A stretch of DNA of 33,427 nucleotides from IMG/VR virus record IMGVR_UViG_3300037508_000224, positions 1-33,427 of that record; one strand, 5' to 3'. This document shows positions 1-33,427 of the stretch, in pieces. This stretch comes from a virus. The notes below the pieces were generated by a model. That model was not told the DNA's origin. It saw nothing but the letters and a program-made list of their open reading frames with translations, and made no database searches. A program made the position numbers and the translations under genes. Within the stretch, counting starts at the first letter, position 1. Each line of letters begins with the position of its first letter.

Positions 1-53
1 GTGCTGACATGAACAGCATCAAAGAAAACCTTGAAATGAGATCTAAACGATGA
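1..53 (+). CDS. C-terminal end of an upstream gene (partial)
   Basis: The frame ending in TGA at 51-53 is open from the window edge and contributes about the last 16 residues, finishing NLEMRSKR. Its stop overlaps the ATG of the next gene (ATGA), the usual spacing in this genome, which supports it being real. The identity cannot be read from so few residues. Late sigma factor gp55 is one possible neighbour, but the tail ends in charged residues rather than the hydrophobic clamp-binding tail known for T4 gp55, so I do not assign it. Confidence 0.45.
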   Translation, partial: ADMNSIKENLEMRSKR

Positions 54-1099
54 CCGTAGCTTTGATTACTGACCAACATCTTGACGGGAGGAAAGGTAGT
101 GTTGCGTTTTGGGAATACTTCAAAAAATTCTACGACGACATCTTCTTCCCAACACTGGAGAGACACGGAATCAAAACTGTTATTGACCTCGGTGATACGT
201 TTGATAATCGTAAGGGGATTGATTTTAATGTTTGGAATAGGGTTCGCCAACATTATTTTCAACGCCTTGAAGACATGGGTATCTTCGTTCACATGATTCT
301 TGGTAATCATTGCGTCTACTATAAAAACACTAACGAGATTAACTCACCCGAACTTCTACTCAAGGACTTCAGCAACATTGAAATCTACGCTCATCCAGAG
401 ACAGTAATGATTGATGGTGCTAAGATTCTTATGTTGCCTTGGATTAACTCCAGCAATTATGATGATACCATGAAGCATCTTGAAGGGACCAGTGCTGAGA
501 TTGCTATGGGTCACCTTGAACTATCTGGTTTTGAAGTGACTCCTGGAAATACACAGGAACATGGTATGGATCCTAAGATTTTTAAAAAGTTTAAACAAGT
601 ATTCTCGGGACACTACCACCACAAATCATCCAGAGGTAACATCACTTATCTGGGTAATCCTTACCAGATGTTCTGGAATGATTATAAAGACGAGCGAGGA
701 TTTCATCTCTATGAACCAAAGACAAATAAACTCAAGCGGGTCAAGAACCCTTATGAGATTTTCCAGAAAATCTATTACAATGATTCTACTGGTTCTCATC
801 TCAGCTTCGATACCAGTGAGTGTTCAAATTCTTTTGTCAAGATTATCGTAGAAGATAAGAAAGACTATACAGAGTTTGAGAAGTTTGTTGACTCTGTATT
901 TGCTACTCAACCACATGATGTTAAAATTGTTGAGACACTTGTGAATGATTCTTTTGTGGAGGATGATGAGAATGTAGAAATCAAAGACACACTCACACTT
1001 CTTAACGAATATATTGATGAGGTAGAGATTGCCGTAGACAAAGCAAAATTAAAAAGCGTTATGAAGTCCCTATATATTGAGAGTTGTGAGGTAGTATAA
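50..1099 (+). CDS. 47: Recombination endonuclease subunit gp47 (SbcD/Mre11-like)
   Basis: This is the nuclease half of the T4-type gp46/gp47 complex, the phage counterpart of SbcCD and Rad50/Mre11, which resects DNA ends for recombination-dependent replication. The calcineurin-type metallophosphoesterase motifs are in order: TDQH near residues 7-10, GDTFD near 48-52, GNH at 85-87, then GHLELSG and GHYHH further on, supplying the metal ligands. Its 349 residues match the family's usual size. The start overlaps the upstream stop by four bases. The partner ATPase gp46 follows after one small ORF. Certainty is high. Confidence 0.95.
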   Translation: MTVALITDQHLDGRKGSVAFWEYFKKFYDDIFFPTLERHGIKTVIDLGDTFDNRKGIDFNVWNRVRQHYFQRLEDMGIFVHMILGNHCVYYKNTNEINSPELLLKDFSNIEIYAHPETVMIDGAKILMLPWINSSNYDDTMKHLEGTSAEIAMGHLELSGFEVTPGNTQEHGMDPKIFKKFKQVFSGHYHHKSSRGNITYLGNPYQMFWNDYKDERGFHLYEPKTNKLKRVKNPYEIFQKIYYNDSTGSHLSFDTSECSNSFVKIIVEDKKDYTEFEKFVDSVFATQPHDVKIVETLVNDSFVEDDENVEIKDTLTLLNEYIDEVEIAVDKAKLKSVMKSLYIESCEVV

Positions 1100-1387
1100 A
1101 TGTTTCTTATCACCCTTGCCGAACATTCAGATGGAGTTTATTCGGTTGTTGACGACGAGGGTGATCATGTGGTATACTTTTTCAAAGAAGAAGAAGATGC
1201 CGAGAGGTATCTTGGTTTGCTTGAGGCAAACGACTACGAAGGAACTCTACCCCCTCTTACAACTCACGAAGTAGATCCAAAAGCTGGAATACAAGTGTGT
1301 GAAATGAAAGGGATGAAGTACACTATTATTGAACCCGACGACATTATTGTTCCCCCCAGAGATTATGATTATATTCAAAACCATTAA
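1100..1387 (+). CDS. Small conserved-type protein between gp47 and gp46
   Basis: This ORF of 95 residues begins directly after the gp47 stop, with a GAGG ribosome site a few bases upstream, and overlaps the start of gp46 by 23 bases. The sequence is acidic, with no membrane segment, cysteine cluster or recognisable catalytic motif. Tight packing inside the recombination operon supports it being a gene, in the position where T4 also carries small ORFs. The function is unknown. Confidence 0.75.
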   Translation: MFLITLAEHSDGVYSVVDDEGDHVVYFFKEEEDAERYLGLLEANDYEGTLPPLTTHEVDPKAGIQVCEMKGMKYTIIEPDDIIVPPRDYDYIQNH

Positions 1388-3089
1388 ATGGAAAAATTTT
1401 CTGTCTACTGGTGCTCAGTTTACTGAAGTATCTCTTACTGACACTAAAAGTAGTTTGATTGTGGGGAGCAATGGTGCTGGTAAATCCACCATTCTCGATG
1501 CCCTCACTTTTTCGTTGTTTGGTAAACCATTTAGAAAAATTAACAAACCACAACTTCTCAACTCCATTAATCAAAGTGATTGTGTTGTAGAAGTTAATTT
1601 TAATATTGGTAATAATAAATACAAAGTGATTCGTGGTATTAAACCAGCGAAGTTTGAAATTTACCAGAATGGTGCGCTACTCAATCAAGATTCTTCTGCT
1701 GTAGATCAGCAAAAACATTTTGAGCAAACTATTCTGAAAATGAATTACAAATCATTTACTCAGATTGTGGTGCTCGGGTCATCTACCTTTGTGCCATTTA
1801 TGCGTCTTCCATTGGCAGCTCGTAGAGAAATCATTGAAGACATTCTTGACATTCAAATCTTCTCGACAATGAATGTCAATCTCAAAGAAAAGATTAAAGT
1901 AATTAACGACGAATTAAAAGATCACGAGTATAAACTGTCTCTTGTCAAAGAAAAGATTGATATGCAGAAACAGTTTATGCTTGAAATTGAGAAAAAGAAT
2001 AAAGAAGACATTCAAGAAAAAGAGAACAAGAAAGAAACTCTGTTAACAGAATCTCTAAATCATGAAACAGAAATCCTCAATAACGACAAGGAAATCAACA
2101 TTAAGACCGCTGCCATTTCAGACACGCAGACGCTTAAAGCAACGATATCTAAGATCACTACGATCAAAGAAAAATTGTCAACCAAACGAAAGTCTCACAC
2201 AAAAGAGAAAAAATTCTTTGAGGAGAATGATACTTGCCCAACATGCGGTCAGAGTATCGAAGAGCATTTTAAACAAGAGAAGATCGCGCTTCTCTCGGAT
2301 AAACTTGCTGAGGTGGAGAAAGGTGTGTCTGATTTGGGACAACAACTTTCCGATCTCCAAAGTAAAGAAGATACCTTTATTCTTTTGATTGATGAAATAA
2401 ACGAACTCAATCTAAAGAACAGACAACTCAATAATGAAATTAAGTCACTTCATAAACGAATTGAAGAACTGGACGACGACATCAGAAAACTGCGGGATTC
2501 AGATGTCAGTCAACGAGAGCAGTTTTCAATACTTAAATCGCTCAGCGAGGACGGGAAGCGAATCCAAGAAACGATTTCTGAAACAAAAGAAGAAAAAGAC
2601 TGCCTACTCACGGCGGCGCAACTCCTCAAAGACTCGGGCATCAAAACGAGGATCATCAAAAAATACCTTCCAACGATGAACAAGCTTATCAATGATTACC
2701 TTGATAAGATGGAGTTTCCAGCATCGTTTATGCTTAACGAAAGTTTTGAAGAAGTAATCAAATCACGTTACAGAGATGAATTTAGTTATGAATCTTTTTC
2801 TGAGGGCGAAAAGGCTAGAATTGATATTGCTCTGCTGCTTACTTGGCGTAGTGTTGCTAAACTTAAGAATAGCGTGGATACTAATCTTCTAATCCTTGAT
2901 GAAATCTTTGACGGTTCACTAGATCAATCTGGTAACAGCGATCTTGGGTGGATTCTTAAAACCTTTGATGACAAAACAAATGTGTTTGTTATCTCTCATC
3001 GAGACAATATGGCAGACAAGTTTGACCGCTGCCTACGATTTGAGAAGCATAAGAATTTCTCATACGTCACGGAAGAGACATTAGAATAA
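1365..3089 (+). CDS. 46: Recombination endonuclease subunit gp46 (SbcC/Rad50-like ATPase)
   Basis: This is the SMC-like ATPase partner of gp47. Starting at the ATG at 1365 (protein begins MIIFKTIKW), it has 574 residues. The Walker A motif GSNGAGKST is at about 34-42. A long coiled-coil region is broken by a zinc-hook motif, CPTC, at 291-294, which in Rad50 proteins dimerises the coiled-coil tips. The C-terminal half has the ABC signature SFSEGEKAR and Walker B LLILDEIFDG. An in-frame start at 1329 would lie deeper in the preceding ORF and add 12 residues that do not resemble the family, so 1365 is preferred. A UUCG-loop terminator follows. Confidence 0.95.
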   Translation: MIIFKTIKWKNFLSTGAQFTEVSLTDTKSSLIVGSNGAGKSTILDALTFSLFGKPFRKINKPQLLNSINQSDCVVEVNFNIGNNKYKVIRGIKPAKFEIYQNGALLNQDSSAVDQQKHFEQTILKMNYKSFTQIVVLGSSTFVPFMRLPLAARREIIEDILDIQIFSTMNVNLKEKIKVINDELKDHEYKLSLVKEKIDMQKQFMLEIEKKNKEDIQEKENKKETLLTESLNHETEILNNDKEINIKTAAISDTQTLKATISKITTIKEKLSTKRKSHTKEKKFFEENDTCPTCGQSIEEHFKQEKIALLSDKLAEVEKGVSDLGQQLSDLQSKEDTFILLIDEINELNLKNRQLNNEIKSLHKRIEELDDDIRKLRDSDVSQREQFSILKSLSEDGKRIQETISETKEEKDCLLTAAQLLKDSGIKTRIIKKYLPTMNKLINDYLDKMEFPASFMLNESFEEVIKSRYRDEFSYESFSEGEKARIDIALLLTWRSVAKLKNSVDTNLLILDEIFDGSLDQSGNSDLGWILKTFDDKTNVFVISHRDNMADKFDRCLRFEKHKNFSYVTEETLE

Positions 3090-3095
3090 CTTAAG

Positions 3096-3119
3096 AGGGG
3101 TTGCTTCGGCACCCCTTTT
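3096..3119 (+). terminator. Rho-independent terminator after gp46 (UUCG loop)
   Basis: AGGGG plus TGC pair with GCA plus CCCCT around a TTCG tetraloop, with one bulged T, followed by TTTT. It lies 7 bases after the gp46 stop. The -35 of the next promoter lies inside this hairpin. Confidence 0.85.
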
Positions 3120-3129
3120 GATGTATAGT
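3101..3129 (+). promoter_or_regulatory. Early-type sigma70-like promoter for the VWA/AAA+ pair
   Basis: TTGCTT at 3101-3106 and TATAGT at 3124-3129 are separated by exactly 17 bases. The -35 lies in the arm and loop of the terminator hairpin. Read from sequence only. Confidence 0.5.
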
Positions 3130-3152
3130 TGATTCATCAACGAAAGAGACCG

Positions 3153-5294
3153 ATGTTCAACGCCGAAGTCAAGGGCAATCTCGCTCGCCTTCTTGCTACC
3201 GAAAACCTGATCGTAGAGCACCGCCCTGTTGAGACGGCGATGTTTAACGTGAAGGATCGTGTGCTGACCCTGCCTATGTGGGAGAAAGCATCTGCCAACG
3301 TATACGATATGCTGGTTGGGCATGAAGTCGGTCACGCTCTGTATACCCCCGACAAATGGGGTGATGATTATGGCATTCCTCAATCCTACCTGAATGTGTG
3401 TGAGGATGCTCGTATTGAGAAACTGATGAAACGTAAGTTTCCTGGTCTTGCTCGTAACTTCTATGCTGGTTACAAAGAGCTACAAGATGATGATTTCTTC
3501 TGTATTGGTGACCGTGAGTTAGATTCTTATGCTCTGATTGACCGTGTGAATCTTTACTTTAAGATTGGCATTCATGCTGGTGAAGTGTTTGCTTGGAATA
3601 CTGAAGAGAAGATGCTGGTGGATGAGCTTGCTAATGCCGAAACCTTTGAGCAAGTTGTAGAAGTTGCTCGTAAGATTCTTCAATATACTCAAGAACAGGA
3701 GCAACAGCAGGTTGTAGAAGCACAACCCGACCTTCAGCAATCTACTCAAGGTGGGGGTGATTCCACTCAAGGTGAGGGTGATCAAGGCGAAGGCGAGCAA
3801 CCGCAAGAAGTGTCTGGCAATGGTAATCAAACTCAAGGTGACGGTGCTGATGCTAATCAACCTCAAGGTGCGGGTGAAGGAGCTACTTCTGGTGGTCAAC
3901 ACAATACACTTGAGTCTGAAACTGACAAGGCATTCACTGAGAATCAGAAACAACTGATTAGTGACCACCCTCGTTCTCATCATCTCAACTATATTGAGTT
4001 GCCTGATTTGAAAGTAGAAAAATTTGTTATTACTAATAAAGAAGTTCAAGAAGATTGTAATCAAACTTTTGGCGAGCAATCGCAATCTCTCTTTAGGGAA
4101 GTTGACAAACAGTATCTTACTTTTCGTAGTGAAGCTCAACGTGAGGTTAACTACCTTGTGAAAGAGTTTGAAATGCGTAAGTCGGCAGATCAGTATGCCC
4201 GTGCATCTACTGCCAAGACTGGTATCCTTGATACGGCACTTCTTCACACTTACAAGTGGAATGAAGATGTATTCAAGAAAATCAATGTGGTGCCTGACGG
4301 TAAGAATCACGGTTTGATTTTTGTTCTCGATTGGTCTGGTTCGATGGGCAACATTCTTCAGGATACTGCTAAGCAACTTCTCAACCTTGCTTGGTTCTGT
4401 AAGAAAGTTCAGATTCCTTTTGACATCTATGCCTTTACCAATGATTATTGGTATCACAAATCCTACGATTATCAGACTCAAACTCGCAACAAATCTCCTC
4501 GCCTTCAGACTCCTAAGGCTGGTCAAGTTAAACTGTGTGACCATTTCAATATGCTGAATCTTGTTAGCAGCAATGGGCGAAACGGTAAAGACCTTGAAGC
4601 ACAACTTAAAAACTTCTGGCGTCTTGTTGTTGGCAACGGTAGTTACTCTGGTTACTCTATGCCTGCTGGATATAGTCTTTCTGGCACTCCTCTTCATGAA
4701 GCAGCAATTTCTCTGACCGCACTTATCCCCGACTTTCAGAAGCGTAACAAGGTTCAAAAGACTAACGTTATTATTTTGACTGACGGCGAATCTTCCAATA
4801 TCAATTACTACACCGATCAGACTTACGGTAGCCGTCTTGGCACCAGCTATGTGAGTAATGATTGTATTCTGCGTGACCGTAAAACTGGTCGCGTATATCC
4901 TCGCTTTAGTGATGGAGGTTACTATGGTAACTCGGATCTTATCACCAAAGTATTTCTCCAGAATGTGCGTGATCGTTTCTCGGATGTAAACCTGATTGGT
5001 ATTCGTCTGGTGAATGGTCGTGGTCTTAACACCACCTACAATGCTGAAGATTGTAAAACCGATTGGAATGAAGTTCAGAAGCAATGGAAGAAAACTAAGT
5101 CTGCTGAGCTGGTTGAGCATCTTGGTTATCAGGCACTCTATCTGATGGGCACCGATTCGCTATCTGCGAATAGCGAATTTGAAGTTGCTGAAGATGCTTC
5201 TGAGAAAGAAATCGGCAAGGCATTCACCACGGCACTTGCTAAGAAAGGCGTCAATAAGAAAATGCTGACTTCCTTTGCCACACTCATTAGTTAA
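3153..5294 (+). CDS. HExxH metallopeptidase-like plus VWA-domain protein (CobT-like partner of the next gene)
   Basis: This is a large two-part protein of 713 residues from the ATG at 3153; a TTG at 3129 would add eight. Near the N terminus a zinc-metallopeptidase motif HEVGH (57-61) is followed about 25 residues later by NVCEDARIE, the gluzincin arrangement in which a downstream glutamate is the third zinc ligand. A Gln/Gly-rich low-complexity linker comes next. The C-terminal half is a von Willebrand A domain with a complete MIDAS start, DWSGS at 393-397, and a later ILTDGES segment. It is paired with a MoxR/CobS-like AAA+ ATPase. VWA-MoxR pairs act as ATP-driven remodelling or metal-insertion machines, and CobT-CobS is one example. 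The substrate is unknown. Confidence 0.85.
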   Translation: MFNAEVKGNLARLLATENLIVEHRPVETAMFNVKDRVLTLPMWEKASANVYDMLVGHEVGHALYTPDKWGDDYGIPQSYLNVCEDARIEKLMKRKFPGLARNFYAGYKELQDDDFFCIGDRELDSYALIDRVNLYFKIGIHAGEVFAWNTEEKMLVDELANAETFEQVVEVARKILQYTQEQEQQQVVEAQPDLQQSTQGGGDSTQGEGDQGEGEQPQEVSGNGNQTQGDGADANQPQGAGEGATSGGQHNTLESETDKAFTENQKQLISDHPRSHHLNYIELPDLKVEKFVITNKEVQEDCNQTFGEQSQSLFREVDKQYLTFRSEAQREVNYLVKEFEMRKSADQYARASTAKTGILDTALLHTYKWNEDVFKKINVVPDGKNHGLIFVLDWSGSMGNILQDTAKQLLNLAWFCKKVQIPFDIYAFTNDYWYHKSYDYQTQTRNKSPRLQTPKAGQVKLCDHFNMLNLVSSNGRNGKDLEAQLKNFWRLVVGNGSYSGYSMPAGYSLSGTPLHEAAISLTALIPDFQKRNKVQKTNVIILTDGESSNINYYTDQTYGSRLGTSYVSNDCILRDRKTGRVYPRFSDGGYYGNSDLITKVFLQNVRDRFSDVNLIGIRLVNGRGLNTTYNAEDCKTDWNEVQKQWKKTKSAELVEHLGYQALYLMGTDSLSANSEFEVAEDASEKEIGKAFTTALAKKGVNKKMLTSFATLIS

Positions 5295-5305
5295 CCTAAT
5301 CACTT

Positions 5306-5330
5306 GGGGGCTTGCGCCCCCACCCTCTTT
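5306..5330 (+). terminator. Terminator after the VWA gene
   Basis: GGGGGC (5306-5311), loop TTGC, GCCCCC (5316-5321), then a pyrimidine-rich tract rather than a pure T run. The loop and 3' arm carry the -35 of the next promoter. Confidence 0.75.
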
Positions 5331-5340
5331 CCCCTATAAT
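5312..5340 (+). promoter_or_regulatory. Early-type promoter for the AAA+ gene
   Basis: TTGCGC at 5312-5317 and a perfect TATAAT at 5335-5340, separated by 17 bases. The transcript would start about 20 bases before the ATG at 5366. Confidence 0.6.
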
Positions 5341-5365
5341 ACTTACATACGAAACAACCCACACC

Positions 5366-6460
5366 ATGAAAAACTTTGAAGTCGCCCCCATCATCGAGCG
5401 TTTCGGTCCTGTCGTTACTGCTGCTGACCTTCGTGCTTATGCTGATGAGATTGGTATGTCTTATCAGACTCTCGCCAAGAAACTGGAGCAGTTTAAGGTG
5501 CATCGCGGCATGTGGCACCTGACTGCGATTGAGCAACTGGAGCAAACTTATAGTCAACCTGCTGTAGAATCTGTGGTCGAAAATCCTGAAAACTTTATTC
5601 CTGCGAAAGATGCTACCTTCGTCAGCTTTGGTAACTTTAGTGATGTTAAGAAGATTATTTCTTCTCGTCAGTATTACCCTATCTTCATCACTGGTCTCTC
5701 TGGCAATGGTAAAACTTTCGGTGTGGAGCAAGCTTGTGCTCAACTGAAGCGTGAGTTGATTCGTGTTAACATCACCATCGAAACCGATGAGGATGATCTG
5801 ATTGGTGGTTTCCGTCTCGTTAACGGTGAGACTGTGTGGCATGATGGACCTGTGGTGCAAGCACTCAACCGTGGCGCTATTCTGCTGTTGGATGAGATTG
5901 ACCTTGCCTCTAACAAAATCCTCTGTCTCCAGTCTGTGCTTGAGGGTAAGGGTGTCTTCCTTAAGAAGATTGGTAAGTATGTCAAACCTGCTGCTGGTTT
6001 TAATGTGGTAGCTACTGCTAACACCAAAGGTAAGGGTAGCGATGATGGTCGCTTCATCGGCACCAACGTGCTTAACGAGGCATTCCTTGAGCGTTTTCCT
6101 GTGACCTTTGAGCAGGCATATCCTACTCCTAAGGTTGAAACTGCCATTCTTAAGAAAGCTTCTGAGTCTCTGAATGCTTACGATTCAGAATTCGTTGACC
6201 GTTTGGTTGCTTGGGCGGAAATCATTCGTAAGACTTTCTACGATGGTGGTGTTGATGAAATCATCTCTACCCGTCGTCTGGTTCACGTTATTCGTGCCTT
6301 CAGCATCTTCGGCAAGCGCAAGAAAGCAATCGAAGTGTGTATTGCTCGTTTTGATGATGAGACTAAGCAATCCTTCATGGAGCTTTACACCAAGATTGAT
6401 GCTTCCATTGATGCTCCTAAGACTGAAACCACTGAACCTGAACTGACTATTGAATCCTGA
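5366..6460 (+). CDS. cobS: MoxR/CobS-like AAA+ ATPase
   Basis: The product has 364 residues with Walker A GLSGNGKT at 110-117 and Walker B LLLDEID at 173-179. A sensor-1-like region (ATANT) and a GRF-containing segment follow, typical of the MoxR group that includes cobaltochelatase subunit CobS. Cyanophage homologues are usually labelled cobS, a porphyrin/cobalamin chelatase subunit. The N-terminal 80 residues lack a recognisable catalytic motif. The start chosen is the ATG at 5366, downstream of the promoter; an in-frame start at 5312 lies inside the terminator. The gene directly follows a VWA protein, so the two probably form a MoxR-VWA machine. A true role in B12 synthesis is not shown by the sequence. 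Confidence 0.85.
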   Translation: MKNFEVAPIIERFGPVVTAADLRAYADEIGMSYQTLAKKLEQFKVHRGMWHLTAIEQLEQTYSQPAVESVVENPENFIPAKDATFVSFGNFSDVKKIISSRQYYPIFITGLSGNGKTFGVEQACAQLKRELIRVNITIETDEDDLIGGFRLVNGETVWHDGPVVQALNRGAILLLDEIDLASNKILCLQSVLEGKGVFLKKIGKYVKPAAGFNVVATANTKGKGSDDGRFIGTNVLNEAFLERFPVTFEQAYPTPKVETAILKKASESLNAYDSEFVDRLVAWAEIIRKTFYDGGVDEIISTRRLVHVIRAFSIFGKRKKAIEVCIARFDDETKQSFMELYTKIDASIDAPKTETTEPELTIES

Positions 6461-6666
6461 TGTTTGATAATCTTCCTCGTCACACCCTCATCCATCTTAA
6501 AAATGGGGGTGTTTTTTTAGTTTACTGTAAAATTACTGAATATCATAGTGGTAAAGATGTTGACTGCTATCTTGGTATTCGATATCCAAATGGCATGGGG
6601 GGTGTTGACTCTTACTCCTCAAAGTGCTATACTAACCAAATAGATTCTGTTATCAAGGAATTTTAA
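6460..6666 (+). CDS. Small hypothetical protein
   Basis: This ORF of 68 residues has an ATG that overlaps the stop of the AAA+ gene by one base (TGATG). The start of the protein resembles a small beta-rich domain (LPRHTLIHLKNGGVFLVYC), and the middle and C-terminal part is Tyr/Ser-rich. No motif was recognised. The coupled start and the short gap before the next gene support expression as part of the replication operon. The function is unknown. Confidence 0.65.
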   Translation: MFDNLPRHTLIHLKNGGVFLVYCKITEYHSGKDVDCYLGIRYPNGMGGVDSYSSKCYTNQIDSVIKEF

Positions 6667-6668
6667 TT

Positions 6669-6977
6669 ATGCAATGGAAATACAATGAAGACAAAATTCT
6701 CAAAGACGTTGAGGATTATGTTGTGACTACCTACCACGGACATTACTGTGGTGATGAAGAAGGATACGATGATATTCAAACAATTGATCTAATGGCAGCA
6801 AAAAAACTCGCTGCTCCTTTCTGTCAAGCAAACATTTTAAAATACGGCAGTCGCTACGGAGATAAGGATGGTCGCAACAAACGTGACCTACTCAAAGTAA
6901 TTCACTATGCTATGCTTCTGCTTAACTTTGATGGTCACTACAGTCGTACACAGAACGGTCTACAGGAGTTTAAATGA
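6669..6977 (+). CDS. DUF3310-like small protein
   Basis: The product has 102 residues. The C-terminal half, with ILKYGSRYGDKDG followed by RDLLKVIHYAMLLL, resembles the DUF3310 family of phage proteins, whose core has an NaxKYxxRxGxK segment and then a DLxKaxxY helix; this is my recognition by eye. That family is often found beside nucleotide-metabolism and replication genes and its activity is not settled. The stop overlaps the start of gp45 by four bases (ATGA), indicating translational coupling with the clamp. Confidence 0.65.
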   Translation: MQWKYNEDKILKDVEDYVVTTYHGHYCGDEEGYDDIQTIDLMAAKKLAAPFCQANILKYGSRYGDKDGRNKRDLLKVIHYAMLLLNFDGHYSRTQNGLQEFK

Positions 6978-7636
6978 GCACAGTCGCACTTTCCCAAACT
7001 ACTCTGAATATTCTAAAAAACTTCGCCACGATTAACAATGGCATTATTATCAAAAAGGGAAACACATTACGAACCATTTCCAACGCTGAAAATATCTTGG
7101 CTGCGGCAAATGTGGAAGAGTCTTTTCCTCGGACTTTTGCGATTTATGATCTCAATCAGTTTCTCGCTGGTCTTAGTTTGTTTGACAATCCTTCTCTGGT
7201 CTTTGACAATGCTGATTATGTTACTATCAAAGACGGACGTAGCCGTGTCAAATACTATTTTTCAGATCCTGAGATTACGCTCAAGACTGCTCCCGACAAA
7301 TCGGTAAAGTATCCTGGTTCAGATATTCAGTTTACTCTGTCTGCTTCTGATATCGCTGCTATTCAGAAAGCAACTGGTATTTACAAACTGCCTGATTTGA
7401 ACATCAGTTCTGATGAAGAGATTGTTCTTTCAGTGCGTGATAATGAAGTGTCAACTTCCAACACGTATGATATTGTTGTTCCTGGAACTTTCGAAGGAAC
7501 GCATTCTCTTGACCTAAAGGTTGAGAATATTCGCCTCCTTCAAGGTGACTATGTGGTTGGTGTTTCTAAGCATCACATTTCTGAGTGGAAGCATCTAAAC
7601 CTTGACGTTACATATTACATTGCGCTTGAACCTTGA
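6974..7636 (+). CDS. 45: Sliding clamp gp45 (DNA polymerase processivity factor)
   Basis: The product has 220 residues, close to T4 gp45 (228). It matches the phage sliding-clamp family in order: an N-terminal LSQTTLNILKNFATIN segment, a repeated clamp-fold pattern, and a C-terminal half with TYDIVVPG. The trimer encircles DNA, tethers the gp43 polymerase and, in T4, also activates late transcription. It sits directly before the clamp loader gene gp44 with a 1-base overlap, the conserved T4 order 45-44-62-regA. Confidence 0.95.
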   Translation: MSTVALSQTTLNILKNFATINNGIIIKKGNTLRTISNAENILAAANVEESFPRTFAIYDLNQFLAGLSLFDNPSLVFDNADYVTIKDGRSRVKYYFSDPEITLKTAPDKSVKYPGSDIQFTLSASDIAAIQKATGIYKLPDLNISSDEEIVLSVRDNEVSTSNTYDIVVPGTFEGTHSLDLKVENIRLLQGDYVVGVSKHHISEWKHLNLDVTYYIALEP

Positions 7637-8577
7637 TGAAAAAATTTCTGTGGGTGGAGGAATATCGTCCTCATACTATTGAAGACTGTATCCTCCCTGA
7701 TTCGTTAAAGAAAGTATTTACTGGATTTGTAGAGCAGGGAGAGATTGCTAATCTCCTTCTGTCTGGTCCCCCTGGCGTTGGCAAAACTACAGTTGCCAAA
7801 GCATTGTGTGAAGAACTTGACCTTAGTTACATTGTCATTAATGGTTCTGATGAAGGTCGTTTCCTTGACACGATTCGAAACAAAGTTAAACAGTTCGCAT
7901 CAACTATCAGTCTCACTGGTGGTGGTAAACATAAAGTTGTTATCATTGATGAGGCAGATAACACAACACATGATGTTCAGCTTTCTCTTCGCGCATTTGT
8001 TGAAGAGTTTCATAGCAACTGCCGTTTCATTTTCACCTGTAACTTCATCAACAAGATTGTCGAACCCCTCCATTCCCGTTGTACCGTCGTTGACTTCCGC
8101 ACCAAAGCGGGCGAGCAGCAGAAACTCCAAGCGGCGTTTTTCGCCCGCTTACAGGGCATCCTAGACGCCTCTGGCGTGGCGTATGAGGACAAGGTGCTGG
8201 TCAAACTGATTCAGCGTTACTACCCCGATTGGAGGCGTCTTCTGAACGAAGCACAGCGCCACTCAGCAAGCGGTTCCCTTGACTCTGCTGTGCTCTGTGA
8301 TATTGCTGACGTTAATATTGACCAGCTCATGCGAGCGATGAAAGGTAAGGAATATAATGTTGTTCGTCAGTGGGTTGTAGATAATATGGATAGTGATCCC
8401 AACACTATCATTCGCAAAATCTACAATGCTCTTAGTGAAGTGCTGGAAGGTTCTTCTATTCCTCCTGCTGTGTTGGTGCTTGCTAAGTATCAGTATCAGA
8501 TTGCCTTTGTGGCAGACCAAGAGATTAACCTTCTCGCTTGTCTAACTGAAATCATGGTGGAGTGTAAGTTTAAATGA
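7636..8577 (+). CDS. 44: Clamp loader small subunit gp44 (AAA+ ATPase)
   Basis: The product has 313 residues from the ATG at 7636, which overlaps the gp45 stop; an in-frame TTG directly before it is less likely. It has the clamp-loader EYRP signature at residues 9-12, Walker A GPPGVGKT at 44-51, Walker B with DEAD at 105-108 and the arginine-finger SRC at 147-149. With gp62 it loads gp45 onto primed DNA. A stretch around 8080-8280 is clearly richer in G+C than its surroundings. Unlike T4, a methylase gene sits between gp44 and gp62. Confidence 0.95.
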   Translation: MKKFLWVEEYRPHTIEDCILPDSLKKVFTGFVEQGEIANLLLSGPPGVGKTTVAKALCEELDLSYIVINGSDEGRFLDTIRNKVKQFASTISLTGGGKHKVVIIDEADNTTHDVQLSLRAFVEEFHSNCRFIFTCNFINKIVEPLHSRCTVVDFRTKAGEQQKLQAAFFARLQGILDASGVAYEDKVLVKLIQRYYPDWRRLLNEAQRHSASGSLDSAVLCDIADVNIDQLMRAMKGKEYNVVRQWVVDNMDSDPNTIIRKIYNALSEVLEGSSIPPAVLVLAKYQYQIAFVADQEINLLACLTEIMVECKFK

Positions 8578-9464
8578 AATCACTAAAGACCCCTCTTCGT
8601 TATCCTGGTGGCAAATCTCGTGCCATGAAATACCTCCTCCCTAGGATGCCTAAGGATGCTACTGAATATCGTGAACCTTTTCTTGGTGGTGGCAGTGTAG
8701 CAATCGCGTTCACAAAAGAATACCCTGACATTCCTGTGTGGGTGAATGATCTTTATGAACCCTTGGTAAACTTCTGGCAGATGCTACAGACAAGACCTGA
8801 TGGATTGTTTGTTCTCCTGGAGGCATACAAGAAAGAACACTCAACACCAGATACTGCCAGGGAACTTTTTAACTACTGTAAAGAAGATCTGAACGATAGT
8901 GAGAAACCAGAACTTTGTAGAGCTGCTGCTTTCTATGTGGTTAACAAGTGTAGTTTCTCTGGTCTGACTGAATCATCTTCATTCTCTCCACAAGCAAGTG
9001 ACCATAACTTTACTATGCGAGGTATTGAAAACCTTCCCAAATATTCTGAACTAGTTCAGAACTGGAAGATTACTTGTGGTCCTTACTGGGATATGATGAT
9101 GACTTCTGCTCCTGTAGGTACATTCTGGTTCTTTGACCCTCCTTACGATATCAAAGATAATCTTTATGGAAAGAAAGGAGAGCTACACAAAGGATTCAAT
9201 CACGAAGAGTTTCATGCTTGGATTACTCAGGGGAATGTAAAAGATAAGTGGATGATTACTTACAATACCAACCCAACTCTCGTAGAGTGGTATGATGGTT
9301 ACTATCAAACCAAATGGGATTTGACCTATACTATGCGTTCAGTGGGTGACTACATGAACGAGCAAAAAGACCGCGCTGAACTATTGATTACTAACTATGA
9401 CGAAACCATCTCTAACGGAATATTTGAACTCAATAAATCAAAACAAGAAGTCGGTAGTTATTGA
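8574..9464 (+). CDS. dam: DNA adenine-N6 methyltransferase (Dam/D12 class)
   Basis: The product has 296 residues (T4 Dam has 259). It carries the D12-class order: PLRYPGGK at 7-14, the SAM-binding FLGGGS at 36-41 and the catalytic DPPY at 188-191, with a later RAELLITNYDE segment. It would transfer a methyl group from S-adenosylmethionine to adenine N6; Dam-class enzymes usually act at GATC, but specificity cannot be read here. It overlaps gp44 by four bases and gp62 by 68 bases, so it lies inside the clamp-loader operon. Its likely role is protection from restriction or marking phage DNA. Confidence 0.92.
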   Translation: MKSLKTPLRYPGGKSRAMKYLLPRMPKDATEYREPFLGGGSVAIAFTKEYPDIPVWVNDLYEPLVNFWQMLQTRPDGLFVLLEAYKKEHSTPDTARELFNYCKEDLNDSEKPELCRAAAFYVVNKCSFSGLTESSSFSPQASDHNFTMRGIENLPKYSELVQNWKITCGPYWDMMMTSAPVGTFWFFDPPYDIKDNLYGKKGELHKGFNHEEFHAWITQGNVKDKWMITYNTNPTLVEWYDGYYQTKWDLTYTMRSVGDYMNEQKDRAELLITNYDETISNGIFELNKSKQEVGSY

Positions 9465-9783
9465 CGAGGAATCTGAAAAAGCATATCCACCTTTTATCGT
9501 CAACAAGTGTCTTGCTGCTTTTCACGATACAGTTCTTTTTGCTAATGAGATGAATATGTATCCTCACTTGGACAAGAAGTTACAGTATGACTTTTTTATA
9601 AATAGTATCAACCCGCGCAAGCGGTTTTCGCCGTGGGCGAAAAAATCTCAAGTAGAATACCTTGATGCGATTAAGGAGTATTATGGTTATAACGACGATA
9701 AAGCTCTACAGGCATTGAGAATTTTATCAAAAGATCAACTTGAACACATTAAAAAACTTGTAGACAAAGGTGGAAAGAAATGA
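9397..9783 (+). CDS. 62: Clamp loader subunit gp62
   Basis: The product has 128 residues, shorter than T4 gp62 (187), which is usual for cyanophage versions. The core segment with FINSINPRKRF and PWAKK matches the family as I know it. It would form the gp44/62 loader complex as the single accessory subunit. The start at 9397 lies inside the methylase gene in another frame, and the stop overlaps regA by four bases. The ribosome site before 9397 is weak, so translation probably depends on coupling to the upstream gene. Confidence 0.88.
   Translation: MTKPSLTEYLNSINQNKKSVVIDEESEKAYPPFIVNKCLAAFHDTVLFANEMNMYPHLDKKLQYDFFINSINPRKRFSPWAKKSQVEYLDAIKEYYGYNDDKALQALRILSKDQLEHIKKLVDKGGKK
9597..9604 (+). 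promoter_or_regulatory. Late-promoter-like motif inside gp62
   Basis: TATAAATA, identical to the T4 late core, lies within the gp62 coding region upstream of regA. It may be fortuitous, because the codons themselves are AT-rich. Confidence 0.25.
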
Positions 9784-10208
9784 CTCCTGATATTGAAGTA
9801 GAATGGAAGCAAGCTGATATGGTTGAGGTGACTCTCAATGAACCTGATGATTTCCTCAAAGTTCGTGAGACCTTAACCCGTATCGGTGTAGCATCTCGTA
9901 AAGAAAAGAAAATCTACCAATCTTGCCATATTCTTCATAAGCAAGGTAGATATTATATTGTTCACTTCAAGGAGCTGTTTGCCCTTGATGGAAAGAATAC
10001 AAATCTTTCAGTGAATGATGTTCAACGTAGAAACAGAATCATTCAACTGTTATCCGATTGGGGATTGATTTCTGTTGTTAAAGCAGAAGCAATCGCTGAT
10101 GTTGCTCCGTTGAATCAAATCAAAGTTCTTGCTTTCAAAGAGAAAGATGAATGGACGCTTGAAAGTAAATACAACATTGGTCGCAAAAAGACCGAAGTAA
10201 CCGAATAA
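9780..10208 (+). CDS. regA: Translational repressor RegA
   Basis: The product has 142 residues against 122 for T4 RegA. The conserved stretches are recognisable: the N-terminal VEVTLNEPDDFLKVRETLTRIG, interrupted here only by description, then IYQSCHILHKQGRYYIVHFKE and the NDVQRRNRI region, where basic residues contact RNA. RegA binds AU-rich ribosome-binding regions of early mRNAs, including those for clamp and loader proteins, and represses their translation. It closes the 45-44-62-regA operon and is followed by a terminator. Confidence 0.93.
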   Translation: MTPDIEVEWKQADMVEVTLNEPDDFLKVRETLTRIGVASRKEKKIYQSCHILHKQGRYYIVHFKELFALDGKNTNLSVNDVQRRNRIIQLLSDWGLISVVKAEAIADVAPLNQIKVLAFKEKDEWTLESKYNIGRKKTEVTE

Positions 10209-10215
10209 TTTTGTA

Positions 10216-10238
10216 GGGAGTTCCACACTCCCTTTTTT
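10216..10238 (+). terminator. Terminator after regA
   Basis: GGGAGT (10216-10221) pairs with ACTCCC (10227-10232) across a five-base loop, followed by six T. It closes the clamp operon. Confidence 0.9.
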
Positions 10239-10252
10239 ATTGCTTTCTGATA

Positions 10253-10258
10253 TATAAT
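10253..10258 (+). promoter_or_regulatory. Possible -10 element upstream of hsp20
   Basis: A perfect TATAAT follows the regA terminator. No good -35 is found at 16-18 bases. A short TTCG-loop hairpin (about 10262-10281) follows in the leader. Confidence 0.4.
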
Positions 10259-10313
10259 AATGAAGACGCCTTCGGGGTCTTAAACAAACTCTCGCTTATT
10301 AAGGAGAACTAAA

Positions 10314-10757
10314 ATGACAAACGCATATACTTGGGATGTCTATTCCCCATTTGGAGTTGGATTAGAAAGCATTTTCAACAGACTGGATGCCATGTCTGGG
10401 CACAATACTAACTATCCACCTTACAACATCATCAAAAATGATAGCTCTAACTATGAGATTGAAGTCGCTCTTGCTGGATTTAAACCAGAAGAGATTGAAG
10501 TCTCTACAGAACAAAGCATTCTCAGAGTTGCCTCTAAGTCTGAGAAACGAGATACTGAAAGAACATACCTCCACAAAGGTCTCTCCAAACGTTCCTTCAA
10601 TCACTCCTGGCAACTATCAGAAGATGTCAGAGTATCCTCTGTAGATTTTGCTGATGGATTACTAACAATCTCATTGGAAAAAATTATCCCAGAGCATCAA
10701 AAGCGCACGATGTATAAAATTGGATCTGGTAGTAAGCAACTACTTACGGAAGGATAA
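10314..10757 (+). CDS. hsp20: Small heat-shock protein Hsp20
   Basis: The product has 147 residues with an alpha-crystallin domain in the middle: NYEIEVALAGFKPEEIEV, an LRVASK strand, then the FNHSWQLSEDVRV and DGLLTISLEK strands. Hsp20 holds unfolding proteins in ATP-independent oligomers. The gene is a common cyanophage core gene and is thought to protect phage or photosynthetic proteins during infection. A strong ribosome site, AAGGAG, lies 9 bases before the ATG. The gene stands as its own unit between two terminators. Confidence 0.92.
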   Translation: MTNAYTWDVYSPFGVGLESIFNRLDAMSGHNTNYPPYNIIKNDSSNYEIEVALAGFKPEEIEVSTEQSILRVASKSEKRDTERTYLHKGLSKRSFNHSWQLSEDVRVSSVDFADGLLTISLEKIIPEHQKRTMYKIGSGSKQLLTEG

Positions 10758-10760
10758 ATA
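10754..10760 (+). promoter_or_regulatory. Late promoter (ATAAATA) after hsp20
   Basis: ATAAATA overlaps the end of hsp20. By T4 spacing the start would be near 10766, the first G of a run of hairpins. Confidence 0.55.
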
Positions 10761-10765
10761 GACGC

Positions 10766-10836
10766 GGGGCAACCCAAATATCGTCGGCACGATGGGCGAG
10801 ACTGGCAACTATCAGTCTTGCCCTATTTTCTTTTTT
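10766..10836 (+). ncRNA. Candidate late small RNA with three consecutive hairpins
   Basis: Three hairpins stand side by side. First is GGG-GCAA-CCC (10766-10775), a GNRA tetraloop. Second is ATCGT-CGGC-ACGAT (10780-10793), a perfect 5-bp stem. Third is GGGCGAGACTG paired with CAGTCTTGCCC (10794-10804 and 10813-10823, one G-T pair), followed by T-rich sequence. A late promoter core at 10754-10760 would begin transcription at the first G of the first hairpin, giving about 70 nt ending at an intrinsic terminator. No coding potential is seen. It could instead be only a terminator region; the precise alignment of start and structure argues for an RNA product. Confidence 0.4.
10794..10836 (+). terminator. 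Strong terminator downstream of hsp20
   Basis: An 11-bp stem, GGGCGAGACTG with CAGTCTTGCCC, around an 8-base loop, followed by TATTTTCTTTTTT. The 3' arm ends in TTGCCC, the -35 of the next promoter. Confidence 0.9.
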
Positions 10837-10846
10837 GTGCTATAAT
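10818..10846 (+). promoter_or_regulatory. Early-type promoter for the Sm-like gene pair
   Basis: TTGCCC at 10818-10823 and TATAAT at 10841-10846 are 17 bases apart. An AGGAGA ribosome site and the ATG at 10870 follow. Confidence 0.65.
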
Positions 10847-10869
10847 CAAATTATCATTAGGAGAATTAT

Positions 10870-11304
10870 ATGATTCCGAGAGTTATGATTTTAAATTCTG
10901 GAGAAAGAATAATCTCTGGAGTTTCTGAAGTAACTGATGAAAATGGTCAGGGTATTTGTTTACTTCTTAAGTGTCCGTATATTCTAGATATGGCACCAAC
11001 AGGAGACTATAATACAGATGGCAATCCATCTCAATTTTCTATTAACTTTACCAAGTGGTTTGCGTATTCTAAATCAGAAGAATTTCGTATTCCATATACT
11101 TCGGTAGTTGCTTTGGGTGAACCAGAAGATGGAATTCTTGATGTATACATGAAAAAATTTGGAGATAAATTAAATGACAACAACACCGTACCAACCAGTG
11201 ATTCAAGTGATAGTTCTGAAGGATCGGGATTATCTAATAGCGGAGATAGAAGAAAGGGAAGAAAGTCCAGAGTGTCTTCTGACGAATCCGTATCGGATTC
11301 TTGA
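10870..11304 (+). CDS. Sm-like-fold small protein with serine-rich C-terminal tail
   Basis: The product has 144 residues. Residues 1-100 (starting PRVMILNSGERIISGV, then CLLLKCPYILDM, then FRIPYTSVVALGEP) have the strand pattern and leading LNSGERI motif of the small Sm/Hfq-like beta-barrel proteins seen in marine phages; this is a by-eye resemblance. The last 45 residues are low-complexity, rich in Ser, Asp, Gly and Lys, and read through the start of the next gene in a different frame. AGGAGA precedes the ATG. A sequence paralogue follows directly. An RNA-binding role is possible but not shown. Confidence 0.75.
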   Translation: MIPRVMILNSGERIISGVSEVTDENGQGICLLLKCPYILDMAPTGDYNTDGNPSQFSINFTKWFAYSKSEEFRIPYTSVVALGEPEDGILDVYMKKFGDKLNDNNTVPTSDSSDSSEGSGLSNSGDRRKGRKSRVSSDESVSDS

Positions 11305-11563
11305 TTTAACTTATTGGGATCATTCCAACGTAGATTATAAAAGCGTTCGTAATCCTGATGCTCTCTTTATTAGTGAAAGCACGGATAAAGAAATTGATAG
11401 GGAGGGTAATGAAATAACAGTTACTCAGTCTGATTATATTCTTTTGGAGAAATTTCCCAAGTATACAAATCAAACACAAATCTACATGCGAGCAGATGAC
11501 ATCCTCACCATTTGCGATCCATCGTATTCTGTGTTAGAATACTACCAGAAGACCCTGGGTTGA
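11174..11563 (+). CDS. Second Sm-like paralogue overlapping the first gene by 131 bases
   Basis: The product has 129 residues. It is alignable with the preceding protein: VIVLKDRDYLIAEI with VMILNSGERIISGV, CLLTNPYRILDL with CLLLKCPYILDM, and a shared C-terminal pattern ending YYQKTLG and VYMKKFG. The start ATG at 11174 has GGAG nine bases upstream. The first 131 bases overlap the serine-rich tail of the preceding ORF in another frame. It ends 6 bases before the gp43 start. The function is unknown. Confidence 0.78.
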   Translation: MTTTPYQPVIQVIVLKDRDYLIAEIEEREESPECLLTNPYRILDLTYWDHSNVDYKSVRNPDALFISESTDKEIDREGNEITVTQSDYILLEKFPKYTNQTQIYMRADDILTICDPSYSVLEYYQKTLG

Positions 11564-11569
11564 CGACGC

Positions 11570-14062
11570 ATGAAGTTTTATACGAACATTGAACAGGCGG
11601 GGAATCGTATCCTCGTTCGTGGTTATGAAAATGGTGAGCGTGTTCAGTATCGTGTAAACTACAATCCCAAACTGTATGTGCTTAGCAATAAGCAAACAGA
11701 TCATAAGAGTCTGGATGGGCGCTTCCTCAAGGAAGTCTCTCCAGGCTCTATTAATGATTGTAGGCAATTTATCAATCAGTATGAAGGTGTTGAGGGATTT
11801 GAAATTCACGGAAATACTAGATACTTGTATCAGTACATAAACGAAGCATATCCCGATGATGAGATTCGTTTCGACTCTTCCCTCATTCGCACATTTACTT
11901 TGGATATTGAAACTGGAGCAGAAAACGGTTTCCCTGATATTGAATCGGCAGACCAAGAGATTCTACTCATTTCTATCCGTGATTCTTTTACAAATCGTAT
12001 CACTGTCTGGGGAAGCAAGAGTTTCCAGAATGAAGACAGACAGGTTGATTACATCCATTGTAACGATGAGACGAAACTCCTTTCGTGCTTCCTCAGATGG
12101 TGGCAGGAGAATACCCCCGACGTAATCACTGGTTGGAACGTTCAGCTATTCGATATGCCATACATCTGCCGACGTATGGATAGAGTGCTGGGTGAAGATC
12201 ACACCAAACTTCTATCGCCTTGGAAACTAATCTCATCGCGTGAGATTTTCATCAAGGGTCGCAAACAGATTGCGTATGATATTCCTGGCATCGCCACGTT
12301 GGATTACCTTGAACTTTATAAGAAGTTTACGTACACCAACCAAGAATCATATCGCCTAGACCATATCGCATCTGTGGAACTGGATGCCAAGAAACTTGAC
12401 CACTCTGAGTTTGATACTTTCAAAGAGTTTTACACTAAGGACTGGAATAAGTTCGTGCTGTATAACATCCACGACGTTCGCCTTGTTGATCATCTGGAAG
12501 ACAAGATGAAGTTGCTTGAATTGGCATTTACTATGGCATACGACGCCAAAGTAAACTACGAAGATGTTTATTCTCAGGTGCGTATGTGGGATAACATCAT
12601 CTTCATCTATCTGGCGAAGATGGGCGTTGTGATTCCTCCCAAGAAAGATAGTGTCAAGGATGCTAAGTATGCTGGTGCTTATGTGAAGGAACCTGTGCCT
12701 GGTATGTATGATTGGATTGTGAACTTCGACTTAAATTCACTGTATCCTCACTTGATCATGCAGTATAACCTGTCCCCAGAGACCCTCCTGCCGCGCCGCA
12801 GCAGCGTCAACGTGGATATGCTGCTGGATAAGGCATTTGATACCAGCGACCTCGTAGGGGAGACCCTGTGCGCCAATGGGACGCACTACACCACCAAGTT
12901 TCAGGGGTTCCTGCCCAAGCTGATGGAGAAGATCTACGAAGACCGAACCATCTACAAAAAGAAGATGCTTGCTGCCAAACAGCAATACGAAAAGACTCCA
13001 ACGATTGAGTTGAAGAAAGAGATTGCCCGCTGTAATAACATTCAGATGGCACGTAAGATCCAACTCAACTCTGCTTATGGTGCTATCGGTAACGAGCACT
13101 TCCGTTATTATAAACTTGAAATCGCTGAGGCAATCACTCTTTCTGGTCAGTTATCTATTCGCTGGATTGAGAGAAAGATGAATGCTTATCTTAACAAAGT
13201 TCTAAAGACACAGGATGTTGATTATGTTATTGCTTCTGATACTGACTCTATGTATCTTAACCTTGGTCCTCTGGTTGAACGTGTATACGGAGTACGAGAG
13301 AAAACTCCTGAAAGCATTGTTACGTTCCTTGATAAGGTCGCTTCACTGGAACTTGAGCAATATATTGAAAGTTCTTACCAAGAACTGGCCGACTATCTCA
13401 AAGCATACGACCAGAAAATGAAGATGAAACGCGAGAACATTGCTGAGCGTGGTTTCTGGACCGCCAAGAAACGCTATGTTCTCAACGTATGGGATAGTGA
13501 AGGTGTGCGTTATGCCAAACCGAAGATGAAAATCTGTGGTATGGAAACAGCACGTTCTTCTACGCCAGCTTACTACCGCGACAAACTGGAACAGGCGTAT
13601 CGTATCATTGTAACCAAAACTAACGATGATGTTCTTGATTTCATTAACGAGATCAAGGAAGACACCAAGAAACAGAACTATCTTAACATTGCTTTCCCTC
13701 GCGGTTGTAATGGTCTGAAGAAGTATCGCAGTGCTGCTGACATTTATGCTAAAGGCACTCCTATTCAAGTAAGAGGAGCATTACTCTACAACTATTACGT
13801 TCGTAAAAACAATTTGGAACACAAGTATCCACTTATTCAAGAAGGTGAAAAGATCAAGTTCATCTATCTGAAGACACCAAATCCTATCCGCGAGAATGTC
13901 ATTTCTTTCTTTCAACAACTGCCGAAGGAACTGAACCTTGACAAATACATTGACTACACGCTACAATTTGAGAAGAGTTTCTTTGAACCGCTGAAGAACG
14001 TGCTAGAATGTATCGGATGGCAAGCGGAACGTAAAGGCAATTTAACTAGTTTTTTCTTTTGA
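11570..14062 (+). CDS. 43: DNA polymerase gp43 (family B)
   Basis: The replicative polymerase has 830 residues (T4 gp43 has 898). The 3'-5' exonuclease motif DIE is at D112/E114. Polymerase motif A DLNSLYP is at 387-393, motif B QLNSAYGAIGN follows, motif C DTDS is at 557-560, and a KKRY motif comes later. The C terminus LTSFFF is a short hydrophobic tail of the kind that binds the gp45 clamp. A patch near 12780-12950 is much richer in G+C than the rest of the gene. UvsX and gp41 follow, completing the replisome. Confidence 0.97.
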   Translation: MKFYTNIEQAGNRILVRGYENGERVQYRVNYNPKLYVLSNKQTDHKSLDGRFLKEVSPGSINDCRQFINQYEGVEGFEIHGNTRYLYQYINEAYPDDEIRFDSSLIRTFTLDIETGAENGFPDIESADQEILLISIRDSFTNRITVWGSKSFQNEDRQVDYIHCNDETKLLSCFLRWWQENTPDVITGWNVQLFDMPYICRRMDRVLGEDHTKLLSPWKLISSREIFIKGRKQIAYDIPGIATLDYLELYKKFTYTNQESYRLDHIASVELDAKKLDHSEFDTFKEFYTKDWNKFVLYNIHDVRLVDHLEDKMKLLELAFTMAYDAKVNYEDVYSQVRMWDNIIFIYLAKMGVVIPPKKDSVKDAKYAGAYVKEPVPGMYDWIVNFDLNSLYPHLIMQYNLSPETLLPRRSSVNVDMLLDKAFDTSDLVGETLCANGTHYTTKFQGFLPKLMEKIYEDRTIYKKKMLAAKQQYEKTPTIELKKEIARCNNIQMARKIQLNSAYGAIGNEHFRYYKLEIAEAITLSGQLSIRWIERKMNAYLNKVLKTQDVDYVIASDTDSMYLNLGPLVERVYGVREKTPESIVTFLDKVASLELEQYIESSYQELADYLKAYDQKMKMKRENIAERGFWTAKKRYVLNVWDSEGVRYAKPKMKICGMETARSSTPAYYRDKLEQAYRIIVTKTNDDVLDFINEIKEDTKKQNYLNIAFPRGCNGLKKYRSAADIYAKGTPIQVRGALLYNYYVRKNNLEHKYPLIQEGEKIKFIYLKTPNPIRENVISFFQQLPKELNLDKYIDYTLQFEKSFFEPLKNVLECIGWQAERKGNLTSFFF

Positions 14063-14068
14063 GGTATT

Positions 14069-15094
14069 ATGAGTTTCCTACAATCTGTTATTAAGGAGTT
14101 AGATAATGAATTCGCAAGTGTTGTTGAAGATGGAGTCGCTGCTGGTGACTGTGAATCGTTTGTTGATACTGGTAGTTTCATTCTCAATGCTCTTATTTCT
14201 GGGAGCATTTATGGTGGACTTCCCGCGAATAAAATCACAGCCCTCGCGGGCGAATCCTCAACTGGCAAAACTTTTTTTGCTCTCTCAATATGCAGGAACT
14301 TTCTCAACAACCCAGACGCTCAGGTAATCTATTTTGAAACAGAGTCAGCTATCTCAAAAGATATGATGACTTCGCGTGGTATTGATGTGAAACGTGTTGG
14401 TTTGGTTCCTGTTACTACCGTGCAAGAGTTTCGCACTCAGTCTATCAAGGTAGTGGATGAGTATATGAAACTTAAGAAGGAGGATAGACCTCCGCTGCTT
14501 TTTGTGCTAGACTCTTTGGGGATGCTCTCAACCTCTAAGGAAGTGCAGGATGCTACGGACGGCAAAGAAACCAGAGACATGACTCGTGCTCAGGTAATCA
14601 AATCTATCTTCCGTATTCTGTCACTCAAACTTGGGCAGGCAGGTATTCCTCTCATTGTTACCAACCATACATATGAAGTGGTCGGTGCTTATGTGCCAAC
14701 CAAAGAGATGGGTGGTGGTAGTGGTCTGAAATATTCTGCCTCGACTATTCTCTTCCTCTCTAAGAAGAAAGAAAAAGATGGCACTGAAGTGGTTGGTAAC
14801 ATTATCAAGGTGAAGGCACAGAAGTCGCGCTTCACTAAAGAAAACTCAGACATCGAAACGAGGCTCTTCTATGACGCACGGGGATTGGACAAATATTATG
14901 GATTACTGGAGTTGGGTGAGAAATACGGAGTATTCCAACGCAAGGGCAATCGGGTTGTTGTTGGGGAATCTTCCGTTTATCCTTCTGTTATCCTTGCCGA
15001 TCCTGAGAAGTATTTCACGCCAGAAGTAATGCAAGCCCTTGATGAATGTGCCCGCAAAGAGTTTCTGTATGGAGTAGTGGATGGAGAGAATTGA
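14069..15094 (+). CDS. uvsX: RecA-like recombinase UvsX
   Basis: The product has 341 residues with Walker A GESSTGKT at 61-68, a Walker B-type strand [11 protein letters not shown], and the [13 protein letters not shown] strand typical of UvsX. It forms filaments on single-stranded DNA and drives strand invasion for recombination-dependent replication, working with gp46/47. It begins 6 bases after gp43, and its end overlaps gp41 by 14 bases. The length is slightly less than T4 UvsX (391). Certainty is high. Confidence 0.95.
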
Positions 15095-16463
15095 AACGAC
15101 TATTTTACGCAACCTCCTGTGTAACGAACAGTTCTATAGGAAGGTTGTTCCTTTTGTAAAACCAGATTACTTCAATGAGATTCATGAACGTGTGATCTAT
15201 GAAGAAGTCTGGAACTTCGCAAGCACATATGAATTGGTGCCTACCAAAGAAGTATTAACTATTAACCTTGAAGCAAGAAAAGATTTAAATGAGGAAGTAT
15301 ATCAAAACGCAGTTAAAACAATTGCTGAGTTGTCTACCGATCCAATTGAATATAACTGGTTGCTCGACACCACAGAGAAGTGGTGTAAAGACAGAGCAAT
15401 CTACCTCGCCTTGCTTGAGTCAATCAAGGTCGCGGATGGAGGTAATCCAAAAATATCAAAGGATGCGATTCCCGCAATCCTTCAAGAGGCCCTGGCAGTA
15501 TCGTTCGATGAACATGTAGGTCACGATTACTTAGAGAATAGCGTAGAGCGATATGAGTTCTACCATCGTGAAGAAGATAAGATTCCTTTCCACCTCGAAT
15601 ACTTCAATAAGATTACAAAAGGTGGTCTGCCAAACAAGACTCTTAATGTAGCTCTTGCTGGCACTGGTGTAGGTAAGTCACTATTCATGTGTGACCTTGC
15701 CGCTCATTGTTTATCAATGGGTCGTAACGTTCTCTACATCACTATGGAAATGGCAGAGGAGAAGATTGCCGAACGTATTGATGCTAATCTATTCAACGTC
15801 AACATCAAAGACCTTGTAGATTTGCCTGAGACAATCTTTCAAAGTCGCATCAATGAACTGAAGCGTAAAACACAAGGTCGTCTTATCATCAAAGAATATC
15901 CAACAGCATCAGCGCATGTCGGTCATTTCAAATCTCTGCTGAACGAACTACAACTGAAGAAGACATTCAAACCAGATATTATTTTTATTGATTATCTTAA
16001 CATCTGTGCTTCGGCTAGATACAAAGGAGCTATTGTAAACTCTTACACCTATGTTAAAGCGATTGCTGAAGAACTTAGGGGATTGGCGGTTGAACATAAC
16101 GTTCCTCTTGTCTCCGCTACTCAAACTACTAGAAGTGGATTCGGCAACTCTGATGTTGACCTCACTGATACTTCTGAATCTTTTGGTCTACCCGCTACTG
16201 CTGACTTCATGTTTGCTCTTATTGCTACAGAGGATCTAGAGAAGGATGGTAAGATTATGGTTAAGCAGTTGAAGAACCGATATAACGATCCCACCATGTA
16301 TAAGCGTTTCCTTGTTGGGGTTGACAGAGCACGTATGAAGTTGTATAATGTTGACAATGCTGTTGACCTTTCTTCAGATAAAGAAGAAGAATATGACTTT
16401 GAAGAAATGGCAGCAGAGCAAAGTAGAAACACGCAAAGTAAATTTACCAGTTTTATTTTATGA
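15081..16463 (+). CDS. 41: Replicative DNA helicase gp41 (DnaB-like)
   Basis: The product has 460 residues, close to T4 gp41 (475). It has an N-terminal DnaB-type helical domain, then the RecA core with Walker A GTGVGKS at 194-200, a Walker B strand IIFIDYLNI and an SATQTTR motif. It unwinds the fork and works with primase gp61, encoded at 23819. The C terminus FTSFIL closely resembles the clamp-binding tail of gp43. It overlaps uvsX by 14 bases and the mazG gene by four bases. Confidence 0.95.
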
Positions 16464-16864
16464 CAATTGATTTTAATAAGTATGTTGAGTTTGTTGGTGC
16501 CGTCACCAGTCCAGCATCACGCGATACTAGTGAGTTTGTTGCTCGTATTGTAGAACTTAGAGATGAAGGTGCTGATATTCAGCGTCTCATGACTGCTGCT
16601 TGTGGTATTACAGCTGAGGGTGGGGAGTTTACTGAGATTGTGAAAAAGATTGCTTTCCAAGGTAAACCTTATAACGAAGATAACATCTTCCATATGAAAC
16701 GTGAACTCGGTGACATTCTGTGGTATGTTGCTCAAGCATGTATTGCTCTTAATATTTCGTTTGAAGAAATTGCTCAAATGAATTTTGAGAAACTGACTGC
16801 TCGATATCCAGAAGGAACCTTCAGTATTGAACGAAGTGAAAACAGAGTCGCCAACGACCTTTGA
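16460..16864 (+). CDS. mazG: MazG-like nucleotide pyrophosphohydrolase
   Basis: The product has 134 residues. It contains the all-alpha NTP pyrophosphohydrolase signature: EGGEFTEIVKK (the ExxE metal site) and about 25 residues later ELGDILWYVAQ (the ExxD site). MazG hydrolyses NTPs or dNTPs to monophosphates; in cyanophages it has been proposed to alter alarmone levels or to recycle host nucleotides. It overlaps gp41 by four bases and is followed by a terminator-type hairpin. The family assignment is good; the physiological substrate is open. Confidence 0.9.
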   Translation: MTIDFNKYVEFVGAVTSPASRDTSEFVARIVELRDEGADIQRLMTAACGITAEGGEFTEIVKKIAFQGKPYNEDNIFHMKRELGDILWYVAQACIALNISFEEIAQMNFEKLTARYPEGTFSIERSENRVANDL

Positions 16865-16870
16865 TGCTTG

Positions 16871-16899
16871 CCTCCCCTAAATAATTGGGGAGGTATTTT
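16871..16899 (+). terminator. Terminator-type hairpin whose 3' arm is a ribosome site
   Basis: CCTCCCC (16871-16877) pairs perfectly with GGGGAGG (16887-16893) around a 9-base loop, followed by a TATTTTT tract. The loop contains the late promoter core. GGGGAGG is also the Shine-Dalgarno sequence for the ATG at 16903. Confidence 0.75.
16877..16883 (+). promoter_or_regulatory. Late promoter core (CTAAATA) inside the hairpin loop
   Basis: By T4 late spacing the transcript would begin near 16889, after the 5' arm, leaving GGAGG free 9 bases before the ATG. Confidence 0.5.
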
Positions 16900-16902
16900 T
16901 AT

Positions 16903-18186
16903 ATGGCAGGCGGTAAAGGACTAACTTGGGGAGAAATAACCAAAAGATACAAACAGTGTTTTGAGGTTATATACGACAGAATTAAAAACGACAGACCATT
17001 TATTTTGTTGGATAAAAATAGATTGTCTGAAGATAATGGCGTGGAAATTTATTTTAAAATGGTTGGCATTAGCATACCAGAAAAAGTAAATGGCAGGTGG
17101 AAACAAAGTAAAGAGTTTATAGAATTTCAACCAAAAAAATTTACTTCATTTGAAAATTTTTATTCTGGGAAAAATGGTATATTGAAAACAATAGAAAATT
17201 CAATTAAAAATACTCCAAATTTAGATAAAGCTCCTTTTCGTGTAAATTTTTATACAACAACAACAAAGTCAACTGCTAGTTCTATTAATAGTGGAAAAAT
17301 TTTAAAAGATAATGGAATGGGAATGGATGTTGGTTTTGGTGGAAAAGTTTCTGGTGGAAGTAAACCTGGAATGTATTGGGGCAAATTAGGATTTTATGTG
17401 AATACAATTGACTCTTCATATTCACTGAATGACCCATCAGCAACCGAACAAGGAGAAGCAGATTTTATAAACACCTTTAATAAAGAACTTGATAATCTTG
17501 GTGTTCCATCTATAGACTTACAAATAGGAAATAAAACTTTTTCTAATATTGTTGGGGTTAATAAAGTTGAAGGAAAGGTCAAAGCAGATCTTGCCTTTGT
17601 TGCTTTAGAAAATAGAAAACTTGTAGATGTTGCTTGGTTTTCTCATAAGCAAGGATCTCGTGCCAGTCATTTTCAGCAATGGGGTGGCGTTAGTCATTAT
17701 GCAAATGATAAGGATGGAGCAGATGAAACCTTAGATAAGTTTCCAGAGATTAGAGCTTTTGCGAAATACCTTTCTAATTTTTGCGGTGCTGGAATGCAGT
17801 ATGATTTTCAGCAATCCAGTGGAAGAGGTTTTACCGCCATGATGGAAATTGAAGATACTGCTTTAAAAATGGAATCTGTTTATGGGAAAAATTTTGGAAC
17901 TTCCACATACGGAATATCTAATTGTACGGGAGTTTTACAAGGAACACCATCATTAAGAAAAATAGGAAGTAAATATAAATTAGAAATGTCTGCTCATTTA
18001 ATTATGAATCCAACTCCTATGACGGGGGATTATGAACCAGTATTAATGCTTATTAACAAAGGTGATAGGCGACAGTATGGCATCCAAGGTGCTAGAGTAG
18101 TGGTTCAACCGAGGGCGAGTCGCGCCGCAAAATTCATCGTGTCGAAAGACCGCAAAGGAAACTACCAAATGCATCCAGTAACATGA
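16903..18186 (+). CDS. Unknown phage protein, PD-(D/E)XK nuclease-like
   Basis: The product has 427 residues from the ATG at 16903, preceded by GGAGG at 9 bases; a TTG at 16885 would sit in the hairpin. It contains VKADLAF near 226 followed by WFSHKQGS near 245, then FQQWGGVSHY. An acidic residue, a strand and then SHK resembles the active site of diverged PD-(D/E)XK nucleases in phages, but the match is weak. The first 380 residues use very AT-rich codons, while the last 30 are G+C-richer, suggesting a mosaic origin. It overlaps the next gene by four bases. Confidence 0.7.
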   Translation: MAGGKGLTWGEITKRYKQCFEVIYDRIKNDRPFILLDKNRLSEDNGVEIYFKMVGISIPEKVNGRWKQSKEFIEFQPKKFTSFENFYSGKNGILKTIENSIKNTPNLDKAPFRVNFYTTTTKSTASSINSGKILKDNGMGMDVGFGGKVSGGSKPGMYWGKLGFYVNTIDSSYSLNDPSATEQGEADFINTFNKELDNLGVPSIDLQIGNKTFSNIVGVNKVEGKVKADLAFVALENRKLVDVAWFSHKQGSRASHFQQWGGVSHYANDKDGADETLDKFPEIRAFAKYLSNFCGAGMQYDFQQSSGRGFTAMMEIEDTALKMESVYGKNFGTSTYGISNCTGVLQGTPSLRKIGSKYKLEMSAHLIMNPTPMTGDYEPVLMLINKGDRRQYGIQGARVVVQPRASRAAKFIVSKDRKGNYQMHPVT

Positions 18187-19394
18187 GTAAGAACACTCAC
18201 CTCGAACACTTAGAAGACAGCATCCTTTTTGATGGTAAGGAGGGAGCTAAGGATGCGTTTGCGTTTCTTGATGCTCTTACTAAAACTTTTAGTGGCACTC
18301 AAACCAGCAACTTTAAAATCACTACCAAGTGGGATGGTGCTCCTGCTGTGATCTGTGGTATTGATCCAGAAACCAACAAATTTTTTGTTGGAACTAAATC
18401 TGTTTTTAATAAGACCGAACCTAAAATTAATTATAATGATACTTTTATTGAAGCAAACCACGGCAACTCTCCTGGGTTAGTTGAGAAGTTAAAAGTCGCA
18501 TTGGAGCATTTTCCTAAACTTGGCATCAAAGGGATCATTCAAGGTGACTTGTTGTTCACTGATGATGCCAAAGAGGAGAAGATTGATGGTGTAGATTATC
18601 TCACCTTTACTCCTAACACGATTACCTATGCCATCCCCAAAGGAACTGACGCATACAAAAAAGCAAAGCGAGCTAAGATCGGCGTAGTATTTCACACTCG
18701 TTATGTTGGTTCCAGCATCGCAACTTCTAATGCTACCTTTGGAGTTGACATCAGTAAGTTTAACAAGACTGATGATGTGTTTGTAATTAGTGCCGAGGTT
18801 GACACTCTTGGTAGTAATATGATTCTTAGCGCAACTGAGAAGAGGAATCTTAATAACATGAAGAGAACTGCTCCTGTTGCTCTTCGCAATGCTGGTTCTT
18901 TCTTGGGTGAAGTATCTGCTCAAATTAATTCCAACGATAACTTTAGCGTTGGCACTCGTTTAAAAACTTACTTCAATACCTATGTAAGAGAAGGCAAACG
19001 TATCAATAATGTTAACAAATTTATCAGCGACTTCAAGAATGCTTATCACGAAACGATGATGAAGGAAGTTAACAAAGTGAAGCAGGAGAAAACCAAAGCT
19101 GCTAAACTGAAGAAACTCTATGATGGTATCGAGTTCGTGGATTCCAACATCGCTGGATTCAAGGCAACGATCACCCTCTATGTTATTCTTCAGAATGCCA
19201 AGAATCTGTTTGTGAAGAAACTGGAATCTGCTGATAGCACTCGCACTTTCCTTCGCACTGATGATGGATTTAAAGTTACTGCTCCTGAAGGATTTGTGGC
19301 TATCAAGGATGGTTCTGCTACCAAGTTAGTTGACCGCCTTGAGTTCAGTCAGGCAAACTTCACGCTTCAAAAGAACTGGGTGAAAGGAAACTAA
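18183..19394 (+). CDS. Predicted polynucleotide ligase-like nucleotidyltransferase
   Basis: The product has 403 residues. I see four motifs in the order of the ATP-dependent ligase/RNA-ligase fold: KWDG at 49-52 (motif I, nucleotidyl lysine), IIQGDLLF near 117-124 (motif III-like), EGFVAI at 369-374 (motif IV-like) and TKLVDR at 380-385 (motif V-like). The spacing between III and IV is longer than usual, so an insertion is likely. The family resembles phage proteins often left as unknown (DUF6267-like, by memory). If active it would seal nucleic acid. It lies next to a nuclease-like gene and an HxGH nucleotidyltransferase. Confidence 0.65.
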   Translation: MSKNTHLEHLEDSILFDGKEGAKDAFAFLDALTKTFSGTQTSNFKITTKWDGAPAVICGIDPETNKFFVGTKSVFNKTEPKINYNDTFIEANHGNSPGLVEKLKVALEHFPKLGIKGIIQGDLLFTDDAKEEKIDGVDYLTFTPNTITYAIPKGTDAYKKAKRAKIGVVFHTRYVGSSIATSNATFGVDISKFNKTDDVFVISAEVDTLGSNMILSATEKRNLNNMKRTAPVALRNAGSFLGEVSAQINSNDNFSVGTRLKTYFNTYVREGKRINNVNKFISDFKNAYHETMMKEVNKVKQEKTKAAKLKKLYDGIEFVDSNIAGFKATITLYVILQNAKNLFVKKLESADSTRTFLRTDDGFKVTAPEGFVAIKDGSATKLVDRLEFSQANFTLQKNWVKGN

Positions 19395-19397
19395 ATA
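19391..19397 (+). promoter_or_regulatory. Late promoter (CTAAATA) for the HxGH gene
   Basis: CTAAATA overlaps the stop of the preceding gene. The start would be about 4 bases before the ATG at 19407, so the mRNA would be nearly leaderless. Confidence 0.5.
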
Positions 19398-19406
19398 CTA
19401 ATAAAA

Positions 19407-19961
19407 ATGTTTAAGAGAGTAGTCATTACTTTCGGTCGCTTCAATCCTCCCACAATCGGTCATGAAAAATTGATCAATGCTGTGGCGAGGATTGCTGGAA
19501 CCGATGACTATAAAATCTATACCAGTCATACAAAAGACAAGAAGAAGAATCCTTTATCTTCTGAACAGAAAGTTGGTTACATGAAAAAAATGTTTCCAAG
19601 ACATAAGGATCATATTATGTTAGATACAGATTTGAAGACTATTATTAAAGTTCTTCAAAGTTTACAAGGTGAATATTCTGATCTTACTCTTGTGGTTGGT
19701 AGTGATCGTGTGTCTGAAATGGATACTTTGATCCAGCGTTACAATGGAACAGAGTATACATTTAGATCTCTTGAAACAAAATCTGCTGGTGAACGAGATC
19801 CTGATGCTGATGGGGCAACTGGAATGTCAGCTAGTAAAATGAGAGAGGCAGCAACAAATGGAAACATTGCTGTATTTCGTCAAGGAATTCCAACAACTTT
19901 AGATGACAAAGAAATGATGAAATTAATGACAGAAGTTAGAGAAGGATTGGGAATTAAATGA
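19407..19961 (+). CDS. HxGH-superfamily nucleotidyltransferase (NadM/cytidylyltransferase-like)
   Basis: The product has 184 residues. The N-terminal GRFNPPTIGHEKL contains the (H/T)xGH nucleotide-binding signature at 16-19, and MSASKMR at 140-146 corresponds to the ISSTxxR motif. Together these define the superfamily that includes nicotinamide-mononucleotide adenylyltransferases, cytidylyltransferases and CoaD. The substrate cannot be fixed from sequence: NAD synthesis is plausible because several large myoviruses encode NAD salvage, but phospholipid or sugar cytidylylation remains possible. It follows the ligase-like gene and overlaps the next ORF by four bases. Confidence 0.82.
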   Translation: MFKRVVITFGRFNPPTIGHEKLINAVARIAGTDDYKIYTSHTKDKKKNPLSSEQKVGYMKKMFPRHKDHIMLDTDLKTIIKVLQSLQGEYSDLTLVVGSDRVSEMDTLIQRYNGTEYTFRSLETKSAGERDPDADGATGMSASKMREAATNGNIAVFRQGIPTTLDDKEMMKLMTEVREGLGIK

Positions 19962-20245
19962 AATCACTTAAAGAACTATTAGCACAATCGAAACAAAAAT
20001 CTTACATGCTCGGTAATGTATTTGCTGAGGGTGATTGGGTTCAAAATTCTAATGGTGAAGCAGGAAGAATTCATCGCCGTGGAGTTAATTATGTTATTGC
20101 TGTTACTAATGAAGGTAAGATGTTTCGCGCTTGGGTGAAAGATATTAAAGAACATTGTGGATGTGATGAAAAAGAGATGAGTGCTAAGGATAAGGTCAAG
20201 TCATTTATAAATAAAAATAAACGACAAAAGACCAATGACAATTGA
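19958..20245 (+). CDS. Small basic protein of unknown function
   Basis: The product has 95 residues. A central segment GDWVQNSNGEAGRIHRRG followed by VIAVTNEGKMFRAWVKD looks like a small beta-barrel of the SH3/KOW kind. The tail is Lys-rich with a CGC pair. The start overlaps the preceding stop (ATGA), and the end overlaps the next ORF by 11 bases. Tight packing supports translation. No specific function was recognised. Confidence 0.7.
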   Translation: MKSLKELLAQSKQKSYMLGNVFAEGDWVQNSNGEAGRIHRRGVNYVIAVTNEGKMFRAWVKDIKEHCGCDEKEMSAKDKVKSFINKNKRQKTNDN

Positions 20246-20855
20246 TGAGTTTTCAAAAAGTCTAATTGAAAGGGCAATTGCCGAATTAGATGAAGCAAAA
20301 AACAAAGAAGGCAAGGAACAAGGTGCTGACGGCAAAGCTTGTTGGAAAGGTTATAAGTATGCTGGCACTGAGAATGGTAAAGATAAGTGCGTGAAGGCAG
20401 GGTATGAAATGGATGGGGGCGAAGAACTATCCGAAAGAAAAGATATGCCTGGCAATCAAGAAAAGATTGATGCCAACAAGAATGGTAAAGTAGATGCTCA
20501 TGACTTTGCTCTTCTTCGCGCAAAGAAAGCTAAGAAATCAGTAAAAGAAATGTGGGAGAAGGCAGCAGAAATTGCTGAGGGAAAGAAAGTTGAGATTGAA
20601 GTAATGCCAGATGTTGATATTCCCAATGATCCAGAAAAAGAAACTGGTAAGAAAGCAAAGAAAGAAAAAGAACTAAAGAAAGAAGAAGTGGAAATTCTTG
20701 ACGAGAAAAAACTTTCTAAGGCAGAAGCAGCAAAGAAAGAAAAATTTGTTAAAGGTATGAAGAAGAAGTTTGGTTCCTTCAAGACAAAGTATGGCGACAG
20801 AGCAAAAGAAGTGATGTATGGAACTGCTACCACAATGGCAAAAAAATCAGCCTAA
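20235..20855 (+). CDS. Lys/Glu-rich protein with an EF-hand-type loop
   Basis: The product has 206 residues. A stretch around residues 36-52 has paired cysteines (ACWKGYKYAG...KCVKA). Residues 79-90 form a canonical 12-residue EF-hand/dockerin calcium loop with Asp79, Asn81, Asn83, Gly84, Val86, Asp87 and Asp90. The C-terminal half is very rich in Lys and Glu and is probably helical or disordered. Similar loops occur in marine phage proteins of unknown role. It overlaps the preceding ORF by 11 bases and ends at a late promoter. Confidence 0.75.
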   Translation: MTIDEFSKSLIERAIAELDEAKNKEGKEQGADGKACWKGYKYAGTENGKDKCVKAGYEMDGGEELSERKDMPGNQEKIDANKNGKVDAHDFALLRAKKAKKSVKEMWEKAAEIAEGKKVEIEVMPDVDIPNDPEKETGKKAKKEKELKKEEVEILDEKKLSKAEAAKKEKFVKGMKKKFGSFKTKYGDRAKEVMYGTATTMAKKSA

Positions 20856-20858
20856 ATA
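20852..20858 (+). promoter_or_regulatory. Late promoter (CTAAATA) before the 56-residue ORF
   Basis: CTAAATA overlaps the preceding stop. The start is expected near 20864, with AGAGGA before the ATG at 20887. Confidence 0.5.
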
Positions 20859-20886
20859 GCTGTAAACTCTCTTAGAGGATATAACC

Positions 20887-21057
20887 ATGGGCGCACTCGT
20901 AGAACTAGTAAAACCAATTATTTTTGCAGCACTTAACAGCTGCCATACCAAGAAACTCGTTTGTGATCTACTTGACAAGTATGTTGAGAAGACAGACAAC
21001 GATGTTGACAACGTAATCGCATCAACAGTAAGAGTTGCCCTTATGAAGGGTTGCTGA
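20887..21057 (+). CDS. Short hypothetical protein of 56 residues
   Basis: This short ORF begins MGALVELVKPIIFAAL and ends VRVALMKGC. The ribosome site AGAGGA lies 8 bases upstream, a late promoter is 29 bases upstream, and a terminator follows 21 bases after the stop, so it forms a complete late transcription unit on its own. The N-terminal third is hydrophobic and could associate with membrane or with another virion protein. The sequence looks globular, with two Cys. The function is unknown. Confidence 0.65.
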   Translation: MGALVELVKPIIFAALNSCHTKKLVCDLLDKYVEKTDNDVDNVIASTVRVALMKGC

Positions 21058-21078
21058 TAATCAAATCATATGTGCTTG

Positions 21079-21103
21079 GGGATGCTTAGGCATCCCTTTT
21101 TTT
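21079..21103 (+). terminator. Terminator between the short ORF and the Ig-domain gene
   Basis: GGGATGC (21079-21085), loop TTAG, GCATCCC (21090-21096), then seven T. The late promoter follows at once. Confidence 0.92.
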
Positions 21104-21110
21104 ATAAATA
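21103..21110 (+). promoter_or_regulatory. Late promoter (TATAAATA) of the Ig-domain gene
   Basis: A full TATAAATA core directly after the terminator T-run. AGAGGAAA and the ATG at 21147 follow. Confidence 0.75.
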
Positions 21111-21146
21111 CTTTTTAGAAAAGCAAATATTGTATAGAGGAAACCG

Positions 21147-22265
21147 ATGGCAATTTTCGGAACAATTGACGCAAAGGCGTTAGCAAATAATGTTAGTGTT
21201 ACTAATGGTAGCACAACTGTTACTACAACTGGCGACTTCACTGATAGAACAACCAACGATTTTGTTCAAAACGGAGACGTTCTTTCTTTATCTGGTGTTC
21301 AGTATACTGTTGAGTCTGTAGTTTCGGCAACCACACTCAAACTTAAAGTAGCATACGCAGGCACAACTGGAACCGTTACTGCTGCTAATGCTATTCGCAG
21401 AACTCCTCCAAAAGAAGTAGCAGCTCGTCTTCTACATGAAAGTCATTATCCAAGCGGCACTAATTTTATTTTCGTTGATGATACCGAAGCTGCTTTAGAA
21501 GAGAATAAGATTCGTGGTCTCAAGTGGCCAGGTTGGTGGTTATATAGAACCTACACTGATGGCGACGGCAACACTCGTCACAAGGCAGAGTGTATTGCGT
21601 TTGCCAATCAGACCGCTGCTAACGCTGGTGACTATGGCACCGCTCAGGGTGGAACCGAAGATAATCCTGCTGCTGATGTAGCATCTGCTATTACAATTTC
21701 TGGACAACCTGCTAACGCCACTGCTTTCACACCTGCTGGTTCGATTACCAATTACACAGCTGGAACAACTACAACTATTGTTGGTCAAGCAAATCAAGTT
21801 TATACTCTAACTGGTCTTGCTGGATCAGTTGCTGGAACTGGAGCAGCATTCACTGTAACCAGAGGTGCTGGTGGAGCAGTAAGCAGTGTTGCTATTACTG
21901 CTGTTGGTACTGGATTTGCTGCTGCCGAAACCATTACTATTCTTGGTTCTCTAATTGGTGGTGTTGATGTAACTGATAATTTGGTACTCACTGTAACTGC
22001 TGTTGGAACTGCTGCTGCTACCTTCTCGGTAACTGCTGCGGTTGGAACTGGAACTCTCATCTATCAGTGGCAAGTTCAAAATGCTTCGCAGACAACTAAG
22101 TGGAGCAACATCACTGGTGCTACATCATCTTCACTTGCGCTCACTGGTCTTCTCGTTGGTGACAGCGGTAAGAAATATCGTGTCAAGATTGGTGGATCTG
22201 CTGGAGGCGAGGAAGTTATTTCTAATACAGCAACCCTAACAGTTGATAATAATAATTTTGCTTGA
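21147..22265 (+). CDS. Virion-type structural protein with a C-terminal Ig-like domain
   Basis: The product has 372 residues. The N-terminal 180 residues (with GLKWPGWWLYRTYTDGDGN) look like a conserved globular head. The middle is a Gly/Ala/Thr-rich beta repeat region, and residues about 302-372 form an Ig-like domain (LIYQWQVQ...SLALTGL...GKKYRVKIGG). Ig-like domains are common on phage surface proteins and are thought to bind cell surfaces weakly. Thr/Ala-rich composition, a late promoter and a strong ribosome site fit a virion protein. The exact virion location is unknown. Confidence 0.8.
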   Translation: MAIFGTIDAKALANNVSVTNGSTTVTTTGDFTDRTTNDFVQNGDVLSLSGVQYTVESVVSATTLKLKVAYAGTTGTVTAANAIRRTPPKEVAARLLHESHYPSGTNFIFVDDTEAALEENKIRGLKWPGWWLYRTYTDGDGNTRHKAECIAFANQTAANAGDYGTAQGGTEDNPAADVASAITISGQPANATAFTPAGSITNYTAGTTTTIVGQANQVYTLTGLAGSVAGTGAAFTVTRGAGGAVSSVAITAVGTGFAAAETITILGSLIGGVDVTDNLVLTVTAVGTAAATFSVTAAVGTGTLIYQWQVQNASQTTKWSNITGATSSSLALTGLLVGDSGKKYRVKIGGSAGGEEVISNTATLTVDNNNFA

Positions 22266-22271
22266 TGATGT

Positions 22272-22631
22272 ATGATCTTTCATGAGTTGACACCAGATAA
22301 CTGGTTGTTGTTTGCGATAAAAAACTACAACAATCCGTTATCTGTTACATATGATGACTTCGAAGAGGACTTACAAAAGTTCAAATATATCAAAAGATTA
22401 CTTCGACGTTATGAAACTACGGGTGAATTGAAACATCACTTAATTCTTAATCATATAATTACATTATATAATGTATTCAATGACGCAGCAACGCTGCTTC
22501 TATTCTATAAAATAGAATCGCAATACTGGTCAATTTTAAAAGCATATATGTTATTCTTGGATAGATTGCCAGAAAACGTAGACACAACAGATGTAGACGA
22601 ACAATGTCTGAAACTTCTCAAACTACTGTGA
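22272..22631 (+). CDS. Hypothetical helical protein
   Basis: The product has 119 residues and begins IFHELTPDNWLLFAIKNY. It is rich in Leu, Tyr and Ile and predicted by eye to be mostly helical, with no membrane-length hydrophobic segment or catalytic motif. It begins 6 bases after the Ig-domain gene, and its end overlaps the next gene by 28 bases. It appears to belong to the same late unit. I do not recognise a function, though it resembles conserved cyanophage unknowns in this position. Confidence 0.75.
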   Translation: MIFHELTPDNWLLFAIKNYNNPLSVTYDDFEEDLQKFKYIKRLLRRYETTGELKHHLILNHIITLYNVFNDAATLLLFYKIESQYWSILKAYMLFLDRLPENVDTTDVDEQCLKLLKLL

Positions 22632-23383
22632 ATGAAATGATGGCAGGTGATGGATCTGGACTAGCACTTCCTCCTGCCTTTGTCTTTGTTAACACAGCAA
22701 AGAAAAAGAAAAATCTGAAAAAGACCAAAGATGAAAAGATTGATGGTCGTAAAAAAAGTGCTAGAAAATTAATCCAACGAGTTATGTCAAGGAGGAAAAC
22801 TAAAATGTCTGAAGAAAATATGGAAATGATCTCAGAAGTAACATCTGAAACTGAGAAGGCTCAAAAGCAAATTAAAGCTGCCAAGCAGATGAGAGCTAAG
22901 AAAGAACTTCAAAAGAAGCGCGGAGAAGCGAAGCAGCAAGCACAAGACAAGTCTGATGAAATGAATACTTTGCTTAAGGCACGTATGTCAGACTTTAGAA
23001 AAAAAGCAGCATCGAAGCAACAAAAAGCACAGAAGCAAGTAGTTCAAAAGAATTCTTTTGATCCACAAGGTAATGTTATTTCGGAGATGGATCAAATGAT
23101 TAGCGTACCTAGAACTGGTTCTGCTGGTGGTGTAGATGTATTCACCACTGCTTTAAAGGTTGCTGAAGAAGGTTCGGCATATGGCAGAGATCCAGAGACA
23201 TCATTTGCTAATCTTGTATTCCAAGACGGCACTGGTGGAAGAATTGGTGTCTTTGATGCCAAAAGAATTCTAGCAACTTATGAAGGTTTATCCCCAGAGA
23301 ATAGAGACAAGTTCCGTGTAATGCTCAACATGAGCGCATCTTCATATCAAAAGGCACTTGACTTCGCCGTTCGTAACGTTTGA
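22604..23383 (+). CDS. Lys-rich coiled-coil protein with a possible internal start
   Basis: The product has 259 residues. Residues 1-30 have a short nonpolar patch (ALPPAFVFVN), residues 31-150 are very rich in Lys, Gln and Glu and are probably a coiled coil, and the C-terminal 90 residues look globular. An in-frame ATG at 22805 (residue 68) has GGAGG nine bases upstream, a much better ribosome site than that of the first start, so a shorter 192-residue form is likely also made. It overlaps the preceding gene by 28 bases. The function is unknown. Confidence 0.75.
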   Translation: MSETSQTTVNEMMAGDGSGLALPPAFVFVNTAKKKKNLKKTKDEKIDGRKKSARKLIQRVMSRRKTKMSEENMEMISEVTSETEKAQKQIKAAKQMRAKKELQKKRGEAKQQAQDKSDEMNTLLKARMSDFRKKAASKQQKAQKQVVQKNSFDPQGNVISEMDQMISVPRTGSAGGVDVFTTALKVAEEGSAYGRDPETSFANLVFQDGTGGRIGVFDAKRILATYEGLSPENRDKFRVMLNMSASSYQKALDFAVRNV

Positions 23384-23396
23384 TAAAGAGGAAAAG

Positions 23397-23819
23397 ATGT
23401 TTAACGGAAACTCATCGAAATTAGATGTATTGGAATCTAAATTAAACATCTACGAATCACTCTCAAGGGAGATGCTCGACAAGTTGGAAACAGCAGTAGA
23501 TAAAATCTCTGATGCGAATCAGCGTATTGCTAACATTCTGACAAAACATGATGAGCGTATTGAGCAAAGCATAAAGACAGACGAACTCATTATCAAAATG
23601 ATTGAGGATGTCAAGCACCAAAACTCAATCGAACATGCTTCGGTCATCAAAAGACTAGAGACAGTTGAAAACAATGTTAACGAGTTATCAAAATTCAAAT
23701 GGCAGGCAGCAGCTCTCGTTGGGGCTGCTGTTTTGCTTGTGGGGTTGGTCGTTCCCTTTGTTGACAACATGCTCGGATCGCACTATAATGGGGGTAGTCA
23801 GCAAACCTACACTAGATAA
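23397..23819 (+). CDS. Coiled-coil protein with a C-terminal membrane segment
   Basis: The product has 140 residues from the ATG at 23397, preceded by AGAGGAAAAG. Residues 1-105 are a heptad-like coiled coil. Residues about 109-130 (WQAAALVGAAVLLVGLVVPF) are a single membrane helix, followed by a short polar tail. This layout resembles small phage membrane proteins such as XhlA-type holin partners, but that is only an architectural comparison. The stop overlaps the primase start (TAATG). A role in lysis or membrane attachment is a guess. Confidence 0.75.
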   Translation: MFNGNSSKLDVLESKLNIYESLSREMLDKLETAVDKISDANQRIANILTKHDERIEQSIKTDELIIKMIEDVKHQNSIEHASVIKRLETVENNVNELSKFKWQAAALVGAAVLLVGLVVPFVDNMLGSHYNGGSQQTYTR

Positions 23820-24805
23820 TGAACTACATTGACACCAAGTATATTGGTTTGGTCTCTTCACAACTCCTTAAGTTTACTGAGAAAAAGAAAGGAACTTACA
23901 ATTTCCGTTGTCCCTATTGTGGTGACTCGGAGAAGAAGCAGAATAAGGCACGAGGATATCTCTTCTCGATGAGAGATAGCTTTGTGTATAAGTGTCATAA
24001 CTGTGGAGTCACTCGTAACTTCTCACAGTTTCTGAAGGACCAGAACACTATGCTCCATGATGAGTATGTGTTGGAGCGTTATAAGGAAGGCATGACTGGC
24101 AAGAATTATCAGGTAGAAACTCCAGATTTTAAACCATTTGTTTCCACTCCAGTTTTTAAAAAAAATATTTTTAGCGAATTACCAATTATCGAATCGCTAA
24201 ATACTACACACCCAGCAAAACAATATCTGCTCGCACGAAAGATACCAGAGATTTATTTCTCAAACTTCTATTACGCAGAGAATTTTAACGCTTGGGAGAA
24301 TAATAAAAATACAATTAAAGAACCTAGAATTATACTCCCACTAATCTCGGAAGATGGAAATGTATTCGGATATCAAGCAAGGTCTCTTAACAAAAATTCA
24401 AACCTTCGCTATATCACTACCATCTTGGATAAGCAATATCCTAAACTATTTGGACTTGATCGTATAAACACAAATGAAAATATCTACGTTACAGAGGGTC
24501 CGTTCGACTCTCTTTTCTTGTCTAATGGACTGGCGATGTGTGGCGCTGATGTTGTACTTGACGGGGTACGTTATCCTAGTCGGACATTTGTTTACGACAA
24601 CGAACCAAGAAACAAACAAATCGTTGAACGATACGAAAGGTGTATTGACAAAGGAGAGAGCATTGTAATTTGGCCAGAGTCAGTTAAGGAAAAAGATATC
24701 AACGATATGGTCTTGGCTGGACATGACGTACAATCCATGGTAGAATGTAACACCTATAATGGTTTAGAAGCAAAAGTAAAACTTAGTCTTTGGAAGAAAA
24801 TATGA
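23819..24805 (+). CDS. 61: DNA primase gp61
   Basis: The product has 328 residues, matching T4 gp61 (342). It has an N-terminal zinc-binding domain with CPYC at 31-34 and CHNC at 59-62, then a TOPRIM-type catalytic region with VTEGPFDSLFL and a later KDINDM acidic motif. It makes RNA primers at the fork together with helicase gp41. Unlike T4, it sits directly before the ribonucleotide reductase genes, and its stop overlaps nrdA by four bases (ATGA). Confidence 0.94.
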   Translation: MNYIDTKYIGLVSSQLLKFTEKKKGTYNFRCPYCGDSEKKQNKARGYLFSMRDSFVYKCHNCGVTRNFSQFLKDQNTMLHDEYVLERYKEGMTGKNYQVETPDFKPFVSTPVFKKNIFSELPIIESLNTTHPAKQYLLARKIPEIYFSNFYYAENFNAWENNKNTIKEPRIILPLISEDGNVFGYQARSLNKNSNLRYITTILDKQYPKLFGLDRINTNENIYVTEGPFDSLFLSNGLAMCGADVVLDGVRYPSRTFVYDNEPRNKQIVERYERCIDKGESIVIWPESVKEKDINDMVLAGHDVQSMVECNTYNGLEAKVKLSLWKKI

Positions 24806-27117
24806 GCAACGGAATCAAAGTTAAAAAGCGTGACGGTTCTACAGAATCTCTTAACCTTGATAAGATTCATAACATGGTAGAATGTGCTTGTGGTGGTCTC
24901 GCGGGAGTGTCCCCATCGCAAGTAGAAATCAACTCTGGTATTCAATTTTATAATGGTATCACGACCAATGAAATCCAAGAAATCCTGGTTAGGTCAGCTA
25001 GTGACCTCATTGACCTTGACACTCCAAATTATCAGTATGTTGCTGCTCGTCTTCTTTTGTTCGGTCTATATAAGCAAGTCTTTGGAAATGATTGGAAGCA
25101 CGGTTTTCCCACAGTAGGAGAGCATCTTACTAAAGGTATCTTTAAGGGTATTTACGACAAGCAACTTGCTGGTAAGTATACGGATGAAGAGTGGGATAAG
25201 ATTAATAGTTTCATTGATCATGACCGTGACTATCTCTTCACTTATGCTGGTCTTCGTCAAGTAGTAGATAAATATCTGGTACAAGATAGAAGCAGTGGGA
25301 GTGTTTTTGAGACACCACAATACGCTTATATGTTGGTTGCTGCAACCATCTTTGCAAACTACCCTCAGGTAAATCGTCTATCTTATGTCAAACGATACTA
25401 CGACGCAATCAGCAAGCACAAAATCAACGTGCCAACTCCCATCCTCGCAGGAGTTAGGACGCCTCTGCGACAGTTCGCTAGTTGTGTGCTGGTTGATTCT
25501 GATGACACCCTTGATAGCATCTTCAGTAGCGACATGGCTATTGGTCGCTATGTTGCTCAAAGGGCGGGCATCGGTATCAACGCAGGTAGAATCCGTGCTC
25601 TCAACAGCAAAATTAGAGGCGGCGAAGTCAGCCACACTGGCGTTATACCGTTTCTCAAAAAGTTTGAAGCAACTGTCCGTTGCTGTACGCAAAATGGTAT
25701 ACGAGGAGGAAGCGCGACAGTCCACTTCCCAATCTGGCACAAAGAAATCGAAGACATCATTGTATTAAAAAACAATAAGGGAACTGAAGACAACCGAGTT
25801 CGTAAGTTAGACTACAGCATTCAAATCAGCAAACTCTTCTATGAACGATTCATCCGTAACGAAGACATCTCACTCTTCTCTCCACACGACGTTCCAGGTT
25901 TGTCTGATGCTTTTGGTCTTGCTGGATTTGACGAGCTATACAATGTTTATGAACGAGATGACTCTATTCCAAGAAAAACTATTGGCGCTCAAGAACTATT
26001 TCTTTCACTTCTGAAAGAGAGGGCAGAAACTGGTCGTATTTACATTATGAATATTGATCATTGTAACGAGCACTCTTCTTTTAAGGATAAAGTTTGGATG
26101 AGTAACCTTTGTCAGGAGATTACGCTACCCACTAATCCTCTACAGCACATTGATGATATCAATGGTGAGATTGCTCTCTGTATTCTTTCTGCGGTTAACG
26201 TAGGTAAGATTAAGAACCTTGATGACCTAGAAGAACTCTGTGACCTCTCTGTGAGGGCGCTGGACGAGTTGATTGATTACCAAGAGTATCCTGTGGTTGC
26301 TGCTGAAGCATCCACTCGCAACCGCCGCTCGCTGGGCATTGGTTACATCGGACTGGCACACTGGTTGGCTCGTCATCAGGTTAAGTATTCTGATGAAGCT
26401 GCTGCTCATCTTGTACATGGTCTGACTGAAGCATTTCAGTATTATCTACTAAAGGCTTCTAATCAACTTGCTATCGAGAAAGGTAAGTGTGGTTATTTTG
26501 ATCGCACCAAATATGCTGATGGCATTCTTCCCATTGACACATATAAGAAAGACGTAGACGAAATCGTACCAAACATTCTCCACTATGATTGGGATAAGCT
26601 CAGGGAATCTATTAAACAGCACGGTCTTAGGAACTCAACATTGTCCGCACAGATGCCATCGGAGAGCAGTTCCGTTGTGTCAAATGAGACAAATGGAATC
26701 GAACCTCCCCGTGCCTTCCTGTCCGTTAAGAAGTCCAAGAAAGGGGTTCTTAAGCAGATTGTCCCTCAGTATCAAACTCTTAAGAATGCTTATACGCTTC
26801 TTTGGGATATGCCTAACAATACTGGTTATATCAATATTGTTGCTGTTATGCAGAAGTTCTTTGATCAGGCAATCTCAGGTAACTGGTCGTATAATCCAGA
26901 GCATTATGCCGATAATGAAGTACCTGTGTCGGTAATGGCACAAGATCTCCTCAACACCTACAAATATGGATGGAAGACATCTTATTATCAGAACACATAT
27001 GATATTAAGAAAGATGATGTTGAGGATGAAGAAAAGAAAAAGTCAGTAGAGAATCTACTTAATTCAATTCTAGAAGGAGCACAAGAGGAGGAAGACTGTG
27101 ACAGCTGTAAGATTTAA
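24802..27117 (+). CDS. nrdA: Ribonucleotide reductase large subunit NrdA (class Ia)
   Basis: The product has 771 residues from the ATG at 24802, close to E. coli NrdA (761). An N-terminal ATP-cone-like region (VKKRDGSTESLNLDKI) is followed by the catalytic barrel with redox Cys228 and Cys460 and the thiyl-radical Cys437 in NLCQE. A C-terminal CDSC pair near the end would regenerate the active site. It reduces ribonucleoside diphosphates to deoxynucleotides to feed phage replication. It overlaps nrdB by 20 bases. An in-frame upstream TTG is ignored because the ATGA overlap fits the local pattern. Confidence 0.96.
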   Translation: MSNGIKVKKRDGSTESLNLDKIHNMVECACGGLAGVSPSQVEINSGIQFYNGITTNEIQEILVRSASDLIDLDTPNYQYVAARLLLFGLYKQVFGNDWKHGFPTVGEHLTKGIFKGIYDKQLAGKYTDEEWDKINSFIDHDRDYLFTYAGLRQVVDKYLVQDRSSGSVFETPQYAYMLVAATIFANYPQVNRLSYVKRYYDAISKHKINVPTPILAGVRTPLRQFASCVLVDSDDTLDSIFSSDMAIGRYVAQRAGIGINAGRIRALNSKIRGGEVSHTGVIPFLKKFEATVRCCTQNGIRGGSATVHFPIWHKEIEDIIVLKNNKGTEDNRVRKLDYSIQISKLFYERFIRNEDISLFSPHDVPGLSDAFGLAGFDELYNVYERDDSIPRKTIGAQELFLSLLKERAETGRIYIMNIDHCNEHSSFKDKVWMSNLCQEITLPTNPLQHIDDINGEIALCILSAVNVGKIKNLDDLEELCDLSVRALDELIDYQEYPVVAAEASTRNRRSLGIGYIGLAHWLARHQVKYSDEAAAHLVHGLTEAFQYYLLKASNQLAIEKGKCGYFDRTKYADGILPIDTYKKDVDEIVPNILHYDWDKLRESIKQHGLRNSTLSAQMPSESSSVVSNETNGIEPPRAFLSVKKSKKGVLKQIVPQYQTLKNAYTLLWDMPNNTGYINIVAVMQKFFDQAISGNWSYNPEHYADNEVPVSVMAQDLLNTYKYGWKTSYYQNTYDIKKDDVEDEEKKKSVENLLNSILEGAQEEEDCDSCKI

Positions 27118-28279
27118 ACTAACCGAAAACACACCTAGCGTAGAAGGTATGACGGTATTCAACACCAAACATGTTGATATTAAAAAGCAACCGATGTTCT
27201 TCGGTGCTCCTTTGGGCATTCAGAGATATGATACCTACAAGTATCCTATCTTCGATAAACTAACTCAACAGCAACTCGGATACTTTTGGAGACCTGAAGA
27301 GGTTTCTCTTCAGAAGGATCGTGCTGACTATGCTACCCTTCGCCCAGAGCAGAAGCATATCTATACTTCTAATTTGAAGTATCAGATTATGCTTGACTCT
27401 GTGCAGGGTCGTGGTCCAGGCATGGCATTTATTCCTTATTGTTCTCTCCCAGAGTTGGAGTCAGCGATGACTATCTGGGAAACGATGGAGATGATTCACT
27501 CCCGCTCTTATACATACATTATTAAGAATATCTATTCTGATCCATCAGAAGTATTTGATACTATCCTTGATGACCAGAATATCCTTGATAGGGCGAAGAG
27601 TGTAACTGAAGCATACGATGACTTCATTCAAGCAGCACAAGATTACTCGTCGGGTAATCAGTGGCAACATCAACTTGAAGGTGTGCCTGCTGCGAAGGAG
27701 ACTCTCTATGAGTTGAAGCGTAAACTCTATCGTGCCGTAGTCAACGTTAACATCTTAGAGGGGATTAGATTTTATGTTTCGTTCGCGTGCTCGTTCGCTT
27801 TTGGCGAACTTAAACTTATGGAGGGATCCGCTAAAATTATCTCTCTCATCGCCAGAGACGAAAGCCAGCATCTTGTCCTTACGCAAAACATTATCAAAAA
27901 CTGGCTTAATGGAGATGACCCAGACATTCTTCAAATCGCTAAAGAAGAAGAAGCGTGGACAGTAGAGCAGTTTAAAAAGACGGTTGACGAAGAGAAAGCA
28001 TGGGCACAGTATCTATTCAAGGATGGTAGCATCATTGGATTGAATGATAAACTACTCAACTCTTACGTTGAGTATATCGCCAACCGTCGCATGAGAGCGA
28101 TTGGTTTGAAGCCTGTGTTTGATACTCCTATGTCAAATAATCCACTGCCTTGGACTCAGCATTGGTTATCTTCTAAGGGTCTTCAAGTTGCCCCACAGGA
28201 AACAGAGGTTGAGAGTTATGTCATTGGAGGCATTAAACAAGATGTTAAGAAAGATACTTTCGCTGGTTTTAAACTGTGA
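27098..28279 (+). CDS. nrdB: Ribonucleotide reductase small subunit NrdB (class Ia)
   Basis: This is the beta subunit, with ferritin-like helices holding the diiron-tyrosyl radical. IHSRSY contains a histidine ligand and the radical tyrosine, and PMFFG with FWRPEEV are family landmarks. From the GTG at 27098 it is 393 residues and has a strong AGGAGG ribosome site 6 bases upstream. An ATG at 27149 (376 residues, starting MTVFNTKHVD) aligns better with T4 NrdB's start but has no usable ribosome site. I kept the GTG and record the uncertainty. It overlaps nrdA. Confidence 0.93.
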   Translation: MTAVRFKLTENTPSVEGMTVFNTKHVDIKKQPMFFGAPLGIQRYDTYKYPIFDKLTQQQLGYFWRPEEVSLQKDRADYATLRPEQKHIYTSNLKYQIMLDSVQGRGPGMAFIPYCSLPELESAMTIWETMEMIHSRSYTYIIKNIYSDPSEVFDTILDDQNILDRAKSVTEAYDDFIQAAQDYSSGNQWQHQLEGVPAAKETLYELKRKLYRAVVNVNILEGIRFYVSFACSFAFGELKLMEGSAKIISLIARDESQHLVLTQNIIKNWLNGDDPDILQIAKEEEAWTVEQFKKTVDEEKAWAQYLFKDGSIIGLNDKLLNSYVEYIANRRMRAIGLKPVFDTPMSNNPLPWTQHWLSSKGLQVAPQETEVESYVIGGIKQDVKKDTFAGFKL

Positions 28280-28413
28280 GAAAGAAAAAAATAGAAAAGA
28301 TTCAAAAGAAACTCAGGGAGCAGGAACAAAATATAGAGAATTTAAATCATCAACAAAGGTGGATACTAAAGATTCTAATGGAAAAATTCCAGATCCCTGG
28401 TTCAACTGAATAG
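28276..28413 (+). CDS. Tiny basic/coiled-coil ORF after nrdB
   Basis: A GTG start overlapping the nrdB stop (GTGA) opens a 45-residue frame beginning VRKKKIEKIQKKLREQEQ and ending in an amphipathic stretch. Most of the same interval is also open in another frame ending NGKIPDPWFN with a TGA at 28409, so which is translated is not certain. Only the spacing and helix-like composition support this choice. No function is assigned. Confidence 0.4.
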   Translation: MRKKKIEKIQKKLREQEQNIENLNHQQRWILKILMEKFQIPGSTE

Positions 28414-28420
28414 ATAAATA
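28414..28420 (+). promoter_or_regulatory. Late promoter (ATAAATA) before the nuclease-like gene
   Basis: ATAAATA lies right before the 5' arm of a hairpin. The start is expected near 28426, just after that arm. Confidence 0.6.
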
Positions 28421-28441
28421 CCTCCATCTTGGAGGTTTTTT
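28421..28441 (+). terminator. Terminator hairpin containing the next ribosome site
   Basis: CCTCC (28421-28425), loop ATCTT, GGAGG (28431-28435), then six T. GGAGG is also the ribosome site 9 bases before the ATG at 28445. Confidence 0.75.
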
Positions 28442-28444
28442 ATT

Positions 28445-28792
28445 ATGCGCCCACAATCAGCAAAAGCAAAAGGTCGCCGTCTGCAACAATGGGTGAGAGA
28501 TAAACTGGTAGAGTGTCTCAATATTCATCCAGAAGATATTGAATCACGCTCTATGGGGGCAGGTGGTGAAGACCTTATCATGGCTCGTGCTGCTAGATTA
28601 AAGTTTCCTCATAGCATTGAATGTAAGAATGTAGAGAAGCTAAATATCTGGGATGCTTACGAGCAAGCATCTGCCAACTGTGGTGACTATGAGCCTATTG
28701 TTGTCATGAAAAAGAATGGCAAAAAACCACTGGTCGTAGTAGACGCAGAGTATTACATTCAACTATTCGGAGACAAAGATGGCAAAGATTGA
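28445..28792 (+). CDS. Putative PD-(D/E)XK endonuclease
   Basis: The product has 115 residues. Asp43 in GEDLIMA is followed by Glu59 and Lys61 in IECK, the D...ExK active-site arrangement of the PD-(D/E)XK nuclease fold, with basic N-terminal residues and a helix WDAYEQA after the motif. Small proteins of this kind in phages include Holliday-junction-type and VRR-like nucleases. GGAGG lies 9 bases before the start. It overlaps the peptidase gene by 14 bases. The DNA structure it cuts is unknown; a recombination or packaging role fits. Confidence 0.78.
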   Translation: MRPQSAKAKGRRLQQWVRDKLVECLNIHPEDIESRSMGAGGEDLIMARAARLKFPHSIECKNVEKLNIWDAYEQASANCGDYEPIVVMKKNGKKPLVVVDAEYYIQLFGDKDGKD

Positions 28793-29480
28793 TTTACACA
28801 ACTTTTTTAAACATTACGACGAAAAGAATCCAAAGCATGTAGAAGCTGTTGGATATTTTGAAGATGCTCTCAATAAAAAAACACCAGAAGAAATGGAAGA
28901 TTCTTCTGGGTGGGTTAAAACATTTAGAGCACAACCAGAAAAACCAAAATCAAATATACTTGACGTGCCTTTCTTTCCACAGACAGATAACTACAGAGAT
29001 GCTAATCGCACTTGTAACTCATCTGCCTGTGCTATGGTGTTAGAATATTTTAAGCCAGGCACACTCAAGGGAGCGAAAGGCGACGATGCTTACGTTCAAA
29101 AAGTTTTCTCAATCGGTGACACAACTGACCATGTGGTTCAAACCAAAGTTTTGGCATCTTATGGTATTAAGTCACACTTTAGTTATGGTCTATCTTTTAA
29201 TGACCTTGACCGTGAGCTTGCTGCTGGGAGACCCGTGGTTGCTGGCATTCTCCATCGCGGCCCTCTATCTGCTCCTACTGGGGGGCACATGGTTGTAATC
29301 ATCGGCAAGACCCCTACAGGTGATTATGTTGTTAACGACCCTTACGGCAGTCTTAACGACGGTTATACGGGCGCTGTAACCAACGGTAAGGGCGCCGTAT
29401 ATAAGAAGACAGATCTCATGCGTCGCTGGTGCCCCAATCGCAATGATGGATGGGGGAGAATCTTTGACGTAAAAAAGTAG
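28779..29480 (+). CDS. C39-like cysteine peptidase
   Basis: The product has 233 residues. After a 60-residue polar N-terminal part, the papain-like C39 pattern appears: DVPFFPQTDNYRDANRTCN with catalytic Cys79, GGHMVVIIG with His170, and VNDPYG with Asp187. Such domains cut peptides, including peptidoglycan cross-links in some phage and bacterial proteins. The frame ends GTA AAA AAG TAG; the A AAA AAG heptamer plus a downstream stem allows a -1 frameshift into the lysozyme frame, giving a fused 397-residue protein. It overlaps the nuclease gene by 14 bases. Confidence 0.85.
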   Translation: MAKIDLHNFFKHYDEKNPKHVEAVGYFEDALNKKTPEEMEDSSGWVKTFRAQPEKPKSNILDVPFFPQTDNYRDANRTCNSSACAMVLEYFKPGTLKGAKGDDAYVQKVFSIGDTTDHVVQTKVLASYGIKSHFSYGLSFNDLDRELAAGRPVVAGILHRGPLSAPTGGHMVVIIGKTPTGDYVVNDPYGSLNDGYTGAVTNGKGAVYKKTDLMRRWCPNRNDGWGRIFDVKK

Positions 29481-29535
29481 ACAACTCTACTCCTTCAGCG
29501 AGCAAATATGATGTGCCTGTGGAGGGAGTAGAGTT
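29471..29535 (+). other. Predicted -1 programmed ribosomal frameshift signal
   Basis: The slippery heptamer A AAA AAG is at 29471-29477, in phase with the peptidase frame and directly before its TAG. After a 5-base spacer, AACTCTACTCC (29483-29493) pairs perfectly with GGAGTAGAGTT (29525-29535). Three more pairs (T-G, T-A, C-G) extend the stem to 14 bp around a 25-base loop. Slipping back one base continues GTA GAC AAC into an open frame that reaches the lysozyme without a stop. The design matches known -1 sites such as dnaX. Confidence 0.7.
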
Positions 29536-29971
29536 AATCAAAGAGTTTGAAGGTTGTAAACTGACAGCATACCCAGATCCACATACAGGTAGTTTGCCCA
29601 TCACTATTGGTTGGGGAAGCACCAGAGATTTCAACGGCAAACCATTTAAACTTGGTGATAAGATTTCGCAGAAGGTTGCTGATGATCTCTTGATGAATCA
29701 GATTAAGAAGGAGTTTATTCCTGCCCTATCTAAAATACCTTATTGGAGTGAAATGAATGATAACCAACGCGGAGCACTTTTATCCTTTGCTTATAATCTC
29801 GGTGCTGGGTTTTACGGTGCATATAATTTCAGTACTATCTCTCGCCATCTACGTGAGAAGAATTGGGGACTCATCCCAAAAACATTAGAGATGTATCGTA
29901 ATCCTGGTAGCAAAGTTGAAGCAGGATTACTCAGAAGAAGAAAAGCAGAAGGTAAACTCTGGGTTTCTTAA
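29513..29971 (+). CDS. GH24-family lysozyme (endolysin domain)
   Basis: The product is 152 residues if started at the GTG at 29513. The T4-lysozyme-type triad is present: Glu13 in KEFEG, Asp22 in YPDP and Thr31 in ITIGWG. It cleaves the glycan strands of peptidoglycan. Neither GTG (29513 or 29519) has a good ribosome site, and both lie in the loop or stem of the frameshift hairpin. The frame is open back to 29468 with a linker VDNSTPSASKYD. I think it is mainly made as the C-terminal part of a peptidase-lysozyme fusion. The stop overlaps the end of a minus-strand gene. Confidence 0.9.
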   Translation: MPVEGVELIKEFEGCKLTAYPDPHTGSLPITIGWGSTRDFNGKPFKLGDKISQKVADDLLMNQIKKEFIPALSKIPYWSEMNDNQRGALLSFAYNLGAGFYGAYNFSTISRHLREKNWGLIPKTLEMYRNPGSKVEAGLLRRRKAEGKLWVS

Positions 29972-30207
29972 TCTTCGACTTTAGTTCTTAAAGCAATTAC
30001 TGTTGTTAGAATTGCCAATAAAGTTTCATATCCTCTTCTCTCGGATTCTTTACAATCCAAGGGAGGAGGATTTTTTAATCCACCCAATACATTAGCACTA
30101 ATAATAGATCCTGGTATCATAAAGTTACAGGCAATAAAATTCAATCCAACAAAACCAACGGCTGATATACAAACAATAAAGATCAGTTTGCTTAGATTGA
30201 GTTTCAT
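29968..30207 (-). CDS. Small membrane protein (minus strand)
   Basis: The product has 79 residues. A hydrophobic helix spans about residues 8-30 (LIFIVCISAVGFVGLNFIAC) and a second, shorter one 61-73 (ETLLAILTTVIAL). The Pro/Cys linker between them (NPPPLDC) and the polar tail resemble small cyanophage membrane proteins. The ribosome site AGGAAGG is strong. It converges on the lysozyme gene, sharing four bases at the ends, and its start overlaps the preceding minus-strand gene by four bases. Neighbouring lysis genes suggest a holin- or spanin-type role, but this is inference. Confidence 0.7.
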   Translation of the reverse strand: MKLNLSKLIFIVCISAVGFVGLNFIACNFMIPGSIISANVLGGLKNPPPLDCKESERRGYETLLAILTTVIALRTKVED

Positions 30208-30395
30208 CTTCCTTCCTGCCTATGTATCCAGGTTTTTAACTCGTGTAGATATTGCCTGAGTTGATCTGCTTTTTGTAGGTGCCAAATGTCGCCACTCTTG
30301 AAATACTCTTGAGTGTGGTTGTCTATTGCTTTTAAAGTATTATGGATGGGAGCATTCCATGGCTCCCTGATTGGAGTATTCCACTCTCTTGGCAT
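30204..30395 (-). CDS. Small hypothetical protein (minus strand)
   Basis: The product has 63 residues and begins MPREWNTPIREPWN, then a helix-like region rich in Gln, Leu and His (DIWHLQKADQLRQYLHEL). There is no membrane segment. It begins a two-gene minus-strand unit; a late promoter motif CTAAATA (complement of 30421-30427) lies about 25 bases upstream on that strand. The stop overlaps the next minus-strand start. I recognise it as the type of small protein conserved in cyanophages, without a known function. Confidence 0.68.
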   Translation of the reverse strand: MPREWNTPIREPWNAPIHNTLKAIDNHTQEYFKSGDIWHLQKADQLRQYLHELKTWIHRQEGR

Positions 30396-30420
30396 ACATT
30401 CGGTTTCCCGACACCACTGG

Positions 30421-30427
30421 TATTTAG
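30421..30427 (-). promoter_or_regulatory. Minus-strand late promoter (CTAAATA)
   Basis: The complement of TATTTAG. The start is expected near 30415, upstream of the minus-strand ATG at 30395. It is divergent from the plus-strand promoters at 30435-30463. Confidence 0.45.
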
Positions 30428-30434
30428 GAGGGGC

Positions 30435-30463
30435 TTGACAAAATCCTAAATAAATGTTATATT
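30435..30463 (+). promoter_or_regulatory. Strong early promoter of the RlpA-like gene (with overlapping late core)
   Basis: A perfect TTGACA at 30435-30440 and TATATT at 30458-30463, separated by 17 bases. The late core CTAAATA lies in the spacer at 30446-30452, so early and late polymerase would start at different points within about 15 bases. Confidence 0.75.
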
Positions 30464-30590
30464 ATGAATTCCTCACAATTGGGGATCATTCGTCATTATA
30501 ACGTGAATGAAAATTAGAGCCCAGGAGATTGCCCCTTGAGAAAGGGGAAGTGCGCTTTCTCTATTGGGATGTAGAGTTCAATGTAAATTA
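30464..30590 (+). promoter_or_regulatory. Structured 5' leader with two competing hairpins
   Basis: A stretch of 195 bases without a plus-strand gene (30396-30590) holds the promoters and this leader. Hairpin A is CCCCTT-GAGA-AAGGGG (30532-30547). Hairpin B pairs GAGAAAG (30538-30544) with CTTTCTC (30555-30561). They share bases 30538-30544 and cannot form together. CATTC (30488-30492) can pair with GAATG (30505-30510 region). The class is not recognised as a known riboswitch. Confidence 0.4.
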
Positions 30591-30953
30591 ATGCTTCTTA
30601 AATCACTTTCGATTCTTGCCGTTGCTATTTCAGGACTGGCACCCCTACAGGCAAAGGCAGCGAGCGGATGTTCCCTCGCATCACATTATGGAGTTGGTGA
30701 CGGATATCATGGGCAGACGACTGCAAACGGCGAAAGATACAATGCTTATGGCAAATCAGTCGCACACAAATGGCTTCCTTTCGGAACTAGATTAAGGGTT
30801 ACAAATCAACGAAATGGCAAGACAGTGATTGTGCGTGTAAATGATCGCGGTCCCTACGTTGGAGGTAGAGATCTTGACTTGTCTTATGGTGCTTTCTCTT
30901 CTATCGCTCACCCAGGTCAAGGCGTTGCCAGCGTCTGCTATTCACGGGTTTGA
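30591..30953 (+). CDS. RlpA-like double-psi beta-barrel protein, secreted
   Basis: The product has 120 residues from the ATG at 30591 (a TTG at 30564 would add nine without improving the signal peptide). A signal peptide occupies residues 1-24 (LLKSLSILAVAISGLAPLQA) with a likely cut at AKA-AS. The mature part has the RlpA pattern: GERYN with Glu48, VAHKWLPFGT with His59 and VNDRGPY with Asp85, the residues needed by lytic-transglycosylase RlpA enzymes, and a Cys27-Cys116 pair. It lacks a lipobox. It may trim peptidoglycan during lysis or entry. A dedicated strong promoter precedes it. Confidence 0.85.
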   Translation: MLLKSLSILAVAISGLAPLQAKAASGCSLASHYGVGDGYHGQTTANGERYNAYGKSVAHKWLPFGTRLRVTNQRNGKTVIVRVNDRGPYVGGRDLDLSYGAFSSIAHPGQGVASVCYSRV

Positions 30954-30961
30954 ATAACTGA

Positions 30962-30968
30962 ATAAATA
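30962..30968 (+). promoter_or_regulatory. Late promoter (ATAAATA) overlapping a hairpin
   Basis: ATAAATA; the start is expected near 30974, inside the 5' arm of the following hairpin. Confidence 0.5.
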
Positions 30969-30970
30969 TT

Positions 30971-30995
30971 GGGGAGTGCTGCAGAACTCCCCTTT
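30971..30995 (+). terminator. Hairpin terminator after the RlpA-like gene
   Basis: GGGGAGT (30971-30977) pairs with ACTCCCC (30986-30992) around an 8-base loop, with only three T following. It could be a weak terminator. Confidence 0.6.
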
Positions 30996-31397
30996 ATGTT
31001 TAACTTTCACATTGGCAAGCCCTCTAAAAAAACTATTATAACAACCAGTATAGTATTATCTTCTATTATCGCAGCACTTTCACAATGTACAGGAATCCAT
31101 GAAAACAATCTTTGGGATTTATTTGACGAGATTCAAAGAAAATATTTCCCACAAACTTCTATTAACAGGGTTATTACTGAAGACCCTGACAAAGTAAAAC
31201 GTAGAGTAGAAAGAGATGTCACCAATGCTATCAATGATTATTGGAGACAATCTGGTTTATCAAAAGCAGAAGTATACAAACCACGCTATATAGAAGAAGC
31301 AAATGACGAAACATTATGCTACAGTGATGAGTGTAAAGCACTCGCCCCTCCAATGAGACTCTGTGCTCCATGGCTTGACAACTGCCCTCAGCAGTGA
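30996..31397 (+). CDS. Membrane-anchored protein with paired cysteines
   Basis: The product has 133 residues from the ATG at 30996. Residues about 13-30 (TIITTSIVLSSIIAALSQ) are a membrane anchor or signal, then a helical charged region (KVKRRVERDVTNAINDYW), then a Cys-rich end with four cysteines. The layout is that of a protein facing the periplasm. No ribosome site is visible before the ATG, as expected if the late mRNA starts just upstream. It lies in the lysis island, so a spanin-like role is possible but unproven. Confidence 0.68.
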   Translation: MFNFHIGKPSKKTIITTSIVLSSIIAALSQCTGIHENNLWDLFDEIQRKYFPQTSINRVITEDPDKVKRRVERDVTNAINDYWRQSGLSKAEVYKPRYIEEANDETLCYSDECKALAPPMRLCAPWLDNCPQQ

Positions 31398-31403
31398 TAT
31401 AAT
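31375..31403 (+). promoter_or_regulatory. Perfect consensus promoter for tRNA-Arg
   Basis: TTGACA at 31375-31380, 17 bases, TATAAT at 31398-31403: an exact sigma70 consensus with ideal spacing. The start is expected near 31410, six bases before the tRNA. Confidence 0.85.
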
Positions 31404-31415
31404 AATCCTACACAC

Positions 31416-31487
31416 GGGCTCATAGTTAAGCGGATATAACTACCGCCTTCTAAGCGGTCGTCCCTGGTTCGATTCCAGGTGAGCCTG
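31416..31487 (+). tRNA. tRNA-Arg (anticodon UCU)
   Basis: The acceptor arm GGGCTCA pairs with TGAGCCT (one G-U). The anticodon stem ACCGC/GCGGT holds the loop CTTCTAA with TCT at 31449-31451, and the T arm is CCTGG-TTCGATT-CCAGG. No CCA is encoded. It reads AGA/AGG codons, which are frequent in the AT-rich phage genes here. Confidence 0.93.
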
Positions 31488-31494
31488 TTTCCCG

Positions 31495-31502
31495 TATAAA
31501 TA
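31495..31502 (+). promoter_or_regulatory. Late promoter (TATAAATA) before the HNH gene
   Basis: A full late core between tRNA-Arg and the ATG at 31528. Confidence 0.6.
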
Positions 31503-31527
31503 GATTAGAATTATTTGGTCTAAGCAA

Positions 31528-31836
31528 ATGGGAAAACCTTATAAACTGATGACCGAAGATGAGAAATCATCTTTCAATCAGTATTGTATTCAAAGATGGC
31601 AACAACGCAAACTTGATGCTGTAGAATACAAAGGTGGAAAGTGCGAACGTTGTGGGTATGATAAATACTCAGAGGTTTTAGAGTTCCACCATCTCGACCC
31701 TACACAAAAAGAAGCAGCTTGGAATAAGATGCGTCTTTGGAGTTGGGAAAAGATAATGACAGAACTAGACAAATGTGCTATACTTTGTGCTAACTGTCAT
31801 CGTGAAGTTCACGTAGAACTTAGGCAGGGCGATTAG
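31528..31836 (+). CDS. HNH endonuclease between two tRNA genes
   Basis: The product has 102 residues. It has a zinc pair CERCG near 39-43, the HNH core LEFHHLDP near 51-58 and the CANCHREVH end near 87-95. Four Cys form a structural zinc site and HH...H the catalytic part. It is probably a free-standing homing-type or nicking enzyme, common beside phage tRNA clusters. The last three codons and stop lie in the first 10 bases of tRNA-Val, so the two genes overlap. Confidence 0.85.
   Translation: MGKPYKLMTEDEKSSFNQYCIQRWQQRKLDAVEYKGGKCERCGYDKYSEVLEFHHLDPTQKEAAWNKMRLWSWEKIMTELDKCAILCANCHREVHVELRQGD
31756..31784 (+). promoter_or_regulatory. Possible promoter for tRNA-Val inside the HNH gene
   Basis: ATGACA (31756-31761), 17 bases, TATACT (31779-31784). 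The start would be about 35 bases before the tRNA. Weak evidence within coding sequence. Confidence 0.3.
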
Positions 31837-31898
31837 CTCAGCGGTAGAGCTCTTGCCTTACAAGCAAGCTGTCACTGGTTCGATTCCAGTATCGCCCA
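31827..31898 (+). tRNA. tRNA-Val (anticodon UAC)
   Basis: The acceptor arm GGGCGAT pairs perfectly with ATCGCCC. The anticodon stem CTTGC/GCAAG holds the loop CTTACAA with anticodon TAC, and the T arm is ACTGG-TTCGATT-CCAGT. The first 10 bases overlap the end of the HNH gene. Confidence 0.94.
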
Positions 31899-31906
31899 TA
31901 TAAACT

Positions 31907-32134
31907 ATGAATACATATTATATTTCTTTAATACTAATCTGTGCCATGATTTATATCATATGGCAGGATCCAAATGTTCCAGAGTATATTAATCTTAGAT
32001 TAAAATTACTCCATATTAACTTCATTCGTTGGAACATGGCAAGGAATATGAAACGACAACTTGATAAGGAATCAAAGAAAATGCAAAAAGAAATGATGGA
32101 ATGGTTAAAAGAAAATGGCAAAGATAAGATGTAA
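31907..32134 (+). CDS. Small membrane-anchored protein
   Basis: The product has 75 residues. An N-terminal hydrophobic helix (YYISLILICAMIYIIW) is followed by a basic Lys/Met-rich helical tail. It begins 8 bases after tRNA-Val and overlaps the next ORF by 20 bases. No motif was recognised. The N-in membrane anchor with a cytoplasmic coiled tail is inferred only from composition. Confidence 0.6.
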   Translation: MNTYYISLILICAMIYIIWQDPNVPEYINLRLKLLHINFIRWNMARNMKRQLDKESKKMQKEMMEWLKENGKDKM

Positions 32135-32372
32135 CGCATGTGGCGTAGAGATAGAAGTATACCAAGCAAATAAAAGTAAAGCGTGTGGTTGTGATAATCA
32201 TACGCTTTTGAGGCTAGATAGGAATGGTCTTCCTATCATTACAGGCAACGACCTTTCATTAGTAACTGCTATTGATGGGATCGGAAAACCGAAAGAAAAG
32301 AAGCTTGACATTCCTTTGGCATCAGGTTATACTAAAAGGATACCAAGGAAATTGGATTTTGAAATTCGTTGA
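32115..32372 (+). CDS. Zinc-ribbon-like small protein
   Basis: The product has 85 residues. CNAC at 6-9 and CGC at 24-26 give a CxxC...CxC arrangement that probably binds one zinc. The rest is a short globular part with KEKKLDIPL. It overlaps the preceding ORF by 20 bases and is followed by a late promoter. The protein could bind nucleic acid or protein; no specific function is visible. Confidence 0.65.
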   Translation: MAKIRCNACGVEIEVYQANKSKACGCDNHTLLRLDRNGLPIITGNDLSLVTAIDGIGKPKEKKLDIPLASGYTKRIPRKLDFEIR

Positions 32373-32376
32373 TTGG

Positions 32377-32384
32377 TATAAATA
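32377..32384 (+). promoter_or_regulatory. Late promoter (TATAAATA) for the paralogue pair
   Basis: A full late core just after the zinc-ribbon gene, 33 bases before the ATG at 32417. Confidence 0.65.
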
Positions 32385-32416
32385 GGATAGAATAAACGTA
32401 TTGTTTAAATAAAAAT

Positions 32417-32707
32417 ATGGCTTATCTAATTAGAGTAGGAGAAAACCCAACTTACTGGTCTGGCAATCCAGAAGCTGTTTTTGTAAATCAAGCTGCGGAA
32501 GCAAAAGAGTACGCTACCAAGAAAGAAGCAGAAAAAGAACTCAAGGAAATTGCTGAGTCTCATGGATATTCGACTCTTAATGCGGTAAAGTCTGAGGATG
32601 CTCTCTCGGTAGAACTTCCTGTAGTAGAAACAGAAGAAGTATCTGAAGAAACTGTGGTAGAAGAATCACCACTATCAGTAGAAGATCTAAGAAAACTAGC
32701 TTCTTGA
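32417..32707 (+). CDS. Acidic small protein, first of a tandem paralogue pair
   Basis: The product has 96 residues and begins MAYLIRVGENPTYWSGN. The N-terminal 40 residues are alignable with the next protein (YLIRVGENPTYWSGN against YIVRVVGYNGYWTGN). The C-terminal half is a Glu/Val-rich acidic tail ending in an SVEDLRKLAS helix. There is no clear ribosome site, but a late promoter lies 33 bases upstream. The function is unknown; acidic small phage proteins of this kind may act as inhibitors or scaffolds, which is only a guess. Confidence 0.7.
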   Translation: MAYLIRVGENPTYWSGNPEAVFVNQAAEAKEYATKKEAEKELKEIAESHGYSTLNAVKSEDALSVELPVVETEEVSEETVVEESPLSVEDLRKLAS

Positions 32708-32723
32708 TTTGGAGGAATTTATT

Positions 32724-33071
32724 ATGACATATATTGTTCGTGTTGTTGGTTATAATGGATACTGGACTGGTAATACCGAACCAGGAAAATTGTGGTCAAC
32801 TAATATCGAAGAAGCTCAACAATTTGACAACAAAGAAGATCCACAAAAAATTGTTGACAGTGGAAACAACATGGAAGTGGTAGAATATTCTTCTGCCCTT
32901 CCAGATGTTGTTGAATTGAAATCTGCTCCTGATTGGGATGCGATTGATAAAGCAGCAAAAGAAATTGAAGAAAGAAAATTAAAACAAGAATTTGTTGATC
33001 TCTCTCCATCCGAGTTTGTTCAAGACTTCGATGAATCAATTGACCAAGTTGATGTTGAAGTGATTGAGTGA
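32724..33071 (+). CDS. Acidic small protein, second of a tandem paralogue pair
   Basis: The product has 115 residues from the ATG at 32724, preceded by GGAGG at 8 bases. It shares the N-terminal YIVRVVGYNGYWTGN motif with the preceding gene and diverges afterwards. The C-terminal half is Asp/Glu-rich with a helical KAAKEIEERKLKQEF segment. The pair probably arose by tandem duplication. It ends 2 bases before tRNA-Ser. The function is unknown. Confidence 0.7.
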   Translation: MTYIVRVVGYNGYWTGNTEPGKLWSTNIEEAQQFDNKEDPQKIVDSGNNMEVVEYSSALPDVVELKSAPDWDAIDKAAKEIEERKLKQEFVDLSPSEFVQDFDESIDQVDVEVIE

Positions 33072-33073
33072 TT

Positions 33074-33162
33074 GGAAGTGTGGCTGAGAGGTCTAAAGCA
33101 GCGGTTTGCTAAACCGCCGATGTCTTTATGGGCATCCGTTGGTTCGAATCCAACCACTTCCG
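33074..33162 (+). tRNA. tRNA-Ser (anticodon GCU)
   Basis: The acceptor arm GGAAGTG pairs with CACTTCC. The anticodon stem GCGGT/ACCGC holds the loop TTGCTAA with anticodon GCT. A long variable arm, GATGTC/GGCATC, is the type expected for tRNA-Ser, and the T arm is GTTGG-TTCGAAT-CCAAC. No CCA is encoded. It reads AGC/AGU codons. Confidence 0.92.
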
Positions 33163-33206
33163 TTGCCCATTACGGGCATGACATGTCGTTTAAACATTAA
33201 GAAACT

Positions 33207-33427
33207 ATGATGATTCGTTCATTTATTGCTGCTGGTGTTGCTGCTGCTTCTATTGCTGCTCCTGCCATGGCACAAGTTACCAGTGTGACTCAACTGAAAG
33301 ATGTCCAACCTACTGACTGGTCTTATCAAGCTATCTCTAACCTGATCTCTCGTTACGGTTGTGTCGCTGGTTATCCTAACGGCACTTTCAAGCCTGGTGA
33401 ACCTGCTTCTCGTGCCGTTAGGATAAC
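33207..33427 (+). CDS. SLH-domain, porin-like secreted protein (partial, cut by window end)
   Basis: A signal peptide MIRSFIAAGVAAASIAAPAMA is followed by QVTSVTQLKDVQPTDWSYQA and a segment ISRYGCVAGYPNGTF. This is the N terminus of cyanobacterial outer-membrane porins (SomA/OprB type), which begin with one S-layer homology domain anchoring to the cell wall. Only about 73 codons are inside the window, so whether a full barrel follows is unknown. The Ala-rich signal differs in codon use from neighbouring AT-rich phage genes, fitting host origin. Another start codon lies at 33210. Confidence 0.8.
   Translation, partial: MMIRSFIAAGVAAASIAAPAMAQVTSVTQLKDVQPTDWSYQAISNLISRYGCVAGYPNGTFKPGEPASRAVRI

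Follow-up and report, generated by a model that had tools for sequence, protein, structure and literature searches.

We describe a predicted small RNA gene of cyanophages that comparison of viral genomes supports well as a single-copy gene conserved across Kyanoviridae. It likely encodes a late, trans-acting antisense RNA that is directed against the 5S rRNA of the host and that may limit host ribosome production. That pairing with 5S is the function of the RNA appears very probable from the comparisons below; an inhibitory outcome for the host 5S or ribosome is proposed more tentatively.

The locus and its predicted RNA

The window, which is the whole 33,427-nucleotide stretch of viral DNA analysed here, is assigned to a T4-like cyanomyovirus. 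Its gene order is regA, hsp20, two Sm-like genes, the DNA polymerase gene gp43, uvsX and a helicase gene, and the polymerase is 72.5 % identical to that of S-PM2. Elsewhere in the window two long ORFs overlap on opposite strands (3129-5294, plus strand, 721 aa; 3519-5120, minus strand, 533 aa) and three tRNA matches are located near the right end (31416-31487, 31827-31898 and 33074-33162).

A sequence-only reading of the window had proposed a late promoter box followed by three back-to-back hairpins and a T tract, with no ORF at the locus. All of these features are present (Table 1). The minimum-energy fold of 10766-10836 consists of precisely the three hairpins (-29.1 kcal/mol), and among the ORFs listed for the window none of at least 60 aa crosses the locus. 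The energy of 10754-10840 lies 3.8 standard deviations under that of dinucleotide shuffles, with 0 of 200 shuffles equally good, and the third hairpin tops the terminator ranking for the first 20 kb of the window. A second strong terminator, AGGGAGTTCCACACTCCCTTTTTT, is found 3' of regA at 10215-10233. No Rfam 15 family scores above its gathering threshold at the element.

The box is of the NATAAATA type, the late promoter reported for S-PM2 (PMC2984593), and would place the transcription start 6 nt downstream. On its own the box is weak evidence, because ATAAATA occurs 11 times in the window compared to 7.3 expected. At the other end of the locus, promoter and terminator overlap in the manner of PeSL (promoter early stem-loop) cassettes, since the -35 of the next gene, TTGACA in many relatives, sits in the 3' arm of the terminator.

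Table 1. Features at and beside the locus in the window
Feature	Position	Strand	Remarks
T4-type late promoter box GATAAATA	10753..10760	+	From sequence; ATAAATA is 10754-10760 and shares bases with the stop codon of hsp20
Predicted small RNA, about 70 nt	10766..10836	+	Putative start counted from the box, putative end at the T tract
Hairpin 1, GGG-GCAA-CCC	10766..10775	+	Counterpart of GGGCTACCC in other phages, which is antisense to 5S helix IV
Antisense core CCCAAATATCGTCGGC	10773..10788	+	Complementary without mismatch over 16 nt to 5S nt 69-84 of genome G148, host class GCGCCGACGATATTTGGG
12-nt segment TATCGTCGGCAC, consensus TATCGTCGSCGC	10779..10790	+	From sequence comparison
Hairpin 2, ATCGT-CGGC-ACGAT	10780..10793	+	Private to the window and near-identical contigs
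Terminator hairpin, conserved apex CTGGCAACTATCAG, T-rich tail	10794..10836	+	Stem 10794-10823
Early-type promoter of the next gene	10818..10846	+	-35 TTGCCC, 17-nt spacer, extended -10 tgcTATAAT
Sm/LSm-fold protein gene (phrog_431, DUF6561)	10870..11304	+	Neighbour; possible partner of the RNA

A conserved single-copy element

A DNA-level search of isolated phages with the locus gave no match, the sequences being too diverged, and relatives were therefore gathered via the neighbouring proteins. What is conserved in the gap 3' of hsp20 in these relatives is a linear segment, TATCGTCG(G/C/T)CGC, flanked by a late box (ATAAATA) on its 5' side and a terminator on its 3' side. We collected 160 distinct elements with this combination of box, antisense segment and terminator, and a pattern scan finds the same architecture in more than 100 contigs. 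TAAATA lies 3-22 nt upstream of the segment in 160 out of 160 elements, a set for which the box was part of the definition, and it is also present at matches found without requiring a box. Since the spacing between box and segment varies from 3 to 22 nt, the 12-mer is not a promoter element.

Whole-genome searches found exactly one copy per record in 12 of 16 phage records. With a covariance model, 25 of 34 records gave one strong match each (28-74 bits), the next best match reaching at most 17 bits. T4, P-SSM2, P-SSM4, P-HM2, S-SSM7, S-TIM5 and S-CRM01 have no strong match to this model, and because several cyanomyoviruses are without one we consider the element common and not universal. A match at 28277 in S-CRM01 lacks the hairpin and was attributed to chance, as was a set of further scan matches without hairpin. 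Most of the unique elements (126 of 166) are located between hsp20 and a Sm-like gene, while 12 of the 166 lie 3' of hli genes, for example in S-PM2, Syn9 and S-RSM4.

Of the proposal of a stable late small RNA, the comparison supports well a candidate gene that has a late promoter and a terminator to itself, both predicted from sequence and conservation, but the three hairpins do not hold as its functional description. The inner terminator stem covaries and an insert of the hairpin 1 type is found in a subset (31 of 160 elements), whereas hairpin 2 exists solely in near-identical copies; other relatives keep TATCGTCGGCGC without the closing ACGAT. A conserved three-hairpin RNA is ruled out by the lack of conservation of hairpin 2.

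The segment is better conserved than the terminator and persists where the 3' hairpin has been replaced. Some elements (L473, L475, L478, L483, L501, L502, L529, L536, L544, L548 and L555) keep the box and the segment and have another 3' hairpin with the apex GACAAAGACC. Others (L127, L129, L142, L143 and L156) have a second hairpin, the terminator, downstream of the conserved TGGCAAAATCCA hairpin; the apex may therefore do more than serve termination.

We also looked for the 17-mer of the antisense CCMAATATCGTCGNCGC in viral contigs with no box or hairpin required. Out of 84 distinct new places, 54 combine a late box with the usual apex, and at 13 more the box is accompanied by a different hairpin or end; the remaining 17 are without box and look like chance matches. 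As judged from these comparisons, the invariant core of the element is the box plus the antisense segment.

Complementarity to host 5S rRNA

The 12-mer had been identified by its conservation before any target was known. Its exact complements in 14 host genomes amount to 11 sites, 10 of which are located in 5S rRNA genes of picocyanobacteria, each rrn operon having a single site (Synechococcus WH7803 has two); the eleventh is in an apparent coding sequence of Cyanobium CH-040. The sequence-only reading had suggested a regulator and left its target open, and the evidence points to one partner, the host 5S rRNA. No convincing homolog of the RNA was found in host genomes, where the short matches of the model include the 5S site itself.

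By our estimate chance alone would yield a match of 12 nt somewhere in 5S about once per phage genome per strand, and it is therefore the extension of the complementarity that matters. Overall the complementarity spans 17-25 nt. Colinear complementarity to 5S extends over 18 nt for the phage sequence ..CCCAAATATCGTCG(C/G)CGC and, when elements are compared with known host 5S, 30 of 169 unique elements pair at 18 out of 18 positions and 101 at 17 out of 18. Complete pairing of the 12-mer is found for 159 of the 169 elements, a count that is partly circular because the elements were recognised by the 12-mer.

In elements carrying GGGCTACCC or GGCTACCCCC the antisense copy runs on through 5S helix IV. 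Duplex prediction gives 25 pairs with 5S nt 67-92 and a single bulge for one of these elements (L472), with L478 and L544 alike, while an element with no hairpin 1 (L102) has 17 nt paired including G.U. The CCC of hairpin 1 in the window is itself part of the antisense core, and the first 36 nt of the window RNA are predicted to pair with the 5S of host genome G148 at -48.5 kcal/mol, against -27.5 kcal/mol (sd 3.1) for shuffles, with 0 of 1000 as good. The margin is smaller for elements without hairpin 1, for which 1-13 of 1000 shuffles are as good (1 for Syn9, 12 for L380). The length and colinearity of the antisense match, including helix IV, carry most weight in the argument for 5S as the predicted target.

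In the predicted folds of relatives the pairing segment is accessible, as would be required of a trans-acting antisense small RNA. Its mean unpaired probability is 0.82-0.99 in seven out of nine relatives and 0.73 and 0.60 in the other two, compared to 0.47 in the window. Base 10789 of the window copy is an A, which is off consensus and a predicted mismatch to 5S. Because of this mismatch and because hairpin 2 partly masks the segment, the window copy may be weaker or gated.

Two other pairings were considered and dropped. A 9-nt match to 16S rRNA fits the C variant only, compared to the 12-25 nt obtained with 5S, and a pairing of the apex UGGCA with the 5S 3' end (UGCCA) is broken by apex variants.

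Variation of the segment with host 5S

We sampled 251 Cyanobiaceae genomes, 144 of which had a match, and found the 5S target triplets ACG, AAG, AAA, ATG and ACA with a search pattern in which the third triplet base was held fixed. The host base facing position 9 of the 12-mer is G or C in the same sample. Viral contigs were scanned with the central triplet left free and, beyond the consensus CGT, contain TGT (9 distinct elements), CTT (4), CAT (3), TTT (1) and AGT (2); no element in these scans was changed solely at the third triplet position.

All five host triplets have a complement among the phages, so that changes on the two sides compensate with the exception of AGT and of position 9 in four isolates. 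Elements with CAT also have C opposite the G of the matching 5S, and the variants give their most favourable predicted duplex energies with hosts whose 5S matches or nearly matches. A change from C to T at position 4, 7, 9 or 10 is compatible with G.U pairing. Among 15 isolates, 11 have C or T at position 9, and either base pairs with G-type 5S. The other four, S-PM2, S-RSM4, S-RIM32 and S-RIM8, have a G there, which is mismatched with the G-type 5S present in marine hosts (WH7803, for example).

The AGT elements, TATAGTCG, are L434 (2899-2950, minus strand), L448 and L449. No matching 5S was found for them in 400 Cyanobiaceae genomes, and we therefore predict a host, as yet unseen, whose 5S contains GCGSCGACTATA. 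Taken alone the triplet argument is modest, with P of about 0.004 under a broad null and about 0.2 under a null of single steps only (our own estimates).

Proposed function and alternatives

We hypothesize that the phage late sigma factor (gp55-type) initiates transcription at ATAAATA late in infection and that the RNA ends at its own terminator. The 5' half of the RNA would then pair with 5S nt 67-84 approximately, and up to nt 92 where hairpin 1 holds the helix IV complement. In the general bacterial 5S fold this target corresponds to loop A, a strand of helix V and a strand of loop E, which are expected to be buried once 5S is in the ribosome, and the pairing partner in the cell would be newly made or free 5S rRNA. 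Pairing may keep 5S from folding or from joining the 50S, or may expose it to decay, and host ribosome production would be limited late in infection as an outcome. In its full form, a host-tuned phage RNA that captures new 5S and stops further 50S subunits from being made, possibly helped by a phage Sm-like protein as chaperone, this mechanism is possible and is offered with reserve.

The chaperone is only a lead, and it comes from the neighbouring genes. Two consecutive genes between hsp20 and gp43 (10870-11304 and 11174-11563) belong to one Sm/LSm-fold family (DUF6561, PF20198), and the first has a high-confidence predicted structure that matches PDB 3by7.

Alternatively the RNA may pair with 5S without inhibition, and instead stabilise or chaperone free 5S, park or modify ribosomes, or dock a phage protein such as the Sm-like one. 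The pairing evidence applies equally to this reading, as does the position of the 126 elements that adjoin a gene for a protein with the Sm/LSm fold. However, a duplex of 17-25 nt should force helix V and loop E open, a disruptive effect, and the Sm-like gene is not adjacent to the element in S-PM2 or Syn9. We consider pairing without inhibition unlikely.

It is far less probable that the locus is only a PeSL-like terminator/promoter cassette separating hsp20 from the gene that follows, with a 12-mer that has no function in RNA. Cassettes of this kind are known from T4-like phages (papers cited in PMC4503421) and a terminator with an overlapping early-type promoter does occur here, but a multi-copy PeSL cassette is rejected because there is one copy per genome and not the similar copies, many to a genome, by which such cassettes mediate shuffling. 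In addition the segment outlasts the replaced 3' hairpin, is conserved beyond the terminator and tracks host 5S.

We give similarly little credence to a late small RNA with host or phage mRNA targets, for which the 5S match would be shared ancestry or coincidence. Most known base-pairing small RNAs act on mRNA, and an open 5' segment followed by a terminator is their usual layout. Yet the exact complements in hosts are nearly all in 5S, the 16 phage records searched contain no exact 11-nt complement of the segment, and the antisense continues through helix IV. Least plausible of all is that the segment acts on rrn DNA and not on 5S RNA, whether by forming R-loops, as a guide RNA or as a site of recombination: rrn operons are conserved and often multi-copy, but changes compatible with G.U pairs and an antisense version of a 5S hairpin are what an RNA target would lead one to expect, and the element, in its various positions, has no effector gene linked to it.

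Significance and comparison with known systems

An antisense RNA against host 5S, if confirmed, would be a viral RNA aimed at ribosome biogenesis, and phage control of host ribosome assembly by RNA becomes directly testable. The element is widespread in abundant aquatic viruses and, because its variation follows host 5S, may help to infer from sequence which hosts uncultured cyanophages infect. It also provides an RNA partner candidate to seek near the long-unexplained Sm-like proteins of these phages. The literature searched, from which subscription papers are mostly absent so that absence is not proof, contains no phage antisense RNA to 5S and no phage RNA aimed at rRNA; the term rRNA does not occur in a 2025 review of phage small RNAs.

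An antisense RNA has been reported for this phage group: CfrI of cyanophage S-PM2, of about 225 nt, is antisense to the phage's own psbA and homing endonuclease gene (Millard et al. 2010, described in PMC2984593 and PMC12197685). The RNA proposed here resembles CfrI, which is expressed in infection, in being an antisense RNA of a T4-like cyanophage, but is a predicted stand-alone RNA of about 50-75 nt with complementarity to host 5S rRNA. Rfam also holds RNAs from cyanophages, namely wcaG, manA and glnA (PMC12197685). These are likewise conserved cyanophage non-coding RNAs, whereas the element matches no Rfam 15 family.

The PeSL cassettes of T4-like phages, reportedly the subject of work by Arbiol (2010) and Comeau (2014), share with the element an intergenic terminator stem-loop and a following early promoter. 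The element differs from them in its one copy per genome, the late box ahead of it and the conserved antisense segment; we know of no such segment in PeSLs.

Trans-acting small RNAs of bacteria, for example those of the Hfq type, have their own promoter, an open 5' seed and a U-tailed terminator hairpin. The predicted RNA has the same layout of promoter, 5' pairing segment and terminator and is often encoded beside a Sm-fold gene, but its putative target is a structural rRNA and not an mRNA, and its gene is viral. Pairing with rRNA through short segments is a property of the C/D and H/ACA guide RNAs of archaea and eukaryotes, to which the predicted RNA would add a case with a viral gene, a bacterial host and 5S as the target.

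Follow-up and report, generated by a model that had tools for sequence, protein, structure and literature searches.

A probable late gate of the T4 gene e type, with a late promoter nested in a terminator-like hairpin, behind mazG of a T4-like cyanophage

The window analysed here is the whole 33,427-nucleotide stretch of IMG/VR record IMGVR_UViG_3300037508_000224. It covers part of a T4-like cyanophage genome, and its best DNA matches are nearly all T4-like cyanophages. Genes for a gp41-type helicase, uvsX and DNA polymerase are located upstream of mazG (16460..16864, + strand), which encodes a MazG-like pyrophosphatase (PHROG phrog_229, E 1.8e-53; Pfam MazG, E 2.7e-9). A short hairpin element at 16871-16905 is co-directional with mazG, whose stop codon lies 6 nt 5' of the 7-bp arm of the hairpin. 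The element is followed by an ORF of 427 aa (16903..18186, + strand; phrog_13937).

Invariant E, D and SHK residues are present in the 427-aa protein. The structure model of the full-length protein has a mean pLDDT of 72 and a pTM of 0.52, and the model of the domain alone is poorer. No relative was found in a PDB sequence search, no match in NCBIfam and no significant match by Foldseek with the model. In a VIA-align comparison of residues 179-403 of the model, the top rows are mostly restriction-like nucleases, with Z of 3-5. The C-terminal half of the model weakly resembles PD-(D/E)XK nucleases, so that a nuclease function is no more than suggested. Behind the same leader, the slot after mazG is occupied by genes of several different protein families. 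By eye, several of the genes in this slot (window 16903-18186; L002, L006, L017, L034, L039) carry D...xxK-type motifs. In another contig (L054, 2900-3001), a homologue of the 427-aa gene follows a tRNA gene, and its leader keeps CTAAATA and has lost the hairpin.

The core of the stem is formed by CCTCCCC (16871-16877) and GGGGAGG (16887-16893), and the outer pairs T16869-A16895 and G16870-T16894 lengthen it to 9 bp with a folding energy of -16.4 kcal/mol. The full 5' arm TGCCTCCCC (16869..16877) and 3' arm GGGGAGGTA (16887..16895) enclose the 9-nt loop TAAATAATT (16878-16886), which contains the TAAATA core at 16878-16883. The 3' arm harbors the Shine-Dalgarno sequence (SD) GGAGG, and a spacer of 9 nt separates GGGGAGG from the ATG at 16903. 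The T-rich tract TATTTTTAT (16894..16902, 9 nt) comes directly after the GC-rich stem, completing a signal that resembles an intrinsic terminator. The putative late promoter box of T4 type, CCTAAATA (16876..16883), matches TATAAATA at six of eight positions and has CC for TA at the other two. All these features are on the + strand. In T4 the spacing of late promoters is about one helical turn (PMC2988020), and with the box set at -13 to -6 the predicted start (+1) falls at 16889, 13 nt past the first base of the box. The pairing of the two arms, the 9-base gap to the ATG and the position of TAAATA in the loop had been described in the first-pass annotation and are correct to the base; its predicted start near 16889 was obtained here again. 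When Rfam covariance models were run over the window, three tRNAs alone reached threshold and the 16871 element was unmatched, which excludes an RNA identity known to Rfam. The tolerance of one arm for U-G wobble intermediates also makes a role as a DNA cruciform unlikely.

We consider it probable that the element acts as a late gate like that of T4 gene e, in which terminator and ribosome-site mask are combined with a nested late promoter. RNA polymerase from the early/middle genes (gp41, mazG) would run on and copy both arms, and the hairpin with its T tract would stop most of the read-through RNA. In the RNA that survives, the 3' arm would keep the SD locked. At late times of infection, a gp55-type sigma factor would read CCTAAATA in the loop, and RNA would be made from about 16889. 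This late RNA would begin GGAGGUAUUUUUAUAUG; it would contain no 5' arm, form neither terminator nor mask, and leave the ribosome site free. The first-pass annotation had proposed that read-through RNA is blocked and late RNA escapes; the logic of this proposal is supported by comparative anatomy, T4 precedents and folding, whereas the start site, termination, masking, translation and timing keep the standing of predictions. Every reference cyanophage examined has a gp55 homologue, as do the large relatives G001, G003 and G005; none was found in the 33-kb window fragment or in fragment G002. The late box NATAAATA has been reported for S-PM2, and abundant aquatic phages lack the T4 middle regulator motA (PMC2984593).

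This kind of control is already established in T4, and the idea in the first-pass annotation belongs to it, as the published T4 cases demonstrate (PMC3014915; PMC2988022). Long early transcripts of T4 gene e form an inhibitory structure and give about 100-fold less lysozyme, and the late transcripts lack the 5' part of that structure; soc, 49 and I-TevI are listed as further cases (PMC3014915), to which I-TevII, I-TevIII, segB and mobE were added (PMC2988022). In the gene e leader (layout CCTTCTATAAATACTTAGGAGGTATTATG; longer stretch TATAAATACCTTCTATAAATACTTAGGAGGTATTATG), the loop contains the late box, the 3' arm contains the SD, and late RNA starts from the SD, as predicted for the 16871 element; the downstream late RNA of gene e would start GAGGUAUUAUG. 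The stem of gene e, ACCTTCTA..TTAGGAGGT, is almost that of the 16871 element. Unlike the latter, gene e has no T tract 3' of its stem and hence no terminator, and the gene, the host and the downstream function differ. The cyanophage version possesses the T tract and should therefore also terminate transcription. In I-TevI, I-TevII, I-TevIII, segB and Aeh1 mobE, a hairpin of the early/middle RNA likewise covers the ribosome site (PMC2988022), and late RNA, owing to the position of its promoter, is unable to form this hairpin; these are homing endonuclease genes, for which no terminator function is reported. The cyanophage device differs from the T4 cases in its T tract, its compact form, its repeated occurrence in cyanophages and the genes it controls, and the papers searched contained no description of the element in cyanophages. 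The gene e design, the recurrence within the window and among T4-like phages, and the separability of the two halves described below go beyond the first-pass annotation.

The costs of opening the SD, estimated by folding, separate the two kinds of RNA. For the 16871 element, the cost is 7.5 kcal/mol in read-through RNA versus 0.5 in RNA from 16889, and RNAs starting at 16885-16888 require 0.9-2.4 kcal/mol. The cost drops from 13.2 to 3.3 (P1) or 0.7 (P2) kcal/mol in T4 gene e, from 9.8 to 1.8 in T4 gene 49 and from 11.2 to 2.7 in the resolvase gene of the window, and it is unchanged in the control, a late gene with a tandem (non-nested) arrangement. As in the T4 gene e/49/I-TevI type, the SD thus lies within the hairpin, both by folding and by sequence, and on sequence geometry the late RNA from the predicted +1 at 16889 would lack the 5' arm. 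The best fold of the 16871 read-through RNA contains a longer alternative helix in which the SD is partly mixed (SD unpaired 0.19). This alternative helix counts against the gate, together with the imperfect box, the loop of 9 nt, which is long for a strong terminator, the hairpin lost in L054, the poor T tracts of L434, L436 and L438, and the boxes of some marine phages that lie upstream of the hairpin.

The window contains further elements, which fall into two registers. In register A, represented by the 16871 element, the loop contains the box, and all 44 elements have their predicted start past the 5' arm. In register B, positions -5 to -1 are taken up by the CCTCC of the 5' arm, and at most two bases of this arm are left in RNA from the predicted +1. 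Register B is represented by the second nested element (28413..28445, + strand), composed of the box GATAAATA (28413-28420), the hairpin ACCTCCA/TGGAGGT (28420-28436) with the SD in its 3' arm, a T tract, and the ATG at 28445; RNA from its predicted start at 28426 would retain no more than one base of the 5' arm. The gene behind it (28445..28792, + strand) is located directly after nrdA/nrdB and encodes a RusA-like Holliday junction resolvase (phrog_244, E 4.2e-22), with a Pfam PDDEXK_15 match below the cut-off. T4 gene 49 (endonuclease VII) has the same register before the same kind of enzyme, with its box beside the hairpin, its start where the 5' arm ends and its SD in the 3' arm, whereas the two resolvases are unrelated and the T tract in T4 is weak. 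The third nested element (30963..30996, + strand) has TAAATA at 30963-30968, the hairpin GGGGAGT/ACTCCCC at 30971-30992 and an ATG at 30996; its 3' arm carries no SD, and the S-PM2 orthologue of the gene keeps the element with a different stem. In addition, a non-nested counterpart is found at 21078..21147 (+ strand), where the terminator GGGGATGC/GCATCCCT (21078-21097) is followed by TATAAATA (21103-21110) and a head-protein ORF at 21147. Such tandem pairs of terminator and late promoter, which are common and also occur in several cyanophages, would likewise insulate late genes against RNA from upstream and pass late RNA; they differ in that the promoter stands after a complete terminator and the ribosome site is unmasked.

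The common tandem pairs also speak for a simpler reading, in which the hairpin only insulates the late gene as a terminator, nesting of the promoter keeps late RNA itself from being terminated, and tight space alone accounts for the overlap between SD and 3' arm. Most upstream genes at nested elements end within about 25 nt, which fits this reading. Moreover, the stem carries a T tract and no SD in S-CAM9, S-PRM1, S-CRM01 and Syn33 and at window 30963, and the T tract is also kept in L015, L036 and L044, in which the SD lies elsewhere or a free second SD exists. RBS masking is therefore not universal among the elements. Against insulation as the sole function, the SD is located in the 3' arm of most register-A and resolvase elements, L434, L436 and L438 keep the hairpin over the SD while their T tract is degraded, and T4 gene e masks without any T tract. 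We regard this reading as a real possibility, short of an even chance.

The opposite reading attributes only RBS masking to the hairpin, in the style of T4 gene e, and takes the T-rich tract as an AU-rich ribosome spacer that does not terminate. A T-rich spacer can help translation initiation. The long loop of 9 nt and the translational nature of the T4 precedents (PMC3014915; PMC2988022) are also in its favor. The T tract, however, stays beside the stem when the SD is elsewhere, and the T fraction between SD and ATG is 0.78 at the 16871 element against a mean of 0.32 for 123 genes behind a TAAATA box, a contrast that is if anything understated because this set includes a few nested elements. 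Masking by itself is thus improbable. Since the T tract is kept without an SD in the stem, and the SD stem is kept in L434, L436 and L438 with a poor T tract, the terminator and mask halves are separable; most elements, including that at 16871, have both, as in the two-layer gate that we favor.

The combination of features recurs well beyond the window. Among 15 T4-like genomes and large contigs, TAAATA in a hairpin with a T tract and a start codon was found in 25 cases (17 distinct genes), and 14 permuted hexamers gave 1-8 cases each, with a mean of about 3, some of these being variants of the device themselves. The corresponding rates are 10.3 per 1000 occurrences for TAAATA versus 0.3-2.4 for the permuted hexamers. 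Permuted hexamers can overlap TATAAATA, which partly confounds whole-genome counts made with neither a start-codon nor a T-tract filter; the counts given here exclude these overlaps. A 7-bp stem by itself would not be rare, and the excess over chance concerns the combination, whose occurrence ahead of an ORF is not due to chance. IMG/VR contigs of T4-like cyanophages contain CCCCTAAATA..GGGGAGG, with a T tract and an ATG behind it, before many unrelated ORFs. The exact CCTCCCC element is not a genome-wide repeat, with about one such strong hairpin per genome. What recurs is the architecture of the device, not its sequence.

Two homologue sets were gathered through protein similarity alone, not by a DNA motif. 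CTAAATA lies in a hairpin in 24 of the 35 distinct phrog_8438 leaders, and the device is present in 41 of the 63 distinct leaders of RusA-like resolvases, both lists being read by eye; for the latter a script flags 45, four of which were discounted as chance stems. At identical stem positions, the pair tables contain C-G, U-G and U-A, i.e., compensatory substitutions with U-G intermediates. These pairs were counted from the arms directly because MAFFT alignments of the leaders misplace the 3' arms, and a shuffle made with sequences picked for having a hairpin is not independent evidence. CTAAATA is invariant in 24 aligned elements, in which the stem varies. Orthologues keep the same architecture with other stems, as in the neck gene of G001 (TATAAATACCTCTAGGAAACTAGAGG) vs S-PM2 (CCCTATCTGATAAATACAGGTAGGG) and in the window gene vs S-CAM9/S-PRM1 (AATAAATAAGAGGGCTCAGGCCCTCT). 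In some marine phages, the TAAATA box stands 5' of a complete hairpin, so that not every box obeys the rule. Anatomy, recurrence, covariation and the gene e parallel can all be read from sequence comparison.

These comparisons bear on two further explanations. If promoter, terminator and ribosome site overlapped only by compaction of a short intergenic space, with no regulation, the mazG stop 6 nt from the hairpin and the other upstream gaps, mostly below 25 nt, would be expected. The predicted start, however, falls past the 5' arm in two registers and with several unrelated stems, the rule holds in the orthologues with other stems, and compensatory changes preserve the stem; compaction without regulation is very unlikely. 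Equally, TAAATA might be no promoter and the hairpin a plain terminator of mazG, with the gene expressed from elsewhere. The imperfect box CCTAAATA agrees with this, but the invariant CTAAATA beside a variable stem, its retention in L054 in spite of the lost hairpin, and the rarity of permuted hexamers in such hairpins make a plain terminator most improbable.

Other arrangements were observed around related genes. In a marine clade (L464, L466, L467, L469, L470, L481, L483, L484, L485), TTCTAAATAGTTCT and then ATG are located just 5' of the phrog_8438 ORF; late RNA is predicted to start on the A of this ATG, there is no hairpin, and the late mRNA would be leaderless, possibly another way to limit translation to late RNA. 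Six contigs (L005, L007, L021, L028, L037, L040) contain CCCCTAAATATTAGGGGAGG, without a T tract, between two tail-type genes, and the next ORF has no ATG, GTG or TTG near the SD; ATT (GGGGAGGTTAATAGC-ATT) looks like its start codon. In S-CAM9, the annotated start of BOW85_gp099 (L098, ~5700-5923) is about 220 nt too far downstream, and the ATG directly after the nested element is likely the true start, as in S-PRM1.

Nested late promoters stand before Holliday junction resolvases in the window (28413-28445), in L353, L325, L413, L322 and L341, in S-PM2 (record position 115176), and in T4 (minus strand near 46885). The RuvC-like resolvases of other contigs have the same register as window 28413 and T4 gene 49. 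Judged by their leaders, three unrelated resolvase families (T4 endonuclease VII, RusA-like and RuvC-like) share the device. We tentatively suggest that the two-layer gate may be reused across T4-like phages whose bacterial hosts are remote from E. coli, keeping DNA-cutting enzymes back until late transcription, before the three resolvase families and before rotating, possibly nuclease-like genes behind mazG. If this is true, a trick proven in T4 would be a common compact device of abundant aquatic phages, with promoter, terminator and ribosome site in about 35 bp. Late gene starts would then be predictable from sequence, and annotated starts could be corrected, as in S-CAM9. It would also suggest why unrelated resolvases evolved the same control, as cutting branched DNA during replication would be harmful.

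Follow-up and report, generated by a model that had tools for sequence, protein, structure and literature searches.

Comparative evidence for a -1 ribosomal frameshift joining a C39-like peptidase to a GH24 lysozyme in T4-like cyanophages

How is a lysozyme translated when it lies in the -1 frame behind the stop codon of a peptidase gene? The question is raised by IMGVR_UViG_3300037508_000224, a 33.4-kb virus record of a T4-like cyanophage that is kin of Synechococcus phage S-PM2. "The window" here means the whole analysed stretch of 33,427 nucleotides, and the features from 28413 to 29971 are on the plus strand. Behind nrdA and nrdB lie three coding regions: one RusA-like, one for a C39 peptidase and, in the -1 frame, one for a GH24 lysozyme. 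S-PM2 matches the RusA-peptidase-lysozyme stretch from end to end with 76% DNA identity. The RusA-like Holliday junction resolvase gene (28445-28792; phrog_244, E 4.2e-22) shares its last 14 nt with the beginning of the peptidase gene. Just 5' of the RusA-like gene, within 28413-28440, an ATAAATA motif (28414-28420) resembling a T4-type late promoter merges directly into a terminator-like hairpin, ACCTCCATCTTGGAGGTTTTTT (28420-28436). This might be the start of a lysis transcript, but the evidence is weak because the motif occurs 11 times in the window, which is not above chance (7.3 expected). Three tRNA genes lie 3' of the lysis genes, namely Arg-TCT (31415-31488), Val-TAC (31827-31898) and Ser-GCT (33073-33163).

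The 0-frame product (28779-29480, 233 aa) consists of an N-terminal cyanophage-lysin module and a C39-like cysteine peptidase. It matches the Peptidase_C39_2 profile (PF13529) with E = 1.7e-14, and it also matches phrog_10051, 'endolysin'. Four residues, Q68, C79, H170 and D187, are invariant among 34 homologues, and we take them to be the catalytic residues of the peptidase, an assignment of our own. A structure model of the 0-frame protein (pLDDT 80) matches papain-like enzymes, including the C39 peptidase domains of PCAT1 and 3erv, with the pseudomurein endoisopeptidase PeiR further down the list. By its profile match, its conserved Cys, His and Asp and its papain-like fold, the product meets the criteria for a C39-like cysteine peptidase; its activity and substrate are inferred. 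The N-terminal module is confined to Synechococcus phages among 50,697 phage records, and most proteins bearing it are named endolysin, lysozyme or peptidase, or are unnamed. The most likely role that can be inferred is that the module serves cyanophage lysins for targeting or docking, and frameshifting would then tether the lysozyme to it. The module (DLHNFFKFYD...) also fronts a separate GH24 lysozyme gene in DSL-LC02 (L006 2258-2929) and DSL-LC03 (L007 2083-2751).

The -1 frame ORF (29477-29971) has 164 codons plus a stop codon, without any internal stop, and encodes the linker VDNSTPSASKYDVPVEG followed by the GH24 lysozyme. Its match to the Phage_lysozyme profile (PF00959; E = 2.8e-24) covers positions 1-125 of 125, and a comparison with the PDB gives GH24 lysozymes and endolysins with E values down to 4.6e-14. 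In 25 usable pairs against the window, the lysozyme dN/dS is 0.09-0.27 with a median of 0.17, and the length is nearly constant, so the -1 frame ORF is under purifying selection. Joined to the peptidase, it would give a fusion of 233 + 164 = 397 residues.

What could carry ribosomes from one frame to the other? The peptidase ORF ends with GTA AAA AAG TAG (29469-29480), which puts the slippery heptamer A AAA AAG (29471-29477), read from the sequence and kept in homologues, in the 0-frame phase. The adjoining stop codon TAG (29478-29480) opens a 5-nt spacer (29478-29482), which is followed by a stem supported by both folding and covariation. Its 5' arm is AACTCTACTCCTTC (29483-29496), and its 3' arm (29522-29535) runs into the first lysozyme codons. 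The stem has 11 perfect base pairs (29483-29493 with 29525-29535); it reaches 14 bp (29483-29496 with 29522-29535) around a loop of 25 nt when three more pairs, including a G-U, are counted. The minimum free energy of 29480-29545 is -27.4 kcal/mol (z = -5.16), and none of 200 shuffles folds as well. No other in-phase A AAA AAG occurs over the 9,593 codons of the 32 window genes. The lysozyme's only ATG, GTG or TTG codons in the -1 frame are the two GTGs at 29513 and 29519 (29513-29521); both are inside the hairpin loop, and no Shine-Dalgarno sequence is visible by eye 5' of either in the window.

In bacterial-type -1 frameshifting, a stimulatory RNA structure lies about 5-8 nt downstream (PMC4066793). 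Three sequence criteria for such a site are fulfilled here: an in-phase X XXY YYZ heptamer, a downstream structure and a conserved -1 frame ORF that depends on the shift. Note that the last criterion is met across homologues, and within the window alone the two GTGs remain possible starts. The sequence-only reading had described the in-phase heptamer, the spacer, the stem and loop as in the dnaX design, the open -1 frame with a Ser/Thr/Pro linker and the GTGs without a ribosome site inside the structure, and each of these points held. A GGGGGAG ends 12 nt upstream of the heptamer, but it cannot be used as evidence for a Shine-Dalgarno-like stimulator because it is forced by a conserved GWGR protein motif, which is also present in relatives without the frameshift. 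A search of Rfam at the junction returned no family. Two other heptamers near gene ends in the window, T TTT TTC in the DNA polymerase gene (11570-14062) and A AAA AAA in the gene at 20235-20855, were rejected as recoding sites, with no long -1 frame ORF behind them.

Is the signal kept in other phages? Homologues came from a search with the peptidase (80 IMG/VR loci), from another query that added 80, and from a DNA pattern that added further ones. The same layout of heptamer, stem and -1 frame lysozyme is found in about 90 distinct cyanophage junctions, S-PM2 included, where the junction reads GCA AAA AAG TAA and one A-U stem pair of the window is G-C. An independent contig, IMGVR_UViG_3300042288_000581, has a junction identical to that of the window, and therefore the run of six A's is no assembly slip of one contig. 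Among 112 distinct junctions whose lysozyme is in the -1 frame, 100 have an in-phase A AAA AAG. Of the 92 core junctions, 85 have the 0-frame stop directly behind the heptamer; in the other seven it comes one codon later. To the comparison across cyanophages proposed in the sequence-only reading, the answer is favourable. With a pattern that allowed every synonymous codon and demanded roughly only the tail GWGR-x-F-[D/E]-[V/A]-K-K-stop, all 84 distinct 100-mers were found to use A AAA AAG. From the codon use of the same genes, this choice of three codons has an expected frequency of about 7-9% per gene. Between the window and many of its relatives, synonymous sites are close to saturated. Shared ancestry alone is therefore inadequate to explain the invariance of the heptamer. 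One caveat is that the junctions are related sequences and not independent trials.

The stem gives a further line of evidence. A stem of 8 bp or more starts 2-8 nt past the heptamer in every one of the 88 unique core junctions. Three main stem families are seen, CTCTACTCC/GGAGTAGAG, CAACACCAC/GTGGTGTTG and GCCAACTAA/TTAGTTGGC, together with singletons such as CCCCGTCACT/AGTAGCGGGG. Compared with synonymous recoding of the -1 frame, the median z of the folding energy is -2.4, and z is below -2 in 61 of the 88. In the family of the window (26 sequences), 91% of cells pair, against 36-50% for slid partners, and double changes occur in six pairs (21 cells), a number that 0 of 500 shuffles reach. 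In the second family (35 sequences), the corresponding values are 92.9% and 30-49%, with double changes in six pairs (15 cells), again reached by 0 of 500 shuffles for cells changed. For the compensatory double changes of both families, no shuffle of the 500 matched either the cells changed or the covariation score. These alignments joined the two arms and omitted the loop, with each sequence set in register by its best stem; the percentages paired therefore lean towards structure, and in our weighting the double changes count for more. The stem thus covaries in two separately aligned families.

Could the lysozyme be started on its own? In 61 of the 92 core junctions, the -1 frame contains no ATG, GTG or TTG before the lysozyme core, and 71 of the 92 have no ATG or GTG. 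The ORF is nonetheless under purifying selection, and only a change of frame can yield the lysozyme in such genomes, barring a rare start codon. In GenBank the lysins of two reference genomes are entered as short ORFs (L002 2800-3018 in S-PM2; L277 2499-2717 and L305 1581-1853 in S-CAM7). The annotated lysins of S-PM2 and S-CAM7, of 73-91 aa, begin at an internal start codon and miss the catalytic N-terminal part. By comparison, and without protein data, we infer that the coding region of these lysins really begins at the frameshift site.

Relatives in which the two domains are wired differently serve as natural controls. Of the 12 junctions lacking A AAA AAG, 11 carry a lysozyme start of their own, an ATG or GTG that overlaps the stop of the peptidase gene, and need no shift. 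ATGA- or GTGA-coupled starts are found in S-SRM01, L025, L049, L126 and others. The heptamer is decaying in L146 and L155; S-SRM01 and L025 keep it with virtually no stem. The comparison shows that the signal is mostly lost in relatives with an overlapping lysozyme start. The twelfth junction belongs to the S-CAM7 clade, the only start-less relative without A AAA AAG. It reads GTT TTT TTT CCA CAG TAG, that is, a U UUU UUU heptamer followed by the 5-nt spacer CCACA and a stem of 13 bp (z -4.1). This signal is identical in three isolates, and is retained with G-U changes in an 87%-identical contig. A peptidase tree places the S-CAM7 clade within a group of in-frame fusions (97-100% SH-aLRT), and a fully supported branch separates it from the A AAA AAG family. 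This nesting indicates that the U UUU UUU signal arose separately. The sequence-only reading had held that homologues without the heptamer and stem would refute it; for the start-less layout none was met, and S-CAM7 is an exception that swaps in another heptamer.

In-frame fusions form another group. Seven A's in L107-L110 and in L111 join both frames directly, with the stem retained. The L107-L110 haplotypes share the seven A's and differ elsewhere, and their close relative L226 has six. The peptidase tree shows these as two lineages within the A AAA AAG family, and their support is starred. They fuse the domains without shifting, and frameshifting is therefore not essential to every member. 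A different length of the A run had also been named as grounds for refutation, and it is found only in this minority; the window, the contig with the identical junction and the remaining ~90 junctions do not have it. In the in-frame fusions L112 and the ACG-2014f-like L008, L090 and L092, the junction is A AAA AAG TCT GA, so that a -1 shift would stop at once, a dnaX-type polarity that is the reverse of the window's. With its seven A's, the junction of L107-L110 and L111 includes A AAA AAA, where a -1 shift would run for about a dozen codons before ending. A strong stem is kept in L112, L107 and L111 (z -3.1 to -4.3), whereas the ACG-2014f hairpin is weak (z -1.8, with 5.7% of shuffles as good), and the dnaX-type polarity in ACG-2014f is possibly real, a lead rather than a result. 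The pattern may hint that two products persist whichever frame is the default, though the lineages are few and part of the pattern may be recent inheritance. The reverse domain order, GH24, module and C39 in one ORF, is seen in S-CREM1 (L005 1474-2655), and in L069 and L077 a lysozyme-like core motif lies about 1.1 kb upstream of the C39 tail. For the in-frame fusion L089, a single-sequence structure prediction reached a pLDDT of only 32. The existence of in-frame fusions of the same domains makes the fused protein plausible as an enzyme. Taken together, peptidase and lysozyme can be wired by frameshift, by fusion, by a coupled start or as separate genes (as in DSL-LC02 and DSL-LC03), and the lineages switch between these arrangements. 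We do not claim a number of switches because the deep branches of the peptidase tree are poorly resolved.

The scenario is then as follows. Ribosomes on the peptidase gene would reach A AAA AAG with the hairpin 5 nt downstream. The majority would halt at the adjacent TAG and release the 233-aa protein of N-terminal module and C39 peptidase. A fraction would re-pair one base back, enter the -1 frame and continue through the short Ser/Thr/Pro linker into the GH24 lysozyme, giving a two-domain enzyme of 397 aa. In most of the family this slip would be the only evident route to the lysozyme. The signal, its conservation, the stem covariation, the absence of alternative starts in most homologues and the purifying selection are established. 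We consider it very likely that -1 programmed ribosomal frameshifting joins the peptidase to the lysozyme, on comparative evidence and without protein or reporter data. Thus the fusion claimed by the sequence-only reading is supported by sequence comparison, and the product itself is unproven.

Several other explanations should be weighed. Readthrough of the stop codon was rejected: the 0 frame past TAG gives TTLLLQRANMMCLWRE and then a stop, and encodes no lysozyme. Under termination-reinitiation, ribosomes would stop at TAG and restart at the -1 frame GTG at 29513 or 29519, making a free lysozyme, with the stem shaping the coupling. GTGs are indeed present in the window and some relatives, and coupled starts are real in other relatives. 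However, this explanation fails for the majority of core junctions, which offer no start in the -1 frame, and it explains neither the invariance of A AAA AAG at the synonymous level nor the loss of heptamer or stem in coupled relatives. We regard it as very unlikely. Transcriptional slippage seems even less probable. Here RNA polymerase would insert one more A at A6 (for S-CAM7, one more T at T8), and some of the mRNAs would encode the fusion in frame. Homopolymer runs are present, S-CAM7 has eight T's and seven-A DNA lineages exist. On the other hand, A6 is short for transcriptional slippage, the run stays A6-G in codon phase, L028 (GAA-AAA-AAG) being the only case in the -1 class with a longer one, and a covarying stem 5 nt downstream would not be expected.

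It might also be supposed that the junction is an artefact, either because the A run was missequenced or misassembled or because a fusion gene is decaying after a frameshift. One extra A does join the frames in the seven-A lineages. However, the second, independent contig with an identical junction, the finished records of S-PM2 and ~90 distinct sequences all have the A6 junction, and the low dN/dS (about 0.17) and constant length of the -1 frame ORF do not fit decay, so an artefact is all but excluded.

With frameshifting as the preferred reading, how much of it matters to the phage? The sequence-only reading had further proposed that frameshifting sets the ratio of peptidase alone to the two-headed enzyme; the mechanism is supported, and the ratio and its role are unproven. 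We infer that in the cyanobacterial host slippage is frequent enough to be useful and both products arise, and that lysis is affected by their ratio or covalent link. The slipperiness of A AAA AAG in Synechococcus depends on its tRNA-Lys set, which is undetermined for the host, and this counts as a reservation about the frameshift. The window itself yielded no tRNA-Lys in a tRNA gene search. A tRNA-Lys pattern search covered five cyanobacterial genomes, with a pattern that was too strict and only one genome known to be of Synechococcus type, an uncultured Thermosynechococcus. Three matches to a tRNA-Lys-like anticodon arm reading CUU were seen (L390, L391 and L392, in genomes G003 and G004). 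Some cyanobacteria may therefore have an AAG-reading tRNA, possibly lowering slippage on A AAA AAG. A bolder reading takes the ratio of peptidase-only to two-domain enzyme as a selected trait, a translational dosage device for lysis. In this bolder reading, the slippery site and hairpin would have evolved at least twice (A AAA AAG in S-PM2-like phages, U UUU UUU in the S-CAM7 clade), and several in-frame fusions would retain a heptamer whose -1 shift gives a short product, the default frame being interchangeable. We offer it tentatively, being slightly more inclined to doubt it than to accept it.

If the frameshift is true, a widespread cyanophage group controls its cell-wall enzymes by ribosomal frameshifting, and the short S-PM2 and S-CAM7 'lysin' ORFs without a catalytic start are accounted for. 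Cultivable phages would then be available to tie the frameshift rate to lysis. Moreover, two slippery sites, covarying stems, coupled starts, in-frame fusions and separate genes make an unusual evolutionary series for a recoding signal.

How does this locus compare with known systems? No report of a cyanophage lysin frameshift was found in the open-access literature searched; subscription papers were outside the search. The phage frameshift cases known to us are mainly in tail and capsid genes. The tail-assembly-chaperone genes of the lambda G/GT type and T7 gene 10A/10B are -1 frameshifted pairs with a short and an extended product (references in PMC5009743). They serve virion assembly or the capsid, whereas the cyanophage target is a lysis enzyme and its downstream domain, unlike theirs, is a complete enzyme. 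By target gene the closest precedent is a lactococcal lysin from a different phage group, cited as a frameshift case by PRFect (PMC10885494), for which we know of no comparative series. One lysis locus gives two products in CTP1L (PMC4777826), LysIME-EF1 (PMC7098653) and Ms6 LysA (PMC3111421). In these, however, an internal in-frame start makes an extra C-terminal part, while in the cyanophages the extra product is N-terminal and the frame changes. The internal-start criterion is not met here, with the lysozyme in another frame and mostly startless. The in-frame cyanophage fusions of ACG-2014f (405 aa) and S-CREM1 have a homologous peptidase, lysozyme and N-terminal module; unlike the window, each is a single ORF, and S-CREM1 has its domains reversed. 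The nearest likeness in design is E. coli dnaX (GCA AAA AAG plus a stem-loop), with the same heptamer, a stem-loop about 5 nt downstream and two products per start; even the preceding codon GCA is found in many cyanophage relatives. In some cases, dnaX among them, an upstream Shine-Dalgarno-like stimulator is also present; the GGGGGAG of the window, fixed by the protein motif, may or may not play such a part. What is known is thus standard -1 frameshifting with the dnaX heptamer. What appears to be new, with the lactococcal lysin as one possible precedent, is that the target is a lysis enzyme, that most members apparently cannot do without the shift and that another slippery site evolved separately. 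Shifting in dnaX gives the shorter of its two products; in the cyanophages the shift would instead add a second catalytic domain.
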